Shown here piece by piece: positions 1-64,000 of a stretch of 64,000 nucleotides of DNA (position 1 is the first letter of the stretch; the number at the start of each line of letters is the position of its first letter). Position numbers and translations under genes: made by a program. Under the pieces are notes generated by a model. That model worked only from the letters and a program-made list of their open reading frames with translations, did not search any database and was not told the origin of the DNA. The stretch spans positions 21,714-85,713 of the forward strand of contig JAFYOS010000028.1 in NCBI GenBank assembly GCA_017560125.1. Direction: 5' to 3'. This DNA is from Bacteroidaceae bacterium (lineage in GTDB: Bacteria > Bacteroidota > Bacteroidia > Bacteroidales > Bacteroidaceae).

Positions 1-1
1 G

Positions 2-877
2 GAGTGCACCGTTATTGGTAACCGCAACGTGGCTACCTTCATCAAGGAGTACAAGGTTGCATTGCCTCCCGGTGAGCACATGGATTTCGAGCCCGGATCA
101 TACGCTCAGATTAAGATTCCTGCATTCAACATCGATTACGATAAGGATTTCGACAAGTCACTCATTGGCGATACCTATCTTCCCGCTTGGAAGAACTTTG
201 GTCTTTTCAATCTGAAGTGTACAAACGATACTCCCACAGTTCGTGCATACTCAATGGCTAACTACCCCGACGAGGGCGATATCATCACATTGAACGTGCG
301 TATTGCTACTCCTCCCTTCAAACCGAAAGAGCAGGGTGGTGGCTTCATGGAGGTTAACCCTGGTATCGCTTCATCTTACATCTTCAGCTTGAAGCCCGGT
401 GATAAGGTTATCATGAGTGGCCCTTATGGTGAGTTCCGTCCCAACTACGACTCAGGTCGTGAGATGATTTGGGTAGGTGGTGGTGCCGGTATGGCTCCCT
501 TGCGTGCTCAGATTATGCACATGCTCAAGACACGTCAGTGTCGCGACCGTCAGATGCACTATTTCTATGGTGCACGTGCTTTGGAGGAGATTCCCTTCCT
601 CGACGACTTCCTCGCATTGGAGAAGGAGTTCGACAACTTCCACTTCCACCTTGCGTTGGACCGTCCCGATCCCAAGGCCGATGCAGCAGGCATCAAATAT
701 ACAGCAGGCTTCGTAGCACCCGTTATGGGCGATACATACCTGAAGGCTCATGAGGCTCCCGAGGATTGCGAGTACTACTTGTGTGGTCCTCCCATGATGG
801 CCAAGACTGTGCTTGACCTTCTTGACAGCCTCGGCGTAGAGAAGGACATGATTCACTTCGACGACTTCGGAGGATAG
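2..877 (+). CDS. nqrF: NqrF, Na+-translocating NADH:quinone reductase subunit F (5' end outside window)
   Basis: C-terminal 291 residues of the NADH-oxidising subunit of the Na+-pumping NQR complex at the inner membrane. It passes electrons from NADH through FAD and a 2Fe-2S centre to the membrane subunits. Visible are the FAD-binding RAYSMANY motif, the NAD-binding GGGAGMAPLRAQ motif and the C-terminal CGPPMM motif of ferredoxin-NADP-reductase-like domains. The N-terminal membrane helix and [2Fe-2S] ferredoxin domain lie before base 1. The reading frame is open from base 2, so no start is called. A strong hairpin follows the stop at once, as expected for the last gene of an nqrABCDEF operon. 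Confidence 0.96.
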   Translation, partial: ECTVIGNRNVATFIKEYKVALPPGEHMDFEPGSYAQIKIPAFNIDYDKDFDKSLIGDTYLPAWKNFGLFNLKCTNDTPTVRAYSMANYPDEGDIITLNVRIATPPFKPKEQGGGFMEVNPGIASSYIFSLKPGDKVIMSGPYGEFRPNYDSGREMIWVGGGAGMAPLRAQIMHMLKTRQCRDRQMHYFYGARALEEIPFLDDFLALEKEFDNFHFHLALDRPDPKADAAGIKYTAGFVAPVMGDTYLKAHEAPEDCEYYLCGPPMMAKTVLDLLDSLGVEKDMIHFDDFGG

Positions 878-885
878 TCTCCGGT

Positions 886-925
886 ACAATAAAAAAAGGC
901 TGCTGCGGCAGCCTTTTTTTATTGT
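886..925. terminator. Bidirectional terminator between nqrF and the YjjG-like gene
   Basis: Perfect stem AAAAAAAGGCTGC / GCAGCCTTTTTTT around a TGCG loop, flanked by ACAAT/ATTGT. The A- and T-runs let it act on both strands, ending nqrF and the opposing gene. Confidence 0.93.
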
Positions 926-943
926 AGTTATTATTGCGGTATG

Positions 944-1639
944 CTATAAGATATCTTTTATTTGCAGCAGGTTGTTCACCTCGTATGTGGGCTCGAATGT
1001 GAGCCCTTTTGCTCCGGCTATATTTACAAATATTTGGTCGAGCCCTATGTTGGCAGCGCCTACAATGTCGGTTTCGAACATATCCCCAATCATGATGCAG
1101 CTCTCTTTGCGGGCGCCACTTACCTGCAGCGCGTAGTGGAACAGCTCGGGGTTGGGCTTGTTTATCCCTATCTCGTCGGACAGTATCAGGCGCTTGAAAT
1201 ATTTGGACAGGCCGGTGGTGGCCATCTTCTGCGATTGCAGCTCCTGAAAGCCATTGGACAGAATGAACATCTCGTATCGCGGGTGCAGATACTCCATTAG
1301 CTCTATTGCGCCAGGTATCAGTACGTTCTTGTGGGGGATGCGGCTAAGCGCCTCGGTGCAGAAACGGGCTGCAAGCTCCTCGTCGGGGTGGCCTACTGCC
1401 TCCAGTGGGTAGCTGTATCGCAGCCTGTTGAGCGTCGCCTTGTCTATCTCGCCCTTGCCATAGAGCACCCATAGCTCCCTATTCCTGGGTTCGTATATTT
1501 GCAGGAAATGCTCGAACGATTCGAAGAAGCGTTCATATCCCAGCAGGTCGTATGTTTCGTGAAACGACATGCGCGAGGCTTGTCTGAAATCGAACAGTGT
1601 ATCGTCGAGGTCTATGAATAGGGTGGTGTATCTGCTCAT
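944..1639 (-). CDS. HAD-superfamily hydrolase, YjjG-type nucleotidase
   Basis: 231-residue soluble HAD phosphatase. Motif I is FIDLDDTLFDF, with nucleophile Asp10 and acid/base Asp12; motif II is LSNG, motif III is in INKPNP and motif IV is GDMFETD. Length and the DLDDTLFDF motif match the YjjG family, which dephosphorylates non-canonical pyrimidine nucleotides such as 5-fluoro-dUMP and dUMP (family knowledge). The exact substrate cannot be read from sequence. It lies 96 bases downstream of a lipoprotein gene on the same strand but behind a strong hairpin, so it may be only partly cotranscribed. Confidence 0.85.
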   Translation of the reverse strand: MSRYTTLFIDLDDTLFDFRQASRMSFHETYDLLGYERFFESFEHFLQIYEPRNRELWVLYGKGEIDKATLNRLRYSYPLEAVGHPDEELAARFCTEALSRIPHKNVLIPGAIELMEYLHPRYEMFILSNGFQELQSQKMATTGLSKYFKRLILSDEIGINKPNPELFHYALQVSGARKESCIMIGDMFETDIVGAANIGLDQIFVNIAGAKGLTFEPTYEVNNLLQIKDIL

Positions 1640-1676
1640 TTGTGGTTGTCGCTGTTTGGTGGTTGCTATAAATTCA

Positions 1677-1718
1677 AGAGAGTGGCTTGTCGGTAGTTTA
1701 TCGACAGGGCCACTCTCT
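1677..1718 (-). terminator. Long hairpin between the lipoprotein gene and the YjjG-like gene
   Basis: AGAGAGTGGC pairs with GCCACTCTCT, with inner TGTCG/CGACA. The T-run beyond it on the minus strand is weak (TTGAATTT), so it may be a processing or attenuating hairpin rather than a full terminator. Confidence 0.55.
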
Positions 1719-1735
1719 GTGTGATTATTGGGCGC

Positions 1736-2584
1736 TTATCGCACCTGTATTACAAGGTATTTCGATACGCTCCAGAATTTTTCGGGGTTGGTGATGGTGA
1801 GAACATACTTTTTGTCCTTGTTGCGCTCGAGCTTGTAGCTGTTCTCGGGGTGTGTCGTCAGCAACTTGGCGTTCTTTTCGTGTGTGTCGATGGTGGTGAG
1901 CTCGCGCTTGTCGGCCTTGGTGAAGTAGTCCATTCGGGCGTTGCCTCCTTCGAGCACCTTCTTGCCGCTTATGATGTTCATCTCCTTGAGCTCGCTCTTT
2001 GTGCCTATTGCATACCACACGCTGTTGAGCTCGCTATCCTGTTTGCTGATGGTCTGCTCGTTCTCGGCCTTGGTCTTGCTCAGACTGGCGACGTTGCTGC
2101 TCAGTTCCTCGACGCTCTTGTCGAGCTCGGCAATGTGGATGTTTTTGTTGGCAAGCTCCTCTTGCAGAGCAATAATCTGCTTGCTCTTGGCCTCGAGTTC
2201 CTTCTTCAGCTTCTGCACCATGCTTTTCAGCTGTTTCGACGACGATTCGCTGTTGCTGAGCTTCTGCTCGAGCTCGGCTATCTGTGCGCGGTTGTTGGCA
2301 AGTGTCTCGTTGATGAAATTTATATCCTTTTGCAGCTTCATCATCTTGCTCTGCTCGGTGCTTGCTGCGTCGAGGTTTATGCGTCCTTGCGCTGCATTTA
2401 TGGCTTCGAAACCCTCTTCGACTATGTTTATGGTCTTAATCATTTCGTCGAGTGCGGCATCCCTCTCGGCCAATATTGTTTTCAGTGAGTCGTTCTCGGT
2501 TATCAGCTGTGAACGCTTGGGGCCGTTGGTGCATCCAACCATGATGGTTGCCACGGCAATAAGTAGATAAACACTCTTTTTCAT
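1736..2584 (-). CDS. Coiled-coil lipoprotein of unknown function
   Basis: 282 residues. The N-terminus MKKSVYLLIAVATIMVGC is a lipoprotein signal with its lipidated Cys at about residue 18, so it is probably anchored in the envelope. Residues about 25-195 are charged and heptad-like (runs such as LEQKLSNSESSSKQLKSMV), predicting one long coiled coil. A small C-terminal region ending FWSVSKYLVIQVR looks folded. No enzymatic motif is visible. It starts 13 bases after the rsmI stop, so the two are likely cotranscribed. The architecture (lipid anchor, coiled coil, small globular end) suits a periplasmic spacer or scaffold, but that is inference. Confidence 0.8.
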   Translation of the reverse strand: MKKSVYLLIAVATIMVGCTNGPKRSQLITENDSLKTILAERDAALDEMIKTINIVEEGFEAINAAQGRINLDAASTEQSKMMKLQKDINFINETLANNRAQIAELEQKLSNSESSSKQLKSMVQKLKKELEAKSKQIIALQEELANKNIHIAELDKSVEELSSNVASLSKTKAENEQTISKQDSELNSVWYAIGTKSELKEMNIISGKKVLEGGNARMDYFTKADKRELTTIDTHEKNAKLLTTHPENSYKLERNKDKKYVLTITNPEKFWSVSKYLVIQVR

Positions 2585-2597
2585 TGTCTTTTCGTTT

Positions 2598-3302
2598 TTA
2601 TTGTTCGTTGTTGCCTGTGAACGGTTGGCAGTCGATGCCGCCTACCAATAGCACAAATTCGCCTCGCGGCTCCTTCTTGGTGAAGTGGGCGATGAGCTCC
2701 TCGAGGGTGCCGCGCACGCACTCTTCGTGCATTTTCGATATTTCGCGTACGGCTGCTGCGGGGCGCTCCTTGCCGAATGCCTCGGCAAATTGTGTGAGGG
2801 TTTTTACTACGCGGTAGGGCGATTCGTAGAATATCATTGTTCTGGGCTCCTCTTTCAGCTGTGTGAGGCGTGTCTGGCGACCCTTTTTCTGCGGCAGGAA
2901 GCCTTCGAATACGAAGCGCTCCGAGGGTAGCGACGAGCTTACCAATGCGGGCACGAATGCTGTGGCGCCCGGAAGGCATACGACCTCAATGCCGGCTCTT
3001 ACAGCCTCGCGCACCAACAGGAAGCCCGGGTCCGAGATAGAGGGAGTGCCGGCGTCCGATACCAGTGCCACGTGTGTGCCGCTGGCTGCAATGCGTTCCA
3101 CGGTGTGTGCCACGGTCTGGTGCTCGTTGAATTTGTGGTGCGAGAACATGGGTGCATGTATCTCGTAATGCTTGAGCAGATTGCCGGTGGTGCGTGTGTC
3201 CTCGGCGAGAATGAAATCGGCCTCGCGCAGTATGCGCAGTGCGCGCATGGTGATGTCTTCGAGATTGCCGACAGGGGTCGGCACAACGTATAATATACCC
3301 AT
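2598..3302 (-). CDS. rsmI: RsmI, 16S rRNA (cytidine-1402-2'-O)-methyltransferase
   Basis: 234-residue SAM-dependent methyltransferase of the tetrapyrrole-methylase fold, which methylates the ribose of C1402 in the decoding centre of 16S rRNA. Diagnostic motifs are VPTPVGNLEDITMRAL at the N-terminus, AEDTRTTGNLL, VSDAGTPSISDPG (SAM/substrate pocket) and FYESPYRVVKTL. Length is normal. It is the first gene of a minus-strand unit with the coiled-coil lipoprotein, and a TAAATTTG box lies 29 bases upstream of the ATG. Confidence 0.96.
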   Translation of the reverse strand: MGILYVVPTPVGNLEDITMRALRILREADFILAEDTRTTGNLLKHYEIHAPMFSHHKFNEHQTVAHTVERIAASGTHVALVSDAGTPSISDPGFLLVREAVRAGIEVVCLPGATAFVPALVSSSLPSERFVFEGFLPQKKGRQTRLTQLKEEPRTMIFYESPYRVVKTLTQFAEAFGKERPAAAVREISKMHEECVRGTLEELIAHFTKKEPRGEFVLLVGGIDCQPFTGNNEQ

Positions 3303-3330
3303 CTATCTTGATTGTAATATGTTTCGACTG

Positions 3331-3338
3331 CAAATTTA
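3331..3338 (-). promoter_or_regulatory. -7 box candidate for rsmI
   Basis: TAAATTTG on the minus strand fits TAnnTTTG. No clear -33 TTG is present. Confidence 0.45.
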
Positions 3339-3415
3339 AGTATAAAAGTGTGTATATAGCCATTTCGCTTGTAAATTTTAACATAATATAGGCTCTCTAC
3401 AATTTTAACAATGTT

Positions 3416-3423
3416 TACATTTG
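3416..3423 (+). promoter_or_regulatory. -7 box candidate for the AI-2E-type permease
   Basis: TACATTTG, 41 bases before the ATG. Divergent to the rsmI box; -33 element unclear. Confidence 0.45.
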
Positions 3424-3464
3424 CAATAATTAGCACAATATTGTTGGATTAAATAGTTGATGAT

Positions 3465-4586
3465 ATGCAATTGATGGGTGATGTCAGCGTGGGACGTTTT
3501 CTGCGCATCGTGTTGGTGTTGTTGTTTGTAGGGGTTGCCTATGTGGTTCTCAAGAGCCTCAGCGGGGTGTTGTTGCCCTTCCTGGTGGCGTGGTTGGTGG
3601 CCTATCTGCTCTATCCCATAGTGAAATTCTTTCAGTATCGCCTCCGATTTAAGTACCGCCTTCTTTCCATAGTGACGGTGCTCGCCCTGTTGCTTGCCGT
3701 TGTGGTGGGTTTCTTCATTCTTGTGATCCCCTCAATCGTCGATGAGCTGTCGCAACTGAAGAATATAATAATCGGTTTCATTACCAATCAGGCCAAGAAC
3801 CCCACCATCCCTTCGGCGGTGATAGATTCGATACGCGAATATGCCAACGAGAACGGTGTGGTAAATATTTTGCAGCATTCGGGCATACAGGAGATGTTCA
3901 AATCCATAGCCCACAAGACGTGGTTCTTTGCTGTCGATACCATAAACGTTGTTTTTCAGGTGTTTGCGTGGTGCATCACCCTGCTATATCTCTTTTTTAT
4001 ATTGCTCGATTATGAACGCCTTGCCGAGGAGTGGCTCACGCTTATTCCCGTTAAATGGCGCGCCGGAGTGACTGCTATCGTCCACGATCTTACCGACGGC
4101 ATGAACCAGTATTTCCGCGGACAGGCGCTCATTGCGCTGCTGGTGGGTGTGATGCTCTCTATAGGCTTCCTTATAATAGATTTCCCCATGGCTGTCGGTT
4201 TCGGCCTTTTCATCGGTCTGCTGAACCTTGTACCCTACTTGCAGCTGGTGTCGCTGCTGCCCATGACGCTGCTTGCGCTTATCGATGCGGTAAATACGGG
4301 TGGTAATTTCTGGATAACAATCTCCACCGCCTTGGCCGTAGTGCTCATAGTGCAAGCCATACAGGATTTCATATTGGTGCCCCACATCATGGGACGACGT
4401 ATGAAACTGCACCCGGCGGTGATATTGCTTTCGCTTGCCGTATGGGGAAAATTGTTGGGCATCGTAGGCATGATTATGGCGCTGCCGTTGACGACACTTA
4501 TAATGGGCTATGTGAAGCACTATCACCAGTTGGTTGATGCCGAGCGCAGCGAAAAAGAGGCCAAATCGCTCGAAAAGCAAGAATAA
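3465..4586 (+). CDS. AI-2E family (PerM/YhhT-type) membrane transporter
   Basis: 373-residue polytopic inner-membrane protein. An N-terminal pair of hydrophobic helices (about residues 12-48) and a helix at about 65-90 are followed by a soluble segment, then five or so helices to about residue 350, ending in a charged tail. The C-terminal block, with GFGLFIGLLNLVPYLQ and the final VGMIMALPLTTLIMGY, is typical of the AI-2E/PerM family. Family members export varied substrates (autoinducer, Na+/H+ exchange), so the substrate is unknown. ATG 3465 or the next ATG at 3474 could start translation; no Shine-Dalgarno decides it. Confidence 0.88.
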   Translation: MQLMGDVSVGRFLRIVLVLLFVGVAYVVLKSLSGVLLPFLVAWLVAYLLYPIVKFFQYRLRFKYRLLSIVTVLALLLAVVVGFFILVIPSIVDELSQLKNIIIGFITNQAKNPTIPSAVIDSIREYANENGVVNILQHSGIQEMFKSIAHKTWFFAVDTINVVFQVFAWCITLLYLFFILLDYERLAEEWLTLIPVKWRAGVTAIVHDLTDGMNQYFRGQALIALLVGVMLSIGFLIIDFPMAVGFGLFIGLLNLVPYLQLVSLLPMTLLALIDAVNTGGNFWITISTALAVVLIVQAIQDFILVPHIMGRRMKLHPAVILLSLAVWGKLLGIVGMIMALPLTTLIMGYVKHYHQLVDAERSEKEAKSLEKQE

Positions 4587-4618
4587 TTGTGTCGATTCGA
4601 AAAAAAACGGAAGAAATG

Positions 4619-4649
4619 TTTGCAGTTTCGAAAAATATGCATACCTTTG
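4619..4649 (+). promoter_or_regulatory. Promoter of tRNA-Lys
   Basis: TTTG (4619-4622), 19-base spacer, TACCTTTG (4642-4649): a full Bacteroidota -33/-7 promoter 24 bases before the tRNA. Confidence 0.85.
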
Positions 4650-4673
4650 CACTCGCTTAACGGCACGAAGGTT

Positions 4674-4746
4674 GATTCGCTAGCTCAGCAGGTAGAGCAC
4701 ATCCCTTTTAAGGATGGGGTCCTGGGTTCGAGCCCCAGGCGAATCA
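4674..4746 (+). tRNA. tRNA-Lys (anticodon TTT)
   Basis: Full cloverleaf of 73 bases. Acceptor GATTCGC/GCGAATC, D stem GCTC/GAGC, anticodon arm CATCC-CTTTTAA-GGATG, T arm CTGGG-TTCGAGC-CCCAG, discriminator A. CCA is not encoded. Confidence 0.97.
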
Positions 4747-4886
4747 CTCGAAGAAGGGACTCAATCGAGTCCCTTTCTTTTTTTTCTCTCCCATCCGTTT
4801 CCTGCATGCCCGGCACAGGGTTTCTCGCGCACAAAATTGTCGTGGGCTTGTTGTTAAAATATTCTTCACTTTTTTTGCCTCGTTTT

Positions 4887-4917
4887 TTTGTAGAAGTATT
4901 AAGAAGTGTTACTTTTG
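4887..4917 (+). promoter_or_regulatory. Promoter of the DUF1846 gene, nearly leaderless
   Basis: TTTG (4887-4890), 19 bases, TACTTTTG (4910-4917). The -7 box ends 8 bases before the ATG at 4926, so the transcript would start at or within a few bases of the start codon. Confidence 0.7.
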
Positions 4918-4925
4918 TATTCCAT

Positions 4926-6386
4926 ATGAAAATAGGTTTTGATAACGAGAAATATCTCAAGATACAGTCCGAACGCATCAAGGAGCGTATAGCCCAGTTC
5001 GGCGATAAGTTATACCTCGAATTCGGAGGTAAATTGTTTGATGACAACCATGCAAGCCGTGTGTTGCCCGGCTTCAAACCAGATTCCAAGTTGCAGATGC
5101 TCATGCAGTTGAGCGACTGCGCCGAGATTCTGTTTGTAATCAGCGCCCTCGATATAGAAAAGAACAAGATGCGAGGCGACCTGGGTATCACATACGACGA
5201 GGATGTGTTGCGTCTGCGTGGCGAGTTCGAGAAGGTAGGTTTGTATGTGAGCAGTGTGGTCATCACCCACTACAACGGTCAGTCAAGCGCGGATGCCTAT
5301 CGCAATCGTTTGGAGCGATTGGGTATAAAGGTTTATTACCATTATACCATCGAGGGTTATCCCACCAACGTGGCCCTCATCGATTCCGACGAAGGCTTTG
5401 GCAAGAACGACTATGTAGAGACCACCCGTCCATTGGTTATTGTTACCGCTCCCGGCCCCGGTAGTGGCAAAATGGCTGTATGCCTCAGTCAGCTCTATCA
5501 CGAGAACAAGCGTGACATAAAGGCCGGATATGCCAAGTTCGAAACCTTCCCCGTGTGGAGCCTGCCTTTGAAGCACCCCGTCAACATGGCCTACGAGGCT
5601 GCTACAGCCGACCTTAACGATGTGAACATGATTGACCCCTTCCATCTGGAGGCCTACGACAAGATAGCAGTAAATTACAATAGAGATATCGAGATTTTCC
5701 CCGTGCTGAATGCTCTGTTCGAGGGTATCTATGGCGAGAGCCCCTATAAATCGCCCACCGACATGGGTGTGAATATGATAGGCTTCTGCATGAGCGACGA
5801 GGATGTGTGCTGCAATGCCGCACGCGACGAGATTATCCGAAGATACTACTATGCACTGAACAACCTAGCCAAGAAGGGCGACAACGAGAATGAGGTCAAC
5901 AAGATAGCCCTCATCATGAAGCAGGCGAAATTGACCACCGACTATCGTCGTACTACTGTCGCTGCCCATGAGCGCAAGGAACTCTCCGGAGTGTCGGCGG
6001 CAGCTATCGAGCTGATGGATGGTACTATCATCACATCGCGCTCTAGTTCTCTGCTTGGCCCCAGCGCCGCCTTGTTGCTGAATGCGCTCAAGCACCTTGC
6101 CGGCATACCTCACAGCGTGAAACTTATTCCCGAGGAACTCATTTCGCCCATTCAGAAAACCAAGGTGGAGTACCTGCATGGACGCAACCCGCGTCTGCAC
6201 ACTGACGAGGTGTTGGTGGCATTGTCGCTGCTCAGCAACCGCGACGAGAACTGCAGAAAGGCGCTCGACCAGCTGCCCAAGCTCGAGGGTTGCCAGATAC
6301 ACTCAACCGTAATGCTCAGCGAGGTCGATCGCAAGATTTTCAAGAAGTTGGGCGTGGGATTGACATGCGACCCCATAAAGAAATAG
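4926..6386 (+). CDS. DUF1846 family protein
   Basis: 486 residues, starting MKIGFDNEKYLKIQ as in other DUF1846 proteins (usually 490-500 residues; structures exist, function unknown). The frame is open further upstream, but that part covers tRNA-Lys and the promoter, so the ATG at 4926 is the start. Residues 177-182 read GPGSGK, a P-loop-like nucleotide-binding motif, preceded by a hydrophobic strand (LVIVTA). A block at about 336-420 has a basic, enzyme-like character. Cytosolic, no signal peptide. A nucleotide- or phosphate-linked role is only inference. Confidence 0.9.
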   Translation: MKIGFDNEKYLKIQSERIKERIAQFGDKLYLEFGGKLFDDNHASRVLPGFKPDSKLQMLMQLSDCAEILFVISALDIEKNKMRGDLGITYDEDVLRLRGEFEKVGLYVSSVVITHYNGQSSADAYRNRLERLGIKVYYHYTIEGYPTNVALIDSDEGFGKNDYVETTRPLVIVTAPGPGSGKMAVCLSQLYHENKRDIKAGYAKFETFPVWSLPLKHPVNMAYEAATADLNDVNMIDPFHLEAYDKIAVNYNRDIEIFPVLNALFEGIYGESPYKSPTDMGVNMIGFCMSDEDVCCNAARDEIIRRYYYALNNLAKKGDNENEVNKIALIMKQAKLTTDYRRTTVAAHERKELSGVSAAAIELMDGTIITSRSSSLLGPSAALLLNALKHLAGIPHSVKLIPEELISPIQKTKVEYLHGRNPRLHTDEVLVALSLLSNRDENCRKALDQLPKLEGCQIHSTVMLSEVDRKIFKKLGVGLTCDPIKK

Positions 6387-6398
6387 CGACCTAAAACC

Positions 6399-6899
6399 AT
6401 GAACAACAAGACGCTCTCCGTACCGTTCCATTGGAATACAGCTGTGTGGCTGCTGACTGCTTTTTCGGTTGTCCCGATAGCGCTTTTGTGGTTCATTGCA
6501 GAATATAGTGATGCGATTGCTTGGCAGAAATATCTGTTTACTGCGGTAATTCTTCTGACCTATATCCTGGCAGTGGGATTTATGCCCAAAAGATTAGAGC
6601 TGTCCGACAGCGAGGTTGCAATGCACCGACTGTTCGGTTCGCTCCGAATTCCCATGAATGCCATTGTGGAGTGCGAGAAGATATCAAAGGCTCATCTCGA
6701 TGGCTCTGTGAAGATATGCGGTTCGGGTGGCTTTTTAGGCTACTACGGGAAATACAGAAACAAGCGCTACGGCGTTTATACGGTAAATGTTACGGAATTC
6801 AATAACCTTATTCTTATCCGCACCGAGAGCAAGACCTATGTATTCAGCTGCACGCAGCGCGACAAATTTGTGGAGTATATAAAATCGAATATGAAATAA
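6399..6899 (+). CDS. Small membrane protein with a PH-like domain
   Basis: 166 residues. Two transmembrane helices (about 11-33 and 42-60) are followed by a beta-rich cytosolic domain in which the phrases LELSDSEVAMHRLFG, IPMNAIVECEK and LILIRTESKTYVFSC follow the strand pattern of bacterial PH domains. Function unknown. It starts 12 bases after the DUF1846 stop, so it probably shares that transcript, and it is followed by a perfect palindromic terminator. Confidence 0.75.
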   Translation: MNNKTLSVPFHWNTAVWLLTAFSVVPIALLWFIAEYSDAIAWQKYLFTAVILLTYILAVGFMPKRLELSDSEVAMHRLFGSLRIPMNAIVECEKISKAHLDGSVKICGSGGFLGYYGKYRNKRYGVYTVNVTEFNNLILIRTESKTYVFSCTQRDKFVEYIKSNMK

Positions 6900-6924
6900 A
6901 GGAGCCTTTCTTGGTTATCATTTT

Positions 6925-6958
6925 CGGCGGTGAATATTCACCGCCGAATTTATTTTTT
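6925..6958 (+). terminator. Terminator after the PH-like gene
   Basis: Perfect palindrome CGGCGGTGAATATTCACCGCCG (6925-6946) followed by an AATTTATTTTTT tract. Confidence 0.85.
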
Positions 6959-6979
6959 CTAAAAATATTTCATTTTCTC

Positions 6980-7012
6980 TTGACTCGTCCCTAAGGGCAT
7001 GTATTAGCTTTG
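6980..7012 (+). promoter_or_regulatory. Promoter and candidate operator of the MerR gene
   Basis: TTGACT (6980-6985), 19 bases, TAGCTTTG (7005-7012). The spacer carries the dyad CCCT-A-AGGG (6989-6997). MerR-family proteins bind dyads between the promoter elements, so autoregulation is likely. Confidence 0.65.
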
Positions 7013-7040
7013 CACTCGCTAGCAAATAAATCGTACGATT

Positions 7041-7865
7041 ATGAGTAAAAAAACGAAGTTAAAAATCGGAGAGTTCTCAAAGATGATGCAGGTAACGGTG
7101 AAGACCCTACGCCACTATGAGCAAAAAGGATTGCTCTTGCCCGATGAAGTGGATGAGTGGACAGGGTATCGCTACTACAGCATTGTGCAGATGCAGCGAC
7201 TCAATACCATTCGTGGACTCCAGCGACAGGGTTTCACTCTCGAGGAAATAAAGGAATTGTTAGAGGATGGTGCGCAAATGCCAAGTATTGAATTGCTGAC
7301 TCAAAAAATAGAGGATACGGAGCGGCAATTGCAATTGCTGATGGAGCGTCGTAGCCAACTGCTTAAATGGATGGACTCTCACAAACGAATTAAATCAATG
7401 GAAAAATTCAGTATTCAATCGTTGCCCGAGATTATTGTGGCGAGTCATCGAGAAATCATATCCGACTATAGTGCCTTGGGTATATTGTGTGTAAATAAAA
7501 TCGGTCCCGAGATGCAACGTCTCTGTTGCCAATGTCCACCTCCGGGGTATTGCTTTACCATAGAGCATGGAAAGGAATATCGTACTACGGGCATCGATAT
7601 CGAGTATTGCGAGCAGGTAGAAGAGATGGGGCTGGATAGCAACATCATACAGTTCAAGCGTATGCCTGCTGTACCCAAGGCTCTATGCATGAGGCATGTG
7701 GGACCTTACGAGCGTTTCTACGAGTCGTATGCCGAAGCCTTCGGTTATATGGAAAAGCAGGGCTATAAGATGGCGGGAGATCCGCGCACCTGCTACATTG
7801 ATGGTGTATGGAATCGGGATGACCCCGAGCAGTGGCTCTCAATCATTCAGATTCCCATTGAGTGA
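7041..7865 (+). CDS. MerR-family regulator with GyrI-like effector domain
   Basis: 274 residues. The N-terminal winged helix (about 7-75) carries KIGEFSKMMQVTVKTLRHYEQKGLL and the WTGYRYY wing typical of MerR. A dimerising coiled coil runs at about 80-120, and residues about 125-274 resemble a GyrI/BmrR-type drug-binding domain (RMPAVPKALCMRHVGPYERF, then a Trp-rich end). Such proteins activate genes in response to small hydrophobic or cationic ligands. No transporter gene is adjacent, so targets outside itself are unknown. A likely operator dyad lies in its own promoter. Confidence 0.9.
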   Translation: MSKKTKLKIGEFSKMMQVTVKTLRHYEQKGLLLPDEVDEWTGYRYYSIVQMQRLNTIRGLQRQGFTLEEIKELLEDGAQMPSIELLTQKIEDTERQLQLLMERRSQLLKWMDSHKRIKSMEKFSIQSLPEIIVASHREIISDYSALGILCVNKIGPEMQRLCCQCPPPGYCFTIEHGKEYRTTGIDIEYCEQVEEMGLDSNIIQFKRMPAVPKALCMRHVGPYERFYESYAEAFGYMEKQGYKMAGDPRTCYIDGVWNRDDPEQWLSIIQIPIE

Positions 7866-7913
7866 ACGGTGCCGTTTTTTTATACGCCACCGTTCATTAT
7901 TCACAATGTCGGT

Positions 7914-7959
7914 TAATAATAAAAAAGGAAACCTTCGAAGGTTTCCTTTTTTATTGTTA
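7914..7959. terminator. Bidirectional terminator between the MerR gene and the sialidase
   Basis: AAAAAAGGAAACCTT-CG-AAGGTTTCCTTTTTT, extended by TAATAA/TTATTG-like flanks. It serves both converging genes. Confidence 0.93.
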
Positions 7960-7977
7960 TCGGGTATGGGTGCTTGC

Positions 7978-10233
7978 CTACTGTTTTTCGTTTATCGGCG
8001 CTATTACATTCTTGTAAAGATAGAGGGCGCGGTTCTCGTTTGTGTCCAATGAGTATTTGCCTTCTGTTATCTTTTCGATTGTATATGCTTTGTAGGCGAT
8101 TGTGTATCCGCCACCGCTTGTGCCATATGTGTCCTCCTCGTAGATGAAGGCAAGGGCGCCATCGGTCTGAAGTGTCATGGTCGAATAGGCCGAGCCGGTG
8201 ATGCTGCTGCGATAGCGGCCATCCCAATCCTTAGCAAAATGTGCGGGGGTGAGGAAATCGTTGTAGTCCTCGAGCTCTTTGTAGTATATACCTACGTTGC
8301 TGCGTCCGCTGCCGAAGGGGAGCGACTGAAGGGCTATGTAAAGCTTCTTGCCGTCGCTGTTGCGCACTGCGGGCAGAATCATTATCTCGCCGTTGCACGA
8401 GTTGTTGAGCGCAGTTACTCCGTTGTTCTTTGCTCCCGAGAAGGCCATTTCGCCCCAGCTGCCTGTTGCGGCTTCGGCGTCATCGAAACGGAATATATTG
8501 AAGTAGCGTCCACCGCCGCAACGTGAGCTGATGAGTATGCTGCCGTCGGGTAGCTCCTCGGTCTTGGGCTCGTCGGCGCTGTGGGGCACTGCTCCCTTGT
8601 CGGTGCTGCCAAGTACCTTCCACTGCTGTCCGAAATCGTCGGAATAGACAACAAAATTACAGAATGTGCCGTCCTTGTCGCGTGCAAGCATAGCTGCATA
8701 TAGTCGATAGTAGTCGCCTACCTTGGTCAGGCGGCTCTGGAATATTCGTCCTGAGCCAATGAACATCGAACGTATGGGGCCCACTGCGCTGTTGTCGAAC
8801 GGGGTGTAGAACTGGTCGGTTATCACCTCGGGCTTGCTCCATGTGAGGCCGCCGTCCTCGCTGTAGAGGCGTGCCACCTGGTTGGGCACCTCGCGAGTGG
8901 AGTAGAAGAAGGTCTGATAGCCGCATACGCACAGCATCAACACGCGGTTGCTCTCTCTGTCGGCCACGATGCAGGGGTCGCCATAGCCGGCGTTAAGAGA
9001 TATGTTGCGATTGTTATCTATCAGCTTGCCGTCGCCCTCGATGATGGTGAATATGTCGCCCCATGTCTTTCCGTTGTCCTTGCTGATGCGTCCGTGAAGG
9101 TCGATGCGTCCGTTACCGATGTCGTAGCGGCAATGACGGTAGTCGGCTACTGCAAGCAGGTCGCCGTTCGCGGTGGTGGTGATGGCGGGAATGCGGTAGG
9201 GTATTGCAGCCGATGTAGGTGTCGGGAATAGCTCGAAGTGGGGCTCGGGTTTCTCGAAATAGCGTACAACGGTTACGGTGAGTCCCTTCAGTATGATGCC
9301 GCTGTTCTTGCTGTCGCTCAGGGTTACGGTGATGCTCTGCTCGGGCTCTTTGCCTGCAATGTATTCAATGGTATTGCCAAGAGGGTAATTTTTGCCTCCG
9401 TATTCTATTTTTATATTGTCGGCTGTTGCATCCTTTATAATCTTGTCGAGCTTCACCGATGCTATGCGGTAGCCTTGGGGTGCGGTTATGGTGTAGGTGG
9501 CGCTGTTAGCCGTGCCTGTGTAGCATGCAATGTCGTTACCAACGTTCTTCATGTTGTTGGCGCTGCTGCTGAGCGTTACGGGTGTGCGGCTGTCGTTGCT
9601 CACCCATTTCGAAAACCATGTGCCCGTTGCATTGCCTGTGGTGAATGTGCCGCTTAGCGCGTCTATGCTCACCTCGTTTTTCGTTATGGCAATTACTATC
9701 GACGAGCCGCTATCGGCGCCTGTTGTCCAGAATGCCAGCTTGCCACCACGGTTGTTCACGATGTTCTTGCTTGCGCCTTTGGGGGCAAGGTAGAATGCCT
9801 CTACGTTGCTGCCAAGGTCTTTCGATGGGGCGAATGTCCACGCGTTGCTGTATGCCTTGTCGCCCTCTTCCTTGAGCACCACATAGGCTTTGCTGCCGGC
9901 GTCGCCGCTCATTTTCACAGGGGCTGCAAGCGTCTTGCCTGTTCCGGCCTGCTTGTTGTATATCTTGTAGCCGGTTTTTTCGTCGCCGGTGAAACACCAT
10001 AAATCTGCGTCGGCAAGCTCGCTGCGGTTGCTCTTCACGGCGATGAATTCCTCTGCAGCGTTGTCCGAAATGAACAGCCCCGAACTGCCTATCGCCATGG
10101 TGTACCATTTGGTGTCCGCAGCGAAGCCCTCCTTTGTAACCGATGTAACGCGGAAAGGCACTTCGCTCCACGCAACGCTGCTGCATAGAAGCATCAGCGC
10201 TGTCGCCATCATCTGTAAATGTCTTTTCGTCAT
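7978..10233 (-). CDS. Secreted exo-alpha-sialidase (GH33)
   Basis: 751 residues from ATG 10233. An upstream in-frame start at 10338 would overlap the alpha-galactosidase gene and spoil the signal peptide (MTKRHLQMMATALMLLCSSVAWS). Residues about 25-180 form a lectin-like beta domain and about 185-330 a beta-sandwich. The catalytic propeller starts with the YRIP motif (346-349), and Asp-boxes SKDNGKTW, SEDGGLTW and SDDFGQQW follow. Sialidases release terminal sialic acid from host glycans, freeing sugars below. It is exported to the periplasm or surface and lies 70 bases behind a GH36 alpha-galactosidase on the same strand, with a hairpin between. Confidence 0.93.
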   Translation of the reverse strand: MTKRHLQMMATALMLLCSSVAWSEVPFRVTSVTKEGFAADTKWYTMAIGSSGLFISDNAAEEFIAVKSNRSELADADLWCFTGDEKTGYKIYNKQAGTGKTLAAPVKMSGDAGSKAYVVLKEEGDKAYSNAWTFAPSKDLGSNVEAFYLAPKGASKNIVNNRGGKLAFWTTGADSGSSIVIAITKNEVSIDALSGTFTTGNATGTWFSKWVSNDSRTPVTLSSSANNMKNVGNDIACYTGTANSATYTITAPQGYRIASVKLDKIIKDATADNIKIEYGGKNYPLGNTIEYIAGKEPEQSITVTLSDSKNSGIILKGLTVTVVRYFEKPEPHFELFPTPTSAAIPYRIPAITTTANGDLLAVADYRHCRYDIGNGRIDLHGRISKDNGKTWGDIFTIIEGDGKLIDNNRNISLNAGYGDPCIVADRESNRVLMLCVCGYQTFFYSTREVPNQVARLYSEDGGLTWSKPEVITDQFYTPFDNSAVGPIRSMFIGSGRIFQSRLTKVGDYYRLYAAMLARDKDGTFCNFVVYSDDFGQQWKVLGSTDKGAVPHSADEPKTEELPDGSILISSRCGGGRYFNIFRFDDAEAATGSWGEMAFSGAKNNGVTALNNSCNGEIMILPAVRNSDGKKLYIALQSLPFGSGRSNVGIYYKELEDYNDFLTPAHFAKDWDGRYRSSITGSAYSTMTLQTDGALAFIYEEDTYGTSGGGYTIAYKAYTIEKITEGKYSLDTNENRALYLYKNVIAPINEKQ

Positions 10234-10253
10234 AAGCTTGTTTGGTATTAAAC

Positions 10254-10290
10254 AAAAGAGTGCCACCATATAGGATGGCAGCACTCTTTT
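10254..10290 (-). terminator. Hairpin between alpha-galactosidase and sialidase
   Basis: AAAAGAGTGC / GCACTCTTTT with an inner CCAT/ATGG. Short T-run on the minus strand, so it may end the first gene or only lower expression of the second. Confidence 0.7.
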
Positions 10291-10303
10291 AGGGATTATA
10301 ATA

Positions 10304-12472
10304 TTACTGAGCAATAAGTTCGTAAACGGCACTGCCAAGCTCCTTCTCGATGTTCAGGTAGAAGCCCTGTGTCATAAGAGTCTTACCGCTGATAACCTTG
10401 CCTTCAAGTGCGCCCTTGCTCTTGGGATTCTCCTTGTTGAGCTCGCGGAACATGTACTTCTTGTCGGGGTCGAGGCCTTTGAGTACTCTAACCTCGGCGG
10501 GGTAGCTACGGATGTACTGTGTACGATAGAGGAAGTAAACCGCGCGGTCTTTCTCGGGGGTTACGTACATTACAGATACATAAGGCTTCTTCTCGTAGGG
10601 AGAGATAAGACGATAGAGGTCGCCCTGCTGTATAACGGGACGGATGTTCTTGTAAGTAGCGATAGCGTTCTTAGCGAACTCCTTCTCTTTCTCTGTAAGG
10701 TCAGAGGGTTTCATCTCCATACCCAAACGGCCTGTCATAGCAACGTCGAAGCGGAACTTGATGGGAGTAACGCGACGTGTCTGGTGGTTGGGCGATGCAC
10801 TTACGTGAGCTGCCATCACGTTAGAGGGATAGTACTGTGATACACCCCACTGGATGAACAGACGCTGAATAGCATCGGTGTTGTCGCTTGTCCAGCACTC
10901 GTTGAAGTAGGGGAAGTAAGCGTAGTTCAAGCGACCGCCACCACTAGCACAGAGCTGGATAACGAGCTTGGGATATTTAGCGCGGATGCGCTCAAGTGTC
11001 TTGATAAGACCTCTGTGGTACTCGATGTAGAGGTGTGACTGCTTCTTCTTGGGCAAATAGAGCGATGCTGCATTTGCGATAGAGAAGTTGGCATCCCACT
11101 TCATGTAGTAGATTTCGGGGTTAGCCTGCATCAAGTCGTCAACAACCTTGAATACATGGTCCTGAACCGCAGGGTTGGTCATGTCGAGCATCATCTGTGT
11201 ACCTCCACGGCCCATAACAGGCTCGCGCTCCTCCTGGCGGAGTACCCAGTCGGGGTGTTTCTCGTAGAGCTCACTCTTGGCGTTTGTCATCTCGGGCTCA
11301 ATCCAGATACCGAACTTGATACCGAATTTCTTTGATGACTCGATAAGGCCCTCAACGCCGTTGGGGAGCTTTTTCTTGCATACCATCCAGTCGCCGAGTG
11401 AAGAATCGTCCTCGTCGCGGGGATACTTGTCACCGAACCAACCGTCGTCCATAACGAAGAGCTCACCACCGATAGAAGAGAACTCCTTCATCATAAGGTC
11501 CATAGCCTCCTGGTTCACCTTAAGGTAAACGCCCTCCCAGCTATTGAGGAGAATGTCGCGGGGCTCTGTACCACCGATAATCTGGTACTTGCGTCCCCAA
11601 CGGTGGAAGTTGCGGCTAACACCACCCTTACCCTCGGTGCTGCATGTAAGCACGAGCTCGGGAGTGGTGAATGTCTCTTTGGGCTCCAATGTGTATGCCG
11701 ATGCCTCGGGGTTGATGCCGGCAACAACCTCTGTGTAGTTTGAATTGCTTTCGTTCAAGAAAGAGAGCTCGTAGTTACCTGTCCACAAGAGTGTACCACC
11801 CACTACAAAACCGCAGTGCTCGTTGGGCTCGCCGCGTGAAATCATGAAAGAGGGGTGTGTAACGAACGAAGTACGTGCACCGTCGTGGTTGCCCACAACC
11901 TTGCGACCGCGATGGATGGGCTCCTCAACCAACTGGCACTCAGCACCCCAACCACCTACGAGGTATGAAAGCCACAGCTCGTTGGATTTCATGGGAAGGT
12001 AAGCCGATGCGAAACGGTTCAATGTAACGGCCTTCTTCTCTTTGTTGGTGATAACTGTTGATACTTTAATTACATCTACATCGGGGATAGCCTTGTAGAG
12101 TACGCTTACATAGAAGGGGAATACCTTGTCCTTCATTACGAACTCGGTTACGTTGGCCTCGTTCTCTTTGTACTGCTTAACCTCCTCGATGGCGAGCTCC
12201 AATGAATTGTCGCCGTTGGGGTGTGTCACGAGCATTGCGTGCTCTGCTGTACAGTGAGTACCGAATGTGGGATATGCTCCCCAGTTTACAGCGTTGCCTG
12301 TTGCGCGTATTTCGTCAAGGGGCGCTGTGGGACCATAATACACAAAATTAAGGCGCTCGCCTTTTTTGCCGCTCAACACCATAGTGGTGTTCTTTGTCGA
12401 GATTACATAATCCTCGGCATGTGCAGCCAATGCAAAGATGGCAAGCACTAACAAAGAAAAGAATTTTTTCAT
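10304..12472 (-). CDS. Secreted alpha-galactosidase (GH36)
   Basis: 722 residues from ATG 12472, which gives the signal peptide MKKFFSLLVLAIFALAAHA; more upstream starts lie over the promoter. Residues about 25-320 are the GH36 N-terminal beta-supersandwich and about 320-640 the TIM barrel. The nucleophile is Asp460 in KWDAN and the acid/base Asp530 in WTSDNTD, after the GGGR motif; FVMDDGWFG and GIWIEPEM are the other signature blocks. It cleaves terminal alpha-1,6 or alpha-1,3 galactose. With the sialidase it suggests mucin or blood-group glycan use. No SusC/SusD pair or regulator is adjacent. Confidence 0.94.
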   Translation of the reverse strand: MKKFFSLLVLAIFALAAHAEDYVISTKNTTMVLSGKKGERLNFVYYGPTAPLDEIRATGNAVNWGAYPTFGTHCTAEHAMLVTHPNGDNSLELAIEEVKQYKENEANVTEFVMKDKVFPFYVSVLYKAIPDVDVIKVSTVITNKEKKAVTLNRFASAYLPMKSNELWLSYLVGGWGAECQLVEEPIHRGRKVVGNHDGARTSFVTHPSFMISRGEPNEHCGFVVGGTLLWTGNYELSFLNESNSNYTEVVAGINPEASAYTLEPKETFTTPELVLTCSTEGKGGVSRNFHRWGRKYQIIGGTEPRDILLNSWEGVYLKVNQEAMDLMMKEFSSIGGELFVMDDGWFGDKYPRDEDDSSLGDWMVCKKKLPNGVEGLIESSKKFGIKFGIWIEPEMTNAKSELYEKHPDWVLRQEEREPVMGRGGTQMMLDMTNPAVQDHVFKVVDDLMQANPEIYYMKWDANFSIANAASLYLPKKKQSHLYIEYHRGLIKTLERIRAKYPKLVIQLCASGGGRLNYAYFPYFNECWTSDNTDAIQRLFIQWGVSQYYPSNVMAAHVSASPNHQTRRVTPIKFRFDVAMTGRLGMEMKPSDLTEKEKEFAKNAIATYKNIRPVIQQGDLYRLISPYEKKPYVSVMYVTPEKDRAVYFLYRTQYIRSYPAEVRVLKGLDPDKKYMFRELNKENPKSKGALEGKVISGKTLMTQGFYLNIEKELGSAVYELIAQ

Positions 12473-12511
12473 ACTGTATAAATTAATGTTGTACAATTTG
12501 CTTATTGATTG

Positions 12512-12519
12512 CAAATATA
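12512..12519 (-). promoter_or_regulatory. -7 box candidate for the alpha-galactosidase gene
   Basis: TATATTTG on the minus strand, 39 bases before the ATG. No clear -33 element. Confidence 0.5.
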
Positions 12520-12571
12520 AGATAATATTTCTTCTATTTAACATTATATATGAGAAAATATTACACTTCGA

Positions 12572-12601
12572 TTGTGCTGATACTCTTTTTTTGTACCTTT
12601 G
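12572..12601 (+). promoter_or_regulatory. Promoter of the PASTA gene
   Basis: TTG (12572-12574), 19 bases, TACCTTTG (12594-12601), 23 bases before the ATG. Confidence 0.75.
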
Positions 12602-12624
12602 CAAAAGAATCACAGAATTGAACG

Positions 12625-13209
12625 ATGAAAAAGAGAACAAAGAGAATCATTCTTATAAATTTCATTGCGATGGCGCTTGTTGTTGTCGCAACCCCCTTTG
12701 TTGTTTTGAACTGGCTCGACAGCTACACTCTGCATGGCAGGACGATAGAGGTTCCCAATATATGCGGCATGTCCATTGACGAGGGTGCCGAGCGATTGAA
12801 AAAGAGCTCGTTGGGATACGAAATAGTCGATTACAAATATCAGAAGGGTGCTGCCGAGAACGAGATTCTCGAACAGCGTCCGGTGGGTGCATCCAGGGTG
12901 AAAAAAGACCGCAAGATACACCTCACGCTCAATTCCAATAAAGAGCCGACAATGGCGCTTCCCGACGTGGTGGACAACTGCTCGTTGCGCGAGGCCGTGG
13001 CGCGTCTGCGTGCTGCCGGCTTCAAGCTCACCCCGCACGATACCATCAGCGGCGAGAAGGATTGGGTATATTCTGTGAAGATGGGCGAGGATACACTTAG
13101 AAATGGTGCTCATATTGCCATCGGTTCTACACTCACATTGGTGGTGGGTAGCGGAAAAGAGGTCGAGGCTGTCGATTCCGTACTCGTCGAGGAGTCTTGG
13201 TTTGAATAA
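12625..13209 (+). CDS. Membrane-anchored PASTA-domain protein
   Basis: 194 residues. One uncleaved transmembrane helix (about 8-28) is followed by two PASTA domains: about 40-105 (VPNICGMSIDEGAERLKK ... VKKDRKIHLTLN) and about 109-178 (LPDVVDNCSLREAVARLRAAGF ... GSTLTLVVGSG), then a short acidic tail. PASTA domains bind peptidoglycan fragments or beta-lactam-like ligands in kinases and PBPs; here no kinase or transpeptidase domain is attached. This two-domain form is common in Bacteroidota next to an RluD-like gene, which follows 11 bases later. Role unknown; cell-wall sensing is inference. Confidence 0.88.
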   Translation: MKKRTKRIILINFIAMALVVVATPFVVLNWLDSYTLHGRTIEVPNICGMSIDEGAERLKKSSLGYEIVDYKYQKGAAENEILEQRPVGASRVKKDRKIHLTLNSNKEPTMALPDVVDNCSLREAVARLRAAGFKLTPHDTISGEKDWVYSVKMGEDTLRNGAHIAIGSTLTLVVGSGKEVEAVDSVLVEESWFE

Positions 13210-13220
13210 TTCGTACGCCC

Positions 13221-14288
13221 ATGAATGACGAAGTGTTGTTGGGAACAAACGGCGCCGATGCCGATTTCGACGAGGAAGAAACCCTCTTCAAGGAGTATCG
13301 TGTAGTGGCCGATAAGGGGCAGTCGCCCTTGCGCGTCGATAAATTTCTTGTCGAGCATATAGCCCATATTTCGCGTAACAAGATACAGCAGGTGGCCGAT
13401 GCCGGTTCGCTTACGGTCAACGGCAAGCCTGCAAAGTGCAACTACAAGGTGAAGCCGTGTGATGTTGTCGTTGTCACAATGGATACGCCTGCATACGACA
13501 ATAGCATTGTCCCCGAGGATATTCCGCTTGATATAGTATACGAGGATGCCGACCTGATGGTTGTGAACAAGCCGGCAGGCCTTGTCGTGCATCCCGGTTG
13601 CGGTAACACCCATGGCACTCTTATAAATGCCGTTGCGTGGCACATGCGAGACGACAGCAATTTCGATCCCAACGATCCGCAGGTGGGCCTTGTGCACCGA
13701 ATAGATAAAAACACATCAGGTCTGTTGGTGGTGGCCAAGACAGCATTTGCCAAGGCCCATTTGGGTATGCAGTTCTTCAAGAAGACCACCAAGCGCACAT
13801 ACAACGCTGTGGTGTGGGGTCGCGTGAAGGACGATGCCGGAACCATAGAGGGCAACATCACCCGTAACCCGCGCAACAGATTGCAGATGTGTGTATCGGA
13901 CGATCCCGAGGTGGGCAAAAGCGCTGTGACACACTATCGTGTGCTCGAGCGATTGAGCTATGTGTCGTTGGTGGAGTGCAACCTCGAGACGGGTCGTACG
14001 CATCAGATAAGGGTGCACATGAAGCACATCGGTCACACCCTTTTCAATGACGATTGCTATGGTGGCGACGAGATACTGAAAGGTACGCACTTCAGCAAGT
14101 ACAGCCAGTTTGTGCGTAACTGTTTCAAGATGTGCCCTCGTCAGGCGCTACATGCAAAGACGTTGGGATTTATTCACCCCACTACAGGCAGGGAGATGTA
14201 TTTCGATTCGGAATTGCCACAGGATTTTCAGGAGCTTATTAAGGCTTGGCGGGTCTATTCGGCTGCGAGTGCCAGCTATCAGGAATAG
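13221..14288 (+). CDS. RluD/RluA-family rRNA pseudouridine synthase
   Basis: 355 residues. An S4 RNA-binding domain spans about 35-95 (LRVDKFLVEHIAHISRNKIQQVADAGSLTVNGKP), then the RluA catalytic domain. The catalytic Asp162 is in HRIDKNTSGLLV; GRTHQIRVHMKHIGHTLFND and the closing LHAKTLGFIHP motif are also present. RluD-type enzymes convert uridines of 23S rRNA helix 69 to pseudouridine; site choice is inferred from family only. Cotranscribed with the PASTA gene. Confidence 0.93.
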   Translation: MNDEVLLGTNGADADFDEEETLFKEYRVVADKGQSPLRVDKFLVEHIAHISRNKIQQVADAGSLTVNGKPAKCNYKVKPCDVVVVTMDTPAYDNSIVPEDIPLDIVYEDADLMVVNKPAGLVVHPGCGNTHGTLINAVAWHMRDDSNFDPNDPQVGLVHRIDKNTSGLLVVAKTAFAKAHLGMQFFKKTTKRTYNAVVWGRVKDDAGTIEGNITRNPRNRLQMCVSDDPEVGKSAVTHYRVLERLSYVSLVECNLETGRTHQIRVHMKHIGHTLFNDDCYGGDEILKGTHFSKYSQFVRNCFKMCPRQALHAKTLGFIHPTTGREMYFDSELPQDFQELIKAWRVYSAASASYQE

Positions 14289-14304
14289 AGCATGATGGAC
14301 GGCG

Positions 14305-15159
14305 CTACTGCTTCTTGTCTATGAGCAGTGCGTCGAATTGCTTTTTGCTGCCGTTGAAGATGTTTATATCGACCTTCTCTTTTATTCCGGGTATCACCCC
14401 AAGGTCACTACATTGCCACATGAGCCACTCTTCGCCCTCGTGCAGTTCGGGGATGTAGTAGTGTGCCACCCAGAATGGGTATTCCTTGAAGAATGGGTCG
14501 TCCAGGTATCTTTTCTTGTATTTGCTCGATGCATATATGATGGGCTTCACTCCATAGTGCTGCTCCACCTTTTTCAACCATACCTTGACCTCTTCTATAT
14601 ATTTTTTCTTGTTCTTCGGCCTCTCCTCTATATCGAGTACGGGCGGCAGGTCGCCGGGCGTTAATTTCACCATGCTTATGAACAGGTTGGCTTGTGCCAC
14701 TCCCGACGATGTGGTGCTGAAATAGTGATAGGCGCCGCGCACGAAGCCGTGCTTCTTGGCGTTTTTGAAATTTTGTGCGAATTTTACATCCTTGAAGTCG
14801 CTGCCTTCGCTCGCCTTTACATATATGAACGAGATGGGCGCGTCGGGATGGTGTCCGTTCTTCAGCTGCTCCCAGTTAATCTCGCCCTGATGGCGCGATA
14901 TATCTATTCCATACACCGAGTGTCCCTCGGGCATGCATATTTCGTAGTATTTGTTATCGAAGCATGGACGGAAACGATAAAAATAGGGCCTGAAGAATGT
15001 GTAGTACGAACCTACGATTATCAAGAACGAGACGCATGCCGCAGTGATGACATACATCCAACGCGGCAGGTCTTTGTTCTTTTTATGATACGAACGGCGG
15101 GCGGAAGATGTTTTCTTCCGTCCGCCGTTTTTCTTTATAGGTTCCTTGGCTTTTGCCAT
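14305..15159 (-). CDS. Membrane-anchored GH25 muramidase (lysozyme-like)
   Basis: 284 residues from ATG 15159; longer starts would run into pfp. The first 35 residues are very basic (Lys/Arg), then a transmembrane helix at about 36-57, so the catalytic domain faces the periplasm. The GH25 barrel has GIDISRHQG with Asp86, the YVKASEG strand, GAYHYFS, and VLDIE with Asp176 and Glu178, all of the usual acidic residues. It would cut the MurNAc-GlcNAc bond of peptidoglycan. It starts 16 bases after the pfp stop, so a glycolysis gene and a wall hydrolase share a transcript. Confidence 0.92.
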   Translation of the reverse strand: MAKAKEPIKKNGGRKKTSSARRSYHKKNKDLPRWMYVITAACVSFLIIVGSYYTFFRPYFYRFRPCFDNKYYEICMPEGHSVYGIDISRHQGEINWEQLKNGHHPDAPISFIYVKASEGSDFKDVKFAQNFKNAKKHGFVRGAYHYFSTTSSGVAQANLFISMVKLTPGDLPPVLDIEERPKNKKKYIEEVKVWLKKVEQHYGVKPIIYASSKYKKRYLDDPFFKEYPFWVAHYYIPELHEGEEWLMWQCSDLGVIPGIKEKVDINIFNGSKKQFDALLIDKKQ

Positions 15160-15175
15160 CAAATAGTTAATTTGA

Positions 15176-16822
15176 TTACTTAGCCTGCTCAAGTGCGAGA
15201 GTAGCAGTTGTCTGGTCGCAAACCTCTGTGGGGCCGAAGTACTGGATGGGGCCGGGATATACGTAGCATGTTTCCTTAGCCCAAACATCTCTCTGTGCTG
15301 CGAATGCCTTGAAGGGAGCACCCTCGAGGTCAACAAGTGCCTTCTGGATAACGGGCTTCATCTCGCCGTGACGACGCTCCATGTTCATCATCATAGTGAT
15401 GGGGATACCACCTGCAACCCACTCAGCTGCGGGAGCTGTTGTGTTGCGTACCGATGCCATGTAACCTGTCTTGCCCGAAGCGATGAGCTGCGATGCAGTG
15501 TAACCGAGTGCATAGCAATAGTCGGCGTCGTAGTTAGAGGGAGCAGCGCAACGTCCTTCGTAACCGAAGAAGTGGTGCTGTGCGTTGAATGAGCCGTTGA
15601 ATTTGCCCTCTTTCTTCCACTCAGCGAGCTTGCTTGCAACCATTTCCGAAAGAAGCTTCTCTGTCTCGATGAGCGATACCTGTACGTTTCCGTGGGGGTC
15701 GCGGTCGAGTGTGAGCTGGCGTGCAACGCCTGCGGGGAGGCTGGCGTAGATAGCAGCGTTCTCAGCTGAAAGGTTGTTGATGATGTACTCGCGCTGGTCG
15801 GCGGGCTTGATAGCAGCGTACTCTTCGCCCTTCACTGCGAGGAAGTCGTTGAGCTCGGCGATGAGTGACTTCATAGCAGGGATGAACTCGATGAGTCCCT
15901 CGGGGATAAGTACTGTACCGAACTTGTTGCCGTCAGCTGCACGGTTGGCAACTGCCTGTGCGATAGATGTTACGATATCGTCGAGTGAAAGAGCCTTCTT
16001 CTCAACCTCCTCTGAAATGATACAGATGTTGGGCTGTGTCTGCAATGCGCACTCGAGTGCGATGTGTGATGCCGAACGACCCATCAATTTGATGAAGTGC
16101 CAGTATTTGCGTGCTGAGTTACAGTCGCGCTCGATGTTACCGATAACCTCTGAATATACCTTACATGCGGTGTCGAAACCGAATGATGTCTCGATGTATG
16201 CGTTCTTCAAGTCACCGTCGATAGTCTTGGGACAACCGATTACCTGGATGCCAGTGTTCTTGGCAGCATAGTACTCAGCGAGTACACATGCGTTGGTGTT
16301 AGAGTCGTCACCACCGATGATTACGAGTGCCTTGATGTCGAGCTCCTTGAGGATCTCAAGACCCTTCTCGTACTGCTCAATCTTCTCGAGCTTTGTACGA
16401 CCTGAACCGATGATATCGAAACCACCTGTGTTGCGGTACTCGTCTATGATGTCTGCTGTGAGCTCTTTGTAGTTGTGGTCAACAAGACCGCCGGGGCCCA
16501 TGAGGAAACCGTAAAGACGGCTGTCTGCGTTGAGCTTCTTGATGCCGTCGAAAAGACCGGCAATAACGTTGTGTCCACCGGGAGCCTGGCCACCTGAAAG
16601 GATAACACCTACATTGATTGCGGGGTAGTTAACAACATCACCACCACACTCGAATGTTACGATGGGAAGACCGTATGTGTTGGGGAACATTTTGCTGATA
16701 GCCTCCTCGTCGGCAACCGATTTTGTTGCTGAACCTTCAGAGATTTTAACTACACCTTTCAATGCCTGGGGCAATTTGGGCTGGTAGGCAGCTCTTGCCT
16801 GTTGTAATGCGCTTATTTTCAT
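15176..16822 (-). CDS. pfp: PPi-dependent phosphofructokinase (long form)
   Basis: 548 residues, the length of long PPi-type phosphofructokinases, which interconvert fructose-6-phosphate and fructose-1,6-bisphosphate with pyrophosphate. Motifs: [10 protein letters not shown] near the N-terminus; [10 protein letters not shown], where the second Asp in GGDD replaces the Gly of ATP-dependent enzymes and selects PPi; [11 protein letters not shown], the catalytic loop; and [19 protein letters not shown]. Cytosolic. First gene of a transcript with the GH25 muramidase. Confidence 0.95.
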
Positions 16823-17021
16823 ATTTGTAATGATTAGGTTCTAAAATATTGGCAAATTTCGCTTTTTTTTATGAATTGTGAAAGCACTTTTATGTTTTTT
16901 ATTCCTTGCTTTTCATCTTTTTCTTTTTATCTGTCGTTTTTTTCTACTATTGTTGCAGTTTTCATTCTATTGAACTATCTTTACCCAAAGTATATTTTCG
17001 AACAAACTAAATAAAACGATT

Positions 17022-17288
17022 ATGGCAAGCAGAAGAAGACTTAAAAAAGTTATAGCTTATGTATCAAGCGAACTCCTTTCACAGGCAATTTACGTATCAA
17101 TCAATTCGGATAGAGAGGTAGCCGAGTGGAACGATTTGTTTGCAAAAATTCTCATTACCAATAACGATTACATCGCACGCGTGAGCCATCAGCAGCCCGG
17201 TATGGCGGCAGCGGACTATTACAAGGCTCTCTGTGCATCTTTCGAGAAAGAAGCCAAGGCTATTGTAGCTGAAATTCAGAAGGGTTAA
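17022..17288 (+). CDS. Small conserved protein of unknown function
   Basis: 88 residues, MASRRRLKKVIAYVSSELLSQAIYV..., helical, no signal peptide or membrane segment. The basic start followed by amphipathic helices suggests a small nucleic-acid or protein-binding adaptor, but nothing is diagnostic. Resembles short hypothetical proteins I know from Bacteroidales genomes. It lies 18 bases ahead of the large secreted protein gene and may be cotranscribed with it. Confidence 0.7.
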   Translation: MASRRRLKKVIAYVSSELLSQAIYVSINSDREVAEWNDLFAKILITNNDYIARVSHQQPGMAAADYYKALCASFEKEAKAIVAEIQKG

Positions 17289-17306
17289 CCATTATAGCTT
17301 TTTTCT

Positions 17307-20237
17307 ATGTATTTAAGATGGCTTTTATTTATAGTCATCTGGTTGTTTGTTGTGCCTTGTTCGGTAGCTCAGAACAAGCAAAGGGATGCCGAACGTGCCA
17401 TTAAGGAGTATTTTTCGGCCTATAAACCCGAAACGCTCCGATTGAAAAATTGTGGCCTTGAACGTAAGCGCGGCAACATCCAGTTTGGCAAAAAAAGGAT
17501 TACCGTCTATACGAACAGCAATTTCGGCTCGCAGGTATTCACCCCCGAACTGGTCGAGGCTATATACGACGGCATACGCGATGCTCTTCCCGGTGCCTAC
17601 AAGAAATATAAGATAGAGGTAATAGCCAACCACAAGCCGATAGAGTATCTTGTCCCCAATATTTATCGCAAAAAGAAAAATGTGGATGAATCGCGTCTGT
17701 GGGGCGAGCGCGAACATGTCGGCTATCCTTGGGTGAGTAATTTGTCGCGTCCCTATCTTGCCACGCTTCCTCTGAGTGGTCGTCACTTGGCCTTGTGGCA
17801 GAGTCACGGTCGCATTTTTGCCCCCGACAGGGATTTGTGGAAGTGGCAGCGTCCAGCGCTCTATTGCACCACCGAGGATCTCTTCACGCAGTCGATAGTG
17901 GTGCCGTTCCTCATGCCCATGCTCGAGAATGCGGGTGCTGTGGTCTATACTCCGCGCGAACGATGCTGGCAGCGCCATTGGGCTGTTGTCGATAACGACA
18001 ATGCATCGTGCGCGTCGCAATATATAGAGGAGAGCGACGATAATTACGCTTGGGAAACTGCCATCGGCAGCGGATTTTCGCCGCGCGATACATTTTATGT
18101 CGATGGCGAAAACCCCTTCATCGAGGGTACGGCGCGCGTAACCCGTTGCGTGAAAGAGAGCAAGGGGGCAACTGCTGTGGTCAAGTGGATTCCCGATATT
18201 TCCGAAGATGGCGAGTACTCCGTATATGTATCCTATAAAAGCCTGCCGGCCAGTGTGCCCGATGCCCGTTACAGCGTGCTTCACACTGGTGGCGTGACAT
18301 CGTACCGTGTCAACCAGCAGATGGGTGGCGGCACATGGGTATATTTGGGCTGTTTCAATTTCCGCAAAGGTGTTCACGAGAACCAGTCGGTGCTTCTTAG
18401 CAACGAGAGCGCCCACGATGGAGTGGTGACAGCCGATGCAGTTCGCTTCGGTGGTGGCATGGGTGTTGTTGCACGCGGCGACAGCCTGAAATTGAGTGGT
18501 ATGCCTCGCTACCTCGAGGGTGCGCGCTATGCATTGCAGTATGCCGGTTTTCCCTACGAAGTATATACCCCCAGCGAGGGCGAAAAGGATTACAACGACG
18601 ATATAAACAGCCGTTCGCGTGCCGTGAACCATTTGGTTGGCGGTTCGGTCTATTGCCCCGACTCGTCGGGACTGCGTGTGCCCATAGAGATGACATTCGG
18701 ATTCCATTCCGACGCAGGTGTTTCGGAAGAGGACGAGGTGATTGGTTCGTTGGGTGTTGTCACCACGGCTCACGACAAGGGTGTTCTGCCCATTGGCGTG
18801 TCGCGTCACATTTCGCGCGACTTCATCAGCTATGTGCTCAATTCCGTACAACGCGACATCAGTGCCACATATGGTTTCAGATGGTCGTGCCGCGGCATTC
18901 TCGATAAGAGCTACAGCGAGTCGCGCATCCCCTATGTGCCATCCATGATATTCGAATCGCTTTCGCACCAGAATTTCATGGATATGGCCTACGGACACGA
19001 TCCCAATTTCAAATTTGTGATGGCACGCGCGGTGTATAAGGCACTGCTCAAGCAGTTGTGCTATGTGCATGGGGTGAAATACGAGGTGCAGCCGTTGCCG
19101 GTTAAGGATTTCGCGATAGATTTCGCCGACGAGCCCAACAGCATTCGTTTGTCGTGGCAGCCTGTTGCCGACAAGCTCGAACCGACAGCGGTGCCCACTA
19201 AATATGTGCTCTATACAAGGGTGAACGACAATGCCTACGACAATGGACGCATCGTAGAGGATAATCAGCTAGTGATGACGTTGCTACCCGATGTGCAGTA
19301 TAGCTTTAAGGTGGCTGCCTTGAACGACGGTGGCGAGAGTTTCCCCTCCGAGGAATTGTCTGCTGCCATCTCCAAGGTCGAGAAAGGTCGTGTGGTTGTG
19401 GTGAACGGTTTTCACCGTCTGAGTGGTCCTGCGGTTGTGAACAACACCTCGCAGGCGGGCTTTAATCTCGATGCCGACCCTGGTGTACCCTATATGCGCA
19501 CTCCGGAATATTGTGGTCGCCAGCTCGACTTCGAAAGGGTGGATATCGGCTTCGAGGATGGCCTTGGACTGAGCGGTTCCGAGCTCGAGGGCACGCTGTT
19601 GGCCGGTAATACGTTCAATTACCCCTATGTTCATGGCAAGGCGCTGTTGGCTAACGAGTTCTCCTATGTGTCGTGTTCGAGCGAGGCGCTCATGGATGGC
19701 GCTGTGGAGCTGTCGAAGTACGATGCAACCGACCTTATCGTTGGTGCCGAGAAGCAGGGTAGCAGGGGTGGAGCATTGGGCTACGACCGACCATATAAGA
19801 GCTTCCCCGCTGAACTGCAGAGCAAATTGACGGAATTTTGCGAGAATGGCGGCCGCCTTTTCGTTAGCGGTTCCTATATAGGCAGCGATATGGCAGGTAA
19901 CGACACCGACCGTTCGTTTATCAGGAATGTCCTGAAATTCGATTTCGGTGGTACGGTTGCCGACCTTACAGAAAATAAGATATTCGGTTCGAACCTCACC
20001 ATCGATGTGCATAGGGGCATGAGCGACAAGTGCTATGCAGTCAATCGCCCCGATATTTTGGCGCCTGTGGGTAATTCGTTCGTAGCTTTTGTATATGACA
20101 ATTGTCGCGAGAGTGCCGGCATTGCTTTTGCCGACAATTACCGTGTGCTTGCAACGAGCTTCCCCTTCGAAACCATTGTGCAGGATGATATCAGGGCCGA
20201 ATTGATGGGTGCGGTAATGCGCTTCCTGCTGAACTGA
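17307..20237 (+). CDS. Secreted multidomain protein: amidase-like fold, golvesin-type insert, FnIII
   Basis: 976 residues with signal peptide MYLRWLLFIVIWLFVVPCSVA. An N-terminal domain (about 25-230) and a later segment (about 430-600, MTFGFHSDAGVSEEDEVIGS ... FESLSHQNFMDMAYG) together look like a split N-acetylmuramoyl-L-alanine amidase-type catalytic fold. Between them (about 245-385) sits a beta-sandwich like the golvesin C-terminal domain, often annotated xanthan-lyase-like. A fibronectin-III domain covers about 620-700. The C-terminal 250 residues form an alpha/beta domain (TDLIVGAEKQGS, GGRLFVSGSYIGSD). The substrate is unknown; peptidoglycan is one possibility. Confidence 0.75.
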   Translation: MYLRWLLFIVIWLFVVPCSVAQNKQRDAERAIKEYFSAYKPETLRLKNCGLERKRGNIQFGKKRITVYTNSNFGSQVFTPELVEAIYDGIRDALPGAYKKYKIEVIANHKPIEYLVPNIYRKKKNVDESRLWGEREHVGYPWVSNLSRPYLATLPLSGRHLALWQSHGRIFAPDRDLWKWQRPALYCTTEDLFTQSIVVPFLMPMLENAGAVVYTPRERCWQRHWAVVDNDNASCASQYIEESDDNYAWETAIGSGFSPRDTFYVDGENPFIEGTARVTRCVKESKGATAVVKWIPDISEDGEYSVYVSYKSLPASVPDARYSVLHTGGVTSYRVNQQMGGGTWVYLGCFNFRKGVHENQSVLLSNESAHDGVVTADAVRFGGGMGVVARGDSLKLSGMPRYLEGARYALQYAGFPYEVYTPSEGEKDYNDDINSRSRAVNHLVGGSVYCPDSSGLRVPIEMTFGFHSDAGVSEEDEVIGSLGVVTTAHDKGVLPIGVSRHISRDFISYVLNSVQRDISATYGFRWSCRGILDKSYSESRIPYVPSMIFESLSHQNFMDMAYGHDPNFKFVMARAVYKALLKQLCYVHGVKYEVQPLPVKDFAIDFADEPNSIRLSWQPVADKLEPTAVPTKYVLYTRVNDNAYDNGRIVEDNQLVMTLLPDVQYSFKVAALNDGGESFPSEELSAAISKVEKGRVVVVNGFHRLSGPAVVNNTSQAGFNLDADPGVPYMRTPEYCGRQLDFERVDIGFEDGLGLSGSELEGTLLAGNTFNYPYVHGKALLANEFSYVSCSSEALMDGAVELSKYDATDLIVGAEKQGSRGGALGYDRPYKSFPAELQSKLTEFCENGGRLFVSGSYIGSDMAGNDTDRSFIRNVLKFDFGGTVADLTENKIFGSNLTIDVHRGMSDKCYAVNRPDILAPVGNSFVAFVYDNCRESAGIAFADNYRVLATSFPFETIVQDDIRAELMGAVMRFLLN

Positions 20238-20250
20238 TGATGTGTTATAC

Positions 20251-20295
20251 AATAGGTGGGAACAGGGTTAATAATCCTTGTTCCCACCTATTTTT
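20251..20295. terminator. Bidirectional terminator overlapping the WaaP-like stop codon
   Basis: AATAGGTGGGAACA (20251-20264) pairs with TGTTCCCACCTATT (20279-20292). The minus-strand stop codon of the opposing gene (20268-20270) lies in the loop region. Confidence 0.92.
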
Positions 20296-21041
20296 ATTGC
20301 CTTTTTTATAACGCTTTTGGCCATTCGCCTGTATCTTTTTCTTATCCTGTAGAGCAGTGCCACAAAGAGCGACGCCTCGAGGTCGGAACCCTGTCGGGTG
20401 GTGTATTCCGATATTATCTGCACCAGATTTTCGGCCGGTATCCCCAGTTGCTCAAATGAGCGCATGGCGTCCTTGTAATGTGATATGTGCCCGAATTTAG
20501 CCCTGTTGATATCGGTCAGCGCAAATTTGTAGCAGCCACTTGCCTCGTCCTTGCGGTAAAATATGTTCTTGGTATTGTAGTCGAGCGGTAATATCCCTTT
20601 TTGGTGGAGCTCTATTGTGAAATTTATGAAATCCTTCTTCATCCTTTCGTTCTCGGCCTTGTCGTGAGTGGCCGGGTCCCACTCCTTCAGCGTCGGCAGG
20701 TTCATGTATTCCGATACAAAATAGCCTGTATGGTAAAGACCGAACCGCTTCTGCTCCATGTATGCGACGGGAAAGGGGGTGCTAACTCCGCATCTCAATA
20801 TCCTCAGTGCATGTTCATAGGCCCGCCGGGCTTTGCTCCTTCTGAAGAATGTGTATATTACCCTGTTGCAGATGTTAGGCCTCTTGTACCTTTTTATTAC
20901 CAGTTTCGTGCCCTCTATCTCTATCAGTTCCACCCTGTTGCGGTTGTCGCAGAATGTGTGCAGCACAGGGTGCTTCCCGTTGGGTATTTCCAATATTTCC
21001 TTTGCCAGTGCTTCGTGTTTTTTATGTATGTGCAGAGTCAT
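20268..21041 (-). CDS. WaaP/KdkA-like lipopolysaccharide kinase family protein
   Basis: 257 residues from ATG 21041; an ATG at 21068 is in frame but sits inside a TAACTTTG promoter box. The fold is a small eukaryote-like kinase: TKLVIKRYKRP supplies the ATP-binding Lys, LPLDYNTKNIFY is the catalytic-loop equivalent (Asp and Asn present, His replaced by Pro), and LTDINRAKF corresponds to the DFG position. WaaP/KdkA enzymes phosphorylate heptose or Kdo of LPS at the cytosolic face of the inner membrane. The acceptor here is not known, and no other LPS gene is next to it. Confidence 0.8.
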   Translation of the reverse strand: MTLHIHKKHEALAKEILEIPNGKHPVLHTFCDNRNRVELIEIEGTKLVIKRYKRPNICNRVIYTFFRRSKARRAYEHALRILRCGVSTPFPVAYMEQKRFGLYHTGYFVSEYMNLPTLKEWDPATHDKAENERMKKDFINFTIELHQKGILPLDYNTKNIFYRKDEASGCYKFALTDINRAKFGHISHYKDAMRSFEQLGIPAENLVQIISEYTTRQGSDLEASLFVALLYRIRKRYRRMAKSVIKKAIKIGGNKDY

Positions 21042-21065
21042 TTCCTTGCCTGTATATTTCTTTGG

Positions 21066-21073
21066 CAAAGTTA
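21066..21073 (-). promoter_or_regulatory. -7 box candidate for the WaaP-like gene
   Basis: TAACTTTG on the minus strand. It covers the alternative ATG at 21068, which argues for the start at 21041. Confidence 0.5.
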
Positions 21074-21143
21074 TATGTTTTACCCATGTCGCTTTATTCC
21101 TTATTATCCCTTTTAATGCTCTATTTTACATGTGTGCGGGGGT

Positions 21144-21187
21144 AAACAAACAGGGCGTGCACTGGTGCACGCCCTGTTTGTTGTTTG
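21144..21187 (-). terminator. Terminator after the FadL-like gene
   Basis: 16-base perfect stem CAAACAGGGCGTGCAC / GTGCACGCCCTGTTTG with flanking A- and T-rich tracts. Confidence 0.9.
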
Positions 21188-21198
21188 GTCGGTTCTGT

Positions 21199-22719
21199 TT
21201 AGAATCGCATGCCGACGGTAAATATCAGTTTGTTGCTGAGGGTAGATACGTCGGCTGCGGGAAGATCCTCTACCGAGTCGTAGTATGTGTAGAATTTAGC
21301 GTCGTGCATAGCGCACTGGTATGCCGCATCGAAATAGAAGCTTTTTCCGCGATATCCGAGGCCCAATGTCACTATATTGGTCTTTGCGGTGTTCATATAT
21401 TCTGTCGAGGTCGATGCCGAATAGGGTGTAAGGTATTTCCATGCATCGTCCTTGAATGCCGACGAAATATAGTTGTATCCGCAGCGCATGCTCAGGTTGT
21501 CGTCGAGTCGCAGTTCGGCGCCGGCTCTGAAGATGTGCTGTGTTTTCATGTTGGCGTTGAATTCGTCGTTCATGTCAATCATTTCGGTGCCATCCTCGTA
21601 CTCCATGTATGTCGATGAGTAATCGACCAGTTCGTATTCAGCATTCACCGCCAGGATGTTATCAAAGGTGTATCCTGCGCTCAGGTTCATGCGCCAGGGC
21701 GAGCGTACGCAGTAATCTACAATGTAATCTTCGCCATATGCAGCGTCCCAAAGTGTTGACATCTCCTTGTACTTGCCTTCTTCGTCGTATGGGCCGGCCA
21801 TGTAGGCGTTGCTATACTCGGTGAGGCTGTAGTAGGTGGGCAGGTGGAAGGCCAGTCCCAGGCGGAAGGGCGAGTATTCGAACGGGCGCACAATGGCACC
21901 GAGCTTTACATCGAATCCCGAGCCTTCGGTTTTCAGGCGGCTCTCGAGGTCGTATATTACGCCTATGTCGTCATATTCGCTGTAGATAGAGTAGCGGTTG
22001 TAGTCGATATACTGCATGCCCAGTGTCATACCAAGGTACAATCTGTCGTTGATGTTGAACGACAGGTTGAAATCCAATTCGTTCACACCGCCGCGTTCCT
22101 CGGAGTAGTAGCATGCGTCTGTGGGCAGATACATGGGCTCGCCGTTGGTGTTCAGCACACCGGTGTTGGCAGCCAACAGCGGCAACCAGGGATTGCGCGG
22201 GTTGATGTACGAGTAGCAGTTGATGTGCTCCAAATCGACGCCGCTATTGTAGTGCAGGTCGCTCATCTGGTATTGTTGCGAGTAGAGGCCGTCGTCGTAC
22301 CATCCGTTCATCGCAAAATCTTTTCTGAAATTGTTGCGGCGGGTGTAGCCTATTCCCAGATTGACGAATTTGAGCGCATCGCCACCGAAATCTCCCGAGA
22401 ATACGAGGCCCAGGTTGTCGAACGAGAAGTTGGTGTTGTCCTTGCTCAGCTTGCTGCCGCGGAAATCTGCTTCGGTGCTCAGCAGGTTCATGGAGGCTGT
22501 TGCTGCAAAGTCGTTGCTTCGGTAGATACCTATGCCGGCTGGGTTGGTTGACATCACAGACATGTCGCCACCGAGTGCGCTCATTGCGCCACCCATTCCC
22601 ACAAAGCGGGCTGTTCCGCTAAGCTCGGGGTTGAATAGTGGTATTACGTCGTATGTGCTTTGAGCGTTTGCATGCAGTGCCATGAAACATAGCGCTACTA
22701 TATATATTATTCGTTTCAT
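21199..22719 (-). CDS. Outer-membrane beta-barrel, OMPP1/FadL/TodX-like
   Basis: 506 residues with signal peptide MKRIIYIVALCFMALHANA. The mature start, GTARFVGMGGAMSALGGDMSVMSTNPAGIGIYRSNDF, is the hallmark of FadL-like proteins, which have a periplasmic-plug start carrying an NPAG motif. Alternating aromatic strands fill the rest and the last residue is Phe, as in outer-membrane barrels. FadL-type proteins pass hydrophobic compounds. It lies 58 bases behind the Trp/Tyr-rich protein gene on the same strand and is closed by a strong terminator, so the two likely share a transcript. Confidence 0.87.
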   Translation of the reverse strand: MKRIIYIVALCFMALHANAQSTYDVIPLFNPELSGTARFVGMGGAMSALGGDMSVMSTNPAGIGIYRSNDFAATASMNLLSTEADFRGSKLSKDNTNFSFDNLGLVFSGDFGGDALKFVNLGIGYTRRNNFRKDFAMNGWYDDGLYSQQYQMSDLHYNSGVDLEHINCYSYINPRNPWLPLLAANTGVLNTNGEPMYLPTDACYYSEERGGVNELDFNLSFNINDRLYLGMTLGMQYIDYNRYSIYSEYDDIGVIYDLESRLKTEGSGFDVKLGAIVRPFEYSPFRLGLAFHLPTYYSLTEYSNAYMAGPYDEEGKYKEMSTLWDAAYGEDYIVDYCVRSPWRMNLSAGYTFDNILAVNAEYELVDYSSTYMEYEDGTEMIDMNDEFNANMKTQHIFRAGAELRLDDNLSMRCGYNYISSAFKDDAWKYLTPYSASTSTEYMNTAKTNIVTLGLGYRGKSFYFDAAYQCAMHDAKFYTYYDSVEDLPAADVSTLSNKLIFTVGMRF

Positions 22720-22777
22720 AACTATATTGTGTTATATGGTTTCTTTATCAACTGTTCATATTGTGCCTGGTTGTGGA

Positions 22778-24151
22778 TTATCGACGTCCGCCTCCGCGTG
22801 AGCCGCCACCGCCGCCACCGCTGCGCGAGCCTCCTCCGCCTCCGCCGCGTGAGCCACCACCGCCGCTGTTATATGAGCTGCCGCCACCGCTGCTATATGA
22901 GCTTCTCGACGAACTGCCGCCACCCGATGAGCGTGAACCGCCACCGCCGCTGCTGCCACCGCTGGATATATGCGAATGTGAACCCGATGATGTGCTGCCG
23001 TAGTTCTGCGACGAGGTTCCTCTCTCGTAGCTGCGTGTCTGCTTTTTCGAGCTGTTGCTCCTTGTGGGGCGTACAATCGATGAACTGTTTCGCTGCTGCC
23101 TGTTGCTGTTCACAATTGTTCTGTTTGCATCGTTACCGCCACGCTCGCCCGATACGTTTGTGCGCGATGTGTTGTTGCGTGTGCTGCTGGGGCGGTTGTA
23201 CACCCTTTCGCTGCTGTTGCCCCTTCTGTTGCTTATTTGCGTGGGGGTATTTCGGTCGCGGTTAGGTGTTGCGCCAGCGCGTACTCCAGCATCGGCTCTC
23301 GACGGGCCCGATGTTCTCGGTGCATAGTTGCCACCGCGGTGTCCGCTGTTGCCGTTGCGGCCGGTGTATCCGGCGTTGCGATAGCCACCTGTGTGCGAGT
23401 GGTGACCGCCGTGGCCATGTGCGCTCAGGCCGTGGTTGGGGTGATATCCCCATGCAAACGAGTACCATTCATACGGGTGTCTCCAAAACCAAGGATTGAT
23501 TGACCAGTGCCATGAATTGTAGTGCCATCCCCAGGGTGTGTGGTGCCATCCATAAAAATTCGAATACCATACGTGATTAACGTACCAATCATATCCGGTG
23601 TACCAGTTGTAACCCATCTGCCAGCCGTAGTCTGCGTACGATGGTGTGTAGTAGGTCGTGCTGTACGAGTAGCTAGGGTATATATCCCAGTATGTGCCGT
23701 CGTCGTAGATGGTCCAGTTGTCCACACCGCTTTCATATACCACGTTCCAATAGAGCGGGCTGCTGAGTATGGCCGAATGGCGGGGGCTGTGGAATCTTAC
23801 AAGACGGGTTGAGTAGGTATACTCGCCGCTTTCGTCACCCTTGATGAGTATGGTGTCGTATTCCTTTTCATACTCCTCGGTGTATTCCACGCGGGTGCCG
23901 GGACGACGGTTGTATGCGTCCTCGTCCATCTCCTTTACGAGGTTACCTGTTGTGGATTTTTTCAATCTCACCACGTTGGTACCGTTCTGTGTAGTATTTG
24001 CATCGGACTTGATTACCTGTTTGTTGCTGACGGTAACCTTGTTCTCTTTCTTTTCCTTCTTTTTGGTAGGTACAAAGTATAAATCATCGACTTGTGCCAT
24101 TGCTCCCAATGGAAGAAGGACTGCCATCAATAGAAATATAATCTGTTTCAT
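22778..24151 (-). CDS. Exported protein: Trp/Tyr-rich middle and Gly/Ser/Arg tail
   Basis: 457 residues with signal peptide MKQIIFLLMAVLLPLGAMA. Three parts: a Lys-rich N-terminal section (to about 90); a section with strongly repeated Trp, Tyr and His (about 145-250, phrases such as GYNWYTGYDWYVNHVW and HWSINPWFWRHPYEW); and a low-complexity C-terminus (about 255-457) rich in Gly, Ser, Arg and Asn that ends in blocks of SGGGG and SRGGG. Similar proteins in Bacteroidales were long misnamed vitellogenin-like. Function unknown. The tail DNA is a degenerate repeat, which could vary in length between strains. Confidence 0.82.
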   Translation of the reverse strand: MKQIIFLLMAVLLPLGAMAQVDDLYFVPTKKKEKKENKVTVSNKQVIKSDANTTQNGTNVVRLKKSTTGNLVKEMDEDAYNRRPGTRVEYTEEYEKEYDTILIKGDESGEYTYSTRLVRFHSPRHSAILSSPLYWNVVYESGVDNWTIYDDGTYWDIYPSYSYSTTYYTPSYADYGWQMGYNWYTGYDWYVNHVWYSNFYGWHHTPWGWHYNSWHWSINPWFWRHPYEWYSFAWGYHPNHGLSAHGHGGHHSHTGGYRNAGYTGRNGNSGHRGGNYAPRTSGPSRADAGVRAGATPNRDRNTPTQISNRRGNSSERVYNRPSSTRNNTSRTNVSGERGGNDANRTIVNSNRQQRNSSSIVRPTRSNSSKKQTRSYERGTSSQNYGSTSSGSHSHISSGGSSGGGGSRSSGGGSSSRSSYSSGGGSSYNSGGGGSRGGGGGGSRSGGGGGGSRGGGRR

Positions 24152-24208
24152 ATGCTAATAATTATTGGTTTATATTGAGCTGTGAAGGGTTCGTTTCCTT
24201 TCACAGTG

Positions 24209-24216
24209 CAAATATA
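24209..24216 (-). promoter_or_regulatory. -7 box candidate for the Trp/Tyr-rich protein gene
   Basis: TATATTTG on the minus strand. A hairpin (CTGTGAA ... TTCACAG, 24179-24206) would lie in the 5' leader. Confidence 0.5.
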
Positions 24217-24224
24217 ATAACTCG

Positions 24225-24273
24225 AAAAAATAAAAAAAGGGGGAAATCCCCTAAAAGATTGGGGGATTTCCCT
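24225..24273 (-). terminator. Terminator of the AraC gene
   Basis: GGGGGAAATCCCC and GGGGGATTTCCC form an 11-base perfect stem, followed on the minus strand by a long T-rich tract. Confidence 0.88.
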
Positions 24274-24302
24274 ATAATTTTAGTAATTACCCTATTTTTG
24301 CC

Positions 24303-25181
24303 CTATACGGTTGCCGCCAAAGCCTTGTTTGAGCGGAATTCCGAGAGGGAATGACCTGTGTGACGCTTGAAATATCTGTTCAGGTACGATTGGTCGGGGA
24401 AGTGGTACTCGCCTACAAGTTCCTGGAATGTCTTGTGGGTGTACATGAGTGCTACTTGTAGCTCCACTATGGTGTAGTGGTCTATGATGCTCTTGGCGCT
24501 TTGTCCGCTTGCGCGCTGGCATATCGAGTTCAGATTGCGGGTGGATACATCGAGCTTGTCGGCATAGAACTGCACCGAGCGCTCTTCTCTGAAATGTCGT
24601 GTAATAAGGTCTTTGAATTGTAGGAACTGCTTCTCCTTGTCCTCTATGCCCATATCCTTTTTAGCCTGCTCGGCCGACGCTGTGGCCTGTGCATGCTGGG
24701 TGTAGAGCAGCAGGGCGTTGGCCGACAGTATGATGTTCTTGCGGCAATATTCCGTGTCGGGATCAAGGCATACAAGCTCGTCCTCTATTATATCCACCTG
24801 TTTGAAAATGTTTGCAAGGAAGGCCTGCTCGTTGGCGGTGCCTTTGCCCTTGAAGGGGTGTCCCTCTATGGCCTGCATGGTTTCGGGGGTGAATGAGCAA
24901 CGTGCTGCCAACCATATATCCTCGGATACTCCAAGGAAACGTGTCGAAAAATCGCTTGTTATGTCGTGTACGGTGATGTTGTATCCGGTGGGGCATACGG
25001 CTATGCAGCCCGGTGTGAAGCGGAAACGGTAACCGTTTATTGTTATCAGTGCTTCGCCACTCTGGCACCAGAAAAATGTGGCAAATTGAAGCTTGTATGT
25101 GTGTTGTACGAACTTCTGTAGCGCCGAGGTGGTTGTCGAGAAGCCTTGTCTCGATAGTTTTTCGAAGTAGTGATTGTTCAT
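24303..25181 (-). CDS. AraC-family transcriptional regulator
   Basis: 292 residues. The N-terminal half (about 1-170) is a cupin-like sensing domain (phrases FTPGCIAVCPTGYNITVHDI). The C-terminal half (about 190-290) has the two AraC helix-turn-helix motifs: VQFYADKLDVSTRNLNSICQRASG and FQELVGEYHFPDQSYLNRYFKRHTGHSLSEFR. Ligand and targets unknown. Follows a four-helix membrane protein by 44 bases on the same strand, perhaps one unit, and has its own terminator. Confidence 0.92.
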   Translation of the reverse strand: MNNHYFEKLSRQGFSTTTSALQKFVQHTYKLQFATFFWCQSGEALITINGYRFRFTPGCIAVCPTGYNITVHDITSDFSTRFLGVSEDIWLAARCSFTPETMQAIEGHPFKGKGTANEQAFLANIFKQVDIIEDELVCLDPDTEYCRKNIILSANALLLYTQHAQATASAEQAKKDMGIEDKEKQFLQFKDLITRHFREERSVQFYADKLDVSTRNLNSICQRASGQSAKSIIDHYTIVELQVALMYTHKTFQELVGEYHFPDQSYLNRYFKRHTGHSLSEFRSNKALAATV

Positions 25182-25225
25182 ATTCCGTGTCTTTGTTGTC
25201 TGTGTCTATCGGGTGGGTGCGCCTG

Positions 25226-25804
25226 TTATTGTTGCAACATCTCCCTGCGCGCTCTTCTCTTCTCGCGCTTTCTTTTTATTATATCCTTTACCCTTTTTAC
25301 TCCGTAGAGCGAGAAATATATAAGGTATGTCGCTCCCCAGAATACAATGGCACAGCAGAGCATTGTGAGTATCGACAATTCCCCGTCGGGGTGTTTGGGG
25401 GTGACATTTTTCAGATAGTTCATGTATAGGAGGTAAAAACCGATGGCGGTCACAGCATTGAGTATTGTAAGGGCAATGGCTATCACCTTGCCTCTTCTGC
25501 TGCCTGTCATGGGGTAGAGCGAGAAGTATTGCAGTCCCGATTTTTTATCTATTTTTGTGAAGTATAGCAACCAAGGGAGCAACAGCAGCGCATATGTAAC
25601 GCAGAGCGCTGTTACAAGCACTGTGTTCACTTGCAGAATATCGAATTCCGTGGGGGTTAGAATAAACTGAACGGCCTTGTGGGTTGCTTCGAAATGGAAT
25701 GCGGCCGACATGAGGGTGATGAATAGCAGGCTGACTGTTGTCAATCCTACAACCTTTACTGCTTTGATTGCTTTCATATCCCGGTGGTTTTTATAGTTGT
25801 CCAT
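25226..25804 (-). CDS. Membrane protein with four helices, function unknown
   Basis: 192 residues. Four hydrophobic segments (about 17-37, 56-82, 105-130 and 148-168) are followed by a strongly basic tail (IIKRKREKRRARREMLQQ), which by the positive-inside rule faces the cytosol. No family recognised. ATG at 25804 used; an in-frame ATG nine codons later is possible. Upstream of and possibly cotranscribed with the AraC gene. Confidence 0.72.
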   Translation of the reverse strand: MDNYKNHRDMKAIKAVKVVGLTTVSLLFITLMSAAFHFEATHKAVQFILTPTEFDILQVNTVLVTALCVTYALLLLPWLLYFTKIDKKSGLQYFSLYPMTGSRRGKVIAIALTILNAVTAIGFYLLYMNYLKNVTPKHPDGELSILTMLCCAIVFWGATYLIYFSLYGVKRVKDIIKRKREKRRARREMLQQ

Positions 25805-25817
25805 CGGGAGCTACCAG

Positions 25818-26215
25818 TGGTGGAGCTGGAGGGAGTCGAACCCTCGTCCAAACGAGGAAACAATATGCTTTCTACACGCTTAGCATCCGGTTGGGTTTTC
25901 GAGTACAAGCAAGACCGGCGCCACCCACTTGTACCTTATCCTCTAAAAAATTCGCCACGACAGCGAGGCCTGCCATAACTAGTCCCGAGTTTACTGCACC
26001 ACCTTGTCGGATTGCTTCGGAACAACTGCGTCCGGGTGATGTCTCGTTCCAACACCTGGTGTCGGAATAAAGCTAATCTACTATACTTCGATTAAGCAGC
26101 GAGAGCATAATTATTTTCGCCAGATAATTTTTGTCCGCCGAGATTATAGTGCCGACTGACGACGCACTGCGTGCTTACATACCTTTTCTGCCCGCTGTCA
26201 AAACCAAACAGCCCC
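25818..26215 (-). ncRNA. ssrA: tmRNA (transfer-messenger RNA)
   Basis: About 398 bases. 5' end GGGGCTG pairs with CAGCTCC at the 3' end, which carries an encoded CCA (25818-25820); the T arm GAGGG-TTCGACT-CCCTC is clear. The tag frame (26092-26121) reads GENNYALAA then TAA, a typical Bacteroidota tag. It rescues stalled ribosomes with SmpB and marks the product for proteolysis. Confidence 0.97.
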
Positions 26216-26246
26216 AAAAAATGTAGTCCCCCACATGGAGGACTAC
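26216..26246 (-). terminator. Terminator of rny, directly abutting tmRNA
   Basis: GTAGTCC.CC / GG.GGACTAC with a four-base loop, then ATTTTTT on the minus strand. The T-run touches the first base of tmRNA. Confidence 0.75.
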
Positions 26247-26306
26247 AAAGTTCTTATATTTTGTTCAAAAATGCAAGTGTTTTTTGCTTTTTTGTACTAA
26301 AAATTA

Positions 26307-27851
26307 CTATCGTGCGTAGTTCACGGCGCGTGTTTCGCGTATTACGGTAATCTTCACCTGGCCGGGATAGGTCATTTCGTCCTGGATCTTCTTGGCAATT
26401 TCGCCCGAGAGAAGCTCGGTCTGTTTGTCGTCTATCTTGTCGGCACCAACGATTACGCGAAGCTCGCGACCAGCCTGGATTGCGTATGTCTTTGTAACGC
26501 CGGGGTATGACATTGCAAGCTGCTCAAGGTCGTGCAGACGCTTGATGTATGCCTCCACAATCTCGCGACGTGCGCCGGGACGTGCACCCGAAATGGCGTC
26601 GCACACCTGTACGATGGGGGCGATGAGGCTGTTCATCTCTATTTCGTCGTGGTGGGCACCGATGGCGTTGCAGATGTCGGGTTTCTCCTTGAATTTCTCG
26701 GCAATCTTCATACCATACTCTGCGTGCGGCAATTCGGTCTCCTCGTCGGGCACCTTGCCTATATCGTGCAACAGACCGGCGCGTTTTGCCTTCTTGGGGT
26801 TCAAGCCGAGCTCGGCTGCCATCACTGCACAGAGATTTGCTGTCTCGCGTGCGTGCTGCAACAGGTTCTGTCCGTATGAAGAACGGTATTTCATCTTACC
26901 TATGATGCGTATAAGCTCGGGGTGAAGACCGTGTATTCCAAGGTCGATGGTTGTGCGCTTACCGGTTTCGATAATCTCCTCCTCAATCTGTTTTTTCACC
27001 TTGGCTACCACCTCCTCGATGCGGGCGGGGTGTATGCGGCCGTCGGCTACAAGCTGGTGCAATGCAAGGCGTGCTATCTCGCGGCGAACGGGGTCGAAGG
27101 CGCTCAATACGATTGCCTCGGGGGTGTCGTCAACGACAATCTCCACGCCGGTGGCTGCCTCGAGAGCGCGTATGTTACGTCCTTCGCGACCGATGATGCG
27201 GCCCTTCATTTCGTCGCTGTCGATGTGGAACACGGTTACCGAGTTCTCTATCGCAGTTTCGGTTGCCACGCGCTGGATTGTTTGTATAACTATCTTCTTG
27301 GCCTCTTTGGTGGCTGTGAGCTTTGCGTCGTCCATTATGTCGTTTATGTACGATGCAGCCTGTGTCTTAGCCTCCTCCTTCAGCGACTCGACGAGTGTGT
27401 TTCTTGCCTCCTCGGCCGATAGTCCGCTGATGGCTTCGAGCTTCTCGCGCTCTTGTGCGTGGAGCTTGTCGAGCTCCTCTTTCTTGCGCTCGATGTTGGC
27501 CAACTGTATATCTACGTTCTCTTTGTACTTCTCGATTTCTGCTTTGCGGCGCTGCAACTCCTCGTTGCGCTGGTTCACATGAAGCTCGCGCTGTTTGATG
27601 TGGTTCTCGGCCTGCTGCAATTTGTGGTTGCGCTGCGAAACCTCTTTTTCAAGTTCTGCCTTCTTGTTCAAGAACTTCTCTTTTACTTCGAGCAACTTGT
27701 TCTTCTTCATTACTTCAGCCTCTTTGGCTGCATCCTCGAGAATACGGTTGTATTTCTTTTTAAGACCATATCGGAATATCATAAACTGTACTACGCAGCC
27801 TACAAGTATGGCTATCAGTGCAGTTATGATTACCAGTGTGATTGTATTCAT
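26307..27851 (-). CDS. rny: RNase Y, membrane-bound endoribonuclease
   Basis: 514 residues from ATG 27851; in-frame starts further up lie in the intergenic leader. Order: N-terminal transmembrane helix (about 3-25), long charged coiled coil (about 30-190), KH RNA-binding domain with [15 protein letters not shown], then the HD domain with [24 protein letters not shown] and GAHHDE metal ligands, and a C-terminal domain ending [12 protein letters not shown]. RNase Y starts mRNA decay at the inner membrane. It lies downstream of zapA with a hairpin between. Confidence 0.96.
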
Positions 27852-27900
27852 AATGTTTTTATATGTTTTGTTAATATTATGTTGTTTCAAAAAATAAAAA

Positions 27901-27946
27901 ACGCACATCTGTCGTCCTCGAATGTTCTTGGACGATAGGCGTGCGT
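27901..27946 (-). terminator. Hairpin between zapA and rny
   Basis: ACGCAC/GTGCGT with inner TCGTCC/GGACGA, a 12-base loop and a T-rich tract (TTTTTTATTTTTT) on the minus strand. It probably ends the zapA transcript; read-through may feed rny. Confidence 0.75.
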
Positions 27947-27969
27947 GAATATGTCAGTAACGCTGGCTG

Positions 27970-28260
27970 TTACTTCTCTAATGTGTCGTCAATCTGTTTC
28001 GTAAGTTCCAATAGGCGCTCGGATATTCGTGACGTGCCCGAAAGATTGGTATCTTTCATGCGTCTGAACGCAATATCTATTGCTACCATTGCCATTAACT
28101 TCTCATCGCTTTCCGATGCGAAACGCTCTTTGTATTTAAGCAGTTTGTCGTTTATCAGACGGGCTGCTTGTCGGTAATATGGTTCCTCGCTGCGTCTTAC
28201 AACCAGCGGGTATGATATGCCGTTAACCATTAAATTTATTCCAACGTATTCCTCTTCCAT
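27970..28260 (-). CDS. zapA: ZapA, FtsZ-associated division protein
   Basis: 96 residues. N-terminal beta part VGINLMVNGISYPLVVRRSEEPYYRQAARLIND, then a C-terminal coiled coil, as in ZapA, which tetramerises and bundles FtsZ filaments at the division ring. Cytosolic. It follows the ZapB-like gene by 18 bases; the pair is a likely division operon. Confidence 0.9.
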   Translation of the reverse strand: MEEEYVGINLMVNGISYPLVVRRSEEPYYRQAARLINDKLLKYKERFASESDEKLMAMVAIDIAFRRMKDTNLSGTSRISERLLELTKQIDDTLEK

Positions 28261-28278
28261 TGCTTTGTATTCCTTTGG

Positions 28279-28578
28279 TTATTGTCTTTTTATAAGTGAA
28301 TCAATGCACTGGTCGATTTCACGCACAAGCCTGTTTATGTGCTCTTTGGCATTGTCGGCCTCTTCGTAGCTGAGGCTTATCATTCTGGCCTGCTTCAGAT
28401 TGGCATATGTTTGTTCGAGTTCGTTGTAACGTGCCTGTAGCTCCATTAAAGATTTTTCTTTTTCGGCAACCTGCTCGGATAGTTCCTTGTTGAGTTTTTT
28501 TTGCTCCTCATATCTATCCAAGAGTGTCTGCAATTTCTCTTCGAATTGAGTCAGTATCTGTTTTTCGTTCTCGTACAT
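28279..28578 (-). CDS. ZapB-like coiled-coil protein
   Basis: 99 residues, almost all charged coiled coil (EEKLQTLLDRYEEQKKLNKELSEQVAEKEKSLMELQARY). Size, composition and position right before zapA suggest a ZapB-like partner that links ZapA-FtsZ rings, but sequence alone does not prove homology. It is the first gene behind a full promoter. Confidence 0.75.
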   Translation of the reverse strand: MYENEKQILTQFEEKLQTLLDRYEEQKKLNKELSEQVAEKEKSLMELQARYNELEQTYANLKQARMISLSYEEADNAKEHINRLVREIDQCIDSLIKRQ

Positions 28579-28596
28579 AATACATCAATCATTTTA

Positions 28597-28626
28597 CAAA
28601 TATATATGTAATTTGGGAGAATCAAA
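28597..28626 (-). promoter_or_regulatory. Promoter of the zapB-like/zapA operon
   Basis: On the minus strand TTTG (28626-28623), 18 bases, TATATTTG (28604-28597), 18 bases before the ATG. Confidence 0.75.
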
Positions 28627-28701
28627 AAAAAAAGAGCTTTTTTTGGTTTCAATACGCTTCAATTTGTCTTGTGGAGGGCTTTTCGGGCGTTACATAATGA
28701 A

Positions 28702-28736
28702 AAATCCCGGCCACAAATGGTTTGCAGCCGGGATTG
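28702..28736 (-). terminator. Terminator after the S46 peptidase gene
   Basis: AATCCCGGC / GCCGGGATT with an intervening loop and a T-run on the minus strand. Confidence 0.88.
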
Positions 28737-28752
28737 TCGTTGGGTTGTTTCC

Positions 28753-30894
28753 TTATTTTACAATAGTCATTTCGTCTATCAGGCGTTTGCAGTTGCCGAA
28801 CTTCTCTACAATGAAGAGCACGTATCTGATATCTACGTTTATGCAACGCTGCTTGATGTTGTCAAAGTTTATGTCACCACTGAGCGACTCCCAGTTGCCG
28901 TCGAATGCAAGGCCTATGAGCTCGCCACGTGAGTTGAGCACGCCACTACCGCTGTTTCCACCGGTGATGTCGTTGGTGGTGAGGAATGCAACGGGCATCT
29001 CGCCGTCGGGCATGGCATAGTCGCCATACTCCTTCTTCTCGTAGAGCTCCTTGAGGCGTGCGGGTACTATGAACTCGCTGCTGTTGGGGTTCTCCTTCTG
29101 CATTACACCCTTCAGTGTGGTGTAGTGGTTGTATGTTACACCATCCTTGGGCTCATACGATTTCACTGTGCCGTATGTGAGGCGCATGGTCGAGTTCGCG
29201 TCGGGTGCCATGGGGTCGTTGCCCGCCTTCTGCATCAATCCCTTCAGGTAGGTTTTGTGCAAGGGGTTCATTCTCTTGGCAAATTCGCTGTTTTTCTTCG
29301 ACAGCTCTCGCTGAGATGCGATTATCGCCGAACGCAGCTTGTATGCGGGGTCGCTCTCGAGCTTTTTCAGTGTAGGCTTCTTTAGGAATTTGTTCAGGTT
29401 TTTCTCGTTGGCAAGGATTGAATTGTCGTAAACCTCGTCGATGTATTTGCTCAGCTTGCCTTTGTATTTTTTCTCAACCTCGTTGAGATATGCATCGCGC
29501 TCCTCGGGCTTGGTGAGCTCGAAGTAGAGGGGGAGTACTTCCTTGGCTATGCGGCGGTCGATGCTGTGAACGTAGTCACGGTCGTGCAGCGATGCGTAAA
29601 TGGATTTCATGCGCTCGTTTATCTTCTCGGGGGCGTCGAAGAGGTTCTTGTTGCCGTCCGAGAGGTTGCGCGCGAAGAATTCCACGTTGCCTACGAGCTC
29701 GCCGGTGAGCGTTGTAAGGTACTGTGTGCGGTTCATCTCCTCTACACATGCGTTGATCTTCTCAACCACATTCTCGTAATCGCTGTTGCCGATGCTTTTT
29801 GCCCAAGCCTTGAAGCCGGCCTCCTCCTGCAACTTGGTTTCAATAACCTTGTTGTCGATGATGGCCTTGTTCATGCCTATCGAGTTTTTCCAGTAGTTGC
29901 TTATGCGGGCGAGCTTGCTGGCATATTTTATGTTTGTATCCTCGCTCTTCTCCATCTCCTCGCGGATGACCTTCAGGCTCAGGTCGCGCATGGCGATGCG
30001 GGGTTCGTTCTTGTGGTACATGCGCTGTTTTACCTCGTCGGCTGTGAGGTATCGCGATGTGCTTCCGGGGAAGCCCATTATCATGGCATAGTCGCCGTAG
30101 CTGAATCCCTCGAGCGATATTTTCAGATGCTTGGGTGTCTTCAAGGGCACATTGTCTTTGCTGTATGCAGCGGGGTTGCCATTCTTGTCGCCGTAGATGC
30201 GGAACATCGAGAAGTCGCCTGTGTGACGGGGCCACATCCAGTTGTCGGTCTCGCCACCGAATTTACCGATAGCAAAGGGGGGTGTTCCTACAAGGCGCAC
30301 GTCGGTATATCTCTTATAATATACAAGGTAGTACTTGTTGGCCTCGAAGTAGGGGAGCAACTGGGGGTGCATGTACTCCTTGCCCTCGATGTTGTCGGCG
30401 TCGAAGAGTTCCTTACCAATCTTGGCGAGCTCGTTGCGGTTGAATGACTGCTCCTCGCTTATTTTGCCGTTTGCGATGCGGGCGTTAATCTCGTCGGTGA
30501 CGTCGGTTATCTTCACTACGAATGTGAAGCCGATGCCGTTGCAGGGGAGCTCCTCTTCGTTGCTCTGGCTCCAAAAGCCATTTTGCAGGTAGTTGTGCTC
30601 TACGGTGCTCAGCTGCTGTATGAAGCCGAAACCACAGTGGTGGTTGGTTACTACAAGGCCGTTGGGCGATATCACTTCGCCGGTGCAACCGCCGCCGAAT
30701 ATACCGATGGCGTCTTTCAACGAGGGCGCGTCGGGCGAATATATCTCGTCGGCTGAAATCTGTAGGCCGAGCTTGCGCATGTTGTCCTCGAGGTTCTGCT
30801 GGCGCATCAACTGAAGCAACCACATGCCTTTATCGGCGAAAATGGGGGTTGTTGCGAGCACTGTCAATAGCAGTGCTAATGATAATTTCTTCAT
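28753..30894 (-). CDS. S46-family dipeptidyl-peptidase, DPP7 type
   Basis: 713 residues with signal peptide MKKLSLALLLTVLATTPIFA; periplasmic. Chymotrypsin-fold halves carry VVTNHHCG (catalytic His near 85-86) and GGNSGSGV (Ser648), split by a helical domain as in S46. Eighteen residues past the Ser, in LAFDGNWE, is Gly666. In P. gingivalis DPP11 this site is Arg, which selects Asp/Glu at P1, while in DPP7 it is Gly, which takes hydrophobic P1 (family knowledge). So this is read as a DPP7-like enzyme that removes N-terminal dipeptides from oligopeptides. It follows the GT2 gene by 23 bases. Confidence 0.93.
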   Translation of the reverse strand: MKKLSLALLLTVLATTPIFADKGMWLLQLMRQQNLEDNMRKLGLQISADEIYSPDAPSLKDAIGIFGGGCTGEVISPNGLVVTNHHCGFGFIQQLSTVEHNYLQNGFWSQSNEEELPCNGIGFTFVVKITDVTDEINARIANGKISEEQSFNRNELAKIGKELFDADNIEGKEYMHPQLLPYFEANKYYLVYYKRYTDVRLVGTPPFAIGKFGGETDNWMWPRHTGDFSMFRIYGDKNGNPAAYSKDNVPLKTPKHLKISLEGFSYGDYAMIMGFPGSTSRYLTADEVKQRMYHKNEPRIAMRDLSLKVIREEMEKSEDTNIKYASKLARISNYWKNSIGMNKAIIDNKVIETKLQEEAGFKAWAKSIGNSDYENVVEKINACVEEMNRTQYLTTLTGELVGNVEFFARNLSDGNKNLFDAPEKINERMKSIYASLHDRDYVHSIDRRIAKEVLPLYFELTKPEERDAYLNEVEKKYKGKLSKYIDEVYDNSILANEKNLNKFLKKPTLKKLESDPAYKLRSAIIASQRELSKKNSEFAKRMNPLHKTYLKGLMQKAGNDPMAPDANSTMRLTYGTVKSYEPKDGVTYNHYTTLKGVMQKENPNSSEFIVPARLKELYEKKEYGDYAMPDGEMPVAFLTTNDITGGNSGSGVLNSRGELIGLAFDGNWESLSGDINFDNIKQRCINVDIRYVLFIVEKFGNCKRLIDEMTIVK

Positions 30895-30917
30895 AGTCTG
30901 TTATTTATATTGTTCTG

Positions 30918-31658
30918 TTATTTCAAAATATCGTATTTCATCAGCTTCAATTTGTGTAGGAAGTAGCAGACCGACACTTTCAGCACGCCGCATCCGTATA
31001 TTATGCTGTTCTTTATTTTTATGGACGACGCCTCGGGGAAATACTTTGTGGGGCAGGTAATCTCCGCTATTTCGTATCCCTTGTCGCATATCTGTGCTAT
31101 CACCTGGTTGTCGAACACAAAATTGTCCGAGCATTTCTCGTAGTCGATGCTTCTGAGCACTTCGGCCGAGAAGGCTCTGTAGCCTGTGTGGTACTCGGCC
31201 AGGTGGTTGTTCATCAACAGGTTTTGGAAGAATGTGAGGAATCTGTTGCTTATGTATTTATATAGCGGCATGCCACCTTTCAGCGCGCCCTTGCCCAATA
31301 TTCTGGAGCCAAACACCACCGAATATACGCCATTGGCTATCAGGTAGGCCATGGAGTGGAGTAGTTTGGGGGTGTACTGATAGTCGGGATGTAACATGAT
31401 GACTATATCCGAGCCCAAGCTCAGCGCCTTGTTGTAGCAGCTTTTTTGGTTGCCGCCGTAGCCCTTGTTCTTGTCGTGCGATATAATGTGCTTTATGCCA
31501 AGCTCCTGGGCTATTTTTATGGTGGAATCGGTGCTCTTGTCATCGACAAGTACCACATGATCCACTATATCGAAAGGAATCTCGTCGAATGTCTTTTTCA
31601 GGGTGCTCTCTGCGTTGTATGCAGGCAGTACTACTGTTACGACCTTATTGTTTATCAT
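30918..31658 (-). CDS. Family 2 glycosyltransferase (dolichol-phosphate-mannose-synthase-like)
   Basis: 246 residues, soluble GT-A fold: LPAYNAESTL, the UDP-binding LVDDKSTDST, and the acceptor-side HPDYQY. No C-terminal membrane helices, unlike some DPM synthases. Probably makes a polyprenyl-phosphate sugar or a similar donor. Its start overlaps the end of the upstream polytopic protein gene by 14 bases, which suggests translational coupling. Donor and acceptor cannot be read. Confidence 0.86.
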   Translation of the reverse strand: MINNKVVTVVLPAYNAESTLKKTFDEIPFDIVDHVVLVDDKSTDSTIKIAQELGIKHIISHDKNKGYGGNQKSCYNKALSLGSDIVIMLHPDYQYTPKLLHSMAYLIANGVYSVVFGSRILGKGALKGGMPLYKYISNRFLTFFQNLLMNNHLAEYHTGYRAFSAEVLRSIDYEKCSDNFVFDNQVIAQICDKGYEIAEITCPTKYFPEASSIKIKNSIIYGCGVLKVSVCYFLHKLKLMKYDILK

Positions 31659-32772
31659 ATTCTTTTTGTGCTAATAGTTCAATTATAAACGGAATGCAGA
31701 AAATATAATACGATATATCTGCTCCGCCACGCAAATATGCATCGATGCCGATGTCTGCTATTGCGTAGAATATATGGTAGGTGATAATTGCAAAAAACAT
31801 TATTATGCTCAGAAAAACGGTGTCCGTTCTCTTTTTGAGCAGCAAGGGCAGTATGAATGCCAGTGCCACGAATGCCACAATGTGAGCGAATGGCAATATG
31901 GCGTCGCCTTGCACCACGAACGGGTTGTAGCGCAGGAACAGCTCGGGTGCAGCCACAAAAAAGGGCAGGAACGTAAATGCAAATGCCAGCAGGAAGCACA
32001 GGCTCCACTTGAGCAGTCGTCCAAATGCTATCTCGCCCGAAACAAGTGCATTCATTCCCCATAGTATCAGCGGTATTGCAAATACGTTTCTGGTCGAGAA
32101 AATGATGCCTCCAAGCAGGGCATATCCATAGAAGCGCGCAGTGCTGTATTTATGCAGGTTTTTCAGTCCCGAATAGTAGAAGACGAATATTATGGTGTTC
32201 AGTAGTATGGTGCTACGTGTGGCAATTTCGTAGTATGTGGTGACCGACAGCATGGTCATCAGCATGATGAATGTATATTGCTCCTGTTTCAGTTGCCTTC
32301 TCTTTATGTACATGAAGGTGAGCCACGCCGCCGCCACTCCGAGCCATCCAATCTCCTGTATCAGGTAGAACGGGTAGGCTATAAGGAAATATACGGGCAT
32401 GGGGCCGGGGTAGTTACCGCCGGGGCTGTGTGCGGCGTATGGGTATGCGCCGTTGTGAACCGAATCCCAGAAAATCTGTATCATTTCCCATCTATCTACC
32501 CTTATCGACTCCACTGGAATGTAGTTGAACAGGATGGCGCTTGTAATTGTGATGCCGCACATGAGCACGTACCACACCTTTTCGGGCAGGGCAAGGTGGC
32601 GTTTGCCACAGAGCCATACGGGCAGACAGCATGCTGCAGCGTAGGCCAATGTGCATACAGTGGCAACGGGCAACGACAGTCTGTATGAATATTTAAAAAC
32701 AAATACGCTGTTTATAATTATCCATATGGCTATAGCTGTCGCTTTTTTGTATGTTAGTGACTGTTTGCCCAT
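31645..32772 (-). CDS. Polytopic membrane protein, possible lipid-linked sugar transferase
   Basis: 375 residues with about ten hydrophobic helices. A periplasmic-type loop after the third helix contains Asp/Arg/Pro residues (IRVDRWEMIQIFWDSVHNGAYPY), as in GT-C enzymes that use polyprenyl-phosphate sugars. No named family is certain. The 14-base overlap with the GT2 gene supports a pair: GT2 loads the carrier and this protein transfers outside. That is inference. Confidence 0.75.
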   Translation of the reverse strand: MGKQSLTYKKATAIAIWIIINSVFVFKYSYRLSLPVATVCTLAYAAACCLPVWLCGKRHLALPEKVWYVLMCGITITSAILFNYIPVESIRVDRWEMIQIFWDSVHNGAYPYAAHSPGGNYPGPMPVYFLIAYPFYLIQEIGWLGVAAAWLTFMYIKRRQLKQEQYTFIMLMTMLSVTTYYEIATRSTILLNTIIFVFYYSGLKNLHKYSTARFYGYALLGGIIFSTRNVFAIPLILWGMNALVSGEIAFGRLLKWSLCFLLAFAFTFLPFFVAAPELFLRYNPFVVQGDAILPFAHIVAFVALAFILPLLLKKRTDTVFLSIIMFFAIITYHIFYAIADIGIDAYLRGGADISYYIFCIPFIIELLAQKEYDKQ

Positions 32773-32793
32773 TGTGCTGTTCTATTTTCTTTG

Positions 32794-33381
32794 CTAAGAT
32801 ACGCAATTTAGTTCGTTTATAAACATTTTGTGGTAGTAATCTGCCTTCTTTTCCAACGCCAACGGGTAGGCACGCGACGATGATGGCATGCGCCAGAAGT
32901 GCAGGCACCTGCCGTCGGCAAGCGTTATCGGCTCCATGTCGCCTATCGCAGGCTTCTTGCAACCGAAGGTCTCGACAATTACATCGGTGGCTTTCTGGCC
33001 GGTGGTGACGATGGCCCGGCATTGCGGCATCTGTTGCAGCAGAGCACTAAGGTCGGTGGGGGTTATCACTTCGAGAAATTTGTCCGAAGCATTGTCCTTC
33101 AGTCGTCGCACCTCGCAAGCCGTGTCGTAGAGGGCTATCCCCTTTGCGGTGCAGAACTGCACGATGCGCTCCTTGTCGAAGCGCTTTTCGCCTTTTATTT
33201 CGAAGTGTCTTCTGTCGCCATAGAATATGTGGCCCACTATTCGCCACATGTCGTTAATCCAGTTCGGGTAGAAAAAGCGCATCGACCATCGCTCCTCCTT
33301 GGGTGGGAAGCTGCCGAGCATTATTATTTTTGCTCCTTCGGGCATGAATGGTTCTAGAGGGTGCTTTTCTGTATCACACAT
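32794..33381 (-). CDS. Uracil-DNA-glycosylase-superfamily protein
   Basis: 195 residues. KIIMLGSFPPKEERWSMRFFYPNWINDMWRIVG holds the motif-I position (GSFPP) followed by the Phe-Tyr and Asn/Trp of the active site. VTTGQKATDV and FWRMPSSSRAYPLALEKK fit the later strands and the DNA-minor-groove loop. It resembles TDG/MUG-like and hypoxanthine-specific UDG relatives rather than UNG. Probable base-excision repair of deaminated bases; substrate is uncertain. Upstream of the membrane/GT2/S46 run by 21 bases. Confidence 0.78.
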   Translation of the reverse strand: MCDTEKHPLEPFMPEGAKIIMLGSFPPKEERWSMRFFYPNWINDMWRIVGHIFYGDRRHFEIKGEKRFDKERIVQFCTAKGIALYDTACEVRRLKDNASDKFLEVITPTDLSALLQQMPQCRAIVTTGQKATDVIVETFGCKKPAIGDMEPITLADGRCLHFWRMPSSSRAYPLALEKKADYYHKMFINELNCVS

Positions 33382-33416
33382 GTGATTAAAAAATAGGATT
33401 AACTAATTTGCAATGT

Positions 33417-33424
33417 CAAAGGTA
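33417..33424 (-). promoter_or_regulatory. -7 box candidate for the UDG-like gene
   Basis: TACCTTTG on the minus strand, 36 bases before the ATG. -33 element unclear. Confidence 0.55.
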
Positions 33425-33477
33425 AGCATTTTACAGCAAAAAACATGTCTATCTGTTCAATAATCAATATTTGTTGC

Positions 33478-33485
33478 TACCTTTG
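33478..33485 (+). promoter_or_regulatory. -7 box candidate for the acidic small membrane protein gene
   Basis: TACCTTTG, 25 bases before the ATG, divergent to the UDG-like gene box. Confidence 0.6.
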
Positions 33486-33509
33486 TGATATTCTTGAAAA
33501 TCTATTGCC

Positions 33510-33761
33510 ATGTACGACGACGAAGAATACAATGCTAATGACGACTACGACCGCTACCAGCACACTGGCGAGCTTGCCGAGTGGTTCGAGGACGAGCCCG
33601 AAGATGACGAGGATGCTCCCTATAACTGCTGCGACGGCACTGCGCCCATCAAGCACTGGCAGATAGACGAGAAAAAACAGAAGGCGGGGTGTGCAAGCCT
33701 TTTGCTGCTCGTGCTTGTCGTTGCCACAATCCTATTTTTTATTATAAAACGATTGGTGTGA
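33510..33761 (+). CDS. Small acidic tail-anchored membrane protein
   Basis: 83 residues. The first 45 are extremely acidic (MYDDEEYNANDDYDRY, then EWFEDEPEDDEDAPY) and contain a CC pair. A single hydrophobic helix (about 63-79, LLLLVLVVATILFFII) closes the chain, then KRLV, so the protein is tail-anchored with the acidic part most likely cytosolic. No family or function recognised. It has its own promoter box and stands alone between a divergent UDG gene and a convergent terminator. Confidence 0.7.
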   Translation: MYDDEEYNANDDYDRYQHTGELAEWFEDEPEDDEDAPYNCCDGTAPIKHWQIDEKKQKAGCASLLLLVLVVATILFFIIKRLV

Positions 33762-33816
33762 CGTCACATTATCAATGGCTATTCATGGTTGCCGCCTTTG
33801 GGTGGGCTATAAATAT

Positions 33817-33852
33817 AAAAGGTAACATAGCCGTGTGGCTGTGTTACCTTTT
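33817..33852. terminator. Terminator between the acidic gene and the yidC operon
   Basis: AAAAGGTAACA-TAGCC-GTGT-GGCTG-TGTTACCTTTT: a 16-pair stem. Works for both converging transcripts. Confidence 0.88.
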
Positions 33853-33867
33853 GTGTATGTAGTCTGT

Positions 33868-34500
33868 TTATTTCGTTTCTGCGGCTTCGCCCTTGGGACG
33901 TGGCTCCTTTTTGGCCAATGTCACAATCTTATATACATATTGTGTCATCCACTCGGCCGAGTAGCCCAAGCGCTCCTTCTGCTGGCGTATGGCATATACG
34001 GTCTTGAATGTGGCTTCGTCCTTCCAGTTGTTCTTGGTCAGGATGTCGTTGATGACCTTCTCTGTCATGCTGTAGAGCAGCTTGTGGAATATGCCGGGGA
34101 TGCGGAATTTCCACTGCATCAGGTTGCTGACGAGCATCATCAGGTCGTTGTTGAAGCCCTGGAATGCGAAAAGATAGGTGCGGACATCGTTAACGGTCTT
34201 GCAGTTGCGCTTGATTGACAGGTCAATCTCCTTGAAGAATGAATCGTTCATTCCGTAGAGCTGCTCAAGCATCTTTTTACATTTGCTGCGCTCTGCTATG
34301 CCCAGCTTGTTGTTCTGTGTGGCAACCTTCAGTGTGCGCTTGAATGTTGCAAGGTCGGGCAACATGCCTATGTTGGTGATTCCGAGGTTTGCTGCAAGTA
34401 CCGACTGGTAATAGACACGGATGAGTGTCATGAAGTCTTCCATGCCTCCAACCTTCTCTTTAGGCTCCTGTTTTTTCTTGAAAAAATCGAATAAACCCAT
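33868..34500 (-). CDS. Conserved protein of unknown function, yidC partner
   Basis: 210 residues, helical and soluble, with an N-terminal LFDFFKKKQEPKEK basic patch. Contains YYQSVLAANLGITNIGMLPDLATFKR, no enzymatic motif. It lies 23 bases behind yidC and so is cotranscribed; seen in Bacteroidales but unnamed to me. A role in membrane or envelope assembly is inference from context only. Confidence 0.7.
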   Translation of the reverse strand: MGLFDFFKKKQEPKEKVGGMEDFMTLIRVYYQSVLAANLGITNIGMLPDLATFKRTLKVATQNNKLGIAERSKCKKMLEQLYGMNDSFFKEIDLSIKRNCKTVNDVRTYLFAFQGFNNDLMMLVSNLMQWKFRIPGIFHKLLYSMTEKVINDILTKNNWKDEATFKTVYAIRQQKERLGYSAEWMTQYVYKIVTLAKKEPRPKGEAAETK

Positions 34501-34523
34501 TTTGATATCTGTTTGTATGGTGG

Positions 34524-36446
34524 TTATTTGTTGTTGTTTCTCTTAAGCTCCTCGTTGCGACGCTCAAGCTCCTTCTGCATTGCTTCGAGGTTTGCCATGA
34601 AGTTAGTGCGCTTCGTGGGGTTGTTCTTGTTCTTCTCGTAGTATGCTTCCATCTTCTTCAGGAGCTCGTTCTCGTCAACCTTGTAGCGGAGGTAAATGAA
34701 TATTCCCACGCTTATAAGGGTCGAGAGGAAGTAGTAGTAGTTCAATCCTGCCGAGTAGTCGTTGAAGATGAAGAAGAACATGATGGGCATGAAGTACATC
34801 ATCCAGCGCATGATTTTCATCTGCTGTGCCTGCTCGGGTGAGCCACCCATGTTGGGCTGCATCTTCGAGGTGTAGTAGGTGTTGGCAATCTGCACCAAGC
34901 AGAAGAGCAAGCAGAAGAGGCTTATGTGGTTGCCGATGGGCCATATAGATGTGCCCCAGCTGATTACTGCATCGTATGTAGAGAGGTCGTTAGCCCACAG
35001 GAAGCTCTGCTGGCGCAATTCGATGGCGTTGGGCACGAAATTGAACATGGCGATGAAGATAGGCATCTGTATGAGCATGGGCAAGCAGCCACCCATGGGG
35101 CTTGCGCCATACTTGCTGTAGAGCATCATTATCTCCTGCTGTTTTCTCATCGCATCCTCCTGTTTGGGGTATTTTGCGTTTATCTCGTCTATGTAGGGCT
35201 TCAATGCGCGCATTTTGGCCGATGATACGTACGATTTGTATGTAAAGGGATATACGATGGCTTTTACGATAAGTGTGAGCAACAGCAACACGAGTCCCAT
35301 GCTCATTCCCCAGCCGGTGAGCCAGTCGAAGAGGTACATGATGAAGAAACGGTTAATCCAACGTACAATGGGCCAGCCAAAGTAGATGAGGCGCTGCAAC
35401 TGCAGGTCGTTGTCCTCGCCACCAATTAGCTCGTTGCTCTCCTTGAGCACGCTGAACTTGTTGGGGCCGAAGTAGAATGACAGGTCTGTAGCCACCTTGC
35501 CTGTGGGGTCGAAGGGTGTGCTCATGTCGGCAATGCAGGTCTTCATATAGCCCTTGCCTTCGTGCAGTGTGTCCGACTCGAGTACAACGTCGTCGAATTT
35601 GTTCTTGCCCACCATGATGCACGAGAAGAACTGGTTTTTGAATGCTACCCAGTCAACGGGCTCTTTTATCTTTTCGCTGTCGTCGCTGCGCTCGTTCAAG
35701 TGGTCGATATCCTCCTCGGTCTTGTATGTGAGCGATGTGTACTGCTGCTCGAATGTGAAGCCCTTCTCCTGCTGGCGCAAAATCTGCTCCCATACGATGT
35801 TCATCTGCTTGGTCGATGCCGAGAAGATGTTCTCTGTATTGTGGGCCTCTATCGACAGGTCAACTACGTAGCTGTCGGGCAACAGGCGATAGGTGAGGTC
35901 GATATATTTGTCGGCGGCGAACGACAGACGCATTACAACGCTGTTGTCGGTTGCGTTCACGGGTGTGAAGTAGAGCTTGCGGGTGTCGATGTTTTCCTCT
36001 TTGCCGTCGATGGTGAAGTAGAGCTGATTGTATATCTTGTCGTCGCTGCGGCGGGCGTTGCGCACGATGTTATCCTCCTCGCTGAAGAGTGTCACGGGCT
36101 GTCCCTCCTGGTTGTTGTAGTCGGCAAGTGTAGCCGAGCAGATGCGTCCGCCCAAGGTAGATATGCGGATGCTCAGTTTTTCGTTGGCGAGTGTAACGAA
36201 GCTCTCTTCGCCGTTCAATGCGTTGAAGAGTATCGAGGTGCTGTCTGCGCCGAGGGCCTTTATCTCCTGAGCCTGTTTTTCGATGAGTGCTCTTGCCTCG
36301 GCCTCCTGCTGCTCAATTACGGCAGCTATAGAATCCTGATATCGTTTTTGTGCCTCAATCTGTTGTGGGTCGGGCTGGTTGAAGTATATGAATGAAACCA
36401 GAACCAAGCCTATCAATCCAAATCCAATAAGGTTATTTTTGTCCAT
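34524..36446 (-). CDS. yidC: YidC, membrane protein insertase
   Basis: 640 residues, longer than E. coli YidC (548). N-terminal helix (about 6-22) anchors a large periplasmic beta domain (about 60-330, e.g. KLSIRISTLGGRICSATLADY). The conserved Oxa1/YidC five-helix core spans about 360-590, with MRALKPYIDEINAKYPKQEDAMRKQQEIMMLYSKYG and LIQMPIFIAMFNF. A long basic C-terminal tail (KRTNFMANLEAMQKELERRNEELKRNNNK) may touch ribosomes. It inserts membrane proteins with or without SecYEG. A TACCTTTG box lies 51 bases upstream. Confidence 0.97.
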   Translation of the reverse strand: MDKNNLIGFGLIGLVLVSFIYFNQPDPQQIEAQKRYQDSIAAVIEQQEAEARALIEKQAQEIKALGADSTSILFNALNGEESFVTLANEKLSIRISTLGGRICSATLADYNNQEGQPVTLFSEEDNIVRNARRSDDKIYNQLYFTIDGKEENIDTRKLYFTPVNATDNSVVMRLSFAADKYIDLTYRLLPDSYVVDLSIEAHNTENIFSASTKQMNIVWEQILRQQEKGFTFEQQYTSLTYKTEEDIDHLNERSDDSEKIKEPVDWVAFKNQFFSCIMVGKNKFDDVVLESDTLHEGKGYMKTCIADMSTPFDPTGKVATDLSFYFGPNKFSVLKESNELIGGEDNDLQLQRLIYFGWPIVRWINRFFIMYLFDWLTGWGMSMGLVLLLLTLIVKAIVYPFTYKSYVSSAKMRALKPYIDEINAKYPKQEDAMRKQQEIMMLYSKYGASPMGGCLPMLIQMPIFIAMFNFVPNAIELRQQSFLWANDLSTYDAVISWGTSIWPIGNHISLFCLLFCLVQIANTYYTSKMQPNMGGSPEQAQQMKIMRWMMYFMPIMFFFIFNDYSAGLNYYYFLSTLISVGIFIYLRYKVDENELLKKMEAYYEKNKNNPTKRTNFMANLEAMQKELERRNEELKRNNNK

Positions 36447-36496
36447 AATTTATTAGTAGGTTTTATCTTTTAAAGTCTTTTCTTTCAAACAAGTTG

Positions 36497-36504
36497 CAAA
36501 GGTA
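36497..36504 (-). promoter_or_regulatory. -7 box candidate for yidC
   Basis: TACCTTTG on the minus strand. No clear -33 element. Confidence 0.6.
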
Positions 36505-36662
36505 AGAAAAATAAGGAAATATTTGCTGTTTTGCCGTAAATTTATTTCTCTGTGCGGCGAAACCCGCCGGCTCATAGCTGTTGCGTTGCCGGGGAGTGGT
36601 GTCATATTGTCTATTATGGCTTTTGCCGAAGATCGTCTTCGTCTCGGAAAATCTCAAACAAG

Positions 36663-36694
36663 TTTGGCTTTTCGCTCGGCTTGCACTATCTTTG
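36663..36694 (+). promoter_or_regulatory. Promoter of the DUF3078 gene
   Basis: TTTG (36663-36666), 20 bases, TATCTTTG (36687-36694), 44 bases before the ATG. Confidence 0.7.
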
Positions 36695-36738
36695 CCATTG
36701 GAATGGGGATGATGGTTTTATGAACAGATTTTTGTATT

Positions 36739-38241
36739 ATGAAGAATATCACATTTGCGTTACTCTTGCTCTCTCTGGTGTCTATTTCTGTTGGCGCCCA
36801 AAATGATATAGTCGGCTTGAATGCCGATACCGTAACGGTTGTTACCGAGGAACTTGTGCTTGCCGGCGATACGGTTGTGGACGATACTACAGCGGTCGAT
36901 TCTGCCGCCGTGGATTCCGTTGTGGTTGAAACGGCCGACACGTTGTCGTTGAGCGTCGATACCATTCCCGCCGAGGAGCCCGTGGAGGTGGTTCTCATTG
37001 CAACCGATGCTTCGGGGGTGAAGGATTTGTTCAGCCGCCGCCTCGACTCCATCGTTGCCCGATTTGATACGCTCGATGTGGATTTGAGCAATGTGGATGG
37101 CAGCGAACGCACCAATCCCACGTTTGTGCGTATATATATGCGCCCCACACTCTATCGTTCGGTGCTGGGCGAGAATTTTTACAAGGACGCCTCTTTCGAC
37201 GGCGATGCCAACGACAGCCAAATGGGCGTGGATGCCAAGCGTAAAAAGATTATCGACGGTCTGTTGCTCGAGCTCTACAAGAACAATCCTTCTCGCGTGT
37301 GGGCCACCGAAGACGAGATAAATAAAGAGGTTACAACCAATCAGACTGCACAGCAGATGTCTGGCATAACCCTTAATACCATTCAGCCCATAGCTATGCC
37401 CGATGCATTGACCGGCGACCTTAAGACCAAGGTCGTCAAGCCCAATTATTGGCGCACGACCGGTGGATTTGGTATAAATTACACTCAGAACTTTTTCTCG
37501 GACAACTGGCGCAGTGGTGGTGAGAACACCAAGAACATGTTGGTCAATGCCGAATTCAAGCTCAATTACGACGACAAGAAGAAAATAAAATTCGAAAACC
37601 ACCTCGAGGCCAAGCTGGGCTTCTATACCTCGCCGTCGGATACGGTGCACAGCATAAAGACCAATCAGGACCTGTTGCGTTTTACCACCAAGTTGGGCTA
37701 CCAGGGCTGGAAAAATATCTACTATTCGGTGAAGGCTCAGGTGTGGACGCAGTTCCTGCCGTTCTACGATGCCAACCAAAGTGATTTCCGTTCGAATTTC
37801 ATGGCTCCTTTCAATGCCAACTTCTCGTTCGGTATCGATTTCAAGCCCAATATCTCCAAGGGTACGCTCTCTATCTATTGCGCTCCTTTGTCGGCATATA
37901 ACTACCGCTTCGTGAGATATGGCGACCTTGCTGTGAGCCATTACGGAATACGTAAGGGTCGTCACCACTACGAGGACTTCGGTACCAACCTCGAGGTGAA
38001 TGGTACATTCCAGATCCTCAAGAACCTTTCGTGGAAAACCCGTTTATATTTCTATACCACATATTCGCGTGTGGAGCATGATTGGGAGAATACATTCTCG
38101 TTCAGTTTCAACCGCTATATCTCGGCGTCGATGTTCATTCACAGCCGTTTCGACGACAAGGCGCGCAGCCAGTTCAGCGACAAATTCGGATATTGGCAGA
38201 TATACCAGAATATGATGATTGGTCTTACCTATTCGTGGTAG
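36739..38241 (+). CDS. DUF3078 outer-membrane protein
   Basis: 500 residues with signal peptide MKNITFALLLLSLVSISVGA. A low-complexity Thr/Val/Asp linker (about 22-85) leads to a DUF3078 barrel (about 230-500) with YWRTTGGFGINYTQNFFSDNWRSGGENT and aromatic alternating strands to the final Trp. DUF3078 is a Bacteroidota outer-membrane barrel family of unknown cargo. The extra Val/Asp-rich linker is unusual. Followed 28 bases later by the antiporter gene on the same strand. Confidence 0.85.
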   Translation: MKNITFALLLLSLVSISVGAQNDIVGLNADTVTVVTEELVLAGDTVVDDTTAVDSAAVDSVVVETADTLSLSVDTIPAEEPVEVVLIATDASGVKDLFSRRLDSIVARFDTLDVDLSNVDGSERTNPTFVRIYMRPTLYRSVLGENFYKDASFDGDANDSQMGVDAKRKKIIDGLLLELYKNNPSRVWATEDEINKEVTTNQTAQQMSGITLNTIQPIAMPDALTGDLKTKVVKPNYWRTTGGFGINYTQNFFSDNWRSGGENTKNMLVNAEFKLNYDDKKKIKFENHLEAKLGFYTSPSDTVHSIKTNQDLLRFTTKLGYQGWKNIYYSVKAQVWTQFLPFYDANQSDFRSNFMAPFNANFSFGIDFKPNISKGTLSIYCAPLSAYNYRFVRYGDLAVSHYGIRKGRHHYEDFGTNLEVNGTFQILKNLSWKTRLYFYTTYSRVEHDWENTFSFSFNRYISASMFIHSRFDDKARSQFSDKFGYWQIYQNMMIGLTYSW

Positions 38242-38269
38242 CGGATATAATGTGTCGATTATTTAGAAA

Positions 38270-40327
38270 ATGAGTGTGATGATAGATTTGAATAGCTTTT
38301 TCCCGATAACAGATACCACTTGGATATTCTTCATAGTGCTGTGCATCATACTGTTTGCCCCCTTGCTGTTTACGAAACTGCGTATGCCGCATATCATCGG
38401 TATGATTTTTGCCGGTCTGCTCATAGGCCCTCACGGATTCAATATATTGGCCTATGACAGCAGCTTCGAGCTCTTTGGCGACGTGGGCCTTTTCTATATA
38501 ATGTTCCTTGCCAGCCTCGAGATAAACATGCAGGAAATGAAGATGGCGCAGGGTGGAGCTGTTCTGCTCGGATTGACCGCCTTCATATTTCCGCTGGCGA
38601 TAGGTGTCGTTGCCAATATGACGCTCCTCGACTACGGCTTGGCGGCGTCGGTGTTGCTGGCCAGTATGTACGCCTCGCACACACTTATTGCCTATCCCAT
38701 TGTGGCCCGTTACGGTCTTTCGCGCCTGCGTTGCGTGAATTTTGCCGTCGGCGGCACCATTGTTACCGATACGCTCACCCTTTTTGTGCTTGCTGTCATC
38801 GGTGGACTATATAAGGGCGACTCAGGAGCGTGGTTCTTCACGGCGCTGTTGCTGAAAATGATACTGCTCACAATGGTCATAGTGTTTGTTTTCCCTCGCA
38901 TTGCCCGTTACTTCTTCCGCAAGTACAACGATGGAATCATACAATATATTTTTGTGATGGCGATGCTATTCTTGGGTGCCGGGCTCATGGAACTTGTGGG
39001 CATGGAGGGCATTTTGGGCGCCTTCATCACCGGATTGGCGCTCAATCGCCTCATACCGCGTTCTTCGCCGCTGATGAAGCATATTGAATTTGTGGGCAAC
39101 GCCCTATTCATTCCCTACTTCCTTATCGGTGTGGGAATGATTATCAATCTGAAGGTGCTCTTCGGCGGGGGAAATGCCTTGATGGTTGCAGGGGTGATGA
39201 TTGTCATTGCGCTCTTCGGTAAATGGCTGGCCTCGCTCGTCACACAGAAGGTTTATGGCATGTCGGGCGACGAGCGTCGTCTGATGTTCGGCCTCAGCAA
39301 TGCCCAAGCGGCTGCTACGCTTGCAGCCGTGCTTGTCGGTTACAATATCATTTTGGAAGATGGTTCGCGTCTGCTGAACGACGATGTGCTCAACGGCACC
39401 ATCGTGCTCATACTTGTTACATGTGTCATCAGTTCCATTCTCACCGAAACTTCGTCGCGCAAGATTGCTATGTCGGGCGAGATCATCGACAAGCCCGTCG
39501 ATACAATGGACAAGACGCTCATCAGTCTTGCCAACCCCGATATGGTGGATAGATTGATGAATCTGGCCTTCCTCATACGCAAAGAGGGCTCCAAAGTGCC
39601 CTTGTCGGCTGTAAATGTCGTGCTCGACGAGGACGAAAAGCAGATGGCTCGTGGTACCAAGGTGCTCGAGAAGGCCGAGGATATTGCAGCAACCGTAAAT
39701 GTGCCTTTGCTCACCAAACTGCGATTGACCACCAACCTCTCGCACGGTATCATCCACGAGATGAAAGAGAACAACTACACCGAGCTTATTGTGGGTTTCC
39801 ACGAAAAATCGTCGCCCAACGATTCGTTCCTCGGTACGGTGCTGCCCGAACTTCTCACCGGCCTCTACTGCCAGATAGTGATGGCGCGCCTTACAATGCC
39901 CATAAATACCATCAGGTGCATACACATTACATTCCCTGCCAAGACCGAGTTCGAGGCCGGATTCTTCCACTGGGTCGATCAGACTGAGCGGCTGGCTGCC
40001 GGCCTTGATTGTCGCATTAAGTACCATGGTCACATAGATACCATGACGCTCATTCAGCGACATCTGAAAGAGAACAAGAGCAAGATACGTGCCGAATATT
40101 TCGAGACGGATGGCGGCAACGACCTTAAGCGCATTTCGGAACTGGTCAAGGAAGATCACCTGTTGATAGTGGTTAGCGCCCGTCGCGGCTCAATATCCTT
40201 CCGCCCGTCGCTCGACCATATTTTCACACAGATACAGAGGAACTACACAGGTCGTAGCATATTGCTGATATATCCTAACGGCTATTCGATAGATTCGGAT
40301 ATGACCGAGATGCCCCCCCTTATTTAG
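38270..40327 (+). CDS. CPA2-family cation:proton antiporter
   Basis: 685 residues. About 12 membrane helices (about 17-410) of Kef/NapA type, with LRMPHIIGMIFAGLLIGPHG, the paired TLIAYPIVAR and the half-helix stretches GGTIVTDTLTLFVLAVIGG (Asp in the transport centre) and GMEGILGAFITGLALNRLI. The C-terminal 250 residues form a soluble USP-like domain (ELIVGFHEK ... LLIVVSARRGSISF). Family members exchange Na+ or K+ for H+. The ion cannot be read from sequence. Confidence 0.9.
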   Translation: MSVMIDLNSFFPITDTTWIFFIVLCIILFAPLLFTKLRMPHIIGMIFAGLLIGPHGFNILAYDSSFELFGDVGLFYIMFLASLEINMQEMKMAQGGAVLLGLTAFIFPLAIGVVANMTLLDYGLAASVLLASMYASHTLIAYPIVARYGLSRLRCVNFAVGGTIVTDTLTLFVLAVIGGLYKGDSGAWFFTALLLKMILLTMVIVFVFPRIARYFFRKYNDGIIQYIFVMAMLFLGAGLMELVGMEGILGAFITGLALNRLIPRSSPLMKHIEFVGNALFIPYFLIGVGMIINLKVLFGGGNALMVAGVMIVIALFGKWLASLVTQKVYGMSGDERRLMFGLSNAQAAATLAAVLVGYNIILEDGSRLLNDDVLNGTIVLILVTCVISSILTETSSRKIAMSGEIIDKPVDTMDKTLISLANPDMVDRLMNLAFLIRKEGSKVPLSAVNVVLDEDEKQMARGTKVLEKAEDIAATVNVPLLTKLRLTTNLSHGIIHEMKENNYTELIVGFHEKSSPNDSFLGTVLPELLTGLYCQIVMARLTMPINTIRCIHITFPAKTEFEAGFFHWVDQTERLAAGLDCRIKYHGHIDTMTLIQRHLKENKSKIRAEYFETDGGNDLKRISELVKEDHLLIVVSARRGSISFRPSLDHIFTQIQRNYTGRSILLIYPNGYSIDSDMTEMPPLI

Positions 40328-41454
40328 TTGGTCTGCTTCGCTTTTTCCTTTTTACGAAACAGGTTTATTCCAGTGTAAATATTTATTACACCGAAGCTGT
40401 TCACAATGGATATTGTGCTTTTGCGGTAGGTGTATGTGTGCGACACTATGGAGGCTCCCGCAAAGTAGCGGCTGTTGTTGTATAGAATGGCCGCACGCGA
40501 AATGAAATCTACATTTATGTTGTTCAATATGGAACGGTCTTCGTCGGTGTTTATCTTCGATTTCTTGTAGCCCAATGCCGGGGTCAGCGATACGTTGGCA
40601 AGGCAGTTCTTTGCGAATACCCAGTTGTAGCTGTATCCTGCATTTATGCTGAAGTCTTGATATTTCACACGGTTGAAATTTATCGACGGGTGCATCGCCT
40701 CCCTTATCTTCTCGTCGAACCGCCCGGCGTCCATGTGGAACGACTGGCTCGAGTAGCTGAGCCCCATGATGAACGTGCCACAGCTGATGCGCTGGTTTGT
40801 CGATTGACTGTATGCCGCGGGGTACGAGAAGTGCTTGTTATTGAATATATAATATAGGTTCAAGCCACTCTGTTCCACCGATATGCCGTCGAACAGCCTT
40901 CCGTCGGGGGTAATCTCCTTGTTGGTAACGGGGTCTTTGAACCCTTGCAGCTCCCTTATTCTGAACCCTTCGCCTGTCTTGCGGTGGAACACATCTATGC
41001 CCACCTTCGATGTATAGAAACTGAAATTCCAGTCGGTCTTTGTGTTGTGCCTGTCAAGGTCGAACGACCAGCCCAGAAATATCCATTTCCATCCCACATA
41101 CACTCCCAACTTGTTGCTGTTGTCGGGCGACAGGGTTATGCTTTGCGGGTTGCGACGTGCCGAGAACTTGTAGTATTCGTAGCAGTTGCTGTATTGCATC
41201 ATGAAGCTCCACTTGTACAGATTGGGGGTGATGTAGCGGGTGTCCTTCTCGTCCAGATGCTCGTCTATTATCTTGTTGGTGTATTTTATACCCCTGCTTG
41301 TGTAGTCCAATATGTAGCTGGGGTATTTGAACAGATGCAGCGAGTCGAGGTCGAACAGGCTTTGCGAGAATGAGGGCAACGCCATTATCGTTGACAATGT
41401 TAGCGCCAACGATATTCTCTGTACAACTGTTCCTACAAATCTGCTGTATCTCAT
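40324..41454 (-). CDS. DUF4421 outer-membrane barrel protein
   Basis: 376 residues with a signal peptide (RISLALTLSTIMALPSFS). DUF4421 hallmarks are YITPNLYKWSFMMQYSNCYEYYKF and the closing beta strands RYFAGASIVSHTYTYRKS. Fits an outer-membrane barrel; cargo unknown. Last gene of a five-gene convergent operon; its stop overlaps the antiporter stop by 4 bases, so the two transcripts share an end. Confidence 0.83.
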   Translation of the reverse strand: MRYSRFVGTVVQRISLALTLSTIMALPSFSQSLFDLDSLHLFKYPSYILDYTSRGIKYTNKIIDEHLDEKDTRYITPNLYKWSFMMQYSNCYEYYKFSARRNPQSITLSPDNSNKLGVYVGWKWIFLGWSFDLDRHNTKTDWNFSFYTSKVGIDVFHRKTGEGFRIRELQGFKDPVTNKEITPDGRLFDGISVEQSGLNLYYIFNNKHFSYPAAYSQSTNQRISCGTFIMGLSYSSQSFHMDAGRFDEKIREAMHPSINFNRVKYQDFSINAGYSYNWVFAKNCLANVSLTPALGYKKSKINTDEDRSILNNINVDFISRAAILYNNSRYFAGASIVSHTYTYRKSTISIVNSFGVINIYTGINLFRKKEKAKQTN

Positions 41455-41484
41455 ATATACAGTACAATTGCCGGGTGGTATTTG

Positions 41485-42465
41485 TTATAATATTTTGCCC
41501 AGAATTTTATCCATCACCCAGTTGGTGGGGGTTGCGCTGACGCTGTCGCATGTGCATATGCCGCGCTGTTGCAAGTGCTCTACGATGTTTTTTATCAATG
41601 GCAGTTGTACATAAAGCGGGTTGGGTACGTTGAACTCCTCGTGTCCGTTGCTGCTGTACAGATGTATGGGTTCGAAGGTAAATACCGAGAACTTTATGCT
41701 GCCTTCGCTGCCGAAAATCTCAATGTGGTCTTCGCGTGCCGATTCGTGTGCAACGAAGCACCACGAACCCGAGCCGGGAATGCCTGTTTCGAATTTGAAG
41801 CATGCGCTCACGGTGTCCTCGGCTTTGTAGAGGCCGCCACGGTTTGTTGAGTAGCCTTCAGCCTCGAGTATGCAGCCAAACATCTCCTGCAACAGGTCGA
41901 GCTGATGGGGCGCAAGGTCGTAGAAATATCCACCGCCGGCGATGTCGGGTATCACTCGCCACGGCAGGTTGCTGCGGTTGAAGTCGAGGTCGCGCGGGGG
42001 GACTGCAAAACGTATCTGCACGTTGAGTATTTTACCTATGCGTGGCAACAGCTCGCGTACTTTGCTGAAGTAGGGCAGATAGCGACGATAGTAGGCGACG
42101 AAGCATGGCACGCCTGTCTCTTGCGATATGCGGTTTATTCGTGCACAGTCCTCGTAGTTGGCCGCGAGGGGCTTCTCTACATATACGGGCTTTCCTGCCT
42201 TCATGGACATGATGGCGAATGTGGCGTGCGATGATGGGGGAGTGGCTATATACACCGCGTTCACTTCGGGGTCGTCAATGAGCTCCTGCGCATCGGTGTA
42301 CCACTTCGATATGCGGTTGCGCTTGGCATATGCCTTTGTTTTTTCCTTGTCGCGGCCCATTACTGCAACGACGGTCGATTCCTTCACGCAGTTGAATGCT
42401 GGTCCGCTTTTCTTTTCAGTGGCTTCGCCGCATCCTATGAACCCCCACTTTATTATCTTGTTCAT
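41485..42465 (-). CDS. Gfo/Idh/MocA-family oxidoreductase
   Basis: 326 residues, no signal peptide, cytosolic. N-terminal Rossmann fold: WGFIGCGEATEKKSGPAF (the GxGxxA analogue), VYIATPPSSHATFAIMSMKAGKPVYVEKPLA with the EKP motif. The second domain shows GGGYFYDLAPHQLDLLQ with the catalytic His. It oxidises or reduces a sugar or inositol with NAD(P). It sits 6 bases behind the Porin_10 gene and ahead of DUF4421, an odd place for a cytosolic enzyme. The substrate is unknown. Confidence 0.9.
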   Translation of the reverse strand: MNKIIKWGFIGCGEATEKKSGPAFNCVKESTVVAVMGRDKEKTKAYAKRNRISKWYTDAQELIDDPEVNAVYIATPPSSHATFAIMSMKAGKPVYVEKPLAANYEDCARINRISQETGVPCFVAYYRRYLPYFSKVRELLPRIGKILNVQIRFAVPPRDLDFNRSNLPWRVIPDIAGGGYFYDLAPHQLDLLQEMFGCILEAEGYSTNRGGLYKAEDTVSACFKFETGIPGSGSWCFVAHESAREDHIEIFGSEGSIKFSVFTFEPIHLYSSNGHEEFNVPNPLYVQLPLIKNIVEHLQQRGICTCDSVSATPTNWVMDKILGKIL

Positions 42466-42471
42466 GTTGCT

Positions 42472-44586
42472 TTAGTTATAGAAGTTCCACGATAGTCCGA
42501 ACCACAACGCCTTGGGGCTGATAGGGTAGTGTGGAGCAAGGAAATATCTCATGTTGCCTGTTCCCTCGTTTATGTGATGGTACATCACGTAGAAACGTGT
42601 CTGTTTCAATAGGAAATTGGCATAGATGTTCGCAATGGGGTAGTTGCCTACCTCTATTTTGTCGGCCTGGTTCTGTTGGTAGAATTGTCCCAGCGCCGGT
42701 GAGTAGTCGGGGGCATAGTATGATGTGAAGTAGCGCACGTCGGCTCCAAGCTCGGTGTTGAGCACCTTGGCTATACGGAATTTGAAGTACAGGTTGGCAT
42801 ATACATTCAGGTCGGGCAAGGGGAGAACCTCCTTGTTGCTGCTGTTCTGATATGTGAGCTCGGTTTCAAGGTTCAGTACACCCCACTTGAAGTCCTGTTT
42901 CAGTGTGGCCGACATCACCTGTATGTTGCTGCTCTCCTGTGCAACGGCTATTCTGTTCAGATATCCTGTGCCGCTTGCGTTGGCTATTGAGCGGTTGGCA
43001 AGGTATGTGTAGTCTTTTATGGTTTCCACACCTGCCGACAATTTTGTGCGCCAACGGTCGATGCCTATCGAGGCCTCTACGCGCGAACGGAACTCCTTGT
43101 CGAGGCTGTTGTCCCACCAGAAGTGCTCGGAATGGTAGTGCCTGAAATAGAACGACGGGTTGCTGTTCTTTATAAACGCCTTGGCGTCGAGATAGGCATT
43201 TTCCTTCCACAGGTCGAAGCTTAGGCGTGCGTTACCCTCGAGCAGAAAAGCACCAAGGTCTTCGCCGGCAATGGCTGTTTCGGCGCGCAGCTTGTAGTTG
43301 AGATGCTCGCCCTTGTCGCGCTGCAATATACCGCCTACGCTCAGTGTATATTCGTTGGTGGCGTTTCTTGCCTCGCCCATTCCACCCGGCAGTGTGTCGG
43401 GCAGTATGTATCTGTTGAAGTCGTATGTGGCATATGCTGTCAATCCGGCTACGGCCCATTTGTTGAATCCTTCGAGCAGCGACACGCCGAGTGTGTTCCT
43501 GATGTGTGTCTGCTTGATGTTGTCTATGGAGTCGTAGGGTAGGTATGTGTCGGCATAGAAATTATTGGGGCGAGCGTAGTTTATGTAGCTTCGGTCGTCG
43601 TATGTGATGTCCAGTGTGTGCGCGATGCGTGCCACGGGAACATACTCTATGACGCTTGTTTCGCCCTCTGCCACGGTTGTCGATAGTGTGTCGAGCAGTG
43701 CGTCCTCTTCTGTAGCTTCCACCTTGCGCTCGCGGTTGAAACCAAGGTTGTAGTTATGTGTTAGGAATGCCGAATAGACCTCGTTGCGGTTCCATGTTTT
43801 GTGGAAATTCACGGGTATGTCGTCCGATCCGAAGTTTTTGTTGCCGGCGTCGGTCTGTTCAGGGTTTGTAATGTATGTATCATCGGTGATACCGCCGTTT
43901 TCGGCCAGTTTTATGTGGTCGCGTGCGGCCAGCGCATAGAGCGAGTATTTGCTGCCCCTGTAATAGGTGTATAATGCAAATTTGGTGAATGCTGTCGATT
44001 GGCTGTCATATCGGCCTCGGCCATACAGATAGTCGAACAGGAAACCTGCACCGAATTTCTTGCCGGCGTTGGTGGCAAAATAGGCCCTGAAGCGGTCGTC
44101 GCCGGTGATTTTGTCGCCCGACTCGTTGTAGCTCAGGTTGGTGTATGGCGATTTTGTGTCGGTGAAGAAAAATTTGCTCACCGGCGTTACGAAATAGTCG
44201 TAGGGCTTAAGGAAACTGAATACGGGGAGTGCTTCGCGGTGGAAGAATATGCGCGACTGACGGGGCGAACCCATGTTGCCCAGGTAGTTGTACTCGCCGT
44301 TCATACCGTCGGTGTTGTGCCAGTTCTGATACAGGTGCTGCAATGTGTCTGCATCGACCGGTATCACCTCGCCCAGCAGTTCGCTCATGTGCCATTGGTG
44401 AATCTCCTGCGGCACGTTCAGTTCGGTCTTGGTGCTGTCGTGCTGGTGCTTTCTGAACGGACTATACACCTGACCACCTCCGAAACCCTCTTCGTTGTGG
44501 CCTCTTTCTATATTGTCGTTAATACCCTGTGCCTGTAGGGCAAGGGGTAACATCAGCAGTATTATGTATAATAATCCTTTTTTCAT
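42472..44586 (-). CDS. Putative porin (Porin_10 family)
   Basis: 704 residues with signal peptide MKKGLLYIILLMLPLALQA. The N-terminal 90 residues include HQWHMSELLGEVIPVDADTLQHLYQNWHNTDG, then NYLGNMGSPRQSRIFFHRE; both are typical of the Bacteroidota Porin_10 family. The rest is a beta barrel (aromatic alternating strands, last residues LWFGLSWNFYN). An outer-membrane channel; cargo unknown. Centre of the five-gene operon. Confidence 0.88.
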   Translation of the reverse strand: MKKGLLYIILLMLPLALQAQGINDNIERGHNEEGFGGGQVYSPFRKHQHDSTKTELNVPQEIHQWHMSELLGEVIPVDADTLQHLYQNWHNTDGMNGEYNYLGNMGSPRQSRIFFHREALPVFSFLKPYDYFVTPVSKFFFTDTKSPYTNLSYNESGDKITGDDRFRAYFATNAGKKFGAGFLFDYLYGRGRYDSQSTAFTKFALYTYYRGSKYSLYALAARDHIKLAENGGITDDTYITNPEQTDAGNKNFGSDDIPVNFHKTWNRNEVYSAFLTHNYNLGFNRERKVEATEEDALLDTLSTTVAEGETSVIEYVPVARIAHTLDITYDDRSYINYARPNNFYADTYLPYDSIDNIKQTHIRNTLGVSLLEGFNKWAVAGLTAYATYDFNRYILPDTLPGGMGEARNATNEYTLSVGGILQRDKGEHLNYKLRAETAIAGEDLGAFLLEGNARLSFDLWKENAYLDAKAFIKNSNPSFYFRHYHSEHFWWDNSLDKEFRSRVEASIGIDRWRTKLSAGVETIKDYTYLANRSIANASGTGYLNRIAVAQESSNIQVMSATLKQDFKWGVLNLETELTYQNSSNKEVLPLPDLNVYANLYFKFRIAKVLNTELGADVRYFTSYYAPDYSPALGQFYQQNQADKIEVGNYPIANIYANFLLKQTRFYVMYHHINEGTGNMRYFLAPHYPISPKALWFGLSWNFYN

Positions 44587-44596
44587 CGATTATGCG

Positions 44597-44767
44597 TCAA
44601 ATGATAAAGCGCAGAATATATTCTACCACTTTCAGTGTCAGCGACGTCATTCCTGCATAGAAAAACGGCTCGCGACTATCTACTGTTATGTATAGCAGTA
44701 TTGTAACCACTGCGCCTACAAGGAACAGTATGTTCAGTATGTATCTTGCTTTGTCTATCGAGTTCAC
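44597..44767 (-). CDS. 56-residue two-helix membrane protein with a GTG start
   Basis: Reads VNSIDKARYILNILFLVGAV (start), then a second helix near YAGMTSLTLKVVEYILRFII at the end. Two hydrophobic segments (about 10-27 and 38-55) make a small helical hairpin. There is no ATG in this frame between the preceding stop (44793) and the first hydrophobic helix; GTG 44767 is the only plausible start. The gap to the DUF4468 gene is 20 bases and to the porin gene 10, and the frame is open and codon-like. Function unknown. Likely translated by coupling. Confidence 0.75.
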   Translation of the reverse strand: MNSIDKARYILNILFLVGAVVTILLYITVDSREPFFYAGMTSLTLKVVEYILRFII

Positions 44768-44787
44768 TCTTTCGGTTGTTTGGGATG

Positions 44788-45372
44788 TTAGTTAAGCGCG
44801 TCCTGCAGATCGGCCTTCAATTTGTTTTTCAAATCGATGGTTCTCATGCGGAATTTTCCGGGGATTTTCAACATTTTTGTCTGCTTCTTGTTGAACGATT
44901 CCTTGTCGGTGATGTATTCCTCGGCTGTGAAGTGGTTGCCACCGTTGTTCTCTTCGTCGTACCAGTATGTTATGCGGTACATCTTCATGGTGCAGCTGTT
45001 GTCGCCGGCTGTGATGTCGAGAAAGTATGTTATGCGTGTGCGGTCGAGTACCAATGCTTTCTTTTTGAATGTGATGTACTCCTCCGATTTAACGGTCAAT
45101 GTGCCGGGCTTTTCGCTGTCGTATTGCTTGAATTTGATAATCTCGGCATTCGAGAAGCGTTTGCTTATCCAGCCCTGTGCCTTGGCCAGAATGGCTTCGC
45201 TGCTGCCTTTGGCGTCGATGCTCTCTTCGAATACCACTTTGCCGTCCACAACGGGCACATTGCCTATTGCATATTCGGCCTTGTTCATCTCTTTGTTCTT
45301 ACCTTTGAAAATTTGTGCAGATGCAACTGTTGTTGTAAGCAACAGAATGAGGAGCGGAAGAATCTTTTTCAT
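44788..45372 (-). CDS. DUF4468 periplasmic protein
   Basis: 194 residues with signal peptide MKKILPLLILLLTTTVASA. After a short Lys/Asn-rich start, VDGKVVFEESIDAKGSSEAILAKAQGWISKRF is the DUF4468 mark (TBP-like alpha/beta fold), a Bacteroidota envelope family of unknown role. First gene of the five-gene operon. Confidence 0.86.
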   Translation of the reverse strand: MKKILPLLILLLTTTVASAQIFKGKNKEMNKAEYAIGNVPVVDGKVVFEESIDAKGSSEAILAKAQGWISKRFSNAEIIKFKQYDSEKPGTLTVKSEEYITFKKKALVLDRTRITYFLDITAGDNSCTMKMYRITYWYDEENNGGNHFTAEEYITDKESFNKKQTKMLKIPGKFRMRTIDLKNKLKADLQDALN

Positions 45373-45597
45373 ATTTAATGGTTTTATTTGTTACACGTTG
45401 TTTTGTCGCAAGTGGGGTTTGTCCCCCTGCTTTATCTTGCGAAGATACTACAAATAAATGATAAGTGAAAATAGGATGACGCATTTATGTGCTGTTTTTT
45501 CCATGTATCGCTCTTGTGGGTGCTGTGGGGTGGTTGCGATGGCTGTTGATGGCGCTGTAAGGCGTTGTGCGTCGCTGCTCTCTGTGTGGCGCTAAAT

Positions 45598-45632
45598 GAA
45601 ACGACCGCAACAGAAAATGTTGCGGTCGTTTC
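45598..45632 (-). terminator. Terminator after the aminotransferase gene
   Basis: Perfect 15-base stem GAAACGACCGCAACA / TGTTGCGGTCGTTTC with a five-base loop. The rest of 45373-45646 holds only the start region of the DUF4468 operon; I see no other gene. Confidence 0.8.
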
Positions 45633-45646
45633 GTGCTTGTCTGTTG

Positions 45647-46849
45647 TTATTTGTTTGTGCGATAGGGATATTGCTCAAGTGCTTTTCCCAATATGAATAT
45701 CGCGCGTTTCAGCTGTGCTTTGTCCAGTACATAGGCTATGCGCACCTCGTTGGCGCCGTGTCCCTTTTCCGAGTAGAAGCCCGATGCGGGTGCGAGCATC
45801 ACCGTTTCGCCTTCGTATTGGAATTCCGACAGACACCATTCGCAGAATCGGTCGCTGTCGTCGATGGGCAGTCGGGCAACGGTGTAGAATGCTCCCATGG
45901 GGATGGGTGAATATACTCCAGGCAGTTTGTTTAGCTCGTCTATCAGGCAGTTGCGGCGCTCAATGTATTTTTCGTATGTGTTTATGCCGTATGAACGGGG
46001 CGCGTCTATCGAGGCCTCTGCTATCACCTGTCCCAACAACGGTGGGCTCAAGCGTGCCTGGCAGAATTTCATAACAGCCTCTCTGAGCGCTTTGTTCTTG
46101 GTTATCAATGCACCTATTCTTATTCCGCACTCCGAGTAGCGCTTCGATACGGAGTCTATGAGCACTACGTTTTCTTCTATTCCTTCGAGATGGCATGCCG
46201 AGATGTAGGGCGAGCCGGTGTAGATGAATTCGCGATAGACCTCGTCGGAGAACAGGAATAGGTTGTGCTTTTTAACAAGGTCGCGTATGCTGTTCATCTC
46301 CTTGCGGGTATATAGATATCCAGTAGGGTTGTTGGGGTTGCATATGAGTATGCCTCGCGTGCGTTCGTTTATCAGCTTCTCGAAATTTTCGATTGGGGGC
46401 AATGAGAATGATTCCTCTATGGTCGAACGTATGGGGCGTATAACGGCACCGGCAGAAATGGCAAATGCCATGTAATTGGCATAGGCGGGTTCGGGTACGA
46501 TGATTTCGTCGCCGGGGTTCAGGCACGACATGAATGCAAACAGCACGGCCTCGGAGCCACCCGATGTGACGATGATATCTTCGGGCTTTAGTTTTATCTG
46601 GTACTGGTCGTAGTAGGCCACCAGTTTCTCGCGCAACGACAAGAATCCGTCGCTGGGGCTGTATTCAAGTATCTTCTGGTCGAATTTTTTTATTGCTTCG
46701 AGCGCAACTTCCGGTGAATCAAGGTCGGGCTGTCCGATATTCAGGTGATATACGTGTGTTCCTCGTTCTTTTGCTGCCGTTGCCAAAGGTGCCAGTCGTC
46801 TGATTGGTGACGAGGGCATCAGTATTGCTCTTTCCGATAAATTTGGCAT
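45647..46849 (-). CDS. Class I/II PLP aminotransferase
   Basis: 400 residues, cytosolic, fold type I. LNIGQPDLDSPEVALEAI, SGGSEAVLFAF, the ILICNPNNPTG PLP phosphate loop, DEVYREFIY and SVSKRYSECGIRIG with the Schiff-base Lys. Similar to aspartate/aromatic aminotransferases; the amino donor cannot be fixed. A full promoter lies upstream, so it is its own unit with a strong terminator. Confidence 0.93.
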   Translation of the reverse strand: MPNLSERAILMPSSPIRRLAPLATAAKERGTHVYHLNIGQPDLDSPEVALEAIKKFDQKILEYSPSDGFLSLREKLVAYYDQYQIKLKPEDIIVTSGGSEAVLFAFMSCLNPGDEIIVPEPAYANYMAFAISAGAVIRPIRSTIEESFSLPPIENFEKLINERTRGILICNPNNPTGYLYTRKEMNSIRDLVKKHNLFLFSDEVYREFIYTGSPYISACHLEGIEENVVLIDSVSKRYSECGIRIGALITKNKALREAVMKFCQARLSPPLLGQVIAEASIDAPRSYGINTYEKYIERRNCLIDELNKLPGVYSPIPMGAFYTVARLPIDDSDRFCEWCLSEFQYEGETVMLAPASGFYSEKGHGANEVRIAYVLDKAQLKRAIFILGKALEQYPYRTNK

Positions 46850-46891
46850 AAGTAACAGTGTTTTTTTATTCTATATTATTTTTGCAGATTG

Positions 46892-46920
46892 CAAATGTAC
46901 AAATAAACTCCATATAACAA
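46892..46920 (-). promoter_or_regulatory. Promoter of the aminotransferase gene
   Basis: On the minus strand TTG (46920-46918), 18 bases, TACATTTG (46899-46892), 42 bases before the ATG. Confidence 0.65.
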
Positions 46921-46972
46921 TCATTTTTCGTGTAGTTTGTTATGTGGGACGCTTTTTTATCGGAGGGGTGGT

Positions 46973-47017
46973 AAAAAAAAGAATGGGCTTGATTTTATCA
47001 AACCCATTCTTTTTTTA
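46973..47017 (-). terminator. Terminator of rpmH
   Basis: AAAAAAAGAATGGG / CCCATTCTTTTTTT, with inner TTGAT/ATCAA, T-rich on both ends. Confidence 0.88.
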
Positions 47018-47027
47018 TTCGTTTTTC

Positions 47028-47189
47028 TTATTTCTTCTTGCCGTTGTACTCGTCTGATACTGTCAGCTTAGCGCGTCCTTTTGCTCGACGGGCTGCCAAA
47101 ACGCGACGACCATTCTTTGTCGCCATTCTCTCACGGAAACCGTGCTTGTTCTTTCTCTTTCTGTTAGAGGGTTGGAATGTTCTTTTCAT
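47028..47189 (-). CDS. rpmH: Ribosomal protein bL34
   Basis: 53 residues read [20 protein letters not shown] onward and end DEYNGKKK; strongly basic. The start [19 protein letters not shown] and the middle [14 protein letters not shown] are unmistakable for bL34 of the large ribosomal subunit. Usual length is 44-53, with a Bacteroidota-type C-terminal extension. It has a full promoter and its own terminator. Confidence 0.97.
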
Positions 47190-47242
47190 CGTTGTATATT
47201 GTTTTTATGTTTACTATTCAATGCAATTTGCTATTCGGCTTG

Positions 47243-47273
47243 CAAAGGTAGATTATTTTTTTCAAACAACAAA
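47243..47273 (-). promoter_or_regulatory. Promoter of rpmH
   Basis: TTTG (47273-47270), 19 bases, TACCTTTG (47250-47243) on the minus strand: a consensus-perfect promoter. Confidence 0.85.
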
Positions 47274-47340
47274 TTATTTTTTGAGTAAAATTTGCATAAT
47301 AAGGAATTATCTCTTCCAATGTCCTCCTTTTTTCCGTATA

Positions 47341-47377
47341 AAAGGGTGTGACGGAAGGTTTGTTCCGCCACACCCTT
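47341..47377 (-). terminator. Terminator of ilvA-ridA
   Basis: AAGGGTGTG-CGGAA stem with TTCCG-CACACCCTT, followed by TTTTAT on the minus strand. Confidence 0.8.
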
Positions 47378-47400
47378 CGGGTTGTTTTTGTTGTCTGCTT

Positions 47401-47775
47401 TTAGATTACTGCGATAACCTCAACCTCTACCAATACGTCTCTGGGAAGGGTTTTTGCTGCAACGCATGAGCGTGCGGGCTTGCTTGTGATGTATTCGCCG
47501 TAGATTTTGTTGAATGCTGCAAAGTCGCCCATGTCCTTAAGGAAGCATGTGGTCTTTACTACATTTTCGAACGATGTGCCTGCCTCGGCGAGTACTGCGG
47601 CGAGGTTTTTCATTACCTGAGTTGTCTGTCCTTCGATGTCGGTAGCCTCAACCTCGCCTGTTGCGGGGTTCAATGCAATCTGACCCGATGTGAAGAGCAT
47701 GTTGCCACAAATTATAGCCTGTGAATAGGGACCTATCGCCTGGGGCGCGTTGTCTGTGTGTACTTTTTTAAGCAT
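47401..47775 (-). CDS. ridA: RidA, enamine/imine deaminase
   Basis: 124 residues from ATG 47775; the open frame further up overlaps ilvA. Hallmarks: [28 protein letters not shown], and [12 protein letters not shown] with the conserved Arg. RidA hydrolyses the reactive 2-aminoacrylate and 2-aminocrotonate imines that threonine/serine dehydratases release. It lies 23 bases behind ilvA, giving a functional pair: producer and detoxifier. Confidence 0.95.
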
Positions 47776-47798
47776 ATCTGATATTTTTTTATAGGTTG

Positions 47799-48995
47799 TT
47801 ATTGACAAATGCGTACTCCTGCGTCGATGAGTGCTTTCTTGATGTCTTCAATCTGTCCGAAGTCTTTGGTCTCCATGCTTATGCGCAGGAAGCAACCGTT
47901 GATGTCAAGGTTGGCGTTTGAACGCTCGTGGTGTACTCCGGTGACGTTGCCGCCGTGCTCGGCAATGATTTTCGAAATCTTGAGCAACTGTCCGGGTTTG
48001 TCGATGAGCTCAACGGTGAGCATGCATGTGCGACCACCCTTCAACAGACCGCGTTTGATTACTCGGTCGAGGATGTTTACGTCGATGTTACCGCCCGATA
48101 CTACGCAGATTACGTTCTTGCCTTCGATGGGCACTTTGTTGAACATGGCTGCTGCAACCGATACGGCGCCTGCGCCCTCGGCAATGAGCTTGTGCTGCTC
48201 GATGAGTGTGAGGATAGCGCATGAAATCTCGTCGTCGCTAACGGTTACAATGTCATCGACATATTTGCTGCAGAGGTCGAATGTGTTTGCTCCGGGCTCT
48301 TTTACCGCGATGCCGTCGGCGATGGTCGAAATGTAGGCCAGACGCTCTATTTTGCGGTTGTTTATAGAATTGAACATGCTGGGTGCTCCGGTTGACTGCA
48401 CGCCATATACCTTGATATTGGGGTTCAGTGTCTTTATGGCAAATGCAACGCCCGAGATAAGACCACCACCACCGATGGGTACTATTACCGCGTCGATGTT
48501 CTGCAACTGGTTCATCAGCTCAAGGCCGATTGTTCCCTGTCCGGCAATTACGGCTTCGTCGTCGAAGGGGTGTACGAATGTGTAGCCCATTTCGTCGCGC
48601 AACTGGAGCGCTTTCTGGTAGGCGTCGTCGTAAACGCCATCAACGAGGCATATCTCGGCGCCGTAGTTTCTTGTAGCCTCTACCTTGGAAATGGGGGCTG
48701 TTGCGGGAAGGCAGATGATGCTTTTAAGGCCGTTCTTGGTTGCGCCCAATGCTACGCCTTGTGCGTGGTTGCCGGCCGAGCAGGCGATAACGCCGCGCTC
48801 TTTCTCCTCGGGTAACAACTGCGAAATTTTGTAATACGAACCTCGGATTTTGAACGAGCCGGTCAACTGAAGGTTTTCGGGCTTCAGGTAGATGTTGCTC
48901 GCGGGGTTGAGCTTGGGGGCGCTGATGAGGTCTGTACGACGTATCACATTTTGCAATACATATGAAGCATGGTATATTCTGTCAAGTGTAAGCAT
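47799..48995 (-). CDS. ilvA: Threonine ammonia-lyase (dehydratase), with C-terminal ACT domain
   Basis: 398 residues, PLP fold type II. GSFKIRG with PLP Lys49; [20 protein letters not shown] phosphate-binding loop; SGGNID. Residues about 325-398 ([27 protein letters not shown]) form one ACT domain, the short form rather than the long E. coli IlvA with two. It converts threonine to 2-oxobutanoate for isoleucine synthesis or catabolism. Promoter 31 bases long upstream; ridA follows. Confidence 0.95.
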
Positions 48996-49080
48996 GTTTG
49001 TACTTTTTTTATTGTTTCTATAATTGTTTATTGGCCTTTTGCTTTTTTCTGCTTGTTGCAGACGCTCTGCAAATGTGTTG

Positions 49081-49111
49081 CAAAGTTAATATAATTTGTT
49101 ATTAAAGCAAA
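49081..49111 (-). promoter_or_regulatory. Promoter of ilvA-ridA
   Basis: TTTG (49111-49108), 19 bases, TAACTTTG (49088-49081) on the minus strand. Confidence 0.75.
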
Positions 49112-49205
49112 AAAGTGAGGGATTATAACGTATGTTATATGATTATATTTTTTTCTCGATGTTTTTTGGCCAATGGTGTCGGGCGGTGAAGGGTGGTGTA
49201 AAAAA

Positions 49206-49238
49206 GAAAAGAACGCACCGTTTGAGTGCGTTCTTTTC
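49206..49238 (-). terminator. Terminator of tRNA-Arg
   Basis: AAAAGAACGCAC / GTGCGTTCTTTT with a seven-base loop and T-rich tail on the minus strand, immediately after the tRNA. Confidence 0.88.
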
Positions 49239-49240
49239 TG

Positions 49241-49314
<74 letters not shown>

Positions 49315-49339
49315 GACCTTAGTTTTGCTTTTGCGACTG

Positions 49340-49370
49340 CAAAGGTAGTGTATTTTTGTGGCAATAGCAA
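49340..49370 (-). promoter_or_regulatory. Promoter of tRNA-Arg
   Basis: TTG (49370-49368), 20 bases, TACCTTTG (49347-49340) on the minus strand, 25 bases before the tRNA. Confidence 0.75.
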
Positions 49371-49402
49371 TAATTTTTTTGATTAAATTTGAAATTTATT
49401 GT

Positions 49403-50113
49403 TTAAATTTGTTCTGCGGGTTGTTTGGCGGGTTTTTCTGTACCTATGTTTTCCGCTTCGGCTATAAGCTTTTTAAGCGACGGAACGATTATTTCCTTTC
49501 TCTTCAGCTCCACCGCACCGCGGGTTTGCAGTTCGTTCAAGGCACGCGAAATATTTATTCGTGTTTCGCCAAGGATGGCGGCCATATCCTCCATCTTTGT
49601 TTTCAGTGCTTTTCGCCCGTCTGGCAGTTCGGAGCGCGAAGCAAAGAAGTCGGCGATTTTTTCTGGTATGTTCATGCTGCGGTCCTTCCATATGTGCTTC
49701 TCCTTCTGCTGTGTGCGCTGGCTGGTCAGGTTCAGTATGTTCATTAGGAATATTTCGTGGCGGGCAAATTCGGTGAATATGTACGATTTGTTTATGACAA
49801 GGATGTCGCACTCCTCTTTGGCGTGGTAGGTGTTCTTGTAGCATGCTTTCAAGCCAAAAAGTGAGTTTGGTTCGAAGGCAAACGGAGCCTCTATCTCTTC
49901 AAAGAATGTATAGCAACCGTTCTGTGGTGTGCGCGAGGCTACGACCGTGCCGTTTATCAGCATGGTTATGTCGTTGCAGGGCGATGATTGCCGTGCAATT
50001 ACCTCGCCGGTTTTGAATCGCTTGAATTCCAGTTTTACCTTGTCGAGTATGGCTGTTATGTTGTCTTTGCTCATTCCCTGGAAGTAGGGCTGTCGCAGTA
50101 GTCTTTCGTACAT
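49403..50113 (-). CDS. Crp/Fnr-family transcriptional regulator
   Basis: 236 residues. N-terminal cyclic-nucleotide-like sensor barrel (about 15-125, EFKRFKTGEVIARQSSPCNDITMLINGTV), dimer helix, then a winged helix with MEDMAAILGETRINISRALNELQTRG. The usual cAMP-binding Arg/Ser loop of CRP and the Fnr Cys cluster are not obvious. The C-terminal tail is Lys/Pro-rich. Targets unknown. A TATCTTTG box lies 66 bases upstream. Confidence 0.88.
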   Translation of the reverse strand: MYERLLRQPYFQGMSKDNITAILDKVKLEFKRFKTGEVIARQSSPCNDITMLINGTVVASRTPQNGCYTFFEEIEAPFAFEPNSLFGLKACYKNTYHAKEECDILVINKSYIFTEFARHEIFLMNILNLTSQRTQQKEKHIWKDRSMNIPEKIADFFASRSELPDGRKALKTKMEDMAAILGETRINISRALNELQTRGAVELKRKEIIVPSLKKLIAEAENIGTEKPAKQPAEQI

Positions 50114-50178
50114 TTGTAATTCCTGTTATTTTATTCAGTTCGTTGGTGGGGTGCTCGGGTTGCGGCTTCTCACCTATG

Positions 50179-50186
50179 CAAAGATA
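50179..50186 (-). promoter_or_regulatory. -7 box candidate for the Crp-like gene
   Basis: TATCTTTG on the minus strand. -33 element unclear. Confidence 0.5.
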
Positions 50187-50332
50187 AGCTTATACTTCGT
50201 ACTTGTGAATGGATTTGCTCTATTTTATAAAATTTAACTGATTTCCTGCCATTCGTGGATATTATATTGTACTTTTTGTACCGTGCAAGTGAAAGATTTT
50301 GTATAATGTTTCGTCGTGTCGAAGATTATCGT

Positions 50333-50340
50333 TATTTTTG
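50333..50340 (+). promoter_or_regulatory. -7 box candidate for miaA
   Basis: TATTTTTG ending 9 bases before ATG 50350. If used, the ATG at 50371 may be the real start. Confidence 0.5.
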
Positions 50341-50349
50341 TCTGTTGAT

Positions 50350-51291
50350 ATGTATAATACGAAACCTATGTATGATCTTGTTTCCATAGTAGGCCCTACG
50401 GCGTGTGGCAAGACAGCCTTGGCTGTCGAGGTTGCCCGTGCTCTTGGTGGCGAGGTGCTCAGCGCCGATAGCCGTCAGGTGTATCGCGGTATGGATATAG
50501 GCACAGGCAAGGATTTGTGTGAATATGGCACAGGCGAGGGTTCGGTGGCATATCATTTGATAGATATAGTCGATGCGGGCGAGAAATACAATCTGTTTGA
50601 ATTTCAGCGCGATTTTCTGAACGCCTACAACGATGTCAAATCGCGTGGCGCTGTGCCTGTGATGTGTGGCGGAAGTGGCTTGTATGTCGAGTCGGTGCTC
50701 AAGGGCTACAGGCTTATCCCTGTTCCCGAGAATTCCGAGCTGCGCGAGGCGCTCGAGCATAAATCGCTCGACGAATTGACCGCCATGCTAGCATCGTACA
50801 AGGAACTGCACAACACGACGGATGTCGATACCAAGAAGCGTGCCATACGTGCCATCGAAATAGAGGAGTACTATGCGCGCACGCCGGCCAAGGAGCGCGA
50901 ATTTCCGTTGCTCAAGTCGCTGTTGATAGGTGTCGATGTGGATAGAGAGGTGCGTCGCGGCCGCATCACAGCCCGTCTGAAGGCGCGTCTTGATGAGGGC
51001 CTGGTCGAAGAGGTGCGCTCTCTGCTCGATAGCGGTGTTACTCCCGATCAGCTTATCTATTATGGTCTTGAATATAAATATGTGACATTGTACCTGACTG
51101 GCGAACTCTCGTTCGATGAAATGGCCAAGGGGCTCGAAACGGCGATACACCAGTTTGCCAAAAGGCAGATGACGTGGTTCAGGGGCATGGAGCGTCGTGG
51201 TTTGAAAATAAATTGGATTGACGCCATGCTGCCTATGTCGCAGAAGGTGCAAATGATAAAAGATATGTATTATGGTTGCAGCACGACTTAA
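50350..51291 (+). CDS. miaA: MiaA, tRNA dimethylallyltransferase
   Basis: 313 residues from ATG 50350, or 306 from ATG 50371 (MYDLVSIVGPTACGKT); the second start fits the promoter box better. P-loop GPTACGKT, DSRQVYRGMDIGTGK with the catalytic Asp, GGSGLYVESVLKGYRLIPVP, and the RAIRAIEIEEY segment, then HQFAKRQMTWFRGMERRG. It adds a dimethylallyl group to A37 of tRNAs reading UNN codons. The next gene overlaps its end by 20 bases, so they are translationally coupled. Confidence 0.95.
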   Translation: MYNTKPMYDLVSIVGPTACGKTALAVEVARALGGEVLSADSRQVYRGMDIGTGKDLCEYGTGEGSVAYHLIDIVDAGEKYNLFEFQRDFLNAYNDVKSRGAVPVMCGGSGLYVESVLKGYRLIPVPENSELREALEHKSLDELTAMLASYKELHNTTDVDTKKRAIRAIEIEEYYARTPAKEREFPLLKSLLIGVDVDREVRRGRITARLKARLDEGLVEEVRSLLDSGVTPDQLIYYGLEYKYVTLYLTGELSFDEMAKGLETAIHQFAKRQMTWFRGMERRGLKINWIDAMLPMSQKVQMIKDMYYGCSTT

Positions 51292-52207
51292 CGACCGTCG
51301 CCGATGGGGTATTATCTATTGCCCCCGCATAGGCGCGGTGAACAAAATAAAAAAATGGCGCGAGATACGATCCTATCTCGTCGAGAAGGGTGTGACCTAC
51401 GATTATATACAGTCCGAGAACTATGGCTCGGTGGAGCGACTGGCCCGCATGCTTGTCGATAATGGTTACGAAACGATAGTGGTTGTCGGTGGCGATGGCG
51501 CCGTGCAGGATGCCCTGAACGGAATAATGTCGTCGGCAAACAGACGCAACGTCACACTGGGTATAGTGCCCAACGGCATTGCCAACGATTTTGCATCGTA
51601 TTGGGGTATCAGTACAAGCGACTATCGCAAGGCTGTCGATTGCATCATTGCCGGTCGTCGTCGCAATATCGATGTGGGCTGTTGCAAATATGTTGCCGAG
51701 GATGGCGAGAAGGTGCGCTACTTCGTGAACGCTTTGAATATAGGTCTCAGTGCAAGGGTTGTCGAGATTGCGAACAAGAAAGTGACCGCTCCATTTGCAA
51801 AATGGCTCTACTATGTCCGCAGTTTTCTGCTGTTGTTGCTCCATCGCAACAGTCACAGGGTGAAAATGAGGCTCAATAACCAGACGGTCGATACCGAGCT
51901 CATGATGTTGTGCGTGGGAAATGCCCGCGGCTACGGATTGACACCGAGCGCCGTTCCTTATAACGGTTACCTCGATGTATCTATAGTGAAGAAGCCTATG
52001 TTCTTCGGCCTTCTGCAAGGCATGTACATGATGTACAAACGTCGCATCATGAACTACGAATTGTTGGTGCCTTTCCGTACCACAGCCATCACCATCGAGT
52101 CGGTCGGCGTGGCACGTTGCGGCCTCGACGGTCGTCCCTTTACGCCTACATTCCCCATGGATGTAACCATATTGAAAGAGGAATTGAGTTTGATAATACC
52201 AAAATGA
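51272..52207 (+). CDS. Diacylglycerol-kinase-family lipid kinase
   Basis: 311 residues. DAGK catalytic motif VVVGGDGAVQDALNG (GGDG nucleotide loop) and PNGIANDFA; then the beta-rich DagK/YegS-type C-terminal domain (ALNIGLSARVVEIAN). Substrate could be diacylglycerol, undecaprenol-like lipid or another lipid. Overlaps miaA by 20 bases and is followed by kdsA after 7, which points to an envelope role. Confidence 0.88.
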   Translation: MVAARLNDRRRWGIIYCPRIGAVNKIKKWREIRSYLVEKGVTYDYIQSENYGSVERLARMLVDNGYETIVVVGGDGAVQDALNGIMSSANRRNVTLGIVPNGIANDFASYWGISTSDYRKAVDCIIAGRRRNIDVGCCKYVAEDGEKVRYFVNALNIGLSARVVEIANKKVTAPFAKWLYYVRSFLLLLLHRNSHRVKMRLNNQTVDTELMMLCVGNARGYGLTPSAVPYNGYLDVSIVKKPMFFGLLQGMYMMYKRRIMNYELLVPFRTTAITIESVGVARCGLDGRPFTPTFPMDVTILKEELSLIIPK

Positions 52208-52214
52208 TAATATA

Positions 52215-53018
52215 ATGACAATACGTGATTTAACCGCTACTGAAAATTTCTTTCTGCTTGCCGGACCTTGCGTCATCGAAAGTGAGGATATGGCTATGAG
52301 GATAGCCGAAAAGATAGTTTCTATCACAGCCGATAGAAATATTCCATATGTATTCAAGGGTTCGTACAGAAAAGCCAACCGTTCGCGAATAGATTCGTTT
52401 ACAGGTATTGGCGACGAGAATGCTTTGCGCGTGCTGCGCAAGGTGCGTGAAACCTTCAATATCCCCGTGGTGACCGATATCCATTCGGCCGAGGAGGCTG
52501 AAATGGCAGCCGAGTATGTCGATGTGTTGCAGATTCCGGCATTCCTTTGCCGTCAGACCGACCTGCTTTCGGCTGCAGCAAAGACCGGTCGCATTGTGAA
52601 CATCAAGAAGGGCCAGTTCCTTTCGCCCTATGCGATGAAATTTGCAGCCGAAAAGGTTGTTTCAGAGGGTGGCGAGGGCCGCGTGATGCTCACCGAGCGC
52701 GGAACCACTTTCGGTTACCAGGATTTGGTTGTCGATTTCAGAGGAATTCCTCAGATGAAGACATTCGGTTACCCTGTAGTTATGGATATAACCCACTCGT
52801 TGCAGCAGCCCAACCAGAGCGCGGGTGTTACTGGTGGAATGCCCGAACTTATCGAGACGATGGCCAAGGCGGCTATCGCTGTAGGTGCCGACGGACTTTT
52901 CATAGAGACACACGAGGATCCTTCGGTGGCCAAGAGTGACGGCGCAAATATGTTGAAGCTCGATTTGCTCGAAGGTCTGTTGGAAAGATTGCTTCGTCTG
53001 AGAGCCGCAGTGCGTTAA
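52215..53018 (+). CDS. kdsA: KdsA, Kdo-8-phosphate synthase
   Basis: 267 residues. LAGPCVIESEDMAMRIAEK, YVFKGSYRKANRSRIDSFTG, VTDIHSAEEA, LLSAAAKTGRIVNIKKGQFLSP and DITHSLQQPN are the KdsA signature blocks. It condenses PEP and arabinose-5-phosphate to Kdo-8-phosphate for the LPS core. Follows the lipid kinase by 7 bases; the Kdo and lipid kinase neighbours fit one envelope-lipid unit. Confidence 0.96.
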   Translation: MTIRDLTATENFFLLAGPCVIESEDMAMRIAEKIVSITADRNIPYVFKGSYRKANRSRIDSFTGIGDENALRVLRKVRETFNIPVVTDIHSAEEAEMAAEYVDVLQIPAFLCRQTDLLSAAAKTGRIVNIKKGQFLSPYAMKFAAEKVVSEGGEGRVMLTERGTTFGYQDLVVDFRGIPQMKTFGYPVVMDITHSLQQPNQSAGVTGGMPELIETMAKAAIAVGADGLFIETHEDPSVAKSDGANMLKLDLLEGLLERLLRLRAAVR

Positions 53019-53044
53019 TATTGCTTTGAAAATGTTATAACAGG

Positions 53045-53074
53045 GGCTGTCCGGCAATTTCTATCCGGACGGCC
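53045..53074 (+). terminator. Hairpin after kdsA
   Basis: GGCTGTCCGG / CCGGACGGCC, ten pairs with one G-U and a ten-base loop. No T-run follows, so it may be a partial or Rho-linked end. Confidence 0.55.
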
Positions 53075-53100
53075 TCGTTGTGTAATATCCCCCTTGTTCG

Positions 53101-55254
53101 ATGTCTTCCGTTATGTATAAAAGGTGCTTGCTGTTTGCTGTGGCGTGGCTGTTGGCTGCGTCGGTGGCGCTGTGTGCCATTCCCGCTTCGGCAGACGACG
53201 CTTTGCTCGCCTGTTTTCTGCGCAAGCATGCGCGTGGGGAGTGCGGTGTGGGCGAGCTCTTCGGTCGTATGTATGTGAAGCAGAGGGTAGAGGCTTCCAG
53301 GAAAAATCTGTTGCTGAATGCTATCCCCGATATGGCTCGCTTCGACAGGAATATCGATTCCTATGTCACCGAGCTTTTTTACGAGCTCTATTATACAGAC
53401 TACGGTATATGGGAACTGCGCCGAAAAAGCTACAATACGAGCTTCAAGCATGGAGATGGCGAGATTGAGCGCGCGGTAGATTTTCTGCGCATGAATCCAT
53501 ACGACGACTGCTATATGCAGGGGCGCATATTCTCGCCGTTGAGCAGCAATTACTCCAAATATTACAAATATAGTTCCGATACCATTTTGGTTGGTGGCGA
53601 CAGCGTGCTGTACAAGCTGTCGTTCGAGGGGCGTTTCAAGAATATAAGGCTGCTGGATGGTGGCTGGGTGCTTCTGGACGATTCGTGCAATATCAGAGAG
53701 ATGTCGTTGCGCGGTTGGGACGAGCAGAGCCGCTTCGATGCTATATATATAATGAACGTGCGCGAGGGTGGCTGCTCGGTGGTGGAGAGCGTGCATGTCG
53801 ATATCGATTACGCTTTTCTCGGTAACAGGCTCGATATATCCACCGATGCTGTTTTCGATTACGACTATGTGCTTCCGGTAAATCGCGCTGCGGCTTTTCG
53901 TGGCAATAAAGACCGCTACAATCTCACCGGCAGTTCGAATGTGGTGTGGGATAGTACGGTGGTGACCAACCGTCGGCAGTATGCTGGCGAGCATAGGTCG
54001 ATCCCGCTCGATGAGGCCGAGGCGTTGTTGCTGGGCGATGCTACTGCTTTGTCGGGCGATAGCGCACTTGTCGCTGATAATAAGAACGATAAAAACTGGA
54101 TGTGGCGGCTTGGCGACGAGATGGTTAGCAGTCATTCCTATAATTGGAACGGCGGTGGCATTCGCCTTTCTCCCTTGGTCAATCCTGCTTATGTCGATTA
54201 CAGTTCGAGTAGGGGGTTGTCCTATAAATTGGCCATGAATGTGCGTAGCAGGCTGCCTGGGATGCGCGAGGTGAAGTTCAAACCGCAGTTGGGTTATAAT
54301 TTCAAGCAGGATGCCGTTTATTGGAGTGTCAATGGTGCTTTCGTGTACAATCCTTCGCGTTTGGGCGAGCTCTCCATTGCGCTTGGCGAGGGTAATATAA
54401 CCTACAGTAGTGCGGCGCTCGACAGGATAAAAAATGTGGCGCTCGATTCGCTCGATTTTAAGAATCTTAATCTGAATTATTTCCGCAATCAATATGTCGA
54501 GCTTGCTCATAAGTGCGAGATATTCAATGGTTTCGAGCTGCTTGCCGGTGTGAATTTTCATCGTCGTCACCTTGAAGGAAATGCCGACAAATTGCTGGAC
54601 GGCCATGGCTTTGTACTGAAGAAAAGATACAGCCAGTTTGCGCCCCACATTCGTTTCAATTGGCAGCCCGGTATGTACTATTACATGGATGGTGGTAGGA
54701 AGGTGAACCTTGGTTCGCGCTATCCGGTTTTTGCGCTCGATGTGGAGCAGGGTGTAAATGGGGTGCTCGGCTCCAATAGTGTATATACCCGTTCGGAGCT
54801 CGATGTGCAATATAAGGCTGCCACCCGCGGGGGTAACACCTTGTATATGCGTTTCGGTGCCGGTGGTTATTTTTATACCAAGGATGTCTATTTCGTTGAT
54901 TACAGCTTTCTTAAAAACAATAACCTTCCCGTCGAGCGAAGCGAGGAGCTTGGCGGTGTGTTCCAGTTGCTCGATTCGGAATGGTATAACGCCGCCAATA
55001 AATATGTCCGTGCAAATTTCACATACGAATCGGTGTATGGCTCCTTGCAGAAGCTATTCCCGCGTGTGAAGCTCTTTCAGAACGAGTATATTTATTACAA
55101 CGTTCTGTTCCTCTCCAAATTGTGCCCCTATATGGAGGTTGGATATGGCGTGGCGACGCCATATCTCGATATGGGGCTTTTCATCAGTTCGCAAAACGCC
55201 CAATTGCATAAGGTGGGCTACAAGATAGCCTTTTCGTTGTTCTCCGACCGTTAG
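53101..55254 (+). CDS. DUF5686-family protein lacking the N-terminal regulatory domain
   Basis: 717 residues, signal-like start (MYKRCLLFAVAWLLAASVALCAI). The body resembles DUF5686 proteins, large Bacteroidota outer-membrane barrels that usually begin with a carboxypeptidase-regulatory-like domain of about 80 residues. That domain is absent here; the mature part starts directly with helices. The C-terminal half is alternating barrel strands ending MGLFISSQNAQLHKVGYKIAFSLFSDR. Function unknown. Codon use and orientation match neighbours, so this is not an obvious import. Confidence 0.78.
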   Translation: MSSVMYKRCLLFAVAWLLAASVALCAIPASADDALLACFLRKHARGECGVGELFGRMYVKQRVEASRKNLLLNAIPDMARFDRNIDSYVTELFYELYYTDYGIWELRRKSYNTSFKHGDGEIERAVDFLRMNPYDDCYMQGRIFSPLSSNYSKYYKYSSDTILVGGDSVLYKLSFEGRFKNIRLLDGGWVLLDDSCNIREMSLRGWDEQSRFDAIYIMNVREGGCSVVESVHVDIDYAFLGNRLDISTDAVFDYDYVLPVNRAAAFRGNKDRYNLTGSSNVVWDSTVVTNRRQYAGEHRSIPLDEAEALLLGDATALSGDSALVADNKNDKNWMWRLGDEMVSSHSYNWNGGGIRLSPLVNPAYVDYSSSRGLSYKLAMNVRSRLPGMREVKFKPQLGYNFKQDAVYWSVNGAFVYNPSRLGELSIALGEGNITYSSAALDRIKNVALDSLDFKNLNLNYFRNQYVELAHKCEIFNGFELLAGVNFHRRHLEGNADKLLDGHGFVLKKRYSQFAPHIRFNWQPGMYYYMDGGRKVNLGSRYPVFALDVEQGVNGVLGSNSVYTRSELDVQYKAATRGGNTLYMRFGAGGYFYTKDVYFVDYSFLKNNNLPVERSEELGGVFQLLDSEWYNAANKYVRANFTYESVYGSLQKLFPRVKLFQNEYIYYNVLFLSKLCPYMEVGYGVATPYLDMGLFISSQNAQLHKVGYKIAFSLFSDR

Positions 55255-55390
55255 TAACTGAACGGTTTTTTCGCTCCTCTTTTTTTCTGTGCGCGGCATC
55301 GGAGTGGTGCCTCGTATTTTACCATTTAGCATATTTTCTGAACTTTTATAGACTTTTTTTTAATGTTTTCTTAAAAAACCGCTATTTATG

Positions 55391-55421
55391 TTGTTTATCT
55401 CTTTTATAATAACTAAATTTG
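55391..55421 (+). promoter_or_regulatory. Promoter of the glycogen operon
   Basis: TTG (55391-55393), 20 bases, TAAATTTG (55414-55421). A GCATGC-TGGC-GCATGC hairpin (55428-55443) sits in the 5' leader of about 55 bases. Otherwise 55255-55483 shows no gene. Confidence 0.65.
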
Positions 55422-55483
55422 AAAGGTGCATGCTGGCGCATGCCGTTAAAGAGGAAAAATATTAAAAGAAAATAGTTGTAAAG

Positions 55484-57415
55484 ATGAGTTATTTACGATT
55501 TGACAAGACTCTCATGACGAATCTCGAAGAGACACTTCCCAAGGAAATTCTTCGCACGAATCGTTCGGGAGCCTACCATTGTACCACCATTGTTGATTGT
55601 AATACAAGAAAATACCATGGTTTGCTTGTTATTCCAATTCCGGAAATAGACGACGAGAACCATGTGCTGCTTTCATCGCTCGATGCCACAGTAATACAAC
55701 ATGGTGCTGAGTTCAACCTGGGCCTTCACAAGTTCCGCGGTGATAACTATTCTCCAAGAGGTCATAAGTATATTCGTGAATATGAATGCGAGAAGGTGCC
55801 TACCACATGGTATCGTGTGGGTGGTGTCATCCTTAAGAAGGAAACTCTTTTCGAGCACTACGAAAATCGCATCCTTATACGCTATACATTGGTGGATGCA
55901 CATTCGGCGACAACGCTCCGTTTCCGCCCCTTCCTTGCTTTCAGAAGCGTGCGCCAATATACTCACGAGAATGCTGCTGCCAGCCGTGAGTACCAGTTGA
56001 TAGATAACGGTATCAAGACATGCATGTATCCCGGTTATCCCGATCTGTACATGCAGTTCAACAAGAAAAACGAATTTATTTTCCAGCCCGATTGGTATCG
56101 TGGCATGGAGTATCCCAAAGAACAGGAGAGAGGTTACGATTCGAACGAGGATCTCTACGTACCCGGATATTTCGAAATGGAGATAAAGAAGGGCGAGAGC
56201 ATTGTATTTGCAGCAGGCGTCAAGGAGGTCAAGACACGTAGTCTGAAAAAGACCTTCGAGGAGGAGATGGACGAGCGCACTCCGCGCGATAATTTCCAGC
56301 ACTGCTTGGTGAATGCGGCTCACCAGTTTACAAACCGTCAGAATGGCGAGGCCTATATCCTGGCCGGTTATCCCTGGTTCAAGTGCCGTGCGCGCGACAT
56401 GTTCATATCGTTGCCCGGATTGACCTTGGCTATCAACGAGCAGTTCAAGTACGACGAGGTGATGGTTACCGCATGTAAAGCTATACGCTCTTTCATCAGT
56501 GGCGAGGCCAATGACCTGAAGGTAACCGAAATGGAGCACCCCGACGTGTTGCTGTGGGCTGTATGGTGCATCCAGCAGTTCGCGAAAATGGTTTCCAAAG
56601 AGGAGTGCATCCAGAAATATGGCGATTTGCTCAAGGATATCATGGAGTACCTCTCTCAGGAGAAGCACCCCAACCTGTTCCTGCATGCCAACGGATTGCT
56701 CTATACAAATGGATACGACAAGGCTGTTACATGGATGAATTCCACAGCCAACGGTCGCCCCGTTATTCCCCGTACAGGTTATGTGGTCGAGATAAATGCG
56801 CTGTGGTACAATGCGCTTCGTTTCGTTGCTGACATCGCGGGCGAGGGTGCTTTCAGAGATAGCTTGAACGAGCTTGCCGATAGAGCTGCCGCTTCGTTTG
56901 TGGATACATTCCTCAACGAGCACGGATATCTGTTGGACTATGTCGATGGTCGCATGATGGACTGGAGCGTACGTCCCAATATGATATTTGCTGCGGCGTT
57001 CGACTATTCACCGCTGAATACACGCCAGAAGAAGGGCATCGTGGATATCTGCTCAAAAGAGCTGCTGACACCGAAGGGCTTGCGTTCGTTGAGCCCCAAG
57101 AGCGGTGGCTACAACCCTAACTACGTAGGTCCTCAGAGCCAGCGCGACTATGCTTACCATCAGGGTACCGCATGGCCTTGGTTGGCAGGTTTCTATTTCG
57201 AAGCATATCTGAAAATATACAAAATGAGCGCTCTCGGCTTCATTGAGCGCCACATGATTGGCTTCGAGGACGAGATGACCTCGCACTGCATCGGTTCAAT
57301 CCCCGAGCTGTTTGATGGCAACCCGCCGTTCAAAGGCCGTGGAGCTGTGTCGTTTGCAATGAACGTGGCCGAGATTCTTAGAACATTGTATTTATTGAAC
57401 AAGTATAACTATTGA
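55484..57415 (+). CDS. Glycogen debranching enzyme (amylo-alpha-1,6-glucosidase, GDE_C type)
   Basis: 643 residues, no signal peptide, cytosolic. N-terminal beta domain (about 1-230: TNRSGAYHCTTIVDCNTRKYHGLLVIP) followed by an (alpha/alpha)6 barrel (about 280-640) with AGYPWFKCRARDMFISLPGLTLAI, AVTWMNSTANGRPVIPRTGYVVEINALWYNA and YHQGTAWPWLAGFY, all typical of GDE_C. Asp in CRARDMF and Glu in VEINALW are candidate catalytic residues. It removes alpha-1,6 stubs from glycogen. First gene of the operon; the next gene follows 14 bases later. Confidence 0.93.
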   Translation: MSYLRFDKTLMTNLEETLPKEILRTNRSGAYHCTTIVDCNTRKYHGLLVIPIPEIDDENHVLLSSLDATVIQHGAEFNLGLHKFRGDNYSPRGHKYIREYECEKVPTTWYRVGGVILKKETLFEHYENRILIRYTLVDAHSATTLRFRPFLAFRSVRQYTHENAAASREYQLIDNGIKTCMYPGYPDLYMQFNKKNEFIFQPDWYRGMEYPKEQERGYDSNEDLYVPGYFEMEIKKGESIVFAAGVKEVKTRSLKKTFEEEMDERTPRDNFQHCLVNAAHQFTNRQNGEAYILAGYPWFKCRARDMFISLPGLTLAINEQFKYDEVMVTACKAIRSFISGEANDLKVTEMEHPDVLLWAVWCIQQFAKMVSKEECIQKYGDLLKDIMEYLSQEKHPNLFLHANGLLYTNGYDKAVTWMNSTANGRPVIPRTGYVVEINALWYNALRFVADIAGEGAFRDSLNELADRAAASFVDTFLNEHGYLLDYVDGRMMDWSVRPNMIFAAAFDYSPLNTRQKKGIVDICSKELLTPKGLRSLSPKSGGYNPNYVGPQSQRDYAYHQGTAWPWLAGFYFEAYLKIYKMSALGFIERHMIGFEDEMTSHCIGSIPELFDGNPPFKGRGAVSFAMNVAEILRTLYLLNKYNY

Positions 57416-57429
57416 TAGGAGGAACCGAT

Positions 57430-58698
57430 ATGAAAGTATTGATGTTTGGATGGGAATTCCCTCCCAAAATTTTAGGTGGTCTTGCGGTTGCTTCTTACGG
57501 TATAACAAAAGGTTTGAGCCTACAGGGTGATGTTGAAACAACATTCTGTCTGCCGAAGCCCACAGGAGAAGAAGAAAAATTCTTGAAAATTATAGGCATG
57601 AACCAGGTGCCTATCGTGTGGCGCGATGTGGATTACGACTATTTGAAATATCGTTTGCCCAACTACGTGACTCCCGAAGAGTATTACGGATTCCGCGACC
57701 ATATCTATGCCGATTTCTCGTACATGCATGTCAACGACCTTGGTTGCATGGAATTCGCAGGTGGATATCCGCAGAACCTTCACGACGAGATAAACAACTA
57801 TTCAATCATCGCCGGCGTCGTGGCACGCTCGCGCGAATTTGATATCATCCATGCCCACGACTGGTTGACATATCCTGCCGGCGTGCATGCCAAGATGGTC
57901 AGCGGAAAACCGTTGTGTATCCATGTGCATGCAACCGACTTCGACCGTTCGCGCGGACAGGTGAACCCCACGGTCTATTCAATCGAGAAGAACGGAATGG
58001 ATCATGCCGATTGCATCATGTGTGTGTCCGAATTGACACGACAGACCGTAATCAACCACTACCATCAGGATCCTCGCAAGTGTGTAGCCATGCACAATGC
58101 TGTGTATCCCCTCTCGCCCGAGCTCGATGCGATACCTCGCGTAGAGCACCCCAAAGAGAAGGTGGTTACATTCCTTGGTCGTATCACCATGCAGAAGGGC
58201 CCCGAGTACTTCGTCGAGGCTGCGGCGCTTGTCTTGAAGCGCACCAAGAACATACGCTTCGTCTTCGCCGGTTCGGGTGATATGTACGAAGCTATGGTGA
58301 ACCTTGCAGCTGAGCGTGGCATTGCCGACAGGTTCCATTTCCCCGGATTCCAGCGTGGCAAGCAGGTTTACGAGGCTTATAAGAACAGCGACGTCTTTGT
58401 GATGCCCTCTGTGTCGGAGCCCTTTGGTATTGCGCCTTTGGAGGCAATGCAGTGCGGTACGCCCTCTATTATCTCCAAGCAGTCGGGTTGTGGCGAGATT
58501 CTCTCCAATGTGATTAAAGTGGACTATTGGGATATAAACGCAATGGCCGACGCCATCTACTCGATATGTACCAATCCCGCGCTCTTCAAATATTTGCAGG
58601 AAGAGGGTAAGAAAGAGGTTGACGGCATCACCTGGGAGAAGGTCGGCTTGCGTCATCGCGCCATCTATGACGAATTAATTAGAAACAACAATAAATAA
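57430..58698 (+). CDS. GT4 glycogen-synthase-type glycosyltransferase
   Basis: 422 residues from ATG 57430. GT-B fold: N-terminal MFGWEFPPKILGGLAVASYG with the GG substrate loop, HAHDWLTYPAGVHAKM, HVHATDFDRSRG, C-terminal FLGRITMQKGPEYFVEAA and VSEPFGIAPLEAMQCGTPSI (the EX7E motif). It has the look of the GT4-like glycogen synthases of Bacteroidota. It would extend alpha-1,4-glucan from NDP-glucose. Lies between the debranching enzyme and the GH57-like gene, so it is probably the real synthase of this locus. Confidence 0.88.
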   Translation: MKVLMFGWEFPPKILGGLAVASYGITKGLSLQGDVETTFCLPKPTGEEEKFLKIIGMNQVPIVWRDVDYDYLKYRLPNYVTPEEYYGFRDHIYADFSYMHVNDLGCMEFAGGYPQNLHDEINNYSIIAGVVARSREFDIIHAHDWLTYPAGVHAKMVSGKPLCIHVHATDFDRSRGQVNPTVYSIEKNGMDHADCIMCVSELTRQTVINHYHQDPRKCVAMHNAVYPLSPELDAIPRVEHPKEKVVTFLGRITMQKGPEYFVEAAALVLKRTKNIRFVFAGSGDMYEAMVNLAAERGIADRFHFPGFQRGKQVYEAYKNSDVFVMPSVSEPFGIAPLEAMQCGTPSIISKQSGCGEILSNVIKVDYWDINAMADAIYSICTNPALFKYLQEEGKKEVDGITWEKVGLRHRAIYDELIRNNNK

Positions 58699-58709
58699 AA
58701 TAAATAGAT

Positions 58710-60044
58710 ATGAAAACAATCTGTCTTTATTTTGAGATACACAATATTATCAACCTGAAGCGCTATCGTTGTTTCGATATTGGTCGCGATCACTATTACT
58801 ACGATGACTATGAAAATGAGCGCACTATAAACGATGTAGCCGAGCGTTCATATATCCCTGCTTTGGGTGCATTGATAGAGATGGCCAAGAGCAACAACGG
58901 TGCATTCAAGGTGGCTCTCTCTGTTTCGGGTGTTGCTCTCGAGCAGCTCGAGACATACGCTCCCCGAGTAATTGAGCTGTTGCACGAATTGAACGAAACA
59001 GGTTGCGTGGAGTTCCTCTGCGAGCCCTATTCGCACGGCCTTTCTTCGTTGGCTAACGAAGATTGCTTCCGCGACGATGTAGAGCGCATGCGCGTTAAGG
59101 TTAAGCAGATGTTCGGCAAGGCACCCAAGGTGTTCCGTAACTCGAGCCTTATCTATTCTAACGAGATTGGTTCAATCATTGCCGATATGGGCTTCAAGGG
59201 TATCCTGACCGAGGGTGCTAAGCATGTGCTTGGTTGGAAGAGCGCCCACTATCTCTACCACTGTGCATACAACAGTAACCTGAAGGTGTTGTTGCGCGAC
59301 TATAAGCTGTCAGACGACATCAGCTTGCGATTCAATAACTCGGAGTGGAACGAGTATCCCCTGTTTGCCGATAAATATATCGGTTGGATAGCCGATATGC
59401 CCGAAGAGGAGCAGGTAATCAATATCTTCATGGAGCTTTCTGCTCTTGGTTTTGCGCAGCCCCTGTCGTCGAACATTCTCGAATTCATGAAGGCGCTTCC
59501 CATCTGCGCCAAGGAGCGTGGTATCACATTCTCGACCCCCACAGAGATTATCACCAAGCTGAAATCGGTGGATGCAGTGGATGTTCCCTATCCCATGTCG
59601 TGGACAGACGAGGAGAGAGATGTCAGCAGCTTCTTGGGTAATATTCTCCAGCGCGAGGCGTTCGATAAGCTCTACAGCGTGGCAGAGCGCGTACTCATGT
59701 GCCAGGATCGTCGCATCAAGCAGGATTGGGATTACTTGCAGGCAAGCAATAACTTCCGCTTCATGACCACCAAGAACACAGGTATGCACATCGAGCGTGG
59801 TATCTACGACTCACCTTTCGATGCCTTTACCAACTACATGAATATCGTTGGTGATTTCATCAGCCGTGTAAATGCGCAGTTCCCCGAGGGTATCGACAAC
59901 GAGGAACTGAACTCATTGCTCAAGATGATTTCTAATCAGAACGAAGAGATTGTGGCTCTCAACAAGGAGATTGCGGCCCTCAAGAAGGGTGCAGCGCCTA
60001 AAGAGAAACCCGCAAGAAAATGCAAGAAAAAGAGCGAGGAATAA
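58710..60044 (+). CDS. GH57-fold protein with degenerate catalytic motifs
   Basis: 444 residues. The frame aligns along the whole length with GH57 alpha-amylases from this phylum (MKTICLYFEIH start, FRNSSLIYSNEIG, TEGAKHVLGWKS, MSWTDEERDVSSFLGN). Nucleophile-site Glu168 in LTEGA is kept. But region 1 reads HNII where family members have HQP, and region 4 (239-250) reads IFMELSALGFAQ where family members have FMDYETFGEHQ. The acid Asp is replaced by Glu242, and the Gly-Glu-His triplet is gone. A Lys-rich tail (AAPKEKPARKCKKKSEE) follows a coiled coil. I infer an impaired or non-catalytic glycan-binding partner in the glycogen operon. Confidence 0.85.
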   Translation: MKTICLYFEIHNIINLKRYRCFDIGRDHYYYDDYENERTINDVAERSYIPALGALIEMAKSNNGAFKVALSVSGVALEQLETYAPRVIELLHELNETGCVEFLCEPYSHGLSSLANEDCFRDDVERMRVKVKQMFGKAPKVFRNSSLIYSNEIGSIIADMGFKGILTEGAKHVLGWKSAHYLYHCAYNSNLKVLLRDYKLSDDISLRFNNSEWNEYPLFADKYIGWIADMPEEEQVINIFMELSALGFAQPLSSNILEFMKALPICAKERGITFSTPTEIITKLKSVDAVDVPYPMSWTDEERDVSSFLGNILQREAFDKLYSVAERVLMCQDRRIKQDWDYLQASNNFRFMTTKNTGMHIERGIYDSPFDAFTNYMNIVGDFISRVNAQFPEGIDNEELNSLLKMISNQNEEIVALNKEIAALKKGAAPKEKPARKCKKKSEE

Positions 60045-60065
60045 TATCCACGCTCCCATATAGAT

Positions 60066-60100
60066 AAAAAAATAACAGCCCATCGGGCTGTTATTTTTTT
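60066..60100. terminator. Bidirectional terminator of the glycogen operon and the DUF4270 gene
   Basis: AAAAAAATAACAGCCC-ATC-GGGCTGTTATTTTTTT, perfect 16-pair stem. Confidence 0.93.
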
Positions 60101-60139
60101 TATGATAGTTGTTGATGCCAGTCTGTTGTTACCACGCTG

Positions 60140-61561
60140 TTACCACTCCTCCTTGAAACGGCTGGTGATAATCTTTATCGCTGTGTTGTCCTTGCCACCG
60201 CGCAGTTTGATGCTGTTCATCTTCAGGTCGTGTGTGATGCCCACGATGTTGCCGTTGCTGTCCTTTGTGGTCGATACAGGTATCAGCACCACCTTGTTCC
60301 AGTCGGGGTTCTTGCTCTCCCAATCGGGGTCGCTTGCAATACCATTGTTGTATTCGGCATAGCAGTGGTTTATCAGGCGCGATATGTTGTTGAATGCATA
60401 CTGGTTGTATGTGCTGTTGAAGGTCGAATAGAACGATGTCTTGTTGTCGTATGTCTTGTTCTTCAAGAAGAAATCGTACATCTCGCTCTTGCGCACCATG
60501 AGCAACACGGCGGGTATGCTGTACTTGTACTGGTAGTCGGTTGACTGGTTATAACGTGTGAATGTTATTTTTGCAAGGTTCAGCGTGTCGGTATTCTCGG
60601 CAATCTCCTTGATGGGCAATTCCACTTCGGTGAAGATACCGGCCGGTGTCTTCAGGTATGTACACGAATTATCATCGACGAGTGGTTGCAGGTCGCCGTT
60701 GCTGAATTTGTTCACCTGCAATACCTCCTTGGTTGACGAGAAGGTGGCGATGGCTGTCACCAGTGAATCCTTCTTGCCGCTGGCACCTGTTATGTAGTGC
60801 TGGAAATGTACGTTCAAACGTGCCATGCTCACATATATTACAGTGCCGTCGCCCTGTGTGCTCTTCACGTAGAGGCCCTTGAGTATGTTCTCTATGAATT
60901 TTTCCGAATTGGCGAAATATTCTTTACCGATAGAATCGCCGTTGGCGTTTGTCTCGTAATATTTTTGAATAAATCTGTTGCCAAGCTCAATGGGCAGGGG
61001 TATGGTGATGCTCGGTGTGAAGTTGTCGCCATGACGAATGGAGTCGTGGATGGCGTAATCTATCGCACAATATGTCTTTTCGGCAATGGGGCCGCTTTGA
61101 GCGTCGTAGAACTCGGTGGGGTCGATGTTGGTGTAGTAGGGTGTGCCCTCTTCCAATGTCCTGTCGAGTTCATACACCTCGCACTTCATGGGGTTGAGCG
61201 AGTCGCCGAAATAGCTGTTGTAAAACAGCTTCATCTCTATTTTGTATGCACTGTCGCCAACAACGCCTTCTGCTGGGAAACCGTAATTCTCTAGGCAGTT
61301 GAACTGGGCAATGAAATCCGATGAGAACACGGCGCCCGACTCGGGGTCGGTGTGTTTGCCCAGATATACGCGATTGGTGTTTGCCAATATCGAGTCGTTC
61401 GCCAGTATGGAACGGCTTTTGGCATAGAAGGTAATAGTGTCTATCTCCATTTCGTCGCCTGCAGGCACGATGCTGCTTCCGAGCATGTCGGTGTTGTCGT
61501 CGCAAGCGATGAATGTGATAGCCGATATCGCTATTGTGAGAAAAATGAATAGTCGTTTCAT
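60140..61561 (-). CDS. DUF4270 lipoprotein
   Basis: 473 residues. Signal with lipobox (FLTIAISAITFIACDD), mature Cys about residue 20. The rest is beta-rich with FSSDFIAQFNCLENYGF and a terminal IKLRGGKDNTAIKIITSRFKEEW. DUF4270 is a Bacteroidota lipoprotein family of unknown role. It is 9 bases downstream of the half-GT5 gene on the same strand, so the two may share a transcript. Confidence 0.85.
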   Translation of the reverse strand: MKRLFIFLTIAISAITFIACDDNTDMLGSSIVPAGDEMEIDTITFYAKSRSILANDSILANTNRVYLGKHTDPESGAVFSSDFIAQFNCLENYGFPAEGVVGDSAYKIEMKLFYNSYFGDSLNPMKCEVYELDRTLEEGTPYYTNIDPTEFYDAQSGPIAEKTYCAIDYAIHDSIRHGDNFTPSITIPLPIELGNRFIQKYYETNANGDSIGKEYFANSEKFIENILKGLYVKSTQGDGTVIYVSMARLNVHFQHYITGASGKKDSLVTAIATFSSTKEVLQVNKFSNGDLQPLVDDNSCTYLKTPAGIFTEVELPIKEIAENTDTLNLAKITFTRYNQSTDYQYKYSIPAVLLMVRKSEMYDFFLKNKTYDNKTSFYSTFNSTYNQYAFNNISRLINHCYAEYNNGIASDPDWESKNPDWNKVVLIPVSTTKDSNGNIVGITHDLKMNSIKLRGGKDNTAIKIITSRFKEEW

Positions 61562-61570
61562 GTAGTTATA

Positions 61571-62377
61571 TCAACGGAACTTGTCGTAGAACTCGTTGCA
61601 TGCAGCCACGTAGTTCTCCTCTGTTTGATAGGGCAGAACCTCCTTGCCCAATTCCTTAGCGTATGATATGAGCGACTCGGGTATATCGGGTGAATTTACG
61701 ATTACGCCGTCGCTGTATCTGATGGCAAGCTTGGCGAGTTCTTCGTATGTAACAGGGGTGTTGATGCCCTCTGTAAGCGACTCATCCATGTCCTTGCACA
61801 GAAGTTTTTTGATGATCGATTCATCAAGCGCATTATTGAAGTTTGTGCTATACAGCGAGAAGATTACCTTTGAATCGCGGAACGAAGGTTCCTCGCGGTA
61901 TGCGCTCTTTATATACAATGGAGCCAATGCCGATATCCAACCATGGCAGTGGATTACGTTGGGACACCAACGGAATTTTTTTACTGTTTCCAGTACGCCA
62001 CGCGAGAAGAATATCGCTCTTTCGTCGTTGTCGCTATATTCGCAACCGTTTTCATCCTCGGTCATCTGACGGTTCTGGAAGTAGTCGTCGTTGTCGATGA
62101 AATATACCTGCATGCGTGCCGACTGCAACGAAGCCACCTTGATAATCATAGGATGGTCTGTCTCGTCGATTATCAGGTTCATACCGGTGAGGCGCTGCAC
62201 CTCGTGCAACTGGTTGCGTCTTTCGTTTATGAAACCCCACTTGGGAGTGAAAATTCTTATTTCGCGACCGCGCTCCTGTGTAGCCTGCGGCAATGTTCTA
62301 CCAATTTTTGAAATTTCCGATTCCGGAACAAAAGGTGTGATTTCTTGTGTGATAAATAATATTCTGCTAGTTTCCAT
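61571..62377 (-). CDS. Half-length GT5 glycogen-synthase-like protein
   Basis: 268 residues from ATG 62377; a longer start (62416) lies in the -7 box. It covers only the N-terminal Rossmann half of GT5 synthases (METSRILFITQEITPFVPESEI, NVIHCHGWISALAPLYIKSAY, SDGVIVNSPDI), whose normal length is about 470-480. The KxGGL glucosyl-donor loop is replaced by SKIGRTLPQ. The EX7E acceptor half is entirely missing. No stop or frameshift remnant lies beyond, and its promoter is intact, so it looks like a kept domain, perhaps a regulator or glycan-binding factor of glycogen synthesis rather than a synthase. Confidence 0.82.
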   Translation of the reverse strand: METSRILFITQEITPFVPESEISKIGRTLPQATQERGREIRIFTPKWGFINERRNQLHEVQRLTGMNLIIDETDHPMIIKVASLQSARMQVYFIDNDDYFQNRQMTEDENGCEYSDNDERAIFFSRGVLETVKKFRWCPNVIHCHGWISALAPLYIKSAYREEPSFRDSKVIFSLYSTNFNNALDESIIKKLLCKDMDESLTEGINTPVTYEELAKLAIRYSDGVIVNSPDIPESLISYAKELGKEVLPYQTEENYVAACNEFYDKFR

Positions 62378-62413
62378 TGTCGTTCTGTTTTGCGAATGTA
62401 GTCCGCAACCCTG

Positions 62414-62445
62414 CAAAGATACTCAAAATTCAGCAGATACACAAA
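62414..62445 (-). promoter_or_regulatory. Promoter of the half-GT5 gene
   Basis: TTTG (62445-62442), 20 bases, TATCTTTG (62421-62414) on the minus strand. It rules out ATG 62416. Confidence 0.7.
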
Positions 62446-62732
62446 TCTGTATGCTGAATAAACCCCATGTTCCCCGTTTATTAGCTATTTTTAGTATAAT
62501 TGGGGGTAGTTATACGAATCTTCTTTCGTGTCGGTTGCAGAACAATAGCGTTTTCCGCGCTTGCGGTTTTTAGTGGCTCTACCTATTAAATAAGGGCTTC
62601 GAGGGTGAAGTTTTTTTTTTATTTATTTCGTTATATGGGCAATTGTTTGTTACTTTGCAGTCGTTTTTGAGAATAGTGCAAGAGGTGCGGCCTACGGTGC
62701 TCTTCCTTTTGCAAAAAATATAATCGTATAAA
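62446..62732. other. Non-coding stretch between the half-GT5 and panC genes
   Basis: No gene seen. It holds a short hairpin followed by ten Ts on the plus strand (CTTC-GAGGGT-GAAG-T10, about 62597-62620), and a near-consensus TACTTTG (62651-62657) that may serve panC. Confidence 0.5.
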
Positions 62733-63584
62733 ATGAAAGTAATCCGTACTATTTCGGAGCTCAAGCAGGAGCTTTCGGCATGCAGGAATGCCGGCCAGAG
62801 CATTGGTTTTGTTCCGACAATGGGCGCCCTTCATCAGGGACATGCGTCGTTGGTAAGACGTGCCGTTGCCGAAAATGACATTGCTGTAGTGAGCGTTTTT
62901 GTCAATCCCACGCAGTTTAACGACAAGAACGATTTGAAAAATTATCCTCGTGATTTGCAAGCCGATTGCGAATTGTTGGAATCGATAGGCACTACCTATG
63001 TATTTGCCCCCGAGGTCGAGGAGATGTATCCCGAACCCGATACACGTGTTTTCAGCTTTGCGCCACTCGATACAGTGATGGAAGGCGGTTGTCGTCCCGG
63101 TCACTTCAATGGCGTGGCACAGATTGTGAGCAAATTGTTCTATGCAGTCGAGGCCGATAAGGCCTACTTCGGCGAGAAGGATTTCCAGCAGCTTGCAATC
63201 ATACGCGAGATGGTAAGAACCCTTCAGATACCAATCGAGATTATCGGTTGCCCCATCGTACGCGAGAGCGATGGCCTTGCACTCAGCAGCCGAAATATGC
63301 TCCTGACAGCCGAGGAGCGCAACCGTGCTCTTACAATATCACGCACGCTCTTTGCCAGCCTCGAGTACGCTATGAGCCACACCCTGGCCGAGACAAAAAG
63401 CTTCGTCGAGGATGTTATAAACACCACCGAGGGGCTGAAGCTCGAATACTACCAGATTGTTGATGGAAATACATTGCAGGAGATTGCCAATTGGGACGAC
63501 AGCGACTATGTTGTAGGATGCATCGCTCTCTTCTGTGGAAAAATACGACTTATAGATAATATAAAATATAAGGAGGTGAAATAA
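62733..63584 (+). CDS. panC: Pantoate-beta-alanine ligase
   Basis: 283 residues. [16 protein letters not shown] (the HIGH-like motif), [40 protein letters not shown] and [11 protein letters not shown] (KMSKS-like). It joins pantoate and beta-alanine with ATP to make pantothenate. Followed by panD after 8 bases. Confidence 0.97.
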
Positions 63585-63592
63585 AATTTGCC

Positions 63593-63946
63593 ATGCAGTT
63601 ACAGATGCTTAAATCGAAGTTACATTGCGTAACCGTTACCGAGGCCAATCTCAATTACATGGGTAGCATTACCATAGACGAAGCGTTGATGGAAGCCGCC
63701 GGCCTTCTCGAGGGCGAGATGGTTCATGTGGTAAACAACAACAACGGCGAGCGTATAGTCACCTACATCATCAAGGGCGAGCGCGACTCGGGCGTTATCT
63801 GTCTGAACGGCGCGGCTGCACGCAAATTCCAGCCCGGCGATGTGGTTATCATCATGGCCTACGCTTCGATGACTCCCGAAGAGGCACTTACCTTCAAACC
63901 GAAAATTGTCATCCCCGACAAGCGTACAAATAGCCTTGTGAAGTAA
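63593..63946 (+). CDS. panD: Aspartate 1-decarboxylase
   Basis: 117 residues. The proenzyme self-cleaves at Gly24-Ser25 in NYMGSITID; Ser25 becomes the pyruvoyl group. [19 protein letters not shown] is the other family mark. It makes the beta-alanine for PanC, so the two genes form a functional pair. Confidence 0.96.
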
Positions 63947-63976
63947 TTATATAGGTTATATATAGCAAAGAAGCGA

Positions 63977-64000
63977 GCCCCGCATCACATGATGCGGGGC
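63977..64000 (+). terminator. Terminator of panC-panD (at window end)
   Basis: Perfect hairpin GCCCCGCATCA-CA-TGATGCGGGGC. The T-run would be beyond base 64000. Confidence 0.75.

Follow-up and report, generated by a model that had tools for sequence, protein, structure and literature searches.

The window analysed here, meaning the whole stretch of 64,000 nucleotides from a contig of a Bacteroidaceae bacterium, contains three genes on one strand in the order GH133 - GT4 - GH57, the last of which lies 11 bases past GT4 (Table 1). Its frame (58710..60044, + strand, from the frame listing and translation of the window) encodes a protein of 444 aa, and beyond a hairpin that is a probable two-way terminator follows a convergent DUF4270/BamH-like gene. 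The original prediction had placed the GH57 gene between strong operon signals in a synthase/debrancher operon. This is partly borne out, by the strength of the hairpin, though the consensus scan missed it, and by the GH133 and GT4 genes close upstream, but not by promoter-like sites, of which the scan gave 5 against a shuffle mean of 7.2 and thus no excess. The same setting also holds for relatives with an intact catalytic pair, so this gene arrangement is older than the loss of catalytic residues described below.

Table 1. Features of the GH133-GT4-GH57 locus and its surroundings, in coordinates of the window
Feature	Position	Strand	Basis or remark
GH133-GT4-GH57 block, apparently exchanged as a unit	55401..59900	+	protein and DNA identity comparisons
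GH133-type glycogen debranching enzyme (GDE_N + GDE_C)	55484..57415	+	Pfam
GT4 glycosyltransferase, probable alpha-glucan synthase partner	57427..58698	+	Pfam, co-occurrence; ATG 57427 used, TTG 57412 also open
GH57 alpha-amylase-like protein, nucleophile and acid lost	58710..60044	+	profile match, alignment with relatives
Conserved region 1, reads HNII, residues 11-14 (intact: HQPF/HQPY and similar)	58740..58751	+	translation and alignment
Conserved region 3, reads FRNSSL (intact: FRNTEL)	59133..59150	+	translation, alignment and 1k1w profile
Ser146 in place of the nucleophile Glu	59145-59147	+	alignment and 1k1w profile
Glu168, originally predicted as nucleophile; outside region 3	59211..59213	+	conserved whether relatives are intact or degenerate
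Conserved region 4, reads FMELSALGFAQ, residues 240-250 (intact: FMDYETFGEHQ)	59427..59459	+	translation, alignment and 1k1w profile
Glu242 in place of the acid Asp	59433-59435	+	alignment and 1k1w profile
Clade-specific tail motif DNEELNSLLKMISNQ, residues 396-410, opening a heptad-like segment to about residue 426	59895..59939	+	motif scan; heptads by eye
Hairpin between convergent genes, 16-bp stem, 3-base loop	60066..60100	.	-20.7 kcal/mol, z -6.7
281-aa protein equal to the N-terminal half of a GT5 glycogen synthase: PF08323 present, C-terminal glycosyltransferase domain missing	61571..62416	-	Pfam

The predicted membership of the protein in GH57 is confirmed by a clear match to PF03065 (Glyco_hydro_57; E 4.9e-55, 187.3 bits against a cut-off of 21.2, residues 28-293), and a profile search of the genome's contigs revealed no second PF03065 match. 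It had no match among the NCBIfam models, those for branching enzymes included, and when 16 intact relatives were compared with the branching models, only two models were matched (by 3 and 1 members) with a best score of 22.9 bits, far under the cut-off of 920. By itself the window protein found nothing beyond chance matches in the PDB, and a profile of the 16 relatives with complete motifs matched weakly, reaching four GH57 chains at E 0.0003 to 0.034 and one unrelated chain at 0.09. Among the GH57 chains is 1k1w, a Thermococcus 4-alpha-glucanotransferase, in which residues 119-124 align with the FRNTEL of intact relatives (Glu146 on Glu123; i-Evalue 0.012 for this stretch) and the LDYETFG of the profile aligns around residue 214 (position 242 on Asp214; -2.5 bits for this part alone), so that the mapping leans also on the conserved-region motifs, with which the weak profile matches agree. 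We take Glu123 and Asp214 to be the catalytic residues of this enzyme. GH57 proteins in general use a Glu on strand 4 as nucleophile and an Asp on strand 7 as proton donor (PMC6037648).

Measured against this scheme, the window protein departs in regions 1, 3 and 4. Region 1 reads HNI in place of HQP, with an Asn at the second place that occurs in 3 of 86 aligned rows, two of which are the window's own sequence. Region 3, aligned to 1k1w via intact relatives, has Ser146 where GH57 enzymes have the nucleophilic Glu, and region 4, aligned in the same way, has Glu242 for the acid Asp, together with Ala249 where intact relatives have His, so that the GEH triplet is gone. The two tyrosines that close region 5 of GH57 alpha-amylases (PMC6037648) would correspond, if our equation with positions 35-36 of the published logo is right, to the Tyr-Tyr of intact rows that is Arg350-Phe351 in the window. 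The original prediction had read regions 1 and 4 exactly as the translation does, Glu242 included, but was mistaken in holding that the nucleophile stays: the Glu168 that it named lies in LTEGAKH, a motif common to intact and degenerate relatives alike. With FRNSSL and its Ser146, the window lacks the nucleophile too, so the alignment indicates the loss of both catalytic residues rather than of one. Neither Glu146 nor Asp242 is present in any of the 80 close relatives (69-91% identity) among the matches listed, which by alignment is more than chance would produce.

Proteins of this kind are known, as the original prediction had stated. Sequences closest to GH57 alpha-amylases with one or both catalytic residues missing have been described as "alpha-amylase-like" (AAMY-like), comprising 126 sequences of which 66 are bacterial (PMC6037648, citing Janecek and Blesak 2011), and their analysis was deferred by the authors. 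As judged from its sequence against this published description of the group, the window protein, near alpha-amylases and substituted at its catalytic residues, belongs there. It shares the loss of catalytic residues and closely matches a listed length (443 versus 444 aa), while the accessible description does not give the operon context, tail and order of loss that we found for its relatives (PMC6037648). The string "bacteroid" was not found in the main text of that paper. The window protein very probably is not a hydrolase working by the GH57 mechanism. Bacteroides examples of AAMY-like proteins are reportedly named in the 2011 work of Janecek and Blesak.

Relatives of the GH57 protein were found in 273 of 295 Bacteroidales genomes, and loci were sampled from a spread of these plus five genomes from other orders of the class. 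From these, 86 rows were placed in a tree built by a quick method (26 of 82 inner branches below 80), after taking in 20 of the 80 loci L002-L081 and dropping duplicates (L001, L115, L118, L119, L176-L179), near-duplicates (L124-L126, L128, L132, L134, L136) and other GH57 types (L109, L183, L184). The Glu/Asp pair is intact in 21 of the 86 rows, all five from other orders among them, and 20 Glu/Asp rows are 38-50% identical to the window protein; the other 65 rows depart from it at one or both positions. In one clade, comprising 58 rows and supported by an SH-aLRT of 100, Asp is absent from the acid site throughout. Within it, 26 rows that include the window form an inner group (SH-aLRT 100; Bacteroides, Phocaeicola and Prevotellaceae records) in which both residues are lost, with Ser, Gly, Asn or Asp at the nucleophile position and Glu, Gln, Arg or Asn at the acid position. 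The remaining 32 clade rows have lost the acid, in place of which they carry Asn (26 rows), Thr (3), Gly (2) or Ser (1); all but two of them keep Glu146, and motif pairs like FRNTEL with FMNYETLGELQ illustrate this intermediate state. On this alignment and tree the loss is stepwise, with the acid going first while the nucleophile was mostly kept and both being lost later in the inner 26 rows. Altered residues also occur in 7 of the 28 rows that fall outside the clade (L161, L164, L170, L172, L173, L175 and L180, with L173 at the nucleophile only), some of them long branches of unsure placement, and parsimony demands at least six changes of acid state and four of nucleophile state on the tree.

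Unusual residues at the two catalytic positions were also seen in L163 (Asp/Ser), L172 (Gln/Glu), L173 (His/Asp) and L181 (Asp/Gly), and these lineages suggest that loss occurred repeatedly within the same operon. Five GH57 spans contain a stop (L088, L138, L148, L155 and L172), which in the printed tails lies behind the conserved body, and there the match may overrun the true gene end. One genome from outside the family has two GH57 copies (L117 at G355:C23 and L145 at G355:C3), one fully degenerate and 75% identical to the window, the other of the acid-lost type and 54% identical, reflecting either transfer or contamination.

The pattern of change around the active site differs between the two steps. 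Among 157 positions that are near-invariant in 17 intact rows (L088, L090, L168 and L171 having been dropped from the 21 Glu/Asp rows), only five are kept by 10 or fewer of the 32 acid-lost rows outside the inner group, namely D242, H249, V10, F246 and Y362, and by the conservation cut-offs used D242 is the sole conserved acidic residue lost in them. Read from conservation, a loss centred on D242 in this way is what inactivates a glycosidase yet spares its cleft. In the inner 26 rows 39 of the 157 positions are lost, 24 are mixed and 94 are kept in at least 25 rows, the last including H11, E101, E105, Y107, H109, R143, N144 and E168 in or near conserved regions; P13, R15, T106, N180 and Y350, in or beside conserved regions, are changed. 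Because each of the 26 rows carries the same set of new residues (E9, L52, H180, D197, L206, F219, L243, N255, L257 and N348), the site seems to have been remodelled and not left to decay; when a different rule is applied to 31 loci, which form a wider set, the newly fixed residues that pass are N197D, F206L and F257L alone.

These data bear directly on whether the protein is still an enzyme. That it could be a working GH57 alpha-amylase, with acid or nucleophile supplied from another position, is encouraged by its good overall match to the family profile and by the acids gained in the window's own group (positions 9, 42, 117, 123, 197, 212, 233, 291 and 341). Yet regions 3 and 4 align through the intermediates mentioned above, and the acid-lost rows outside this group gained no conserved acid besides position 116 and the tail, so we consider a working amylase very unlikely. 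Somewhat less improbable, though still quite unlikely, is a catalyst of a different mechanism such as a transferase or lyase without the classical acid, in which Glu242, Glu9 and Asp197 would take part. The presence of Glu242 in 23 and of Glu9 and Asp197 in all 26 rows of the window's group speaks for this idea, as does the retention of Glu146 in 30 of the 32 acid-lost rows. Against it, both catalytic positions vary within the 26-row group, as a working pair should not, and the acid-lost rows outside this group gained conserved acids only at the places just named; alpha-amylases moreover usually have Glu or Gln at the first position of region 1 (PMC6037648), which would be the equivalent of residue 9.

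All members of the acid-lost clade share a C-terminal tail in which a motif of the type EEL..L..I.NQ precedes a heptad-like segment and, in most cases, an end rich in Lys and Ala. A relaxed form of the motif is found in 58 of 58 clade rows, in none of the 28 other rows and in all of L002-L081, and a stricter pattern in 56 clade rows, again none of the others and 77 of the 80 loci; same-genus relatives have the variant EELGALKQVIENQ and similar ones, which a narrower pattern misses. Since several intact relatives have heptad-like tails without the clade motif, the tail type as such may predate the loss, and only the motif is specific to the clade.

Despite the loss of its catalytic residues, which might by itself indicate an ordinary gene in decay, the GH57 gene is clearly maintained. 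Its frame is open in the window, and among the matches listed none of the 80 close relatives (69-91% identity) has an inner stop or is a disabled copy. The ratio dN/dS is 0.03-0.11 in the six least-saturated same-genus pairs, which are of Gly/Asn type and so measure the pseudoenzyme in general and not the window's own Ser/Glu form; in the same pairs it is 0.006-0.063 for GT4 and 0.029-0.072 for GH133. Pairs inside a genus were used because the window itself is near saturation against its same-genus relatives, and the NG86 method gave no usable ratio for the window versus L002, L003, L004, L007 and L012, where synonymous sites are saturated. Between window and L002 the GH57 genes differ by 0.08 non-synonymous and 0.81 synonymous changes per site. 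Decay is therefore exceedingly improbable, and the original prediction was right that the gene is under selection; its broader claim that the canonical machinery is lost while selection continues stands as well, since no row of the window's 26-row group retains either catalytic residue, except for the part about the retained nucleophile.

The GH57 protein is consistently paired with GT4. All 158 loci of this GH57 type (151 distinct proteins, with six places counted twice) have GT4 upstream, on the GH57 strand and no more than 5 kb away, and in 155 of them the centres of the GT4 and GH57 matches are 1.2-1.4 kb apart. GH133 is present in 151 loci; among the seven without a match, L050, L075 and L078 end before GH133, L138 has a short flank only, and for L082 and L083 the gene is visible in the wider stretches L177 and L178, while in L090 it is absent also from the wider stretch L205. 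No GT4 orthologue was detected in any of the 20 tested genomes (out of 22) of the order that have no GH57 relative, where the best match had 29% identity (E 5.7e-27), as compared to 47-70% identity in five tested genomes of the order with such a relative; one genome of another class without a GH57 match gave weak GT4 matches only.

Branch lengths on a fixed topology were calculated for 63 loci with all three genes, leaving out long or odd sequences (L163, L168, L170-L173 and L175) and those with stops in the translated span (L148, L155, L159 and L197). The branch of acid loss is the longest inner branch of GT4 (0.668 of 14.85, with the next at 0.564) and the second longest of both GH57 (0.384 of 17.51) and GH133 (0.547 of 24.75), corresponding to 4.5%, 2.2% and 2.2% of total tree length, respectively. 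As it is long in all three proteins, part of the change in GT4 may only reflect time. The branch on which the nucleophile was lost ranks first in GH57 (0.397); in GT4 (0.176) and GH133 (0.191) it does not.

What GT4 itself does is suggested by the glycogen genes of the source genome. This genome has a GlgB-like branching enzyme with CBM48 (L190) but no match to the glycogen phosphorylase family PF00343, of which the control Bacteroides ihuae has one, and its only strong GT5 match is the half-length protein downstream of the operon (Table 1). Bacteroidota have been reported to be without GlgC, and Bacteroides fragilis to store an intracellular polysaccharide (PMC10395257). Because of these two reports and because the sole strong GT5 match covers only the N-terminal half of a synthase, GT4 is a fair candidate for the glycogen synthase, though below the cut-off of the nearest synthase model: its best NCBIfam model is glgA_Coryne at 115.9 bits against a cut-off of 302.4. 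Its matches among solved structures include 6tvp, an alpha-maltose-1-phosphate synthase (E 2.6e-15). For archaea, the role of GT4 in glycogen metabolism has been flagged as needing clarification (PMC11046441). The half-GT5 protein may be a second non-catalytic glycogen protein; it is also found near the operon in several other Bacteroidaceae, with 57-84% identity.

Taken with the pairing, the sequence data lead us to propose, at about even confidence, that the window protein is a pseudoenzyme acting as a non-hydrolytic, alpha-glucan-binding partner of GT4. Its old cleft, in which many conserved residues are left, would still hold an alpha-glucan chain, the coiled-coil-type tail would oligomerise the protein or dock it, possibly in physical contact with GT4, and acceptor chains would thereby be kept near the synthase and the GH133 debrancher. 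The length of the acid-loss branch in GT4 and the apparent exchange of just these three genes together also speak for this reading. The role of glucan-binding scaffold or regulator that the original prediction had offered would fit this evidence. Glucan binding may, however, have been lost too in the window's group, given the changes at P13, R15, T106, N180 and Y350. The protein would then act purely through protein-protein contact, as a regulator of GT4 and/or GH133 or as a factor in their assembly, with glucan binding wholly gone and the barrel reduced to a stable carrier of the tail. The 39 near-invariant positions lost in the inner group, many of them beside both catalytic sites, the tail motif present throughout the clade and the pairing with GT4 would all agree with such a role, while the 94 positions kept in at least 25 rows, with residues of the conserved regions among them, argue otherwise, leaving it a doubtful though appreciable prospect. 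We can also imagine, but think it unlikely, that the glycogen of Bacteroidales is made by a GT4 synthase in obligate complex with the non-cutting GH57 subunit, which would present the acceptor chain in place of the priming or chain-holding functions of other systems and whose fold would have been converted stepwise, by acid loss and fixation of the docking tail and then by remodelling of the site.

Work on Sulfolobus acidocaldarius shows that synthesis can be served by a GH57 protein encoded next to a synthase: amyA is co-transcribed there with glgA, and deletion of amyA abolished glycogen accumulation, which complementation restored (PMC8158581). Sulfolobus AmyA is a GH57 amylase according to PMC11046441 and is thought by its authors to hydrolyse glycogen (PMC8158581), so the Sulfolobus case resembles the window in gene neighbourhood but differs in that its protein is thought to be active, and the parallel may rest on enzyme activity. 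Literature on Bacteroides itself offers one point against a non-cutting protein. From the listing of BT_4303 as GH133, we take BT_4305 of B. thetaiotaomicron to be the probable orthologue of the window protein; elsewhere in the literature, the tags BT4303-BT4305 appear in one proteomics row and in a paper that by its title is on Pseudomonas. BT_4305, a GH57 protein, is tabled with Glc-alpha-1-4 specificity (PMC12834350), which, if it rests on an assay, counts in favour of a working amylase.

Several features of the locus thus have precedents. Both GH57 proteins without catalytic residues (PMC6037648) and archaeal clusters of GT4, GH133 and GH57 (PMC11046441) are already known, and in the Picrophilus GT4-GH133-GH57 cluster a GH57 gene lies beside GT4 and GH133 just as in the window (PMC11046441). 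Intact Bacteroidota relatives (e.g., L158, L084, L160 and L086) have the same gene order and neighbours as the window but, unlike it, complete HQP, FRNTEL and FMDYETFGEHQ motifs and no EEL..NQ tail motif. PoGH57 of Pontibacter sp. SGAir0037 is another Bacteroidota GH57 protein near glycogen genes; unlike the window protein, it is a predicted DUF3536 protein with HGHFY in region 1, a GlgE-type locus and low hydrolase/transferase activity (PMC11206854), and its description sets it apart as what is probably another branch of GH57. Neither stepwise loss nor the tail motif, the GT4 pairing in Bacteroidales or block exchange was found in the literature searched, which consisted mostly of papers outside subscription, and no literature was found there that joins pseudoenzyme, glycoside hydrolase, glycogen and bacteroid. 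An amylase fold of gut Bacteroidales that has lost both cutting residues, but is strongly selected for and encoded directly after a probable glycogen-making enzyme, suggests a non-cutting helper of glycogen storage. A conserved non-catalytic partner of GT4, if true, would point to the missing synthase together with a supporting protein, and the graded series of intact, acid-lost and remodelled forms in one operon makes the change from enzyme to pseudoenzyme directly testable.

The three genes also have a history different from that of their surroundings. Compared to L070, the flanking proteins of the window are 92% (KdsA), 81% (BamH-like), 84% (GT5 half), 87% (PanC) and 95% (PanD) identical, with only DUF5686 at 63%, whereas GH133, GT4 and GH57 reach 67%, 71% and 70%. 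Conversely, L002, a Bacteroides MAG of 40% GC, shares 89%, 95% and 91% identity in these three proteins, and of nine other window genes tested DUF5686 alone matches there, at 33%. At the DNA level, identity to L002 is 69-86% in 300-base steps over 55401-59900 and at most 51% outside, while identity to L070 is 60-74% in the operon, mostly 59-74% upstream and mostly 71-85% downstream, so that the contrast with L070 is clear in DNA downstream only. Against ten same-genus genomes, protein identity is 62-69% for GH57 and GH133 and 71-73% for GT4, as opposed to 88-89% for KdsA, 89% for PanD, 74-78% for PanC and 70-75% for the GT5 half; since the fast-evolving BamH-like protein (48-65%) and DUF5686 (45-63%) are also low in these genomes, not every flank speaks for exchange. 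Bacteroides fragilis (L030) is 73-78% identical to the window in the operon proteins and 37-70% in the flanks. The simplest reading of these identities seems to be that the three genes were replaced together and in place, in the lineage of the window or in its relatives, by exchange between dissimilar Bacteroidaceae.

The low operon identity to the ten same-genus genomes and a bin contamination of 6.4% raised the suspicion that the window contig is a binning contaminant, which we rejected. Of five further stretches of the genome, four share the tetranucleotide signature of the window (0.88-0.92) and L208 is lower at 0.71, a 976-aa protein of the window is nearest to the same genus (57-64% versus 42-48% identity, with one of six same-genus genomes giving no match), and GlgB on another contig follows the genus as well (79-82% versus 68-76%). 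The ten same-genus genomes are of the Gly type at the nucleophile site, where the window has Ser.
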